In this document: positions 1 through 39,213 of the stretch, in pieces | Layout: the number at the start of each line of letters is the position of its first letter | Numbering within the stretch: the first letter of the stretch is position 1 | Assembly (NCBI GenBank): GCA_945870455.1 | Contig: CAMBSL010000026.1 | Coordinates: forward strand, 1 to 39,213 | Length of the DNA stretch: 39,213 nucleotides | Reading direction: 5' to 3' | Source: Pirellula staleyi DSM 6068 | GTDB lineage: Bacteria; Planctomycetota; Planctomycetia; Pirellulales; Pirellulaceae | The notes under the pieces: model-generated | Databases searched by the model: none | Told to the model about the DNA's origin: nothing | The model's input: only the letters and a program-made list of their open reading frames with translations | Made by a program: the position numbers and the translations under genes

Positions 1-399
1 TACCGGGGTTTAAGGGGACTTTGGAAACGACACGCGACAGATGCGGCAACAGGGTATTGGTGGTCCAATCAGCAATCCATGTTTGGTGAAATGGCACAAG
101 TTTTTTTGCGACTTGAGGATCATCGTCGGTTGACGATGGCGGCCATAGAACTCAAACGCTTTTCGCTGGAAAAAAAACGCTTGCCAACGGAACTTCGCGA
201 GCTAGACCAGTTTGCTCAAGGTGGCGTTGAGCTTGAAACGTGCGAGGGCAATCGATTCGATTATGAAATCGATAACGATTTGAAAGCAGCAACATTGTGG
301 TTTCGAATAAACCCAGAGACAGAGCGAGCGAGTCAAATGGACGATGCACAAATCAAGAAAACGCCCGGCCTCAGTTATTCGGTGACGGTAACGCTGTGA
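1..399 (+). CDS. 3' end of an unrecognised protein (5'-truncated by window edge)
   Basis: The frame is open from base 1 to the TGA at 397-399, so this is the C-terminal 132 residues of a longer protein; the first internal ATG is at 79. The visible part has an arginine- and leucine-rich helix followed by a segment of the form 'AIELKRFSLEKKRLPTELRE'. That segment resembles the end of many planctomycete hypothetical proteins, where a helix of the kind seen in pseudopilin-like proteins precedes a short beta-rich tail ending in SYSVTVTL. No catalytic motif is visible. Function is unknown. It could be the tail of a multi-pass membrane or secretion-related protein, but only the missing N-terminus would show that. 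A palindromic repeat follows directly downstream. Confidence 0.6.
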   Translation, partial: YRGLRGLWKRHATDAATGYWWSNQQSMFGEMAQVFLRLEDHRRLTMAAIELKRFSLEKKRLPTELRELDQFAQGGVELETCEGNRFDYEIDNDLKAATLWFRINPETERASQMDDAQIKKTPGLSYSVTVTL

Positions 400-821
400 C
401 GGTGCGAAATCCCAATGAATTTGCGTGATCCCATCGCTTTTTTCTCCCCCTCGCCCCGCTTCGGGGAGAGGGGGTCGGGGGGTGAGGGGTAGAGCCCTGA
501 CTTGGTAGTCTCCGGTTCAGTTATTTGTTCACGCTTCTTAAACGCATCTAGACATTGAATTAGTGCAAAACCCCTCACCCCCAACCCTCTCCCCGAGACC
601 AGGGCGAGGGGAGCAAGATCAAACTTGCCAGCCCTCACCAGCCCGGCCCAGTGGGGTAAGCTTCCAGCGCTTCCAGCTTGCCATCAAATCCAGCTTTCCG
701 TCCAAGATTCATCGCAAGCTGGAAGCTTACGCCACATAGTCCTCGCCCAGAGACTATACTGAGTACCCGCCATTCCTCGGTACACTCCTGCCCATCCGAC
801 CTACCCATCCGAAAAACTGAA
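400..821. other. Intergenic region holding a GC-rich palindromic repeat pair
   Basis: This 422-base stretch contains no convincing gene. Its main content is a pair of GC-rich inverted arms at 439-490 and 571-613, listed separately. Open frames that cross it (for example on the minus strand over 375-638) run through the repeat and have repeat-derived composition, so they are not called. The last 130 bases before the cytochrome gene at 822 are open in frame with that gene, but they encode no signal peptide and no recognisable domain. They probably hold the promoter, which I cannot place with confidence. Confidence 0.6.
439..613. repeat. Inverted pair of GC-rich palindromic arms, copy 1
   Basis: The left arm (439-490) carries an internal hairpin with a CCCCGCTTCGGGG core. 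The right arm (571-613) is an imperfect reverse complement of the left arm, and about 80 bases of AT-richer sequence lie between them. The same two-arm architecture, including a right arm ending in GGGAGCAAGA, recurs near 13634-13793, and a single arm recurs at 17322-17350. This is a dispersed element of the kind common between planctomycete genes. Whether it is mobile, a transcription terminator or a folded RNA cannot be decided from one window. Confidence 0.8.
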
Positions 822-3707
822 ATGAATCCCCTTTCCAAAACCGGCTATGCTCACGTGGCGTTTTGCCTGCTGGTCTGGGCCATGGCAAGCTCTGCACGTT
901 GTGCTGAGGTTGACTTCAACCGCCAAGTCCGACCCATTCTGACGGAGTACTGTTTTCATTGCCACGGCCCCGATTCCACGAAACGCAGTGCTGATTTAAG
1001 ACTCGACTTGGAAAGCGAAGCAAAGAAGTCCGCAATGGTTGCCGGCGCATCCGCAGATAGTGAACTCGTTCATCGAATCAATTCCTTGGACCCAGACGCG
1101 ATCATGCCCCCTCCGGCGACTGGCAAGGTCTTGAACGAAACTCAAAAAGAGATCTTGCAGAAATGGATTGACGAAGGTGCAAAGTACTCGGGTCACTGGG
1201 CATTTCAACCGATTGGACATTCCGACAAACTCTTAAATGCACTGCCCAAACTCGACGCAAGCAACGCATTGCCCATCGATGGCTTTCTTCAGCAAAAATT
1301 ATCTTCAGCAACCTTGGCTTACTCCGGGCCGGTAAGTCCGACCCAGTTCATTCGACGCGCCACTTTCGATTTGACAGGCTTGCCTCCAACCTGGGAGGAA
1401 GTCGAAGCGTTTGTGAATGACCGTTCGGACCAAAGTACCGAACGCCTGATTGATCGTCTGTTGGAGTCCCCTCGCTACGGCGAACGATGGGGGCGCCATT
1501 GGCTGGACATTGCTCGCTACGCGGATACTCACGGCGGTGCCGCCATCGGTTTTACAACCTTTCCCTTTTCTTACACTTATCGCGACTATGTTATCCGGGC
1601 CGTCAACCAAGACTTGCCGATGGATCGTTTCCTATTGGAACAAATCGCTGCGGACCAACTTGGACTTGCAGAAGCCGATCCATCGCTTGCCGCATTGGGA
1701 TTCCTGACGGTTGGAATGCAATTTCGCAATTACCATGACACAATCGATGATCAAATCGATGTCATAACACGTGGCTTGATGGGGTTAACGGTCACGTGTG
1801 CGCGTTGCCACGACCACAAATTCGACGCTATCCCAACCGCAGACTATTACGCCCTCTATGCCGCCATCGCACCCAGCAAGTCCCCGGCACAGCTACCCTC
1901 GATCGGAAACGGCGCAGACGATAAGGCACACGAAACGTATCAACGTGAGCTCAAGGAATTGACTGCCAAACTCCAGCATTTCGTGCGCGACCAAAGTGAA
2001 GTCCTGCGTGGACGATTGCGCATGCAGGTCGGCTTGTATCTAACCGAAATTGCGAAGGGAACACCCGAACAAGACCTCTCGACGCAATTCCTGTCGTACC
2101 GGACCGATGATATTCGGCCATCGATCTTCAATCGTTGGAAGAGCTATCTTCAATCGCTACCCAAAGACGATCCTGTCTTTGGGCCATGGATCGAAATGAA
2201 GTCTTGGGGAATGATCCCTTTGGAGGATTTTCAAAAGCGACGTGACGAATTCATGACTCGAATTGCAAGTGAACTGGGCGCGGATAGCAAGACTGGGGAT
2301 AGCAAGACTAGGGATAAACTGCATGCACTGCGAGGCGAACCGCCCAAGTGGAATCCGTTCGTCTTGAATGCACTTGCCGATGCGAAACCCAATTCGCTTA
2401 CCGAGGTCGCGATTGTCTACGGGAAAGTATTTGCAGACCAACAGCGTCTTTGGTTGCAATCGTTGCTCGAATCGTCTAATGAAGCAGCCGCAGATGGCAA
2501 GCTCTTGCCAGACGATCATCCTCAGCATCAAGTCATCAACAGTCCCTCGCATCGACAGCTTCGCACTCATCTCTATTCTCCAGAAACTCCCTGCGATGTC
2601 TCGGACGAAGAGGCCATGCGTCTTACGAACCGCACGATCAGCGATTTGATTAGTGGCAAGCGTGGGGCCATCCACCAATTAAATCTGTCGTCTCCAGGTT
2701 CCCCACCTCGCGCCATGGTCGTTCTAGAAGATCCAAAGCCCGCTGAGGTCAATATCTTTCTGCGAGGAAACCCGCTTGCCCGTGGCGCATCGGTTCAACC
2801 GAGGTTTCTCTCAGCCCTTTCGGGTGCGCAACCACCTGTTTTCGAAGATGGAAAACGCCGATTGGGTTTAGCTCGTTCTGTCATCGCTGATAGCAATCCG
2901 TTGACTACCCGTGTGCTTGTCAATTGGGTCTGGCAGAATCACTTTGGGCTCGGTTTGGTTCGAACGCCGGACGATTTTGGTACGCGTGGCCAACCGCCGA
3001 CGCATCCTGAGTTGCTGGACTATTTGGCTGACGCGTTTCGAAAAAATGGCTGGTCCATGAAATGGCTTCATCGGCAGATCATGTTGAGCCAAGCTTACCG
3101 GCAAGGAGCCGTTGAAAACGAACACCATCGTCAGCTAGATCCCGAGAACCAATGGCTTTGGCGGATGCCTCGACGCAGGCTTGATTTTGAATCGATGCGA
3201 GATGCGATGTTGGCTGTGAGCCAGGAGCTTGATGCAACGATGGGAGGCAGGCCCATTGATTTGAACCAATCGCCTGCAGTCCCTAGACGGAGCGTGTACG
3301 GATTTGTTAATCGCGACATCATCGCCAACTTGATGAGTACGTTTGACGCTGCCAATCCGAACGCGTGTACGGCCAAACGGCCAGAAACGACGGTACCGCA
3401 GCAAACGCTCTTTGCATTAAACTCGGATTTCATTCAAGATCGAGCGGCAAGGGTTTCGTCGCTGACCAAGCAAATGAATCTGCCGACCGACGAAGAACGC
3501 ATTGTGGCTTTGGTTCGTAAGGTTCTAGGCCGAACTCCGACGGGTTTCGAAGTGGATCGCGCGAAGCATTTTCTGAACGAAGCCAACGCTGCCGCTGCGA
3601 ACGGTGCAGCTGCGAATACGGACGGATCTCCAATCGAGCCGGAGGGACGATGGACTCAGTTGGCTCATGCCTTGTTGGCTTCGAACGAATTCCTATTTTT
3701 GGACTGA
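822..3707 (+). CDS. Planctomycete cytochrome c protein, PSCyt1-DUF1549-DUF1553 (PSD1 family)
   Basis: This is a large secreted protein of a family heavily expanded in planctomycetes and often linked to polysaccharide breakdown or surface electron transfer; its biochemical role is unsettled. I start it at ATG 822 (961 aa) because a signal peptide begins there, with a hydrophobic core around residues 10-22 and an Ala-Arg-Cys-Ala cleavage zone. The longer open frame from 678 adds only low-quality sequence. A haem-binding CFHCH motif lies at residues 44-48 (PSCyt1). The DUF1549 region follows with a second CxxCH (CARCHDHKFD, from residue 326), then a helical linker, then DUF1553 with its typical 'NPLTTRVLVNWVWQNHFG' segment. 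The stop is seven bases before the DUF1501 start, so the two are almost certainly one operon. There is no clear Shine-Dalgarno sequence. Confidence 0.9.
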   Translation: MNPLSKTGYAHVAFCLLVWAMASSARCAEVDFNRQVRPILTEYCFHCHGPDSTKRSADLRLDLESEAKKSAMVAGASADSELVHRINSLDPDAIMPPPATGKVLNETQKEILQKWIDEGAKYSGHWAFQPIGHSDKLLNALPKLDASNALPIDGFLQQKLSSATLAYSGPVSPTQFIRRATFDLTGLPPTWEEVEAFVNDRSDQSTERLIDRLLESPRYGERWGRHWLDIARYADTHGGAAIGFTTFPFSYTYRDYVIRAVNQDLPMDRFLLEQIAADQLGLAEADPSLAALGFLTVGMQFRNYHDTIDDQIDVITRGLMGLTVTCARCHDHKFDAIPTADYYALYAAIAPSKSPAQLPSIGNGADDKAHETYQRELKELTAKLQHFVRDQSEVLRGRLRMQVGLYLTEIAKGTPEQDLSTQFLSYRTDDIRPSIFNRWKSYLQSLPKDDPVFGPWIEMKSWGMIPLEDFQKRRDEFMTRIASELGADSKTGDSKTRDKLHALRGEPPKWNPFVLNALADAKPNSLTEVAIVYGKVFADQQRLWLQSLLESSNEAAADGKLLPDDHPQHQVINSPSHRQLRTHLYSPETPCDVSDEEAMRLTNRTISDLISGKRGAIHQLNLSSPGSPPRAMVVLEDPKPAEVNIFLRGNPLARGASVQPRFLSALSGAQPPVFEDGKRRLGLARSVIADSNPLTTRVLVNWVWQNHFGLGLVRTPDDFGTRGQPPTHPELLDYLADAFRKNGWSMKWLHRQIMLSQAYRQGAVENEHHRQLDPENQWLWRMPRRRLDFESMRDAMLAVSQELDATMGGRPIDLNQSPAVPRRSVYGFVNRDIIANLMSTFDAANPNACTAKRPETTVPQQTLFALNSDFIQDRAARVSSLTKQMNLPTDEERIVALVRKVLGRTPTGFEVDRAKHFLNEANAAAANGAAANTDGSPIEPEGRWTQLAHALLASNEFLFLD

Positions 3708-3714
3708 TAAGGTA

Positions 3715-5118
3715 ATGAACGCGATGAACCAAAATCGACGGCATTGGATGCGACAATGTGGAATGGGATTCGGGGGCCTCGCGTTCGCCGATTTGATTTC
3801 GTCCTCGGTCACTGCAGCTGGCAACCGTGGAGCGTTGGAGACTCATTTTCCAGGCAAGGCGAAACACATCATCCATGTGTTTCTCAATGGCGGGGTATCT
3901 CAAGTTGACACATTTGATCCCAAGCCCGAGTTGACTCGTCGAGCCGGTCAAATGCTCCCCTTTGAGAATCTGCAAACCGAGCGCAAGACAGGTGTGGCCC
4001 TGCCATCTCCTTTTGTGTTCGAGAAGCACGGAGAAAGTGGAATCCCGGTCAGCGATCTGTTTCCCCACTTATCCAAGTGTGTCGACGAGATGACCGTCAT
4101 TCGATCGATGCATGCGGAATTACCCAGTCATGAAATGTCGCTGATGCTGATGAATACCGGGGATCAGCGTTTGGTTCGGCCAAGTTTAGGCTCATGGCTG
4201 ACCTGGGGAATGGGGACGATCAACGAAAACTTGCCGGCATTTGTTGCCCTTTGTCCTGGTGGTATGCCCGTAGGAGGTGCTGGCAATTGGCGGTCCGCAT
4301 TTTTGCCTGGTGTCTATCAAGGTGCACGCGTCGATACCTCCAATCCCGATCCCACTAAGCTGATTGACTTTCTTCAAAACAAACGTCTGTCCGTTCGAGA
4401 CCAATCCAAACAGTTCGAATTTTTGCAACAGCTCAATGCTCAGCATCTTGCCGATCGGCCAGGAGAAGCAGCCATCGAATCGAGGATCCATTCCTTTGAG
4501 CTTGCCTTTCGCATGCAAACCGAAGCGAGCGATGCGTTTGACATTTCCAAGGAACCGGAACATATCCTCAAACTGTACGGAGAAGGCCCTCAAAATCGAC
4601 AACTACTTATGGCAAGAAGACTGATTGAGCGAGGAGTACGATTCGTTCAAACATGGCATGGTGACTCCCAGCCTTGGGACAGTCATTCCAACATCAAAGA
4701 CGAACATCGCAAAGTTGCGAACCAATGCGATCAGGGACTTGCTGCGTTGATCATCGACCTAAAGCAACGCGGATTGCTCGATGAGACTCTCATTTTGTGT
4801 TCGGGGGAGTTTGGTCGCACTCCCTCGGTTGAGATGGGGCAAGATGGGACCGGGGCCAGTCAAGGCCGAGATCACAATCATTGGGGTTTTTCGCTTTGGA
4901 TGGCAGGCGGTGGGATTAAGAAGGGGACCGTGTACGGGGCAACAGACGACTTCGGATTTCGCGCCGTGGAGAACCCTGTATCCGTTCACGATCTGCACGC
5001 GACGATCCTGCATCTGATGGGGTACGACCATCAACGCATGACGTATCGATACGCTGGCCGCGATTTCCGGTTAACGGATGTGCATGGACAAGTGATTCAC
5101 CCGATCCTGCAAGTCTAA
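3715..5118 (+). CDS. DUF1501 family protein (Tat-exported, sulfatase-like fold)
   Basis: This is the standard partner of the preceding PSD1 cytochrome in planctomycetes. The family belongs to the alkaline phosphatase/sulfatase-like superfamily, but its substrate is unknown. The chosen start is ATG 3715 (467 aa), preceded by AAGG in the short gap; ATG 3724 is an alternative. The N-terminus carries RRHWMRQCG followed by a hydrophobic stretch ending near TAAG, which fits a twin-arginine signal. Family landmarks are visible: HVFLNGGVSQVDTFDPKPEL near the start, GERGVRFV-like 'RLIERGVRFVQTWHG', DSHSNIKDEH, CSGEFGRTPS and GRDHNHWGFSLWMAGGG. The length is typical. The stop is followed by stacked hairpins that separate it from the convergent Bax1-like gene. 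Confidence 0.9.
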   Translation: MNAMNQNRRHWMRQCGMGFGGLAFADLISSSVTAAGNRGALETHFPGKAKHIIHVFLNGGVSQVDTFDPKPELTRRAGQMLPFENLQTERKTGVALPSPFVFEKHGESGIPVSDLFPHLSKCVDEMTVIRSMHAELPSHEMSLMLMNTGDQRLVRPSLGSWLTWGMGTINENLPAFVALCPGGMPVGGAGNWRSAFLPGVYQGARVDTSNPDPTKLIDFLQNKRLSVRDQSKQFEFLQQLNAQHLADRPGEAAIESRIHSFELAFRMQTEASDAFDISKEPEHILKLYGEGPQNRQLLMARRLIERGVRFVQTWHGDSQPWDSHSNIKDEHRKVANQCDQGLAALIIDLKQRGLLDETLILCSGEFGRTPSVEMGQDGTGASQGRDHNHWGFSLWMAGGGIKKGTVYGATDDFGFRAVENPVSVHDLHATILHLMGYDHQRMTYRYAGRDFRLTDVHGQVIHPILQV

Positions 5119-5132
5119 CCCTGAGAGGAATG

Positions 5133-5209
5133 CCCCTGGGTTTATCCCAGGGGATCGTTACCTTCATGCTAGGCTGAAGGTCAATTACCACTGGCATAAA
5201 GCCAGATGG
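5133..5209. terminator. Three stacked hairpins between convergent genes
   Basis: CCCCTGGG at 5133-5140 pairs perfectly with CCCAGGGG at 5146-5153 around a TTTAT loop. A second stem pairs ACCTTCA (5160-5166) with TGAAGGT (5175-5181). A third, imperfect stem pairs CCACTGGC (5188-5195) with GCCAGATGG (5201-5209). No long T-tract follows, so this may be a bidirectional terminator or a dispersed palindromic RNA-like repeat. It sits exactly between the convergent DUF1501 and Bax1-like genes. Confidence 0.55.
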
Positions 5210-5216
5210 CATGCAT

Positions 5217-6422
5217 CTACCCATTTGTCCCCTCCAGCGCTTTCAACACTTGTTCGATTTGAATCGCGGTCTTGTAGTAGATTAAGGGCTGTCCAATATC
5301 CACTCCCATCTTTCCTTTGATTGATTCGGCTACTGCCAACAGAATCGGCTGATCGTGAAATAGCTTGAGCACTTTTGATTTATGGTTTAGATACTCGGGA
5401 GTCCAGAAGCCGATGACTTCCATCAGGACCCGCCTTCCATCCTCATGGACAAATACGAAGTCCGGGAAAAAAGCGGTTTGTCCTCGATGCAATATCTCCG
5501 TCTCGCGTTCCAATCGCCAGCCGTTTCTCGCTTGCTCGCCCCACTTTGCGCAAAAGGACTCTTCCACTTTCGAATCGAAATCATCCGCTCGGATCGTTTC
5601 GCTTGTCAATCCACACTCATCATTGAGTTCCAGACGTAGCGAACCTTGAAATCGCGATGCTCGAATCTTGGCAACCATCGACCAACCTTGGCACGACAAA
5701 AGCCCGGGCAAGAACTTGGCCATGGCGGATCCGTACCTATGTGTATTTTGCAAAAGGGACGCTGGCCCATCGAATTCAAAGAAATACCGATTGGATCGTT
5801 TGGTGATTCGGTGCATGAGCCTTGCAAGTTTCGCATATCGAAGAATCGATTTGAAATCTTGCGTTGCCACGACCGTCAACTCGACTGCATCGAACAATGC
5901 AACTTGTGCTTGTGCCACGTTGTATCGAGCCAAAAGGGACTCCGCCCGTTCAAATCCCTCGAATGACTTCAGTACATGGTACTCCATCAAATCCTCAAAA
6001 AGCCTATCCTTCAATTGCGGCCAGTCCATCCCATGCTCTTCGGCGATTCGACGCTTCATTTCGGATTCATCGTGCTCAAAAAGCGAATCGCTTATTGTCA
6101 CAAGCGGATGGCATTTGGCGGCAGCACGAAAGACCGATCGCCTAAGTTTCGCGGTCTTGCTTTTGTCTCCATCCGCATATTCGGATGCATCATCTAGCAG
6201 TTTACAAAACGCGAGGATCCGCCGAGGTGGGCAGTCGCTCCCGCTGAACAGTTGCCGCACGGTGTTGTGCAGTGACCGCCGATCTTTTCCGACGCCATTC
6301 TGGTAAACATGCAACATGGATTGAGCAAGCTCCACATAGAGAGCATGCGACTTGCGAGTCAATCGATCTGGAATGAGTCGCCCGCGATCAAAGGTGGCGA
6401 TGGCGAGTTCCCGCGTAAGCAT
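5217..6422 (-). CDS. Bax1-like nuclease, DUF790 family (partner of XPB helicase)
   Basis: The protein resembles DUF790/Bax1, the 'binds archaeal XPB' nuclease that acts with XPB in archaeal-type nucleotide excision repair. I start at the ATG at 6422 (401 aa), where a Bax1-like N-terminus MLTRELAIATFDRGRLIP begins; a longer open frame to 6659 lies wholly inside the helicase gene. An N-terminal helical region precedes a C-terminal PD-(D/E)xK-like nuclease core: EESF near residue 288, FPDF with Asp321, LMEVIGFWTPEY with Glu335, and a Lys near 347. The start lies 35 bases inside the end of the XPB gene, which suggests translational coupling and a shared complex. Bax1 is best known from archaea and is less familiar in bacteria. 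Family call is strong; the role in repair here is inferred. Confidence 0.8.
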   Translation of the reverse strand: MLTRELAIATFDRGRLIPDRLTRKSHALYVELAQSMLHVYQNGVGKDRRSLHNTVRQLFSGSDCPPRRILAFCKLLDDASEYADGDKSKTAKLRRSVFRAAAKCHPLVTISDSLFEHDESEMKRRIAEEHGMDWPQLKDRLFEDLMEYHVLKSFEGFERAESLLARYNVAQAQVALFDAVELTVVATQDFKSILRYAKLARLMHRITKRSNRYFFEFDGPASLLQNTHRYGSAMAKFLPGLLSCQGWSMVAKIRASRFQGSLRLELNDECGLTSETIRADDFDSKVEESFCAKWGEQARNGWRLERETEILHRGQTAFFPDFVFVHEDGRRVLMEVIGFWTPEYLNHKSKVLKLFHDQPILLAVAESIKGKMGVDIGQPLIYYKTAIQIEQVLKALEGTNG

Positions 6423-7824
6423 CGTTCTTCCTTCGTTTGCGAGATCGTTCGGCTTCGTTGGTATCCCTGGCGACCACTTCGTAAAGGATCGCTCGCTCGT
6501 TTCCTCGTCGGCGTAGGATCCGACCGAGGCGCTGCTTGGCTTGTCGGGTCGACGCCATACCACCGATGACGACTGCGATCTTGACCGCGGGTAGATCGAC
6601 CCCTTCGTCGAGCACTTGATTGGCAACAATGGCTGGGTAGATGCCATCTCGCAAGCCATCCAGATAGTCGAGTCGTTCCGCCTTGCCGCAATGATTTAGC
6701 AAGCAGGGGAGAAGAAAGCGGAGAGAAACGCGCCGAGCCATCATGTTGGAGCCAGCGAAGATGAGTATGGGTGTTCCGTGATGCAAACGAAAGAGATCTT
6801 CCAGAACGCGCAGTTTTTCCTCAGCGCAATCTTCAATGGACTGCTTCTCTTTGAAGGCGCGCAAAATGGCTCCCGATTCGGCACTTCTAAGTGACTCAGC
6901 ACACAAATCCTGCCAATTGAAATTGGGTTCCTCTTGTCGGCGATCGTAGACATAGGTTGAGACTTGCTCCGCCAAAGTATCATAACGGACTCGCTCGCGA
7001 TCATTCAATTCAACCGAAATGCGAAATACATCGTACTCCGCCAGCGAACCGCCGCTGACTTGATTGATCTCAAGCCGATAGGCTATTGGCCCGATGAGAT
7101 GTTCCAACTGGGAGTGCTGGCCATCGCTGCGCTCAAGAGTTGCTGTTAAACCCAAACGCATGGGTGCAATACTCATTCTCGCCGCATCGCCGCGAATGGG
7201 ACCAGGCAAATGGTGGCATTCATCAAAGATGAGCAATTGGAAACGGTTGCCAAAGGTCGGCATATGAATGCACGCGCTGTCATAGGTGGTGACAGAAACC
7301 GGCTTCACATTGCGGATATTGTCACCGATGATGCCCGCATCGTAGCCGAGACCTTGAAGGATGCGACGATGCCATTGATACATCAAATCGCGGATAGGTG
7401 CGACGACCAATGTGCTGCACCCCTGGTCTGCCATGATGCGCAACGCTACTTCGGTCTTGCCAGTCCCTGTTGGCATGACAACCACTCCGCGGCGATGCTG
7501 TGTCCATCCGCTGACCGCATCGAGTTGCTCGGGCCGAAGGATAGGAAGTTTCACTTCAGACCAAGCGACCTTCTGCCATTGCGGAACACGATCGAGCGTG
7601 CCGAACGCATTTATGCTCAGGATCTGACGAATCTCCGGATAGTGAATGGCGATGGTTCGCCAGGTTTCCGCGCGGTCATCCCAAGTCCATAACTTATCCC
7701 CGAAGACCTTTTTGATGGCTTTCTCTGTCCATCGATCGAGCACCAGCGTACCGCCACTGAATTCAAGGTGGGCTTGATTCAGGATGTTGGCTCGCTGCTT
7801 GGTTTGACTTGAGGATTGTTCCAC
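6388..7824 (-). CDS. XPB/Rad25-type DNA helicase (superfamily 2)
   Basis: This is a 478-residue SF2 DNA-dependent ATPase of the XPB type, expected to unwind or remodel damaged DNA. The N-terminal ~90 residues look like the damage-recognition-like region of archaeal XPB. Motif I PTGTGKT is at 118-124, motif II DECHH at 201-205, motif III LTAT at 226-229, and motif VI QAKQRLGRILRR at about 428-439. The position of the XPB RED motif, just after TAT, reads R-S-D (232-234) instead of R-E-D. The C-terminus is highly basic. The start is GTG 7824; no better in-frame ATG exists and the ribosome site is weak. The gene begins 17 bases after the MnmM-like gene and overlaps Bax1 by 35 bases. A generic type III restriction-like helicase is less likely given the Bax1 neighbour. 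Confidence 0.82.
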   Translation of the reverse strand: MEQSSSQTKQRANILNQAHLEFSGGTLVLDRWTEKAIKKVFGDKLWTWDDRAETWRTIAIHYPEIRQILSINAFGTLDRVPQWQKVAWSEVKLPILRPEQLDAVSGWTQHRRGVVVMPTGTGKTEVALRIMADQGCSTLVVAPIRDLMYQWHRRILQGLGYDAGIIGDNIRNVKPVSVTTYDSACIHMPTFGNRFQLLIFDECHHLPGPIRGDAARMSIAPMRLGLTATLERSDGQHSQLEHLIGPIAYRLEINQVSGGSLAEYDVFRISVELNDRERVRYDTLAEQVSTYVYDRRQEEPNFNWQDLCAESLRSAESGAILRAFKEKQSIEDCAEEKLRVLEDLFRLHHGTPILIFAGSNMMARRVSLRFLLPCLLNHCGKAERLDYLDGLRDGIYPAIVANQVLDEGVDLPAVKIAVVIGGMASTRQAKQRLGRILRRRGNERAILYEVVARDTNEAERSRKRRKNDAYAGTRHRHL

Positions 7825-7841
7825 AATTTCGTTTCATTTGG

Positions 7842-8408
7842 CTACGTTTTGAAACGTTTTGACAAAGTCCAAAGTATCGGGCTATTTTCGTTCTGTGCGT
7901 CTTGATGGCGTTCGACACCGAATTCGTCTTTTTTGGTTTCGACCCATTGTCCTACCTGCAAGGCTTCTGTTTTGCCACCGCTGTGGCCAAGGTATGCCAA
8001 AATAGTGATCAATCCGCCCGGACGAATCAAGCCCGCAACTTGATCTAACGCCAGGATCGTCGACTCCGGCTGAGTGACGATGGTTTTGTCGCCAAACGGC
8101 AAGTAGCCCAAATTGAACATCGCGACCGATATGACGCCTTGATGGGATTTGTCGACAATCTCATTGAGCTGTGCATGCGAGCAAGCAGTTAGCTGGCAGC
8201 GATGAGACGTCCCGGCGTGTTGGAGTTTTTGTCGGACGGCTTCGATTGCATGCGTTTGAATGTCAACGCCGTAAACCAATCCCGAGTCCCCTACTTGTTC
8301 GGCCAAAAAGAGTGTATCGAATCCGTTACCCGTTGTCGCATCGATGGCGATGGCCCCTTCCTCTAGGTATCGTTTGGCAATGTTTTGTGCTTCCACGGTG
8401 AAGTGCAT
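7842..8408 (-). CDS. mnmM: SAM-dependent methyltransferase, YtqB/MnmM family
   Basis: A 188-residue class I SAM methyltransferase of the YtqB group (rRNA_methylase Pfam family). B. subtilis YtqB was shown to be MnmM, which methylates 5-aminomethyl(-2-thio)uridine at tRNA position 34. The SAM-binding motif AIDATTGNGFDTLFLA lies at about residues 21-36, the acidic motif II is GVDIQTHAIEAV, and the family hallmark NLGYLPFGDKTIVT is intact. The start is ATG 8408, giving MHFTVEAQNIAKRYL, close to the family N-terminus. It lies three bases after the stop of an FAD oxidase gene, so the two are surely co-transcribed. The gene symbol is from family resemblance; the tRNA substrate in this organism is inferred. 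Confidence 0.75.
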   Translation of the reverse strand: MHFTVEAQNIAKRYLEEGAIAIDATTGNGFDTLFLAEQVGDSGLVYGVDIQTHAIEAVRQKLQHAGTSHRCQLTACSHAQLNEIVDKSHQGVISVAMFNLGYLPFGDKTIVTQPESTILALDQVAGLIRPGGLITILAYLGHSGGKTEALQVGQWVETKKDEFGVERHQDAQNENSPILWTLSKRFKT

Positions 8409-8411
8409 AAA

Positions 8412-9530
8412 TTACTTTCGTCGAGTCCATAACAGAGGGTCTGGGATCGCGGCTCCCTCCATGGAATCCAAGAGAATTTCCGCGAGATGAGGCGACATGA
8501 GTGTTCCTTTCGAGCCAAGACCGTTCAAGCAATATAAATTTGGGTGCGACTCGTGTGGGCCAATCAATGGATGGCGATCGTAGCTCGCTGGCCGCACGGC
8601 CGCTCGCTGACCTAGGAATTGATGTTCACCAGCTGCAAAAGTGCCTGAGGTCATGGACTCCCAGCGATCCATCAATTGATTTCGAAATCGCCTGGCATCC
8701 TGATTGTTGTCACCTACGTCGTCGTGTAGAGCAAGCCGATCGTAGGTCGCGCCGATCAAAAATTGTTGTTCGCCGATCGGAACGGCCCAAGTGTGGCTAT
8801 GAAGGACATGCTCGCATTGAACTTGGTGACTTCGGACTCGGATGATATCACCGCGCGCGGGGTGGAGCGGCAAACGATCAAAGAAACGGTTTTTCCGAGC
8901 TGCGAAACCTTGGCAGAAGACCATTCGTTTTGCGGTTATCCTCAACGACTCAATCACAATAGAACCCGTAGAACTGATGGTGATCGCTTGATTGCAATCG
9001 ATGTCGGAAATAAAAAACATTCCGAGGGAATCAAAATAATGATGGGACGCGTTGAGATAGGCTGTCGTGTCTAGTCTTGCGGCCGGTTCGAGCTGACAAA
9101 TTCCATAGGGAGCGAGAATGCCAACGGCGTTGATCGCAGGAAAAATCGACGCGTGAATCCCACTCGACGTCTGTGTCCTTTCTGGATCGATCCATCGCGT
9201 TTGATACAGATCCTTTTCCTCTTGATTGCCGAGGACCTTCAGCGCGGGTGCGACGTGCCAAAAAGATTTGCCGGTGGTCTGTTCGATGCGGACATAAAAG
9301 TTCTCTGCGCTTGGATAGAAATCGTCCCATCGCCAGCTTGCTGCACCGCGTGAGCCGGTGACAGGAGTCACTAGCCCGGCAGCAACGCGCGACGATGTCT
9401 GAGGGTCGAGCCGATCGATAAGGGCAACGGACCAACCCCGAAAATGAGCTTGCCAGGCTATCGCGGTACCGGCCAAACCGGCTCCCAACACAATAAGATC
9501 AACGCACTTAATTTGTTGATTTCCTCGCAA
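8412..9530 (-). CDS. FAD-dependent oxidoreductase, DAO / MnmC-oxidase-like
   Basis: A 372-residue flavoprotein of the D-amino-acid-oxidase (DAO) fold. A Rossmann FAD-binding motif GAGLAG is at residues 16-21, and RVAAGLVTPVTGSRG follows where MnmC-type oxidases have their flavin-contacting loop. HPARGDIIRV and a C-terminal GLGSKGTLMSPHLAEILLDS complete the pattern. The best start is TTG 9530, because it places the expected ~11 residues before the first beta strand; no in-frame ATG is available there. The MnmM-type methyltransferase starts three bases after its stop. MnmC in E. coli fuses a DAO oxidase (cmnm5U to nm5U) to a methyltransferase, so I infer that this enzyme supplies the oxidase half. 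A glycine or amino-acid oxidase of other function remains possible. Confidence 0.7.
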   Translation of the reverse strand: MRGNQQIKCVDLIVLGAGLAGTAIAWQAHFRGWSVALIDRLDPQTSSRVAAGLVTPVTGSRGAASWRWDDFYPSAENFYVRIEQTTGKSFWHVAPALKVLGNQEEKDLYQTRWIDPERTQTSSGIHASIFPAINAVGILAPYGICQLEPAARLDTTAYLNASHHYFDSLGMFFISDIDCNQAITISSTGSIVIESLRITAKRMVFCQGFAARKNRFFDRLPLHPARGDIIRVRSHQVQCEHVLHSHTWAVPIGEQQFLIGATYDRLALHDDVGDNNQDARRFRNQLMDRWESMTSGTFAAGEHQFLGQRAAVRPASYDRHPLIGPHESHPNLYCLNGLGSKGTLMSPHLAEILLDSMEGAAIPDPLLWTRRK

Positions 9531-9629
9531 CGTTTGAGGCTGGAAAGGGAGGCAAGTTACCGTCGTGCATGCAGAAAACTAGAAGGACAGGAATAAACGG
9601 TAACCGAATCGACCCAAAAGACAAGGAAA

Positions 9630-11858
9630 TTGATTGCCAACGCAAGGCGACCTTTGCCTTTAGCTTGGGGCATTGGATATCATAACGATGTGCAGATTTT
9701 CCACAATTTCATCTCCAGGTTCGGTGTTGCGTTGGAACCCTTTCGACTCGCCTGTCCTCATTGCTCTAGCAAAATAGTTGTTCGTCACGAACCCTTGTTA
9801 GGGCAAACATTGCCTTGTCCGAAATGCCAAGGTGCGATCCTGGTTCCAACGGCCCCACCCGTGGGTAGCGAGTCAACGCCAGTCAAGATCACGACTGCGC
9901 AACGCGTTTCGCCTGCGGCGGTCCCTCAGCCGCCACAGAGAGTCGGGCCACATGTCATCAATTCGGGTGCGATCACCAAAGAAGGGGATCCGGATTGGGA
10001 AAACATGTTGGCCAGCGAGAACTTCACGATTCCAGTCGACACAGAAAACGATTCGACGTCGCGATTCCGACCTGTTAGCGATTCGGACAACTATGCTCTA
10101 GCCCCCATCGAATCGACGCCGATTCCATTTAACCCACTACCGACCTCAACGGACCCAACGCCGCTCCACAAACAACCTTGGCAAAGCAACAGTGTTGCCA
10201 AAAGGCGTCAAATTTTGACGTTAGTTATGATTGCAATCACGGGTTCCCTTGTGGCGATCGGTTGTTTCGTCGCGTTCATGAAAATGGTGGGTAGCGACCG
10301 CAGTACCCTTTCGGCGGGGAACGACGGAGCAACTACCGTCCCGAAGAATGCAACGGGAGTCATTCAAGACCAAGGAACCGATGACGCGGCCAAATCGGAA
10401 CCGAATGCAAGCGCCCAATCCAACACATCCACAGATCCAGACATGGGTGATTCACCCGAACCGACCGAGACCGCCGAAATGGTTGGAATTGAGCAGCCCA
10501 AGGTCGCCGTTCCTGAGGAAAAAAGGTCCGACTCAAGTCAAGCCTCGGCAACAACCCCGCCACCGATCGCAATCACACCACCTGCATCCTTACCAACCAT
10601 TGAGGACGACGATGCGTCAAGCGTAACCCTACCGCCTATCTTTGGTCAATTGTTAGGCGATGTTCTTGGCAAAGGTAAATCCATTCCGGATGCGGGCTTT
10701 GGAAAGAATGAATTGGCGGATGAGTTGGATGTGCAAAATGCCGAACTCTATATTGATCAAGTCTTTCATCCACAGGCAAAAGCGGTCCCAAGTTGGGAAG
10801 AAAAAGGTAAGCTGCAATTGCGCTCTCTCACGATCAAGGACACGAACTTTCTCAGGTGCATCGATTTCTTTGGGAGGATGACGGGAGTTGGGATCACAGT
10901 TGACTGGCAATCCTGTCGCATTGCAGGTATTGAGTTGACAAAACCATTGCAATTGGATTCGCAGGGCAAGTCGGTTGCCGAACTGGTTGCAGAAATCGTC
11001 GAAAACATGGGACTCGAATGGACGCTCGACAAACAAGGCTTGCCAGTCATTTCCGCCTCTCGCGCAGCGATGGAATCGAAGTTGCCGCTCGATTGGTCCG
11101 TACCGGACCTTTTTGCAGAAGGCTTCGAACAGCAGAGTTGCGATGCGTTGCTGCGATTGTGGGGGTATGAAGACGTGTGCAGCTTTTCGAGCGGACGCCT
11201 GCAATGGAATGAGCGAGCGACCCCCATCGAAAAAGCCAACGTGCAAGCCTCTCTCAACGCATTGGCTAGCCTTCGCAAACTGCGAGACGACCATCCATGG
11301 CAACCCAAAAATGAAATTCAAGCCATTTTCTCGACGGATCAATGGTACCGCAGTCTAGCCGCACTGAATCGCCAAGTCGGTATGTCTGTGATCATACCGG
11401 AACCGCGGCCCGTCGCCGATTTGCTGATGACGGCTGCAAAGGCAACGAATTTAAATGTGTGCATCGATTGGCAGAATACATGGAATCATGGTTTGATACC
11501 GAACAAACCAGCGACATCCGTGCTACGGGGGCGGACCTTTCCGCAGATAGCGAATCGTTTTTTGACGGATTATGCGCTGGATCTGATTCCCATTTCAGAA
11601 GACACGTTTTGGATCACGACGGGTGATGTTCGCCGCAAGATGGTTCGCGTCGTGCCCATTCGAATTCCGAAGGATTTGAAGCTGGAGGAGTTAAAGCAAT
11701 CATTGAGACTCATAGCGCCGCTAGGGCCAGACGATCGATCGCGGTTCAAGGTAATTCCAATACCTGGTACAATAGATCTTTTTTGGGCGAGAGTTTGCAG
11801 TCCAAGGGCTGATCAGGTCAATGACCCAGATTTGATCCTCAGCTTCGGCTGGCAATAA
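9630..11858 (+). CDS. Membrane-anchored zinc-ribbon protein with two STN-like repeats
   Basis: I do not recognise a named family. The longest frame starts at TTG 9630 (742 aa). GTG 9690 or TTG 9732 are alternatives, and 9732 would give MEPFRLACPHC, the usual spacing for this kind of zinc ribbon. CPHC (residues 42-45) and CPKC (63-66) form a zinc ribbon. A Pro/Thr-rich stretch precedes one transmembrane helix at about 195-218, followed by a disordered acidic Ser/Thr/Pro linker to ~340. The C-terminal part holds two similar segments, one with ITVDWQSCRIAGIELTKPLQ and one with VCIDWQNTWNHGLIPNKPAT, each followed by a helix and a beta strand. This resembles the STN/secretin short domain. The layout suggests a cytoplasmic ribbon and an exported sensor or binding part. 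Function is unknown. Confidence 0.7.
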   Translation: MIANARRPLPLAWGIGYHNDVQIFHNFISRFGVALEPFRLACPHCSSKIVVRHEPLLGQTLPCPKCQGAILVPTAPPVGSESTPVKITTAQRVSPAAVPQPPQRVGPHVINSGAITKEGDPDWENMLASENFTIPVDTENDSTSRFRPVSDSDNYALAPIESTPIPFNPLPTSTDPTPLHKQPWQSNSVAKRRQILTLVMIAITGSLVAIGCFVAFMKMVGSDRSTLSAGNDGATTVPKNATGVIQDQGTDDAAKSEPNASAQSNTSTDPDMGDSPEPTETAEMVGIEQPKVAVPEEKRSDSSQASATTPPPIAITPPASLPTIEDDDASSVTLPPIFGQLLGDVLGKGKSIPDAGFGKNELADELDVQNAELYIDQVFHPQAKAVPSWEEKGKLQLRSLTIKDTNFLRCIDFFGRMTGVGITVDWQSCRIAGIELTKPLQLDSQGKSVAELVAEIVENMGLEWTLDKQGLPVISASRAAMESKLPLDWSVPDLFAEGFEQQSCDALLRLWGYEDVCSFSSGRLQWNERATPIEKANVQASLNALASLRKLRDDHPWQPKNEIQAIFSTDQWYRSLAALNRQVGMSVIIPEPRPVADLLMTAAKATNLNVCIDWQNTWNHGLIPNKPATSVLRGRTFPQIANRFLTDYALDLIPISEDTFWITTGDVRRKMVRVVPIRIPKDLKLEELKQSLRLIAPLGPDDRSRFKVIPIPGTIDLFWARVCSPRADQVNDPDLILSFGWQ

Positions 11859-11939
11859 CGAGACAAGGACGTCACTATAAATGCTTGCTAATCAATCGAC
11901 ATCGTCAAACATAGGCGATCGGCAGACCAAAAACTACCA

Positions 11940-12019
11940 CGTAGCACAGGCTGCCAGCGCTGGCAGCCTGTAATAGTCAAAAAAAGCACAGGCTATTAGC
12001 GCTAGTAGCCTGTGCTACG
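11940..12019. repeat. Nested palindromic element with 13-bp inverted ends
   Basis: The outer ends CGTAGCACAGGCT (11940-11952) and AGCCTGTGCTACG (12007-12019) are perfect reverse complements. Inside lie a perfect 26-base palindrome at 11946-11971 and a near-perfect 30-base palindrome at 11986-12015, joined by an A-rich spacer. The whole can fold as one long stem or as two separate hairpins. It follows the zinc-ribbon gene and could terminate it, but the two-palindrome design is more like a REP/BIME-type dispersed repeat. Confidence 0.8.
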
Positions 12020-12079
12020 GGCTCGCAGACCCTGACACGTATCTACCCTGAATCATCTAGATAAGCTAGATCATCGATC

Positions 12080-12108
12080 TTGACTTTGTTTCGATCATTC
12101 TGCGATAA
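12080..12108 (+). promoter_or_regulatory. Possible sigma-70-like promoter upstream of the GT4 gene
   Basis: TTGACT at 12080-12085 is followed by a 17-base spacer and CGATAA at 12103-12108. The -35 box and spacing are good, the -10 box is weak. It lies about 70 bases before the glycosyltransferase start. This is pattern matching only. Confidence 0.25.
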
Positions 12109-12176
12109 CGACAGACGCACTTTGTGATTCTGGGCCAATAAGATCAATCGACTGACGACGTAGAGCCAATGGGAAG

Positions 12177-13589
12177 ATGACTTCGAACATTCGAAACACG
12201 TTTGCTCACCCACTTCCTGAGAGGATTTTCGTTGACGCTTCGCACACGTGCGCGTCGGGAAAAAATTCGGGAATTGAAAGGGTGGTACGAAGTCTCCTTG
12301 CTGAATGTGGGCATTGGTGTGAGTCCGACGGTCTTCCAGTCCCTCAGTCGGTAACACACCATGCTGGCCAATTTTTTTGCGTTGAGAACCAAGTAGAAAA
12401 ACAATTTATGCATGTCGCTTCGCTTGAAGCGAACGTCCGAAGCAAACTGCCGAATTGGTATTTGGGGCTTGCCGAACGTCTATGCAAAAGTCTGAAATAT
12501 CCTAGATTGAGGAAGTGGTTACTACCTGAGGCCGGTCACTTGGGATTGTTCAAAATACCGCACAACCTATACGACTCTTGGATTCGCCGAAATCTGCCTT
12601 GGAATTCGAGTGCAGTCGTTCCAAAGACTCAAGATTTGTTTCTGTTGCCAGACGCTTACTGGACAAGGCGCGGCGTTTGGGCAGCCGCTGAAGCGGCACG
12701 CGAGCAAGGTGCGACCATTGCGACGTTGATTTACGACCTGATCCCATTAACGCACCCTCAGTATGTTGGTACCAAACGCCAAGAGGGATTTCGACGTTAC
12801 CTTCATCAGGCCATTGAACACTCCGATTTGATCGTTGCAATATCGCGCACCGTTCAAGAAGATGTCGAGGCTTATATTCGCGATCATCGCTGCCAATTCA
12901 ATCGTATACCGTCAAGTGTCCACCATTTTACGTTGGGGGCCGAATTGAGCTTGGTCCAAGGTGAAGTTCGACCGGCTGTGCTTGAGCTCTTTTCGGTGGA
13001 TGCTGCGGTTACCAAACAAAAGAACCCTTACTTGATGGTCGCGACCTTCGATCCACGCAAGAATCATCATTACCTGCTCGATGCTTTCGATATACTTTGG
13101 AAAACTCGCACTGACTTGAGGTTGTGTCTGATCGGTCGAGTTGGATCGCTGTGCGAGGATGTGATTCAACGGATTCGAAGTCATCCGGCCTTGAACAAGC
13201 AACTGTTCGCATTTTATGACATTCAGGATTCGGAACTTCAACACTGCTACCAGACTTGTCGGGGAGTTATTTTTCCGTCGATCGTAGAGGGCTTTGGGCT
13301 ACCGATCGTCGAATCCCTTTGGTTTGGAAAACGAACATTTGCCAGCAACACGCCGATCCACCGGGAAGTAGGAAAAAACGATTGTGTCTATTTCGACTTA
13401 GAATCGCCAAGCTCACTTGCAACCGAAATTGAGAAATGGGAATTGATTGCTGACACGCCTGCCCATCAACTTCCAACGCGTAGGCCCACAACTTGGACGG
13501 AGAGCAGCAAGCAATTAATGATGCACTGCTTGAACACGTTTCGCCTGCTTCGGACCGACTCGGACAGAGTGCATAACAAAGCAGCTTGA
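12177..13589 (+). CDS. Glycosyltransferase, GT4 family (group 1)
   Basis: A 470-residue GT-B glycosyltransferase that would move a sugar from an activated donor to a glycan or lipid acceptor in the cytoplasm. The N-terminal acceptor domain starts with RIFVDASHTCASGKNSGIER, a pattern seen in group 1 enzymes of O-antigen or capsule loci. The linker region has the typical LIYDLIPLTHP. The donor domain contains NPYLMVATFDPRKNHHYLLD, and the E-x7-E motif is intact in EGFGLPIVE near residue 370. ATG 12177 is the start, with a weak GGAAG ribosome site. No other glycan gene adjoins it, so donor and acceptor cannot be guessed. It stands alone between two repeat-filled gaps. Confidence 0.85.
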   Translation: MTSNIRNTFAHPLPERIFVDASHTCASGKNSGIERVVRSLLAECGHWCESDGLPVPQSVTHHAGQFFCVENQVEKQFMHVASLEANVRSKLPNWYLGLAERLCKSLKYPRLRKWLLPEAGHLGLFKIPHNLYDSWIRRNLPWNSSAVVPKTQDLFLLPDAYWTRRGVWAAAEAAREQGATIATLIYDLIPLTHPQYVGTKRQEGFRRYLHQAIEHSDLIVAISRTVQEDVEAYIRDHRCQFNRIPSSVHHFTLGAELSLVQGEVRPAVLELFSVDAAVTKQKNPYLMVATFDPRKNHHYLLDAFDILWKTRTDLRLCLIGRVGSLCEDVIQRIRSHPALNKQLFAFYDIQDSELQHCYQTCRGVIFPSIVEGFGLPIVESLWFGKRTFASNTPIHREVGKNDCVYFDLESPSSLATEIEKWELIADTPAHQLPTRRPTTWTESSKQLMMHCLNTFRLLRTDSDRVHNKAA

Positions 13590-13633
13590 TGTCGGGAGTA
13601 GGCATTGTCATTTGTCATTGGTTGGCCACCCCC

Positions 13634-13793
13634 CTGAGAGTTTTCTCCCCTCGCCCCGGTACTCCGGGGAAAGGGGGTAGGAGAGTGAGGGGCGAACCAC
13701 GTATCATCCCCAGGATACAATGGCGATTCCAATGCACTCAGCCCCTCATCCCCAGCCCTTCTCCCCTGAGTACCGGGGAGAAGGGAGCAAGAA
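13634..13793. repeat. Inverted pair of GC-rich palindromic arms, copy 2
   Basis: The left arm (about 13634-13693) contains CCCCGGTACTCCGGGG, and the right arm (13742-13793) contains CCCCTGAGTACCGGGG, each able to fold alone. The two arms are also roughly reverse complementary to each other across a ~50-base spacer. The right arm ends in GGGAGCAAGA, as in copy 1 at 571-613. The conserved arms and unrelated spacers suggest a repeat family rather than chance. Confidence 0.8.
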
Positions 13794-13830
13794 TCTATTG
13801 GTCATTGGCAGTCGGGACGGCTAGCCTAGC

Positions 13831-13900
13831 CAAGAACCAAGAACCAAGAACCAAGAACCATGAACTAAGAACCATGAACTAAGAACTAAGAACTAAGAAC
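13831..13900. repeat. Ten-copy heptamer tandem repeat
   Basis: Ten direct copies of a 7-base unit with consensus (C/T)A(A/T)GAAC fill this stretch: four CAAGAAC, then CATGAAC and TAAGAAC in alternation, then TAAGAAC copies. The ordered variants show stepwise duplication. It lies in the gap upstream of nagB. The seven-base period would shift a reading frame, so it is unlikely to be coding. Confidence 0.9.
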
Positions 13901-13987
13901 AACTGCTCACACTGGCAAGCATTGCTAGACTCGGATAAAGTGTTTAGGTCTTTGTTCGCACACTGCCCTACGATAGGAAATTGAATT

Positions 13988-14785
13988 TTGCGAGTTGTGA
14001 TTCTAGACTCATCCGATCAAGTGACGAATTTCGCGGCCGACATGGTATGCGAGGTGATCAACACCCGAACTCAAAGCAGTACGCCAGCCGTTCTGGGGCT
14101 AGCAACCGGCGGAACTCCGTTGGGACTCTATCGCGAACTCATCCGCCGTTGCACACGTGGGGACGTCTCATTCCAAAATGTGGAGACTTTCAACCTGGAT
14201 GAGTACGTTGGTGTTGAGCCGTCCAGCCCGCAAAGCTACCGCTATTACATGCTCGAAAATCTATTCTCGCATGTCGACATCGACTTGGCGCGTACGCATG
14301 TCCCCGTAACTTGGAACGTAGATCTTGAGCAAAGCGCAGTCCATTTTGAACGAAAAATCGAACAAGCGGGTGGCATCGAGTTGCAGATCTTGGGTATTGG
14401 TTCTGATGCGCACATCGGATTCAATGAAATTGGATCTTCGCTAGGCTCGCGAACTCGGGTGAAGACGTTGACACAGCGAACTCGCGATGACAACGCTCGC
14501 TACTTCGATCGCGCGGACCAAGTTCCGCGAACCGCCCTTACCATGGGGATTCAAACGATTCTCGAAAGCCAATCGATCTTGTTGCTGGCGACGGGCGAAG
14601 GCAAATCACGCGCGATCCGAAATACGATCGAAGGACCTATCACCGCATCGGTACCTGCAAGCGTGTTGCAACTTCACCCAAATGTCACGCTCGTAATCGA
14701 TCAGCCCGCATCGGTCGAGCTTGCCAATCGCGACTACTACTTGGAGTCCGAACGCAACCGAACCGGCTTTTCCCGGTCGTCTTGA
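13988..14785 (+). CDS. nagB: Glucosamine-6-phosphate deaminase
   Basis: Converts glucosamine-6-phosphate to fructose-6-phosphate and ammonia, the last step feeding amino sugars into glycolysis. The 265-residue length is normal. The start is TTG 13988, giving MRVVILDSSDQVTNFAAD as in known NagB, with AGGA nine bases upstream (13975-13978). Phosphate-binding LATGGTPLGLYREL, the catalytic FNLDEYVGV, and the ring-opening/catalytic GIGSDAHIGFNE (Asp, His and Glu all present; the usual Gly before His is Ala) are intact, followed by SRTRVKTLT. It stands without other nag genes. Its 3' end overlaps the convergent helicase gene by 49 bases. Confidence 0.92.
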   Translation: MRVVILDSSDQVTNFAADMVCEVINTRTQSSTPAVLGLATGGTPLGLYRELIRRCTRGDVSFQNVETFNLDEYVGVEPSSPQSYRYYMLENLFSHVDIDLARTHVPVTWNVDLEQSAVHFERKIEQAGGIELQILGIGSDAHIGFNEIGSSLGSRTRVKTLTQRTRDDNARYFDRADQVPRTALTMGIQTILESQSILLLATGEGKSRAIRNTIEGPITASVPASVLQLHPNVTLVIDQPASVELANRDYYLESERNRTGFSRSS

Positions 14786-17271
14786 AGCACTTCGTCGGTG
14801 CTTTCCGGATCGACTTCGCGGCAGCATTCCGTGAGCCGTGCCACCAAGGCATCGAGCGGCATTTCCCATGTTTCCGGCGTACTGTGTTCTGGAGCGATCT
14901 GGCTGATTTCTTCTACGAGCAAAATGAATCGAAGCACATGCCGGAACAACATCCCTTCTTGCTTCTGAAATCCTCGAGCCGCGATATACTTATGGAATTC
15001 GCAGTTGAACTCAAGCAACTCACCGACGACCCAAACACCACGTGTGTAAACATCGTGAACACGGGGGAAGTCATAGTTGAATAGCCGCCTCATCTTCTCT
15101 GCCAGCGAGATTGGTCTGGGCGGCGGCGGTCTAAACCGATCATCGCTATAACGCGAACGAGTTGTCCCGCCCGCAGTTGCCGCTAACGTTTCTGCGTCTG
15201 GCTCCTCTTCCTCGTCCGGCCATTGACCCGTCAACTCGGAAGCACCTGCCAGTCCAAGTTCAAGCAGTTTTGGATGCAGGATTTCAGTTGCAAGCGGGCC
15301 GAACGGCATTACCTCCAGCGTTGGAACCTGAACCAATTTAGAAATGTTGGCGGGCAATTCTAGAACGCTCTCCAAGGCTTGAATCCGTTCGGCTTCGTTG
15401 GCATACTGGAGCAGGTTGATCATGAAAAGTCCGTAGAGTGGATTCATGCTCCGGAGTTGCGAAACAAGTTCCAATCGGTCGGTCGGTTCTGCACGATCGG
15501 GCCGATAGGTATCCAAATCGTAGCCGCGCCCGGCTTGCTCATTGGCGATAATTTGAGCCATCTCGGCTGCGGAAGCATCTGGGTCGTCTTCGTCATCGCC
15601 CGTTTCGACAGATTCATTCGGTGAAGCCGTTCCGGTTAGGTTCGCGGTTTGTGCCGAGTACGCAATCCAGGGCTTACGCTCAGGTACTGCATTGGCTTTT
15701 TCCTTTTCCGCAATATCCTTGCGGGCCACTTCGATCGAAGGCGTTGGCCTTGGATGCAAGTTGACATAGCCCGCAGTCCATAGCGTGATGAGCATTTGGT
15801 TCAATTCGCGTTGGGCTTGAGCGATTTCATTATTGGGAAGCAATCGCTTGCCAACCAAATCACGCAACGGCTGAACATTCGAATCATTGAGCAAAACATA
15901 TGCCAATAGTCGCCAAGGTAGCAGCCCTTTGCTGGCGAGCCTTGCCGCCGGAGCAAGGCAAAGCTTTTCAAACTGTTCGCGGGTCCAATAGGTTTCGCCC
16001 GCTCGTTTTGTCGGCATCTTCTTCTTCAATTGTTTTTTCGCCCGGAGCAAGTTTGGGTCCTTGGTGTCCTCGGGGATCAAGTCGTATTGCTTTCGCCATC
16101 GCAAATATTTGACATCATCTTCGTGAGCCAAGACGTAGACGAAACCCTTCGAGTCGAATTGAGGTCTGCCAGCTCGGCCAAAGATTTGCTGAGCTGAACT
16201 TGGCTCGATGATTTTTTTCTTTCCGAACGGGCCTTTGACCATGCTCGGCATAATGACGCTTCGAGCGGGGAGGTTGATGCCAGCCGAGAGCGTTTCGGTG
16301 CATACCGTAATGCTGAGCAACTTCTCTTGGAACAATTGCTCGACAATTCGGCGGTATCGCGGCATAAGGCCAGCGTGATGGACACCGACGCCTCGAATCA
16401 AGATCTGCTTCAGTTTGGGGCCTGCACCCTGAGAAAAGTCGAAAGCCTCGAGTCGCTTTGTCAGAAATGCTTGTCGTTCTTTGTCGATCAACTTTTTCCC
16501 TTTGAGTAACTCAGCAACTTGCCAGCATTGATCGCGGTTAAAACAAAAGACCAAACCAGGCGTTCGACGTTTGGCCTCGTCTCCTTCGGCAATGCGTTCC
16601 AAGTGCTCATCCAGATAGGCGTCATCCACCCACTCAAATTGCAATGGCACTTTTCGGTCCGAACTCTGAACCAATTCAAGGCTGCGTCCATGCGCTCGCA
16701 TCAACCAGCTACAAAACTCGACACTGTTACCAATCGTTGCCGATAGCAACATGATCCTCGTATGACGCGGCAGCATGCCAAGGCTGAGCTCCCACACAAT
16801 GCCTCTTTCTGGATCATTGAACGAGTGAAACTCATCCATCACAACAGAGGATACAGACTCGAATGAATCGGGATCCTGCATCAAACGATTAAGTAAGATT
16901 TCGGCGACAACGACTAATACGGGAGCATCTGGATTGACGCGTCGATTGCCCGTGACAAGGCCGATACTGGAAGCGGGAAATCCCCATCGCACAGCGGCTT
17001 CCTGAATCTCGGTGAGTTTTTGGTCGGTGAGTGCAATGAGCGGAGTCGTGTAGTAGCACTGCTTGCCCGTTCGAAGGGCCTCATAGATTGCGGACTCCGC
17101 GATCAGCGTTTTACCGGTACCGGTCGGAGCGCAAACGAGCACCCCTTGTTCACACGAGAACCAGGCATAGAGAGCTTCCTCTTGGACTGGATAGGGAGTG
17201 TAGATCAGTCGCTCGAAGTACTCGGCGGCTAATGTATCACGATCGACAGGCGGACTTGATTGAGGATTCAT
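14737..17271 (-). CDS. Ski2/Mtr4-like DEAD/DEAH-box helicase
   Basis: An 844-residue SF2 helicase of the Ski2-like type, expected to unwind RNA or DNA with ATP. The start is the ATG at 17271, where MNPQSSPPVDRDTLAAEYF leads straight into the Q-motif-like region PYPVQEEAL; a longer frame to 17430 runs through repeat sequence and is rejected. Motif I APTGTGKT is at 48-55, motif II DEFH near 146-149, motif III LSATIGN, motif V TETLSAGINLPAR, and motif VI QIFGRAGRP. The second half has a winged-helix/helical part and an acidic stretch (DDEDDPDAS) before the C-terminus, where Ski2-like proteins are variable. The gene stands alone and converges on nagB. A substrate cannot be assigned. Confidence 0.85.
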   Translation of the reverse strand: MNPQSSPPVDRDTLAAEYFERLIYTPYPVQEEALYAWFSCEQGVLVCAPTGTGKTLIAESAIYEALRTGKQCYYTTPLIALTDQKLTEIQEAAVRWGFPASSIGLVTGNRRVNPDAPVLVVVAEILLNRLMQDPDSFESVSSVVMDEFHSFNDPERGIVWELSLGMLPRHTRIMLLSATIGNSVEFCSWLMRAHGRSLELVQSSDRKVPLQFEWVDDAYLDEHLERIAEGDEAKRRTPGLVFCFNRDQCWQVAELLKGKKLIDKERQAFLTKRLEAFDFSQGAGPKLKQILIRGVGVHHAGLMPRYRRIVEQLFQEKLLSITVCTETLSAGINLPARSVIMPSMVKGPFGKKKIIEPSSAQQIFGRAGRPQFDSKGFVYVLAHEDDVKYLRWRKQYDLIPEDTKDPNLLRAKKQLKKKMPTKRAGETYWTREQFEKLCLAPAARLASKGLLPWRLLAYVLLNDSNVQPLRDLVGKRLLPNNEIAQAQRELNQMLITLWTAGYVNLHPRPTPSIEVARKDIAEKEKANAVPERKPWIAYSAQTANLTGTASPNESVETGDDEDDPDASAAEMAQIIANEQAGRGYDLDTYRPDRAEPTDRLELVSQLRSMNPLYGLFMINLLQYANEAERIQALESVLELPANISKLVQVPTLEVMPFGPLATEILHPKLLELGLAGASELTGQWPDEEEEPDAETLAATAGGTTRSRYSDDRFRPPPPRPISLAEKMRRLFNYDFPRVHDVYTRGVWVVGELLEFNCEFHKYIAARGFQKQEGMLFRHVLRFILLVEEISQIAPEHSTPETWEMPLDALVARLTECCREVDPESTDEVLQDDREKPVRLRSDSK

Positions 17272-17574
17272 ATGGCTAGCATTGTACGGACAAATCGCGT
17301 TTCGGCGCACCACCGAATAAAAAAGGGAGAAGGGGGCTGGGGATGACGGGCTAAAATGTTGCGGCCCCATTCGGGGCGAAATACGTTGCTGCCCTGGGCT
17401 ACGATTGGGCGATTCCTGTCGTGCACCCATAGAAAATCAATCTTGAAATTGATCTATATTTTTTGAAAGGTGTTCGTGTAGCATCGTTCGGTTGGTCGAG
17501 CAGTGTTGTGTTTGTGGTCACCTTTTACGCCCCAAACATTACGGTCGCACCAGGGCTGGAAGGACTTCACGGCG
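17272..17574. other. Divergent intergenic region with solo repeat arm and hairpin
   Basis: The 303-base gap between the divergent helicase and Tyr-rich protein genes holds a single GC-rich arm at 17322-17350, matching the right arm of the 13742-13793 repeat in reverse, and a separate hairpin GCCCCATTCGGGGC at 17364-17377 followed by CCCTGGGCTACG. A plus-strand frame over 17463-17981 lies in the wrong phase to the real gene. Promoters for both genes must lie here but I cannot place them. Confidence 0.5.
17322..17377. repeat. Solo GC-rich arm plus adjacent hairpin
   Basis: The segment GGGAGAAGGGGGCTGGGGAT at 17322-17341 is close to the reverse complement of the right arm at 13742-13793, without a partner arm nearby. 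A second hairpin, GCCCCATTCGGGGC (17364-17377), follows. It is probably a decayed or partial member of the family. Confidence 0.6.
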
Positions 17575-18468
17575 ATGGCAGTATTTGGACGCCAGAAACG
17601 GCAATCTCGATTCTATTGGGCAGAACTAGGCTTTATGGCTCTCGGCCTGCTTGGCCTTCAACCCAGCTTGTTTACAAGTTTGTTTACCGGCCTCCAATCG
17701 AAGCCTGCGAGCTACGTGGATCCAAACTACACAACTGCTCAACCTCTGGATTTCTATCGAGACTGGGCGGCGTCCCAGCTTGTTTCAATCTTGACAAACC
17801 CGCACTCCGGCCCAGTTCACACAACCAATGGTTGGGCACCTGCGCCTTTCAATGGATCCCAAGTTCCATCCACGAGTTACAGTCAACCTGGCTACGCGGC
17901 GCCAAACTATTCCTCGGCTCAATCGTATGGGACGTCTCAGTACGCGGCGCAAAACTATCCAACGCCAAACTATGCACCTAGTTACACGAACCCGGGCCAG
18001 CTCAATGGTCCACCGAACTCCAATCCACAGAATTTTGCTCAACCGAATTACGCCCCCCAGCAACAGCAACTGTACGCCCAACCAGCCTACAGCCAAATGC
18101 AACCCTCGAGCAACGGGGCTTACTCACCAACATTCTCGACCGCAGCGAACCCTAACCACCAGTCTGCATATACGGCGCAGTCGAATGCAGCCAACCCATA
18201 TGCTCGTCCGAATCAGGCAACCAATGCGAACGGTTATGGTGCGTATTCCAGTGTTCCGCAACCCGCGTACCAACCGAATGGCTCTTACAGCACAGGGTAC
18301 GGAGTACCGACAGCCAACAACGCGAATCCCTACGACAACGGCGTCGTAGCGGGAACCTCTCCCTATGCATCGCAGCCAGGCACCTCCAATCCGCAGTCAA
18401 ACACCGGAGTCAGCTCAGGAACTTGGCAACGCTATCAGGCACCCACAAGTTCGACGTATTATAGGTAG
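17575..18468 (+). CDS. Tyr/Asn/Pro/Gln-rich low-complexity protein with N-terminal membrane segment
   Basis: No family recognised. The start is ATG 17575 (297 aa), chosen because GGAAGGA lies upstream at good distance; the open frame from GTG 17503 lacks such a site. The first ~15 residues are basic (FGRQKRQSRFYW), then one hydrophobic helix follows (about residues 16-38). Everything after residue ~95 is a low-complexity tail dominated by Tyr, Asn, Pro, Gln, Ser and Ala, with loose repeats such as YAAPNYSSAQSY and YAAQNYPTPNY and almost no charged residues. This composition is prion-like or cell-surface-like. A membrane-anchored disordered protein is the safest description. It ends 13 bases from the convergent accC. 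Confidence 0.7.
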   Translation: MAVFGRQKRQSRFYWAELGFMALGLLGLQPSLFTSLFTGLQSKPASYVDPNYTTAQPLDFYRDWAASQLVSILTNPHSGPVHTTNGWAPAPFNGSQVPSTSYSQPGYAAPNYSSAQSYGTSQYAAQNYPTPNYAPSYTNPGQLNGPPNSNPQNFAQPNYAPQQQQLYAQPAYSQMQPSSNGAYSPTFSTAANPNHQSAYTAQSNAANPYARPNQATNANGYGAYSSVPQPAYQPNGSYSTGYGVPTANNANPYDNGVVAGTSPYASQPGTSNPQSNTGVSSGTWQRYQAPTSSTYYR

Positions 18469-18481
18469 GATCGCTCTAAGA

Positions 18482-19837
18482 TTAAACTTTGAGCCGAGGC
18501 AAGAGCTCACGTTCGACCCACTTGGTGTCGACCGTGCCAGCTTCGAACTCGGGTTGCTTCAATACAGTTTGGTGGAAGCCGGCGGTTGTCTTGATCCCCG
18601 TAATGCGAAGCTCACTGAGGCTTCTCAGCATGCATTCGATGGCTTGTTCGCGCGTTGGTTTATGGACAATGATTTTAGCGATCATCGAATCATAATGGGG
18701 TGGCACGCTGTAGCCAGCATGCGCATGGGAATCGACTCGAACGCCCAATCCTCCTGGCATAAACATTTTCTCAATGCGACCTGGGCAAGGTTGAAAGTTC
18801 TTGTCCGGATCCTCCGCATTGATACGGCACTCGATCGCGGCACCATAGGGCTTGATATCGGCCTGAGAAAACGCCAAAGGTTGGTTTGCGGCGACCAAGA
18901 TTTGTGATTGGATCAGGTCCACTCCCGAGATCATTTCACTGACAGGATGCTCAACTTGGATTCGGGCATTGACCTCGATGAAATAGAACTGGTCGTTTTG
19001 GTCCACAATAAATTCTACCGTGGCTGCATTGAAGTAATTTGCTTGTCGGATCAGTCGTACGGCAGCATCGCACATCGCTTTACGAGTGGCTTCGGGCAAG
19101 CGCGGCGAAGGGCTCTCTTCGATGAGTTTCTGATGCCGACGTTGGACCGAACAATCTCGCTCGTGCAGATGGATCACATTTCCGTGTTGATCTGCGATGA
19201 TTTGGACTTCAACATGCCGCGGTCGATCGACGTAGCGTTCTAAGTAGACACCTCCATTGCCAAACGCAGCTTTGGCTTCTGTTTGAGCTTGCACAAGGGA
19301 CGTTTGCAACGAAGCTTCGTCGAGCGCAACTCGCATTCCCTTGCCGCCGCCACCTGCGGTTGCTTTGATCAAAACCGGGAAACCGATTTTGCGAGCCGCA
19401 ACGAGCGCGTCGGCTTCGGATTCAAGCAATCCGTCGCTACCTGGCACGACCGGTACTCCGGCTGCCACCGCCATTTCTCGTGCCGCATTTTTATCGCCAA
19501 GTTTCTGCATGGCTTCGGGAGAGGGCCCGATAAACGCGAAATTGCAACTTCGACAAACTTCGTTGAACTCGGCGTTTTCGGCCAAAAAACCGTAACCCGG
19601 ATGGATAGCGTCCGCATTTCCGATTTCGGCAGCTGCGATAACACGATCGAACCGAAGGTAGCTTTCCATCGATTTGGCTGGACCAACGCAAATTGCCTGA
19701 TCGGCCAGGTCCAAATATTGCGATCCTCGATCCGCCTCGCTGAAGATGGCGACCGTTTCGATGCCCAGCTCTTTGCAAGCTCGAATGACGCGGAGAGCTA
19801 TCTCGCCTCGATTGGCGATAAGAATACGACTAAACAT
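18482..19837 (-). CDS. accC: Acetyl-CoA carboxylase, biotin carboxylase subunit
   Basis: ATP-dependent carboxylation of the biotin on BCCP, the first half-reaction of acetyl-CoA carboxylase in fatty-acid synthesis. The 451 residues match the family length. The start is ATG 19837. The N-terminal [21 protein letters not shown], the ATP-grasp glycine loop [31 protein letters not shown] and the catalytic region [16 protein letters not shown] (usually [16 protein letters not shown]) are all present. It follows accB with a five-base gap in the usual accB-accC order. Other biotin carboxylases of acyl-CoA carboxylases are similar, but the dedicated short BCCP next door favours AccC. Confidence 0.95.
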
Positions 19838-19842
19838 GTTCT

Positions 19843-20343
19843 CTATCCTCGTGTGTCGATTTTGAAGAGAGGCTTGCCGAAATCAACAGCTTCCTCATTC
19901 TTGACAAGCACTTGGATCACCTTGCCACGCGTTTCTGCTGGAATTTCGTTAAAGACCTTCATGGCTTCGATAATGCAAATCACCGTGTCGTTTTGCACGG
20001 TGGAGCCAACCTCGACAAAGTTCTTGGACGTTGGGTTTGCTTTGGAATAATACGTACCCACCATCGGTGATTTAATGTAAACAATATGGGGGCCATCGGA
20101 TTCAACGGGGGGAGCAACCGCCGCGACGGGCGCAATTGCAGGCGTCGGGGCTGCGGGCAATTGGGCCATCGTCGTGCCGCTTGCAAACACGGGTTGACTG
20201 TGGCCAGCACCGCACAGCCTAATCCTTTGGTTTTCCTGGCGAAGGTCGATTTCGCCAAGTTCGTATTCCTTCATTAACTGGATCAACTTGCGAATACGAT
20301 CGATATCGAAGACGTCGTCCGCTCGTTTGGTCGAGTCAGCCAT
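19843..20343 (-). CDS. accB: Acetyl-CoA carboxylase, biotin carboxyl carrier protein
   Basis: Carries biotin between the carboxylase and transferase subunits of acetyl-CoA carboxylase. The chosen start is ATG 20343 (166 aa); a TTG at 20376 would add eleven residues without family support. An N-terminal helix ([20 protein letters not shown]) and a Pro/Ala-rich linker precede a biotinyl domain with [10 protein letters not shown] and the biotinylation site EAMKVFNEI. The residue after the modified Lys is Val where Met is usual, a common variant. accC follows after five bases. A membrane-protein gene diverges from the 119-base upstream gap. Confidence 0.95.
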
Positions 20344-20462
20344 CGCGTTGGGGCCTTTCAGAATGAATGCGTTCAAAGGAAACTAGTGAGTGGCATCGTT
20401 TTATACATTCCAGTCGATAGACCTGGAAGCCCCGAAAGCATGTTGATTTTCTGCCCAATCGT

Positions 20463-20993
20463 ATGAATTGCCTGTTGGTCGTTGCAACCCAAATCCCCGA
20501 AAATGCCTTGCAAACCGCCTCATTGTGGGCCATTCGTCTCGCGATGCTGTTGTTGGTCTTGGTATTGTGCGCAGAAATTCTGGGGAAAAAGAAAACAAAC
20601 CCGGCGTGGGCCAGCCTATGGTTGCTCGGTGCAATTCTGGCGTTATGTCATAGTCTGGGTGCGCTGATCGCCTTTCACCATTCGAGTCAAGCCGAAGCCC
20701 TTGAATCGACGGCTCAACAAACGGCCGAACTTCTCGGATTCCGATTTGGGGCTGGCCTTTACGTCAACTACGCCTTCGTCGCTATCTGGCTGTTAGATGC
20801 CATTCTACGAATTGCGATGCCGACCAAGTACGAAAAATTACCAAAGATGGTTGGCCGTCTTATTTACGCGTTCTTGATCTTCATCGCAATCAATGGAGCG
20901 ATCGTTTTCCAATCGGGAACGGTTCGCATCGTAGGAATCGCCAGCCTAGTGATTCTCCTTTTGTTGTTAGCGTCGAAATATCGACGGTCCTGA
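20463..20993 (+). CDS. Small multi-pass membrane protein
   Basis: A 176-residue hydrophobic protein with about five membrane segments: residues ~18-40, ~50-72, ~97-116, ~130-146 and ~152-172. Short charged loops such as GKKKTNPAW and MPTKYEKLPK lie between them, and the C-terminus is basic (KYRRS). It contains no motif that names a family. The start is ATG 20463; no clear ribosome site is visible. It is divergent from accB and convergent to a possible small ORF beyond 20993. Pirellulales genomes often carry such unassigned membrane proteins. Function is unknown. Confidence 0.65.
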   Translation: MNCLLVVATQIPENALQTASLWAIRLAMLLLVLVLCAEILGKKKTNPAWASLWLLGAILALCHSLGALIAFHHSSQAEALESTAQQTAELLGFRFGAGLYVNYAFVAIWLLDAILRIAMPTKYEKLPKMVGRLIYAFLIFIAINGAIVFQSGTVRIVGIASLVILLLLLASKYRRS

Positions 20994-21004
20994 TTTTGCA
21001 ACGT

Positions 21005-21175
21005 CTAAAACAAAGAGCTTGAAATCGTTGGATCAGCTCTACGATCCGGATTCAACGAGGGCATCACGCCTCGCAACCTGAGTTCGCAAACGATTCCAAT
21101 CAGCAAGATCGGGACGATAGGAATTTGCAAATATTCTTGCATTTGTGGAGCGACCGCTAAACCGACTGCCAACAT
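21005..21175 (-). CDS. Possible 56-aa single-pass membrane peptide
   Basis: A short minus-strand frame begins at ATG 21175 and ends at TAG 21005-21007. It encodes a hydrophobic segment (LQIPIVPILLIGIVCELRLR) with a basic, polar tail. The frame is open back to the stop codon of the upstream sigma-54 activator and is in the same phase as that gene. Codon choice looks like the rest of the window. It may be a real small membrane protein, a decayed gene end, or chance. No family could be named. Confidence 0.3.
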   Translation of the reverse strand: MLAVGLAVAPQMQEYLQIPIVPILLIGIVCELRLRGVMPSLNPDRRADPTISSSLF

Positions 21176-21232
21176 TCCGTAATATGCGATACCGCATTTA
21201 GGCGCCGTGGAGATAAACGAGGAGTAACCGCG

Positions 21233-23083
21233 CTAGGAAAAATCGTCTTTGTTGAGTCCGAAGGTTTCAAGTTTTCGGTACAAAGTGGCTCGTGAGATTC
21301 CGAGCAAGTCGGCTGCCTCTGGGATGTTCGCCTTGGTTCGTCGCAGGGCTTCTTGAATCAGCCGCTGCTCCCATTGCTCAATGTTGAGCGTGTCGTAGAT
21401 TTCCGTTTTGGATTCATGCAGAGTAATGTCCGTCGCACGAATTTCGTCCCCAGTCGCCAGGACGACAGCACTATCGATCAAATTGCGCAATTGACGCACA
21501 TTTCCTGGCCAACTGTATTCGAGCATGCGTTTTCTAGCCCCAGCGCTGAGCTTCAGTTGCATCCGACCATGTTGTCGACCGAAGTGCTCCAAGAAATGGT
21601 CGATCAATAATCCGATATCATCTCCTCGTTGTCGGAGCGGCGGCACGGTGATTTCGAAGACGGATAAACGATAGTAAAGGTCCTCCCGAAAACGCTTGTC
21701 GGAGACAAACTCACTCAAATCTCGATTGGTGGCTGTTATGACTCGCACATCCACTCGCACTTCCTTGCGCCCGCCTACTGGCAGAAAAGGATGTCCCTCA
21801 AGAATCCGCAATAGTTTGGCTTGACCTGCCAACGTCATCTCGCCGATCTCGTCGAGAAACAGAGTTCCGCCATGGGCTTGTTGAAACCAGCCAACATGAT
21901 CCTTGTCCGCTCCCGTGAAGGCACCCTTGACGTGCCCGAACAACTGGCTTTCCATAAGTTCGCTTGGCATGGCAGCACAGTTGACACTCAGCATGGGATG
22001 GTCAGCTCGCAAACTGGCGCGATGGATCGCTCTGGCGACGAGCTCTTTGCCGGAACCGCTCTCGCCCCGAACGAGAATGCTGCCCGAAGCCTTGGCGACT
22101 CGAACAATGCGCTCCTTGAGCTCAACCATCGGTTGACTCTCACCAAGCAGTTCGTCGAAGTCTGCATTTTTGTGTTGAAGCCGGTCGTGTTTGTTACGCA
22201 GTGACGAGTCATTGCGTGCGCGGACGAGCGATGCCGCAATGAAACTTGCCGCCGCGATGGTAAAGTCAAACGAGTGCTTCTCAAAGACTTCTTTTTCGCG
22301 GTACAAATGAATGACGCCGATCGTCTTGCCCTCATTCAAGAGCGGAACGCAGATCGCGTCTGCAAAGTGGCGCAGCGGCGTATCTCCGATCTGGCGCGTC
22401 TCATTCTTGACCCAAACGGCGGTCGCCTGTTTGCAAACCATTTCGGTCAACTTGTCGCTTAGCAACGCCCGACCATCGTTCGTATTGGGGTATTTTCGTT
22501 GAACAATTAGTTTTCCATCGTTGTCTGCAAACAATAACGCAACGAATGTTGCTTGTGTACGATTGCGAAGAACGTCGATAGCCAGCTTGCTTACTTGTTC
22601 TGGTGTCGATAGCGTTATGCAGCGAATGGATAATTGATGTAGATCGGAAAGATCCTCCGAGCGTCCAGCTTTCCGCAGAGACAAGAACGCCGACATGCCG
22701 GAGGCAGTACCATCGGCAACGGCACCAAGTTTGTCACCGCGAAAATCGTGTGACAGATTGATTCGTTCGATCGTCAAGTCTTCGTTGATCGTATCGTCGA
22801 CAAACTCGAGTTCGGTGTTGCCAATTCGTATTTTGTTGCCGCTGGCTAAAATCGCAACATCGATCTTGGAACCGTTGAGCAACGTTCCGTTGCGTGAGCC
22901 GGCATCCGAAACATGCCATTGCGATTCTTTGAAAAAGAGCTTGGCGTGAACGCGCGAGGATAGCGGGTCATTGAGCTGAACTTGGCATTCCAGCCCGCGT
23001 CCCATTTTATTGTCTTGAGTCTTATCTAGCGAGTAGCGGACCTCTGGCTCGCGCCCCCTCGTAATGAGTAAATACGTCGACAT
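21233..23083 (-). CDS. Sigma-54-dependent activator with FHA and GAF domains
   Basis: A 616-residue enhancer-binding protein that should remodel the sigma-54 polymerase. An FHA phosphothreonine-binding domain occupies about 25-95 (MGRG, SSRVHA, NGT all present), and a GAF domain about 155-290. The AAA core follows with Walker A GESGSGKE (340-347), an intact GAFTGA sigma-54 contact loop (387-392) and Walker B LFLDEIG. A Fis-type helix-turn-helix is at about 588-611 (AADLLGISRATLYRKL). The FHA-GAF input suggests control by a Ser/Thr kinase and a small ligand rather than a histidine kinase. The start is ATG 23083. It follows the REC-type activator by 87 bases on the same strand. Confidence 0.9.
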   Translation of the reverse strand: MSTYLLITRGREPEVRYSLDKTQDNKMGRGLECQVQLNDPLSSRVHAKLFFKESQWHVSDAGSRNGTLLNGSKIDVAILASGNKIRIGNTELEFVDDTINEDLTIERINLSHDFRGDKLGAVADGTASGMSAFLSLRKAGRSEDLSDLHQLSIRCITLSTPEQVSKLAIDVLRNRTQATFVALLFADNDGKLIVQRKYPNTNDGRALLSDKLTEMVCKQATAVWVKNETRQIGDTPLRHFADAICVPLLNEGKTIGVIHLYREKEVFEKHSFDFTIAAASFIAASLVRARNDSSLRNKHDRLQHKNADFDELLGESQPMVELKERIVRVAKASGSILVRGESGSGKELVARAIHRASLRADHPMLSVNCAAMPSELMESQLFGHVKGAFTGADKDHVGWFQQAHGGTLFLDEIGEMTLAGQAKLLRILEGHPFLPVGGRKEVRVDVRVITATNRDLSEFVSDKRFREDLYYRLSVFEITVPPLRQRGDDIGLLIDHFLEHFGRQHGRMQLKLSAGARKRMLEYSWPGNVRQLRNLIDSAVVLATGDEIRATDITLHESKTEIYDTLNIEQWEQRLIQEALRRTKANIPEAADLLGISRATLYRKLETFGLNKDDFS

Positions 23084-23170
23084 AGGTGTTTCGAAAGGCA
23101 GTAGTTGTGTTGTGATAGCCAGTATAAACAGGCGTGTCTCATTTTGCTACAGCGCTCTCCGGTTGCCCGT

Positions 23171-24649
23171 CTAGGCCAGGGTTTCGATCCCCAATTTCTT
23201 CATTTTCTTGTAGAGCGTTGTTCGATTGATTCCTAGTTGGTCGGCAGTGATGTTTCGGTTCCAATCGTTTGCCTTGAGTACTTGCAGAATGATGCAGCGT
23301 TCCGGACCTTCCAACGCTTCGCTCAATGTTTGTTTCGCAATGGACGATCGATTTATCTCGAACGAATCGCTCGGCGAGATCGAAGAAAGCGAGGAAAGCG
23401 ATGAAAACGGATGGATCGTGTTGGATTGCATGGGCAATGCTGTTGTCTGGCCGTGACCATGGATCGAGGGGGGCAAGACGTCGACGTCAATACTATTTGT
23501 TTTGGTTAGCAAAACAGATCTCTGAATTGCATTTTCCAGTTCTCGGATGTTTCCTGGCCACGCGTAGGTGAGCATTGCGTTCATCGCCGATGTCGAGAAA
23601 CCTTGAACGTCGCGTGAGTATTCGGTACACGCACAACGCAAGAAGTGATCGGCTAGCAGCGGAATATCATCCGGTCGCTCGCGAAGGGATGGTAACTCAA
23701 TGTGGATGACGTTGATTCGGTAGAAAAGATCTTGTCGAAATCGCCCCTCGGCTATGGCGGACTGAAGATTCTCGTTCGTCGCGAGAATCGCTCTCACATC
23801 GACGGAAACCGTCTCAGTTCCACCGAGTGGTTCGAACTGAAGTTCCTGAAGTACGCGGAGCAATTTCACTTGAAGAGCCTGGCTGGCCGTCCCGATTTCG
23901 TCCAAAAAAATCGAACCTTTGTCGGACTGTTGAAATTTACCGATTTTGTTTTGCGTCGCGCCAGTGAAGGAACCGGCCATGTGCCCGAACAGTTCGCTTT
24001 CAAGAAGGTTATCGGGTAAAGCGCCACAGGCAACTTCGACGAACGGCGCATTTCGACGAGCCGATTTCTTGTGAATGGCTCGCGCGATCTTACTCTTTCC
24101 CGTGCCGTTTTCGCCCGTGATCAAAATCGTGGCTCGCGAGTCTGCAACGTTTTCGATCATTTCAAAAATTTTGAGCATACGCCGGTCGTGACTCACGAAG
24201 CTTTCTAAACGAAAACTTCGATCGAGGGCTTCCTTGAGCCTAGCATTTTCTTCGCTGATGCTCTTTTGTTTGAGCGCTCGCTGGATCGCAGTCTGAAGTT
24301 CATCGTCGATAATCGGCTTGGTGAGCATCTCAAATGCCCCTGCGGCGATCGAGTCTCGGGCAGCGTCCGGGCCAGCGTAGCCAGTCATCATCACGATCGG
24401 CAGCTCGGGGAATCGTTTCCTGGCTTTCCGTAGCAAATTCATCCCGTCTCCATCGTCAAATCGGACGTCGGACAATAAGAGATCGAACGATTCACGGGCA
24501 AGATATTTGGTCGTTTCCTCGATACTGCCCGCCGTTTGGACCGAGTAGCCCTCGCTCGCAAGCCAATCGGCCATCGATTCGAGCAGCCAACGATCATCGT
24601 CAGCGACTAGGAGCCGGGCTTTGGTTTCTTTACGTTGAGTTGTTGGCAT
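23171..24649 (-). CDS. NtrC-family response regulator, sigma-54-dependent
   Basis: A 492-residue regulator: a receiver domain with acidic DDD (17-19), phosphoacceptor Asp61 in LLSDVRF, Thr89 and Lys111; an AAA domain with Walker A GENGTGKS (179-186) and Walker B IFLDEIG; and a Fis-type helix-turn-helix near 464-487. The sigma-54 contact loop reads GSFTGA (226-231) instead of the usual GAFTGA, keeping the key Phe and Thr. A serine-rich linker (SSLSSLSSISPSDS) precedes the DNA-binding domain. The start is ATG 24649. No histidine kinase gene is nearby, so the partner is probably elsewhere. It diverges from the ABC-like gene and may regulate it; that is inference from position. Confidence 0.9.
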   Translation of the reverse strand: MPTTQRKETKARLLVADDDRWLLESMADWLASEGYSVQTAGSIEETTKYLARESFDLLLSDVRFDDGDGMNLLRKARKRFPELPIVMMTGYAGPDAARDSIAAGAFEMLTKPIIDDELQTAIQRALKQKSISEENARLKEALDRSFRLESFVSHDRRMLKIFEMIENVADSRATILITGENGTGKSKIARAIHKKSARRNAPFVEVACGALPDNLLESELFGHMAGSFTGATQNKIGKFQQSDKGSIFLDEIGTASQALQVKLLRVLQELQFEPLGGTETVSVDVRAILATNENLQSAIAEGRFRQDLFYRINVIHIELPSLRERPDDIPLLADHFLRCACTEYSRDVQGFSTSAMNAMLTYAWPGNIRELENAIQRSVLLTKTNSIDVDVLPPSIHGHGQTTALPMQSNTIHPFSSLSSLSSISPSDSFEINRSSIAKQTLSEALEGPERCIILQVLKANDWNRNITADQLGINRTTLYKKMKKLGIETLA

Positions 24650-24975
24650 TTAAGTAGTCACTAAGTCCAGAAGCGCGCGAGTCAAAATGGTTGATGGAAG
24701 TCCAGCTACGACAGTTGTTGCATTTCAGAATCACAAACTGCTGTCATTCGTTCGTTTTGGAAACATAGGTTGACTTTTCGCAACGTGACGCCGGATTGAT
24801 ATGTTTCTTACCAACTACAACGGCTTCGGAGCGTGATTGGCATTGATGCAACGACAAAATCGATAAAATCGGACTCATTCTTCGCAAACGCAGGTTGCAC
24901 ATGGAATATCCTAGAGAGGGTTGGATGCACACAGGTTTGTCTTTTCGGTTGACCCGTTTTTGGAGAGTTTAGATT
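24650..24975. other. Divergent intergenic region, no gene seen
   Basis: The 326 bases between the NtrC-type regulator and the ABC-like gene contain no supported gene. I looked for a sigma-54 promoter (TGGC-N8-TTGC type). The nearest candidate near 24837 has the wrong spacing, and TTGACT at 24770 has no -10 box at proper distance. GGAGAG at 24962-24967 is the ribosome site for the ABC-like gene. Confidence 0.4.
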
Positions 24976-26832
24976 TTGTCATCACAGATTTGGCAGCGGT
25001 TGATGAGGCAGATCAAGGCTCCGGAAACCTTGTGGGCCGTATGGGTGTTCGGGACCCTTGCGGGCGTACTGATACCTTTGTTGCTTGTCATGGGAGGGAT
25101 GCTCATTCAGTTATTGCTGGAAGGACAGCAAGGACTTGCTCTCAATTCCTCGAGTCCCTTGCCCGAACAGCTTACGGTCGGAGCATTTTTTAACCTGCCC
25201 ACGGTTTGGCTGAACACCGGCGGAAGCGCTCTCCGCGGGGTTTTAGGTATCGTGGTTTTAGTTGTGATCATCATCGCGCTTGAGTGCATCTCATTATTGA
25301 TTTGTTATCGAGCCGCCTTGCACACTTCGTTAGAGATTGCAGTTGAAGTGCAACGTAAGCTATTCGAAAAATCCAACGCTTTAGCGATTGAACAAGGATT
25401 GTCGGGGCAGCAAGAAGCCTTGAGAGACATGATGTTTATCCACGTTCCTCAAACGCGCGAAAATGCCAGTCAATGGTACCGCGTGTTTCCAAGGCATCTT
25501 GTCCAGTCGTTGCTACTGATCGCATTGGCTTGTTCCATTCAACTTTCGGTCACTGTGTTGGCGCTGGTTTGTGCGTTTGTGCTTTGGCTGCTTTTCAGCA
25601 ACTTGGATGTCACGCGTCGCAAGCGACGTCCAGTCTTGTTCGAACGAGCCCGAGAATCGAGCGAGCAGCTTGCCTACCTCTGCGAAACGGCTCCTTTGCT
25701 TGCATCCGTACACGATCAAGAAGATACCAAACTCAACTATGAGGGCCAATTGCATGCATATCGACAAACTCAATTACAGCTTTCCGACGGTGGTATCTGG
25801 AAATCTCCAACAATGCTCCTCGCAGGAACTTCGCTAGCCGCTTTTTTGATGGTTGTGATTTCGATTCGATTTCTGGACAGTTCCGGCAGCCTCCACTTTA
25901 GCGAACTTGCCACATTGTGCGCTGCGGTTGTGCTGTCGGTCGCAGGCATGCATCGATTTTCGCGCGCGGTTCGACGGTACAAATCAACCGAGCAAGCCGT
26001 GAATCAACTCGCTACCTACCTTGAACAACCCACGTTGGACAAGAGCAGCCTCAGACGCGCTCAGTCTGTCGACATGCTTCGTCAAATTGAATTGGATCAT
26101 GTGACGATTCGAAACAGTTCGGGCCGGAAACTGCTCGAGGACATTTCGGCGACAATACGATCCGGTGACTTAACAGCCATTGTGGCAAGCGAGTCCGTTC
26201 AAGCAAGCGCATTCGCCGAACTGATTTTGGGATTTGGTCGACCGGCGAGTGGACGCATCCTGATTGACGATCTGGATTCCACTGATGTCGATCCAACCAT
26301 CTTTCGAAGGTCGTCTTTATGGGTCGCTGCCCGAGGTCCATTGGTACATGGCACGTTGGAGGAAAACCTGTGGGCCGGCGTCGACCACGATGCGACGGTT
26401 GATTTGATGTCCTTTGCAAAAACGATGCATGTCTCCGAAGCGATTCTGAATCTTCCTGACGGTTTGATGACGTTGGTCACACCCAACGAAGATCGCATCG
26501 TGCCGGATTATCTGTTCCGGTTAGGGTTGACGCGAGGGCTGATCAAAAAGCCTCAATTGATTGTGGCACAAGAACCAGAGCTGCGAGTCAAGGCATCGAC
26601 CGAGGCCGAAACGCTCTCTGCAATGCTTCAGCTCAAGTCGACGACGACCATGCTAGTCGTATTGGCAGAACGTCTGTCAACTCTGCGAGCAGCAGACCAG
26701 ATTATCGTGCTTCACGAACATCGCATCGCTGCTGTCGGTACTCACTCCGATCTCTTGGAGCAAAGCGAGATCTATCGCCACCTTAACTACATCCAGTTCT
26801 CACCTTTCAGTGAATCGGTGCAACCCAACTAG
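24976..26832 (+). CDS. ABC-exporter-like protein with degenerate nucleotide-binding domain
   Basis: The 618-residue layout is that of a half-size ABC exporter: about five or six membrane helices (residues ~19-47, 88-112, 173-207, 280-326), then a nucleotide-binding domain from ~370. The start is TTG 24976 with GGAGAG eight bases upstream; ATG 25003 is an alternative. The NBD aligns along its length (GTLEENLWAG, ERLSTLRAADQIIVL, GTHSDLL) but its catalytic motifs are gone. The Walker A position reads VASESVQASA (403-412, Lys to Ala), the Q-loop Gln is Ala452, the LSGGQ position is IVPDY (508-512), Walker B Asp is Gln532 (Glu533 kept), and the H-loop His is Glu565. The frame is intact, so this is probably a functional non-ATPase rather than a fresh pseudogene. 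It may need an active partner. Substrate is unknown. Confidence 0.8.
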   Translation: MSSQIWQRLMRQIKAPETLWAVWVFGTLAGVLIPLLLVMGGMLIQLLLEGQQGLALNSSSPLPEQLTVGAFFNLPTVWLNTGGSALRGVLGIVVLVVIIIALECISLLICYRAALHTSLEIAVEVQRKLFEKSNALAIEQGLSGQQEALRDMMFIHVPQTRENASQWYRVFPRHLVQSLLLIALACSIQLSVTVLALVCAFVLWLLFSNLDVTRRKRRPVLFERARESSEQLAYLCETAPLLASVHDQEDTKLNYEGQLHAYRQTQLQLSDGGIWKSPTMLLAGTSLAAFLMVVISIRFLDSSGSLHFSELATLCAAVVLSVAGMHRFSRAVRRYKSTEQAVNQLATYLEQPTLDKSSLRRAQSVDMLRQIELDHVTIRNSSGRKLLEDISATIRSGDLTAIVASESVQASAFAELILGFGRPASGRILIDDLDSTDVDPTIFRRSSLWVAARGPLVHGTLEENLWAGVDHDATVDLMSFAKTMHVSEAILNLPDGLMTLVTPNEDRIVPDYLFRLGLTRGLIKKPQLIVAQEPELRVKASTEAETLSAMLQLKSTTTMLVVLAERLSTLRAADQIIVLHEHRIAAVGTHSDLLEQSEIYRHLNYIQFSPFSESVQPN

Positions 26833-26885
26833 TGGTCCGATTCGAATACGACACAAGCTGACCTGTGGATTGTTGTGCTGCCTGG

Positions 26886-28013
26886 CTACATTCGGCCACG
26901 CCACTTTGTTGTTAGGCCGAGCTGTTTGCGGAACAAGGCAACCCATTGCAGGGATACAAACCAAAGAGTTCCAATTGGGTGGACCAACGCTCCAAAGGGC
27001 GACTGCTTAAAGCGTATGCACGCAATCATACGCGGCACGTACGAAATCAAGGTTGCAATGGCCAGCAGTGTGAGAGGGAACCACGAGATGCCGAGAACCA
27101 AACCGATCAACAGCGACAAACCAGGCAGCACCGAACCTCCCAATAGCAGGATGGAAAAGGGGACGATGAGCTTGGGGTTTGCAATCCCCTCCGTCGCGTT
27201 CTTGAGCAGGCCGTTGCACACCTGAGTCGTTGAGGTGTACATGCGACAACGGGCAATATCGCTCGCGTCGAATACATCCGTACGGAATCCCGCTTTTCGA
27301 AAAGCCCTTGGCAATTGAATTCCATCGTGGCGCGAGGACTTGATCGCCGCATGCCCACCTGATTGGATATATGCCTCTTTTTCTGCGAGAAAAAGCTGGC
27401 CACAACCTGCGGCAAGCCCCAATCCGAGTGTAGAACGCATGCGCTCGATCGGTAAATAACCCAGCAAGACGTAGTGCATCAGCGGGATCAACATTTTTTC
27501 GGCGACCGTACCGGTCTCTTGCATTGGAAAACCACTTATGAGTGGAGCTTGTCTTAGCTGTTGCTCGGCCACGCAGCGACCGATGGCGTCGCTCGAAAGT
27601 CGAACGTCCGCGTCGAGAAACAACAGCCGATCAAAGCTGGCCGCATTCGCTAGTTGCCAACAAGCGTGTTGCTTGCCGTTCCAGCCCTCTGGCAATGTCC
27701 CGGAACGCAACAGCTTGACTCGCGGGTCGCACGATGCAAACGATTGAACAATATTGGCCGTCTGATCTTCGGAATGGTCATCCAAAACCAAGACTTCGAA
27801 TTCCGGATGAGCCGAAGACAGGACCGTTTCGAGCGCAGGGCCAATACTAACGGCTTCATTCCTGGCGGGAATCAACACACTCACTTGGATTGTCTTGCTC
27901 AACGAGAGCAAACCCAAATCGTTCGAAGGTGGCAAGAACTGTGTTCCATTTTTCAGGAACATGAGCACAGGCAACAGGGCGATCAGCAGGATAAGAACGG
28001 AGTAGAAAATCAT
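26886..28013 (-). CDS. Membrane glycosyltransferase, GT2 family (CrtQ/HpnB-like)
   Basis: A 375-residue GT-A glycosyltransferase with an N-terminal membrane anchor (residues ~2-20) and a C-terminal hydrophobic region (~285-340). The catalytic part starts VSVLIPARNEAVSIGPALE, then VLVLDDHSEDQT, the GWNGKQHACWQLA segment typical of the CrtQ/HpnB group, LLFLDADVRLS with the metal-binding DAD, and later GQLFLAEKEAY and QLPRAF (Q-x-x-R-x-F, a variant of QxxRW). Relatives act on carotenoid or hopanoid lipids, but the lipid here is unknown. The start is ATG 28013. It lies 18 bases after the epimerase gene, so the pair forms an operon that probably makes and transfers a sugar. Confidence 0.85.
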   Translation of the reverse strand: MIFYSVLILLIALLPVLMFLKNGTQFLPPSNDLGLLSLSKTIQVSVLIPARNEAVSIGPALETVLSSAHPEFEVLVLDDHSEDQTANIVQSFASCDPRVKLLRSGTLPEGWNGKQHACWQLANAASFDRLLFLDADVRLSSDAIGRCVAEQQLRQAPLISGFPMQETGTVAEKMLIPLMHYVLLGYLPIERMRSTLGLGLAAGCGQLFLAEKEAYIQSGGHAAIKSSRHDGIQLPRAFRKAGFRTDVFDASDIARCRMYTSTTQVCNGLLKNATEGIANPKLIVPFSILLLGGSVLPGLSLLIGLVLGISWFPLTLLAIATLISYVPRMIACIRFKQSPFGALVHPIGTLWFVSLQWVALFRKQLGLTTKWRGRM

Positions 28014-28031
28014 GTAATGTCTTAAATTGTT

Positions 28032-28970
28032 TTATCGCGTGGTATCTCGATAGTAGGCGATCGTCCTTTTAATACCTTCTTCGAGCCGAACTTGGGGTTC
28101 GTAGCCGAGCAGTTTTCGAGCCAAACTAATATCAGCTAGGCTATCTCGAACATCGCCTACGCGTGCCGGTTGAAAGTCAGTTTCAACCGGCTTGCCAAGC
28201 AACTGGCTCAAGATTTTGAGAAGCTGCAAGAGGGTCGTTTGACCTCCGTCGGCAACGTTGATAACTCGTCCACCGATATTTGGGCGTTCCGCAGCCAATA
28301 GATTTCCATGTACGACATTGGAGACGTAAGTGAAGTCGCGAGACTGGAGTCCATCACCAAAGATGATAGGACGTTTGCCCATCAGGATTCGGCTAACGAA
28401 CAGTGGGATGACCGCGGAATAGGGGCTGTCTGGATCTTGTCTCGGGCCGAAGACGTTAAAGTAGCGTATACCAACTGTCTCCAATCCAAAACTATGAAAG
28501 TAGGCTTGGCAGTAGTATTCGCCAGCAAGTTTTGCAACCGCGTAAGGAGAGAGCGGCATGGGTAAATCGGTTTCGCGTTTCGACGAAGTCGGTTGGTCGC
28601 CGTATGCGCTGCTGCTAGCTGCATAGACAAATCGCTTCACTCCCGCTTGAACGCTCTGATGGAGCATGTTGAGCGTGCCCGTCGCGCAGGCTTGGTGAGT
28701 CTCGAGAGGACGCTCCAGCGACAGCGGGACCGATGCGAGTGCAGCTTGATGAAAGACGCGTTCGATACCGGACAATGCCTCGCGAACGGCGATGATGTCG
28801 CAAATGTTCCCTTCCACAAACTCAATCCGGTCGGAAACTTCTTCAAGGTTTTTCCGATTGCCTGTGCAAAGATTGTCGATCACCCGGACTTGGTGGCCGG
28901 CATCCAACAGCCCACGTACAATATGCGAGCCGATGAAGCCTGCTCCACCGGTGACTAAACAACGAACCAT
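28032..28970 (-). CDS. NAD-dependent sugar epimerase (UDP-GlcNAc/glucose 4-epimerase-like)
   Basis: A 312-residue extended short-chain dehydrogenase. The Rossmann motif TGGAGFIGSH is at residues 7-16, followed by VIDNLCTGNRKNL, which binds NAD. The catalytic triad region has SSSAYG and the Y-x3-K motif in YAVAK, and the substrate loop has GIRYFNVFGPRQDPDSPYSA. This matches UDP-sugar 4-epimerases of the WbpP/GalE-like type; 4,6-dehydratases or decarboxylases of the same fold are less likely from these motifs. It would supply a nucleotide sugar to the adjacent GT2 enzyme. The start is ATG 28970, and the upstream gap contains a MITE-like repeat. Confidence 0.88.
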   Translation of the reverse strand: MVRCLVTGGAGFIGSHIVRGLLDAGHQVRVIDNLCTGNRKNLEEVSDRIEFVEGNICDIIAVREALSGIERVFHQAALASVPLSLERPLETHQACATGTLNMLHQSVQAGVKRFVYAASSSAYGDQPTSSKRETDLPMPLSPYAVAKLAGEYYCQAYFHSFGLETVGIRYFNVFGPRQDPDSPYSAVIPLFVSRILMGKRPIIFGDGLQSRDFTYVSNVVHGNLLAAERPNIGGRVINVADGGQTTLLQLLKILSQLLGKPVETDFQPARVGDVRDSLADISLARKLLGYEPQVRLEEGIKRTIAYYRDTTR

Positions 28971-29093
28971 AGCGTACTTTCATCGTCAGAATTTGGGAGT
29001 TGAGCCGCGATGCGTTCTCACGTTAGCAGAATTGTCCAAAGTCTATTGCACGCCCGGCCCGAACGCAAACGCACGCAGGCTAACGAGACGTAG

Positions 29094-29201
29094 CCGCCAA
29101 TAGTAGCAGGCACGCTCCGCCGTGCCGTTCGCAGTCAGGCTTTTGCCAGGATTCCAGGTGGACGGCACATGGAATGTGCCTACTACTTTGACTTTTGTCG
29201 G
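29094..29201 (+). mobile_element. MITE-like palindromic element, copy A
   Basis: About 108 bases that match, in reverse orientation, the element at 34605-34716. Shared internal palindromes are GGCACATGGAATGTGCC and a GGCACG-rich hairpin. The right terminus CTTTTGTCGG (29192-29201) is preserved, while the left terminus CCGCCAATAG has diverged from CCGACAAAAG. It contains no gene and lies between the epimerase and the BY-kinase-like gene. Confidence 0.75.
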
Positions 29202-29220
29202 CTGTATCTAACGAGGGCAT

Positions 29221-29973
29221 TCAGCCTGCGAGCGACCTCGGTAAATGCTCAAGTGCCCACGCACCGATGATTTTGATTCTTTGGTTTTGCAGTTTTTTGA
29301 GAATTAGGATTGTGCTTCGTGCGTCCGATGTGGCAAGCATTTGAATCACAACGCCATTGCAAAGTCTGCCCATGCGCGACATGGCTGGAGAGCCTGCGTC
29401 ACCCAAGTCGAACAAAATGAGTCCAAACTCTTGTTTCCATTCGAGCAGGTCGGCGAGTTGGCAATTCCAACGCCTTTTTTCTTCTTTCGAATCTCCGAAA
29501 CCCGCCCAATGGACTTGGGCGTAAGCCCCATCTTGCACGAGTCCTTTCGAGATTGCAATCTCATGTTCCGGCGTACCGGATCGAAGTCGTACGACAAGAG
29601 TGTTTCGGCTGGTTTTCTGTCCGCAGCGAAGAGCGACGTCCGAAACGATTCGTTCTACGAGCGCAGGGTCACAGAATCCCGTTGTACCGAGCCCGAGCAA
29701 GTAAGGCTTCGTCTTCAGAATACTTGCAATAATCTCATCGACTGGCAAATGCACGAGCGGCGGTGACAAGTTCTCTCGTGGCTCAGCCGTGACAGTGACA
29801 ATGTCTGGTACGCTTGTTTTCGAGCTCAACCCATTTTTGACGCGATCGAGTGGGACATCGATTGCTTTCGGAAGCACTTGAAGCGAAACTGGTTCTATCT
29901 CCATTTCCATTCGATACCGATCTAGCGTCGAAATCCATCCACCGATTCGTGACTTGGGGTCGTTGAGATTCAT
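29221..29973 (-). CDS. Degenerate BY-kinase/MinD-like protein
   Basis: A 250-residue protein whose C-terminal half resembles the P-loop domain of bacterial tyrosine kinases (CpsD/Wze type): FGLILFDLGDAG in the Walker B place, then CNGVVIQMLATSDARS and IKIIGAWALEHLP. The Walker A place reads LLGLGTTGFCDPALVER and lacks the GxxGxGKS/T lysine. No tyrosine cluster is present at the C-terminus. It is probably a pseudo-ATPase of this family. Its ATG at 29973 overlaps the stop of the ExeA-like gene by four bases (ATGA), so the two are translated together and probably interact. A role in exopolysaccharide export or its control is inferred from the glycosyltransferase and epimerase downstream. Confidence 0.6.
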   Translation of the reverse strand: MNLNDPKSRIGGWISTLDRYRMEMEIEPVSLQVLPKAIDVPLDRVKNGLSSKTSVPDIVTVTAEPRENLSPPLVHLPVDEIIASILKTKPYLLGLGTTGFCDPALVERIVSDVALRCGQKTSRNTLVVRLRSGTPEHEIAISKGLVQDGAYAQVHWAGFGDSKEEKRRWNCQLADLLEWKQEFGLILFDLGDAGSPAMSRMGRLCNGVVIQMLATSDARSTILILKKLQNQRIKIIGAWALEHLPRSLAG

Positions 29974-31838
29974 GAGTTTCTCAATTTGGTAAAGAGCTTC
30001 GCGTATGGATGCAACACGGCTCGGCTCCTACCTTCAGTCGCTTGCTGAGTCTCGCCTTGATTGGATGCCAGATCGTCTTCGATCACAAGCAGATCCCGAT
30101 CGTCGCTCATGGTAGAACGCGCACTTAGCGAATCGGAATTCGATTGTGCTGACTCGAATCCATCTGAGCTGTTTCGTAGGCCCGAGAACGAGATTACGTC
30201 GGGTTGAGCTTGATGCGCGGGCCATTGAATATCATAGCGATTCTGATCGCCATTCGATTCGAACGAAAACGCAGGTTGACCAGCAAACGCATCGATTGAG
30301 GTGCCAGGATCAAAGCTCATCGCACTCATGTTGAGCCCGGACACTAACTCACGCATTTCCTCCTCGATTTGTCGTTCGAGACTCAGTGCCTGTTCAGGCG
30401 AGATATTGGAGATCGGTTCGGAAAACTCGTATTCAGTAGGCCCACCCTCAAAGGACTTCGAGACGGGTGCACCAAAAGACTCCAAGAGTCGATTGCGTTG
30501 CGTCTCAACCGTTCCATTCAAGAACTCATTTGCTTCCTCAAGTTCAAAATGTTGAACCTGTTGGCTTGCATCGGCAACTGTGCCGAAGCTCGAAAGGTCA
30601 TGATTGAGATTGCCGAAGGACGCGCCCGAATAGGCTTGGTAGCTGCCTGATGTCTGAACTGGGATCGAAAACTCCTCGTCGAAGTCGCCCGCAAATACAT
30701 CTAAAAGGCTTTTGGTGGCAGGTTGTTGCATATTGATTGCTGGTAGCGCCAGCGAAGCCACTGCTCGAATTGCGGAAGTCTCGCTGGAGGGAGTATCCAG
30801 ATCGAATTCTTCGTCCAACTGTCCAAATTCAATGGCGGGTTGCGTAGCGGCAATCGCAATGTTGGGAATCGAGTTTCCGACCGGTTGCGAGGTCGCTCTC
30901 GAAACGTGGATTGGAACATCATTTACATTCGTATTGTTCGTATTGTTCGTATTGCTCGATGGATCTGCCAACGGGACAATCGTCGAAGCGGGTTTCGCGA
31001 TGGATTCCGGCTCACTCCAAGGATTCGGGAGTTGCTGGAGCATGCACCAAGCACGGCCAACCATCGCTGCTGAGACTGGCCGTTCTCGATCATTGCAAGC
31101 CAACAACAGCGATTGGTCGGCAAGCTGATCGATCAAACGTGGAATGCCATCGGAACCGCGGTAAATAGCATCGAGTGCATCGCGCGTCATCACGCTGGAA
31201 CTCGCAACTCCGCTCAGCTCGATCTTGTGAGTCACATACTGAGCCGTCTCTTGGATGCTCAGTGGGGTTAAATAGCAACGAGCCGCGAGTCGCTGATTCA
31301 TCGATTCCATGTGGGGATGCGATAGGCATTCCTCCAATCGCATCGTTCCGCACAGCACCAATCGAACACGGGGTACACCATTACCGACAACGTTCGTCAG
31401 CAGACGAAGCTCGTCGAGCAGCTTCATCGAAAGCGTTTGAGCCTCGTCGACGATTAAAACTAAGCCGTCGGTTGGGTTTTCGACGGATGGCTGAATACGA
31501 TTCATGAGGGTCAAACGGAGTTCACCCTCGGACATGTCTCGGTAAGGCATGCGCAACTCGAACAGCAGACTTTGCAGCAGTGCACGTCTTGTGATCAGTT
31601 GCGAGCTCGCCAGCATGACGACTTCGAAATTGCGATGGAAGTGTTCTGCGATTCGCAAGCAGCACATGGTCTTGCCCAAACCGGTACCACCGAAAATGGC
31701 GACAGGCCCTTCGCCGCGCTGAATCGCACGTGAAGTCGTCTGAAGGGTTTGTTCGATGCTAGTGGCTGGGAAATAGCGGTCGAGTGTGGATACGGCAAGA
31801 AAAGGCCGTTTGACAAATCCAAAAAATGACTCGTACAT
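29970..31838 (-). CDS. ExeA/GspA-like AAA ATPase with long acidic low-complexity tail
   Basis: A 622-residue protein. The N-terminal third is an ExeA-type AAA ATPase: FFGFVKRPFLAVSTLDRYFP at the start, Walker A GGTGLGKT (50-57), Walker B LVLIVDEAQ (126-134), a sensor region RVRLVLCGTMRLEE, and the lid segment GIPRLIDQLADQSLLLA. Such ATPases serve secretion or PEP-CTERM/exopolysaccharide systems. Beyond residue ~275 the protein turns into a disordered, acidic Ser/Asn-rich tail with an Asn-Thr repeat (NTNNTNNTN) and no transmembrane helix or peptidoglycan-binding domain, unlike ExeA. The start is ATG 31838. The stop overlaps the BY-kinase-like gene by four bases. Confidence 0.8.
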   Translation of the reverse strand: MYESFFGFVKRPFLAVSTLDRYFPATSIEQTLQTTSRAIQRGEGPVAIFGGTGLGKTMCCLRIAEHFHRNFEVVMLASSQLITRRALLQSLLFELRMPYRDMSEGELRLTLMNRIQPSVENPTDGLVLIVDEAQTLSMKLLDELRLLTNVVGNGVPRVRLVLCGTMRLEECLSHPHMESMNQRLAARCYLTPLSIQETAQYVTHKIELSGVASSSVMTRDALDAIYRGSDGIPRLIDQLADQSLLLACNDRERPVSAAMVGRAWCMLQQLPNPWSEPESIAKPASTIVPLADPSSNTNNTNNTNVNDVPIHVSRATSQPVGNSIPNIAIAATQPAIEFGQLDEEFDLDTPSSETSAIRAVASLALPAINMQQPATKSLLDVFAGDFDEEFSIPVQTSGSYQAYSGASFGNLNHDLSSFGTVADASQQVQHFELEEANEFLNGTVETQRNRLLESFGAPVSKSFEGGPTEYEFSEPISNISPEQALSLERQIEEEMRELVSGLNMSAMSFDPGTSIDAFAGQPAFSFESNGDQNRYDIQWPAHQAQPDVISFSGLRNSSDGFESAQSNSDSLSARSTMSDDRDLLVIEDDLASNQGETQQATEGRSRAVLHPYAKLFTKLRNS

Positions 31839-31953
31839 CCGTTCGGTTCCGTAATTGAAATGGCCTTTGCGAGCTTTAACCTGTAGTCGTTATATCGTCC
31901 GATTCGCCGCGAAGGCATGAGACTTATCGCTACAATCCGCAAAGATTACCGCT

Positions 31954-32793
31954 TCACTTGAGCCGTTCTACTTTTCCGCCCTTGAGCCGAACCAGCGCAT
32001 CGCATTGCATAGCGATGTTCTCATCGTGCGTGACCATGACGATCGTCAAGCCCGATTCTTGGTTCAGGTTTCTGAGAAGTTGCAAAATAGATTGACCAGA
32101 TTCCTGGTCCAGATTGCCCGTGGGCTCATCGGCCAACAGCAATTTTGGGTCGGTGATCAACGCACGCGCGATGGCGGTCCTCTGCATCTCACCACCTGAG
32201 AGCTGACTCGGTTTGTGATGTAGCCGGTGCGAAAGTCCAACCAACTCGGCGAGTTCCTTGGCTCGTTTCATGATGGATGAGCGATTTCGGAAATAGGAAA
32301 GTATGCTCTGACCAATCATGGCAGGGGCGATCACGTTCTCAAGTAACGTGAGTTCCGGCAGCAGGTGATAGAATTGAAATATCATCCCCAGTTGGTGGTT
32401 TCGAAATGCGTCACGCTTTCTCGCGGGTAGATTGTCGATGCGCTGATTCGCGAAATGGATTTCGCCGCTATCTGGACGGTCCAAGGTCCCCAGCAAATGC
32501 AGCAAAGTGCTTTTCCCGGAGCCACTTTGCCCAACGATCGCAGTCATCTTGCCCTGCTCCGCCGAGAAATCAACTCCCTTGAGAACGGCTACGCTAGTCT
32601 TATGGCGGCGGTAGGACTTCGTTACTGCACGTGCATGCACCATCGACTCGCGCGAGAACGATTGCGGTGCCGTCGAATGGGTTTGTTCCGAGTGTCCTGA
32701 TTCGTTGTCCGCTTCGGGGCGTACAACTCGGAGCTGTTTTCCCGCGGTGGATATCGGTTTTGCAAGCGACTTTGCTGGTGTAGAACTATTCAT
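31954..32793 (-). CDS. lolD: ABC transporter ATPase, LolD-like
   Basis: ATPase of a lipoprotein-release or MacB-type ABC complex in the inner membrane. All motifs are intact: Walker A GQSGSGKST (88-96), Q-loop Gln140, signature LSGGE (198-202), Walker B LLLADEPTGNLD, and His256 in VMVTHD. The 279 residues exceed the usual ~230 because of a ~50-residue Ser/Thr-rich N-terminus; ATG 32643 (MVHARAVTKSY) could be the true start. Starting at ATG 32793 the gene overlaps the permease stop by eight bases, which supports coupling. The FQFYHLLPELTLLENV segment is typical of LolD. Confidence 0.85.
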   Translation of the reverse strand: MNSSTPAKSLAKPISTAGKQLRVVRPEADNESGHSEQTHSTAPQSFSRESMVHARAVTKSYRRHKTSVAVLKGVDFSAEQGKMTAIVGQSGSGKSTLLHLLGTLDRPDSGEIHFANQRIDNLPARKRDAFRNHQLGMIFQFYHLLPELTLLENVIAPAMIGQSILSYFRNRSSIMKRAKELAELVGLSHRLHHKPSQLSGGEMQRTAIARALITDPKLLLADEPTGNLDQESGQSILQLLRNLNQESGLTIVMVTHDENIAMQCDALVRLKGGKVERLK

Positions 32794-34414
32794 AGCGCAG
32801 GGCCTCCACGGGATGCATTCGAGCTGCTCGGATCGATGGCAATACGCTTGCCAAAATAGCGATCAACACAGCGCCGATGCTTACCCAAACGATCGTAAAC
32901 GGATGGATGACTGTCGGAATGGTGTCGAAGTAATAAACCGTTGGGTCAAATACTTCGCGACCCGTTATCCATTCCAAGACTCGAGCGATCTCGTTAATTT
33001 TCCAGACAAATGCCAAGCCGCAAAGGACTCCCACTCCCGATCCTACGGAGCCTAGCAACACTCCGTACCCAAGAAAGATAGAAGCGATGCCGCTTCCGGG
33101 CGCTCCCAACGATTTAAGAACACCAATATCGCGAGTTTTCTCAACAACGATCATAAAGAAGGTGGCTAGAATCCCGAATCCAGCAACTGCAATAATCATG
33201 AACAGCAAAACATTCAATATCGTTGTCTCAAGTTGCACGGCTGCTAGTAGAGGACCTTGGGTGTCGCGCCATGAGTTCACTTGAACATACGATTCCGAAG
33301 GTGGGAACTCATCTCGAAGCGAGTCGCGAGCGGAGTTCAAATCGGTTCCTCGCGCCAGCTTGATCTGAATGGACGTGACTGCACCTTGTTTGGACAAAGG
33401 ATCGAACATTCCTCGTGCGCGTTGCAAGGCTTCGATGGGAACGAATGCAAACGTTGCATCGTATTCACTCATCTTGCTTTCATAAAAATCAACGACAGTA
33501 AAAAGTTCGTCGATGGCCCGAGGTGGCGAACCTGCGTTGGGAAAGGCGACACTAATGTCATCGCCAGGTCGAATAAAGAAATAGTCTTTGAGCTGACCAT
33601 CGGAATCTCGACCGCGTACGCTGCCTATTCCAATTCCCAGAACAATGCCGATGCGTTGCTCAGTCGCAGCGTCGAACACGCGTCCACCACCGCTGTTTTG
33701 GACCGGTTGAATCATGGGGCCTCCAAGCAAATCCGAATTGGGTTCCAATGCTTGGGTGCCATTTTCGTTTGCTTTCGGATCGATGGCCTGGTCGGCGGTC
33801 GAATCACTCAAGGCTTGAGAATCTTTGGCAATCTGATTTTGCTGCTCTTCGGCAATTTTCACTTGAAGTTGTCGGTACCTCTCTAATTCCGTCTGGCGGT
33901 CTTTTTTGAGTTGCTCGACCCGGCTTCGATACTCCCAGCCAGATGGCTGGAGGGCTTCCCGATCCGGAGCATATCCATTGCGTTTGAGAATAAAATCCAG
34001 TTGCTGTTTGTTATCGGGGTGGAGAAGGTACTTGCTAAAGTCGCTGACACTTGCATACGTCGATTGGTCAATCCCGATGAGATTGATTTGTTGCGTATGA
34101 GCGTTTCCGTTGTGATGAAAAGTCATCATGGCTGGCAACGTGACAACGGTGGTTATTCCATCTACGGAATCTCCGAGCCGGGCGCGAATGCGTTCGATGT
34201 ACCAATTGGGTTCCGCTATGCCATTGGTGGCTCGGGTTTCGACGACGAGATCGCTGAGAATTCCATGCATTCGATCTTGCATCTGGGACGTGAAGCCGTC
34301 CATGACACTATTGACCACGATCAACGTAGCGACACCTAAGGTGACTGACACGATGGATGCCAGCGCAATCCAACGCGTTTTCAAGTAACGCCAACACAAC
34401 AATACCTTGTACAT
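32786..34414 (-). CDS. Lipoprotein-release ABC permease, LolC/LolE-like
   Basis: A 542-residue inner-membrane permease, partner of the adjacent LolD. The start is ATG 34414, with AAGGA upstream and a LolC-like N-terminus (LLCWRYLKTRWIALASIVSV); the open frame to 34807 runs through repeats and is rejected. One membrane helix lies at ~15-35 and three at ~395-423, 440-470 and 508-528, the FtsX-domain pattern. The periplasmic domain carries an extra hydrophilic, Gln/Lys/Glu-rich insert at about 160-245, predicted to be partly coiled-coil, which makes it about 130 residues longer than E. coli LolC. Only one permease gene is present, so the transporter is probably a homodimer. Confidence 0.85.
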   Translation of the reverse strand: MYKVLLCWRYLKTRWIALASIVSVTLGVATLIVVNSVMDGFTSQMQDRMHGILSDLVVETRATNGIAEPNWYIERIRARLGDSVDGITTVVTLPAMMTFHHNGNAHTQQINLIGIDQSTYASVSDFSKYLLHPDNKQQLDFILKRNGYAPDREALQPSGWEYRSRVEQLKKDRQTELERYRQLQVKIAEEQQNQIAKDSQALSDSTADQAIDPKANENGTQALEPNSDLLGGPMIQPVQNSGGGRVFDAATEQRIGIVLGIGIGSVRGRDSDGQLKDYFFIRPGDDISVAFPNAGSPPRAIDELFTVVDFYESKMSEYDATFAFVPIEALQRARGMFDPLSKQGAVTSIQIKLARGTDLNSARDSLRDEFPPSESYVQVNSWRDTQGPLLAAVQLETTILNVLLFMIIAVAGFGILATFFMIVVEKTRDIGVLKSLGAPGSGIASIFLGYGVLLGSVGSGVGVLCGLAFVWKINEIARVLEWITGREVFDPTVYYFDTIPTVIHPFTIVWVSIGAVLIAILASVLPSIRAARMHPVEALRYE

Positions 34415-34604
34415 TCCGCGTTCCTTTGCATGTACCGTTCGACGATGTCGACCAATCAATTTGTCAACAAGGATTCGAAAATAGCATTCTTGGTCCATCG
34501 GATGCCATAGCATTCCCATTTTTCCATTTTTCCAACCGTTCGTCTGTTCGTCTGTTCGGGGGGGCCATCTCATGGCCACACCGAGGCGAATAGAATCGAC
34601 ATAG

Positions 34605-34716
34605 CCGACAAAAGTCAAAGTAGTAGGTAGGCACATTCCATGTGCCGTCCACCTGGAATCCTGGTAAATGCTTGACTGCGTTCGGCACGGCGCAGCGTGC
34701 CTGCACCTTTTGTCGG
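34605..34716 (-). mobile_element. MITE-like palindromic element, copy B
   Basis: A 112-base element bounded by perfect 10-base inverted termini, CCGACAAAAG (34605-34614) and CTTTTGTCGG (34707-34716). It is non-coding and contains inner palindromes. It matches copy A at 29094-29201 in the opposite orientation, over nearly its full length. Size, inverted ends and lack of a gene fit a miniature inverted-repeat element mobilised in trans; no transposase lies in this window, and I see no clear target duplication. Confidence 0.75.
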
Positions 34717-34840
34717 AGGTGTCAAAATCAAAGCCTCTGGGTGTGCCGCCCTTCACCCCCTTTGCTAGCGAAATACAAAGCAGTGCGACCGCCTTGCCTA
34801 GTGGCACTGATTGGAATTAACGTTGCAAAGGAGATTACTC

Positions 34841-34966
34841 GTTCCCGGGCTCTGCCTGGGAACGCATTGGTGTGGAGGCTCCTGCCTCCCGAGTTCACAA
34901 ACTAAGAATGCATTTCGGCGAGGCAGAGCCTCGCTTGCATTGAGTTACCAGGCAGAGCCCGGTAAC
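34841..34966. repeat. Four-hairpin dispersed repeat
   Basis: Four short palindromes in a row: GTTCCCGGGCTCTGCCTGGGAAC-type stem at 34841-34863, GGAGGCTCCTGCCTCC at 34874-34889, GCGAGGCAGAGCCTCGC at 34918-34934, and a GTTACC/GGTAAC stem at 34944-34966. They share a GGCTCTGCC or GGCAGAGCC core in alternating orientation. Similar 'GTTCCCAGGCTCTGCC' repeats are widespread in several bacterial phyla. It sits downstream of mutY. Confidence 0.75.
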
Positions 34967-34982
34967 TAGATTGATTCCTCCG

Positions 34983-36098
34983 TTATCGGGGCCGGTTTAG
35001 CCAAATCCACAGCTTTTTTCCGGACGAACTGAGAGCAAGCTCAGCCAGACGTTTTTGATCTGCCCACTCAATCTCGATCGATGAGCTCCAATCGCTCTTA
35101 TGGCCATCCTCAATCTGAGCTTCGAAACTATTGAGTGTGATTCGATAGCGTGTCACCGCATGTTTAAAAGTGTGCAACTCGTTGCCGATCAGCACAGGTC
35201 GACCGAATCGATCTTGGAAAAGCGCGGCCAGTCGCTTCCGAACGGACGCACATCCTGAGTGGCCAGTAATGTCGAAGCGAGGAAAATCCCAGAGGCCTGC
35301 CCATCGTTCGTCCGTTGCGCAGCGTCGCATAAGAATCCGCCCTCGCCGATCGCGGATGACCAGCGCTGCCTCCTGCAAGTCCGTAAACTCCTTCGGCTTT
35401 TTCGGGGCGGGGATGGTTGCATGTCGTCCACTTGAAAAGGTTGGACAGAGCGATTGCAAAGGACAGAGCGCACAAAGAGGATTCTTGGGCAGGCAGATTT
35501 GAGAACCGATTTCCATCAACGCTTGATTCGTTTGGCCGCTGCCGGATTGTTTGGGTAGGACTTGCTCGGCGAATGACCATAGTTTCACTTGCGATGCTTT
35601 GGAAGTCGTTTCATCGCTTAGATGCAGCAGTCTTGCATAAAGTCGTTGGGTATTCGCTTCCACGATTGGCAAGCGTTGATCGCTCGAAAACGAAAGGATG
35701 GCCCCAGCGGTGTATCGGCCAATACCGGGCAACGCGAGTACTTTGGAAAAGTTCTCAGGGAAAAGACCGCCGTGTTCTTGAACGATTACGTTGGCCGCTT
35801 GGTGCAATTGTCGGGCCCGCCGGTAGTATCCTAGGCCCGCCCAGTGTTGATAGACTTCGTCCAGTGTTGCGCCTGCGAGACGTCCGATGCTTGGAAAGCT
35901 GGCTAAGAATCGCGAGAAATAAGGGATCACGGTCGCGACTTGCGTCTGTTGCAGCATGATTTCGCTGACCCAGATGGCGTACGGATCCGAGGTGGCCCGC
36001 CAAGGCAGTTCTCGACCATCGCGGAGATACCATTCTAATGCTTTGGCTCGCAGTTTTCGCAATTCTGCCGGCGACCAAGCCGTTGTTTCGGTGCTCAC
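34983..36098 (-). CDS. mutY: A/G-specific adenine glycosylase
   Basis: Removes adenine mispaired with 8-oxoguanine. The 371 residues comprise the HhH-GPD glycosylase domain, an iron-sulphur loop with Cys202, 209, 212 and 218 in C-x6-C-x2-C-x5-C spacing, and a C-terminal NUDIX-like domain for 8-oxoG recognition. The base-recognition VSEIMLQQTQV keeps the catalytic Glu46, and the hairpin LPGIGRYTAGAI is intact. At the position of the catalytic Asp (Asp138 in E. coli, LDGNV) this protein has Glu147 (PIVEANTQR). The start is GTG 36098, five bases after the stop of the PDZ protein gene, so the two share a transcript. Confidence 0.9.
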   Translation of the reverse strand: MSTETTAWSPAELRKLRAKALEWYLRDGRELPWRATSDPYAIWVSEIMLQQTQVATVIPYFSRFLASFPSIGRLAGATLDEVYQHWAGLGYYRRARQLHQAANVIVQEHGGLFPENFSKVLALPGIGRYTAGAILSFSSDQRLPIVEANTQRLYARLLHLSDETTSKASQVKLWSFAEQVLPKQSGSGQTNQALMEIGSQICLPKNPLCALCPLQSLCPTFSSGRHATIPAPKKPKEFTDLQEAALVIRDRRGRILMRRCATDERWAGLWDFPRFDITGHSGCASVRKRLAALFQDRFGRPVLIGNELHTFKHAVTRYRITLNSFEAQIEDGHKSDWSSSIEIEWADQKRLAELALSSSGKKLWIWLNRPR

Positions 36099-36103
36099 TT
36101 CTT

Positions 36104-37447
36104 TTAGCGGTCTCTCGGTATCTCTTGTCTCTTTCCAAGCGTGACCGGGAGTGTCAATGTCTCTCGCTTTTCACGTCGTTGCAATCGACCTCGGAGGCGT
36201 TCAAGCTCATCCGCAGGCAACTTTGTGTCGTCTGGTAACTCAGACTTGTCAGGAAACTCAAAGGGATAGGAAACGCGTTCAAACTCAATCACGACTTGTT
36301 CGCCTACGGCAAACTTGGCAAGCTCGCGCCTCAAATCTTCAAAAACGACCACGGGAATATTGTTGATGCGACGAATCCGATCGTTTCTGCGTAGACCCGC
36401 TATTTCGGCTGCACCGGTGACAACGTCGATAATTACAGATGTCGCCTGACATTGGACACCCAAAAAACCACCGCGAGCAAAAACAAAATCAACCCCATCG
36501 ATTCTTGATTTAAGTTCTTGTTGGCCTTGTTGAGTGAGATTTGTACCGAACAAATACAAGTCTCCTAACACAGGCAAACGACTCAATACATCCACTGCTT
36601 CGTCGCCGATCGAGCTGTAAATGATTTCAAGCAAATCCAAGTCTGGGGCGTCCGTCAAAGCCTCAAGGTCTTCAACGCGCAGGTCGGTTTGAACCAATTG
36701 AAGTCGCTTAAGGCCTCGCATCTTCGCCACATGCCTTAACACTTCCCGATTGATCTTGGGCCCCTCAAGTTTCACGAACTCGACCTCCGTTAGCCATTTC
36801 AGACATTCCAAATCCGAGGCTGTACCGGGAAAAGTGGCGTCAATGACCAACGCATTGCGGACATACACACGCGTCGAGATTATTTGGAAATAGCGGTCGC
36901 GGAGTTCGACTTGCAGCCTTTCCAGCCGGTCCAATGATAATTCTTTCTGCTCGTCGCCGATCACCTCAAGAATTTTCTGTGCTCGCATCGCCTTGCTAGT
37001 CGTTCTCGCTGCCGAGATTTTTTCAATGGCGTTGTAAGCATTGTCGCCATCCGGGCTGTAAGGATCTGCGGCAATCGACGAAAGAAACTGGAACAGTCGA
37101 TCGGCTTTCTCTCCGCTTGCATTTTCGAGGGCCAATATCGCGAACGGAATTGCTTCTGCTTTGTGGCGAGTGAATAGGATTGTTGCAAGCTGTCGCTGCG
37201 AGTAGTCTTCGGACGCCATGTCCGAGATCCAAGCTTCGAACTGTTGAGCCGTCGGCTTTTCCGACTCGCTTTGCGCTGAAACGGTTCTGGCTGTCGCCGA
37301 CGCGAAAAGGGCTATGGCTAACAACCGGCAAGTGTTTTGCCAAAAAGAATTGCAGCTAACCCCGCTTGTACGATGTCGGCGTTGTGAGTCACAATGCGGA
37401 GCGCAGTCTCGCCTGCACTCATCAATTGGAATCGTTTTCGGACTCAT
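36104..37447 (-). CDS. Secreted PDZ-domain protein with leucine-rich-repeat-like region
   Basis: A 447-residue protein from ATG 37447; a longer frame to 37546 would overlap the thiL promoter region. The hydrophobic segment LLAIALFASATARTVSAQ near residues 42-59 looks like a signal peptide, though it is preceded by an unusually long basic, Cys-containing lead. Then come a helical repeat region (HEAT-like), a leucine-rich-repeat-like stretch (residues ~210-310, e.g. LKRLQLVQTDLRVEDLEALT) and a PDZ domain (FLGVQCQATSVIIDVVTGAA with IRRINNIPVVVFEDLRREL). The tail is acidic then basic. Planctomycetes have many such LRR/PDZ proteins. A scaffold or binding role outside the cytoplasm is inferred. mutY follows after five bases. 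Confidence 0.75.
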   Translation of the reverse strand: MSPKTIPIDECRRDCAPHCDSQRRHRTSGVSCNSFWQNTCRLLAIALFASATARTVSAQSESEKPTAQQFEAWISDMASEDYSQRQLATILFTRHKAEAIPFAILALENASGEKADRLFQFLSSIAADPYSPDGDNAYNAIEKISAARTTSKAMRAQKILEVIGDEQKELSLDRLERLQVELRDRYFQIISTRVYVRNALVIDATFPGTASDLECLKWLTEVEFVKLEGPKINREVLRHVAKMRGLKRLQLVQTDLRVEDLEALTDAPDLDLLEIIYSSIGDEAVDVLSRLPVLGDLYLFGTNLTQQGQQELKSRIDGVDFVFARGGFLGVQCQATSVIIDVVTGAAEIAGLRRNDRIRRINNIPVVVFEDLRRELAKFAVGEQVVIEFERVSYPFEFPDKSELPDDTKLPADELERLRGRLQRREKRETLTLPVTLGKRQEIPRDR

Positions 37448-37513
37448 TCGACTTGCTTTCGATAACAACCAAAGTGTTTTTAGAACTTTTTTGGAATAGC
37501 TCTGACAGCTCTG

Positions 37514-38434
37514 ATGGAACATAGTTTTATTGCATGGGCCAAACAACGCGCCGCCCGTTTGCCGAAAGTTAAACTCGGCATCGGTGACGATTGCGCCTTG
37601 ATCGGTTTCGAATCAATTAATTCCGCTGAATCGGACGTGGTTGTCACGACAGATTCGCTTTGCGACGGAACACACTTTATTCTATCCGAATGTGGAGCCC
37701 AAGCGGCAGGCCGAAAATTGATGGCGGTCAACTTAAGCGATTTAGCGAGCATGGCAGCCAAACCGCTGGCGGTCTTCCTTTCACTGTGCTTGCCCAAGGA
37801 AAATGCAGGTGACATCGCTGCCGGCGTCTTTGAGGGCGTACATGAACTGGCCGCCAAGTATCAAGTTTCCATCGCAGGAGGGGATACAAATGTTTGGAAA
37901 GGGCCGCTTTGCATCCATCTGACCGCCATCGGCACCGTGTCTTCCGGAACCGCTTGGCTGAGAAGCGGAGCGTCCGCTGGAGATGCAATTGTGGTCACCG
38001 GAAGCCTGGGAGGCAGCATCCTAGGCAAGCATTTGACGTTCGAGCCGAGACTGCAGTTGGCGGAGGAGCTGAGCCGCATGGGAGTGGTATCCGCCGCGAC
38101 CGATATCAGCGATGGACTCGGTATTGATTTGTTGAACATGACTGTCGCCAGCAAATGCGGCGCAGAAGTTTTGTTGGATCAAATCCCAATTAGCTCCGAT
38201 GCGGAAAAATGCATCAAGGAATCAGGTCGAAGTCCGTTGGATCATGCACTCGGAGACGGGGAAGACTTTGAATTGCTGCTGGCAGTCCCGCAGTCGCAGA
38301 TCGATAGGCTACCTCTCGAGATCTGCGGTGTACCGCTCACCCGTATCGGCACTTTCGTAAACCGCACAGGGCTCTGGTCTCGCGACAAGCGAGGAGTGCG
38401 TCAACTGCCTCCTCGCGGATATGTGCACTCCTAG
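37514..38434 (+). CDS. thiL: Thiamine-monophosphate kinase
   Basis: Phosphorylates thiamine monophosphate to the active diphosphate, the last step of thiamine biosynthesis. The 306 residues fit the family. The ATP/Mg-binding KLGIGDDCALIG near the start, VVVTTDSLCDGTHF, the AVNLSDLASMAAKPLAVFLS segment, ISIAGGDT-like VSIAGGDTN and ATDISDGLGIDLLNM are all recognisable. ATG 37514 gives MEHSFIAWAKQRAA, matching the usual E-F/D-I-start. It is divergent from the PDZ gene, with only 66 bases between starts, so their promoters overlap. The DTW-domain gene follows. Confidence 0.93.
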   Translation: MEHSFIAWAKQRAARLPKVKLGIGDDCALIGFESINSAESDVVVTTDSLCDGTHFILSECGAQAAGRKLMAVNLSDLASMAAKPLAVFLSLCLPKENAGDIAAGVFEGVHELAAKYQVSIAGGDTNVWKGPLCIHLTAIGTVSSGTAWLRSGASAGDAIVVTGSLGGSILGKHLTFEPRLQLAEELSRMGVVSAATDISDGLGIDLLNMTVASKCGAEVLLDQIPISSDAEKCIKESGRSPLDHALGDGEDFELLLAVPQSQIDRLPLEICGVPLTRIGTFVNRTGLWSRDKRGVRQLPPRGYVHS

Positions 38435-38471
38435 ACTGTCCAAGCCACCCACCGAAAGGACATGCATAACC

Positions 38472-39119
38472 ATGCGAGCCTTCATTTCGCCTCGCCGATG
38501 TTCTGGATGCGAAATCCGTAAGGCATTGTGTTTTTGCGATTGTATCCCCAAGATCGAGACCAAGACTCGCGTCGTCATCCTCATGCATACTTGCGAGGAA
38601 GTGTTAACATCCAACACCGCCAAGCTTGCTGCCAAGGCACTGTTGAATAGCGAAATCCGGATTCGAGGCCGGCAGCATGAACGTATGACCTTGGAAGGAC
38701 TCTCGCAGGAAGGTGAAACGTCGTTGCTTTTGTTTCCAAGCCCTCATGCAGCCGTCCTGACGAGCGAATTTGTCGACAGTCTGTCGAGGCCATTGAATTT
38801 AATCGTGCCGGACGCAAGCTGGAGACAGACAACCCGATTCATTAGGCGAGAACCTTTGTTTGCACGAATGCAACATGTCAAGTTAGCACCGGGTAAGCCC
38901 TCGGAGTATTTCTTGCGCAAGCAGTCGTCGGAACACAATCTCTGCACCTTGGAAGCGATCGCGCGAGCACTCGGTGTATTGGAATCGATCGAGGTGGAGC
39001 GCCAGCTAGAAACGCTTTTAAAAGTGTTTGTCGAGCGGACCCTTTGGTCTCGGGGACTTATTAAAGCCAACGAGTGCATCACAGCCGGCATCCCACCCGA
39101 GGCGTTTTCAAGCCAATAG
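38472..39119 (+). CDS. DTW-domain tRNA-uridine aminocarboxypropyltransferase
   Basis: DTW enzymes such as E. coli TapT attach a 3-amino-3-carboxypropyl group from SAM to uridine 47 of tRNA. I start at ATG 38472 (215 aa, MRAFISPRRCSGCEIRKALC), with AAAGGA 11 bases upstream; the longer frame from ATG 38421 overlaps thiL by 14 bases. The four-Cys cluster C-x2-C-x6-C-x-C is present. The DTW signature reads DASW in LIVPDASWRQTTRF, a Ser-for-Thr variant, and the C-terminal SSEHNLCTLEAIARALGVLE matches the family's ST.EA segment. The exact tRNA position modified is inferred from homology. Confidence 0.85.
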   Translation: MRAFISPRRCSGCEIRKALCFCDCIPKIETKTRVVILMHTCEEVLTSNTAKLAAKALLNSEIRIRGRQHERMTLEGLSQEGETSLLLFPSPHAAVLTSEFVDSLSRPLNLIVPDASWRQTTRFIRREPLFARMQHVKLAPGKPSEYFLRKQSSEHNLCTLEAIARALGVLESIEVERQLETLLKVFVERTLWSRGLIKANECITAGIPPEAFSSQ

Positions 39120-39183
39120 GCATACTACGGAACGTCCCGAGTTCGATTATTTCCGGCATAAGAACTTCATTTCTCTGTGGAAA

Positions 39184-39213
39184 CATGTGGAGCATGTGGA
39201 CCATATGGAGCAT
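39184..39213. repeat. Nine-base direct repeat at window edge
   Basis: CATGTGGAG (39184-39192), CATGTGGAC (39193-39201) and CATATGGAG (39202-39210) are followed by CAT, where the window ends. At least three near-identical nonamers are present; the array may continue beyond the edge. No gene is seen between the DTW-domain stop and this point. Confidence 0.6.

Follow-up and report, generated by a model that had tools for sequence, protein, structure and literature searches.

A predicted family of pseudo-ATPase ABC exporters in the Planctomycetia tied to an orphan ABC-2-type permease

ABC exporters are defined by their ATPase. Here we describe a gene of Pirellula staleyi DSM 6068 whose product, judged from its sequence, falls into an ancient family of pseudo-ATPase ABC exporters that selection has maintained in the Planctomycetia, the class to which Pirellula (Pirellulaceae) belongs. 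An earlier note, made from the letters of the same DNA, regarded the loss of every motif in one protein as rare. The near-total loss is real; it extends, however, to a class-wide family, and one catalytic residue is kept. The finding is larger than the note had it: a class-wide clade of putative pseudo-ATPase exporters that is tied to an orphan permease of the ABC-2 type. An essential-gene study of Planctopirus limnophila has been published. We found no account of such a pseudo-ATPase exporter family in the open-licence literature, and the main text of PMC10632474 contains no word beginning with 'ABC'.

The window, that is, the whole stretch of DNA analysed, is 39,213 nucleotides long (contig CAMBSL010000026.1), and coordinates without a locus or genome label refer to it. 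The gene is an open frame with a TTG start that encodes an ABC-exporter-like protein of 618 aa; its features are listed here.

24976..26832, forward strand: predicted pseudo-ATPase ABC exporter half (open frame, exporter alignment, hydrophobic segments)
24976..26832, forward strand: membrane domain at about residues 1-360 and degenerate nucleotide-binding domain (NBD) at about residues 365-618
24962..24967, forward strand: ribosome-binding site GGAGAG, 8 bases 5' of the TTG start, read from the sequence
26185..26211, forward strand: Walker A site, ASESVQASA instead of GxxGxGK(S/T)T, by alignment with canonical exporters
26323..26340, forward strand: Q-loop site, VAARGP, Gln replaced by Ala, by alignment with canonical exporters
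26497..26511, forward strand: signature site, IVPDY instead of LSGGQ, by alignment with canonical exporters
26557..26577, forward strand: Walker B site, LIVAQEP, Asp replaced by Gln, catalytic Glu retained and followed by a family-typical Pro, by alignment
26662..26673, forward strand: H-loop site, LAER, His replaced by Glu and the next Arg retained, by alignment with canonical exporters
26773..26799, forward strand: family-typical C-terminal tail YRHxxYxxF, from alignment A1 and the residue frequencies of the family

The intact frame and the good ribosome site recorded in the earlier note both hold, and a GGAG-type site with a TTG start is conserved in all five relatives compared (L038-L042). 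The closest relatives with named records are metagenome-assembled genomes of a Pirellula sp. (96% identity) and of Pirellula staleyi (92%). In the window this pseudo-exporter gene is solitary, flanked on one side by a divergent gene that reads as a sigma-54 response regulator and on the other by a convergent glycosyltransferase gene. Elsewhere in the window, at 5217-7824 on the reverse strand, a DUF790 gene overlaps a gene for an XPB-like helicase that carries an XPB damage-recognition domain, presumably an XPB-Bax1 pair in a planctomycete. The product of 29221-29973 (reverse strand) is without a Pfam match at E 0.001; of the ten genes for which dN/dS was calculated, its gene has the highest values, 0.57 relative to L038 and 0.275 relative to L039.

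Alignment and hydrophobicity give the protein the architecture of a type IV ABC exporter, a six-TM domain fused to an NBD with homology to MsbA and Sav1866. Residues 90-608 align with a 587-aa exporter, the exporter alignment spanning its length, and the family profile matches Sav1866 over profile positions 92-614 of 628, in agreement with the earlier statement that the NBD can be aligned to exporters from end to end. The hydrophobic segments (18-50, 79-116, 170-213, 277-301 and 305-324, of which 170-213 has room for two helices) are consistent with six TM helices. Thus the protein resembles the ABCB-type half exporters MsbA and Sav1866 in carrying a six-helix-consistent domain and then an NBD in one chain; in contrast to them, its ATP site is lost. 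It scores 15.8 bits with Pfam ABC_tran, below the cut-off of 25, and PF00664, the model for the membrane domain of exporters, gives no match. The best NCBIfam model is MsbA with 119.2 bits, and identity with this lipid A exporter was rejected, the score being far under the equivalog cut-off of 602 bits. AlphaFold2 monomer models from a six-sequence input reached a mean pLDDT of 36.5 for the whole protein and 37.2 for the degenerate domain alone; since these models are poor, the retained fold is argued from sequence.

The ATP-site motifs were read against 12 canonical exporters of the same phylum, which were chosen by having Walker A and so contain it by construction; the remaining motifs are present in them, barring one H-loop gap and minor variants. 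Against this reference the window protein has replacements at Walker A, at the Q-loop Gln, throughout the signature, at the Walker B Asp and at the H-loop His, all of which an active pump would need to bind and hydrolyse ATP, and the A-loop Tyr is replaced by Asn. The alignment agrees with the earlier list of replacements, namely Walker A Lys, Q-loop Gln, LSGGQ, Walker B Asp and H-loop His, and none of three alignments contains a shift that would restore canonical motifs. The catalytic Glu of Walker B, which that account did not mention, is the sole survivor among these motif residues.

The same pattern recurs across the class. A profile was built from alignment A1, whose 35 rows are the window protein and 34 of 40 loci (L089, L091, L094, L096, L099 and L107 being omitted), and was searched against 393 genomes of the phylum, scoring three candidates in each. 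These are 294 genomes from other classes and 99 from the class of the window, a membership read from the permease scan described below as 85 hits and 14 misses, the misses ordered by kinship. Scores of 490-778 bits were obtained in 62 genomes, followed by 411 in G065, 399 in G066 and values from 391 downward in the remainder. With a family cut of 395 bits, chosen after the motifs were read, the pseudo-exporter is present in 64 of the 99 sampled class genomes and in none of the 294 outside the class (best 376 bits, three candidates per genome, judged by score alone). A rescan with 36 candidates each of 30 class genomes that have only the permease and of four that lack it gave at best 391 bits; G028-G031 score 352 bits or less. 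L199, L200 and L201, which rank among the highest scorers of genomes lacking the family, each have a canonical Walker A and read as canonical exporters. Within the genus, 25 of 26 other genomes carry the gene, the exception being G003, which is 77% complete.

In a quick tree of 56 members and the 12 canonical exporters, a branch with an SH-aLRT of 100 sets the family apart. This tree and the motif table predate the recognition of L107, L202, L207 and L232-L236 as members; rows L038-L042 (the same places as L009-L013) and L005-L008 (no match) were left out of the motif alignment. No member (0/56) has P-loop glycine 4 or 6, the Walker B Asp or the A-loop Tyr, and all (56/56) have the catalytic Glu and the Arg after the H-loop His position. 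Between these extremes lie the Walker A Lys (10/56, all in groups f21, f23 and f26), the H-loop His (10/56, nine in f21/f23/f26 and one, L071, in f1), the Q-loop Gln (8/56) and the signature glycines, the third in two members and the fourth in 24, with a Gly-Gln remnant of the signature in some members of f22 and f23. Some derived residues are shared within the family, namely Asp at position 3 of Walker A (38/56) and Ala for the last Thr, at position 9 (50/56). Pro follows the catalytic Glu with a frequency of 0.93, where canonical exporters have Ala. In the tail YRHxxYxxF the first Y, R, H and second Y are invariant in A1 and F nearly so, with family frequencies of 0.87-0.98. Because most losses are common to the whole clade, the motif loss goes beyond chance, and the shared Asp and Ala are not what scattered decay would be expected to leave.

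The earlier note had judged the gene not to be a recent pseudogene and had proposed a search for close homologues and a test for purifying selection. Our data uphold the judgement: dN/dS is 0.056-0.136 in nine unsaturated pairs of relatives, within the range of neighbouring genes, and the start and ribosome site are conserved. A tenth pair has a dS of 1.86 and a dN/dS of 0.093; further pairs are saturated. Against the two nearest relatives the pseudo-exporter gene gives 0.136 and 0.120, and nine neighbouring genes 0.058-0.572 and 0.034-0.275, respectively. One stop codon was flagged in five of 35 homologue rows; homologous frames cut around the best matches contain none, four of them being cut by contig ends. 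By the sequence measures used, the degenerate NBD is more strongly constrained than the membrane domain. Its dN/dS is 0.032-0.117 versus 0.065-0.151 for the membrane domain, being lower in each of the nine unsaturated pairs and also in the tenth (10/10). Seven comparisons with more remote congeners (L015-L031) give identities of 48-54% for the NBD versus 25-39% for the membrane domain, and the mean majority residue frequency is 0.51 in the degenerate domain versus 0.36 in the membrane domain.

In most loci outside the genus, the gene next upstream on the same strand encodes an ABC-2-type permease. Permease P0003 scores 34.6 bits with PF12679, above the cut-off of 27.2, and P0002 scores 23.9, below it; a weak match to GldF was obtained for P0003 only. 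With P0003 over the cut-off, the partner resembles ABC-2 permeases of the NosY/GldF kind (PF12679). In the 13-row permease alignment A2 the region EIEGxTAxTxLSKPxxRxxFxxGK is invariant and the end LFEDRDLA mostly so. The permease profile finds no solved structure at E 0.01.

All 64 genomes with the pseudo-exporter also have the permease (55 in the three-candidate scan and nine f23 genomes in a later scan). In 58 of them the two genes are linked on the same strand with the permease upstream: 51 have matched stretches at most 702 bases apart, and seven are further f23 genomes. At L068 the two genes overlap by 4 bases. They are unlinked in G000, G018, G118, G135, G068 and G096; the genome of the window is among these six, its permease lying on another contig (G000:C14:39045-40781). 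In the window's genus the two genes are separated, yet both are kept. Over the 99 class genomes, 64 have both genes, 31 the permease only, four neither, and none the pseudo-exporter only. A further set of 12 f23/f26 genomes has the permease throughout, on another contig in nine cases; in eight of the 12 the pseudo-exporter is assigned from one search match. G010, a genome of the same genus that is 89% complete, has the pseudo-exporter and gave no permease hit. A tally of stop-to-stop gaps, in which 40 of 63 members are linked, uses the first matched piece only, omits the neighbours L078, L085 and L106, and draws on a non-random set rich in unlinked Pirellula genomes. Since the genomes are related, the linkage counts are not independent events; a functional linkage of the pseudo-exporter with the permease, as read from gene order and co-occurrence, is nevertheless well supported. 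The permease does not need the pseudo-exporter, because it occurs alone in 31 of the 99 class genomes.

A canonical ABC ATPase lies within five genes of the permease in one of 68 permease loci, that of the window's own genome, where it is five genes off. Systems of the NosFY and GldAF type have their ATPase gene adjacent; in contrast, the partner described here is without such a dedicated gene in 67 of 68 loci and is mostly paired with the pseudo-exporter instead. The missing ATPase gene is less certain than the count suggests, since the first gene caller, which keeps the longest frames, hides genes in G+C-rich loci; it hid permease genes in such loci and the pseudo-exporter of L107, and stop-to-stop frames corrected it in part.

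Compared by eye, the main groups of the permease tree correspond to those of the pseudo-exporter tree. On the permease tree, which is limited to the 68 loci where the gene caller detected a permease and leaves G028-G031 unlabelled, presence and absence of the pseudo-exporter require 10 changes, at least five of them forced by starred branches. Gains and losses are not formally separable, because two outgroup rows do not group; an old gene that was lost repeatedly fits best. At 10 of 14 class loci without the pseudo-exporter, the permease has kept its neighbours, either a small gene read as acylphosphatase immediately upstream or a Gfo/Idh gene at most two genes downstream, which is the pattern that clean loss would leave.

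The surroundings of the permease offer several further observations. A small gene read as acylphosphatase lies near it, mostly just upstream, at 19 loci (e.g., L081:11271-11642), and such a gene is also found where the pseudo-exporter is missing. In one pair the permease branch is longer without the pseudo-exporter, 0.56 for L219 (G191) versus 0.19 for its sister L072 (G209). At L076, L078, L145, L224, L230 and other Pirellulales loci, convergent Gfo/Idh, LpxA, LpxC and OmpH-like genes follow downstream in an arrangement that resembles a lipid A cluster; Gfo/Idh is confirmed by Pfam, and LpxA, LpxC and OmpH are our own reading. A link to lipid A export through these neighbours was considered and set aside, as the genes are convergent and may reflect old synteny only.

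As the best explanation of these data we propose, with belief and doubt in equal measure, a non-hydrolytic subunit of exporter fold that would serve the permease as scaffold or regulator. The pseudo-exporter would dimerise as other exporters do, its two pseudo-NBDs staying folded and in contact with the membrane helices and neither binding nor hydrolysing ATP in the usual way. With the ABC-2 permease it would form a complex or a dedicated functional pair, in which it might hold, gate or position the permease without ATP hydrolysis, the dead cassettes providing structural coupling or docking. If energy is supplied at all, its source would be an ATPase that is encoded at another place and works with the permease. 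A regulator, scaffold or specificity part is likelier than a core subunit, because the permease manages without the pseudo-exporter in some lineages, and operon partners may also share a pathway without touching. A more specific version, which we put forward tentatively and regard as rather doubtful, is that an exporter-fold homodimer with two pseudo-ATPase cassettes is the non-hydrolytic partner of the permease, an undescribed arrangement that would replace or supplement a normal ATPase and would have been fixed before the radiation of the Planctomycetia. The earlier note had suggested a regulatory or scaffold transporter half, or a partner of an active subunit elsewhere. A non-catalytic role with a partner elsewhere indeed appears likely, but a canonical active subunit in that place does not: where a co-occurring canonical half-transporter was to be sought, we found a permease of the ABC-2 type that lacks an adjacent ATPase gene.

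The wide retention of the gene in the class, the six-helix-consistent membrane domain and the absent ATP site would also suit an ATP-independent membrane transporter or lipid facilitator that acts by itself, is built on the membrane domain of an exporter and has no more than a pathway in common with the permease. A passage of the review PMC7756269 describes a D-loop mutant of TAP that became a nucleotide-gated facilitator. We consider this unlikely, since it leaves the constant presence of the permease unexplained, and the lower conservation of the membrane domain in both identity and majority residue frequency would be odd if the whole function resided there.

Passages of PMC7756269 also describe heterodimeric exporters with one degenerate site as common, one composite site being canonical and the degenerate one still holding ATP. 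The pseudo-exporter could then be the degenerate half of such a heterodimer, its active half being encoded elsewhere, and the genome of the window holds four other strong exporter matches and one weak match; the Gly-Gln remnant in some f22/f23 members points the same way. Like the proteins of the TM287/288, TmrAB, TAP and CFTR type, the pseudo-exporter has a degenerate NBD under selection. In contrast to them, it has lost Walker A and signature together, so neither composite site could work with the window protein, the signature's third Gly survives in only two of 56 members, and remnants are seen only in some distant ones. Moreover, no canonical half is adjacent in the window and 40 loci, where one exporter-like canonical gene (L104, non-adjacent) was found and the gene caller may hide others. 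Altogether we regard a heterodimer as distinctly improbable.

Nucleotide might still be bound or slowly hydrolysed by non-standard residues through the conserved Glu, which all 56 members keep, 10 of them with a Lys at Walker A and 10 with the His; we rate this as very unlikely, with both P-loop glycines, the A-loop Tyr and the Walker B Asp absent throughout and the window protein also without Lys, Gln, His and the entire signature. That the gene is decaying, as the loss of nearly every motif and the 10 changes on the permease tree (at least five forced) might suggest, has next to no probability given its low dN/dS with neither frame decay nor relaxed selection, homologous frames free of internal stops, a conserved start and ribosome site, and retention in 64 of 99 class genomes.

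The conservation of a family without the ATP site, nearly always alongside one particular permease, suggests that the design of a pump has been put to a use other than ATP-driven transport. Automatic annotation can be expected to label proteins of this family as ATP-binding transporters. Its members form a graded series, with a Lys without the glycine loop in most f23 proteins, Gly-Gln signature remnants in f22 and the catalytic Glu alone in the window's Pirellula protein, which could help to show in what sequence the parts of an ATP site are lost. With the ATP site lost in both halves, the domain under selection and the permease an orphan, such a system would separate the structural coupling of the cassette from its ATPase role.
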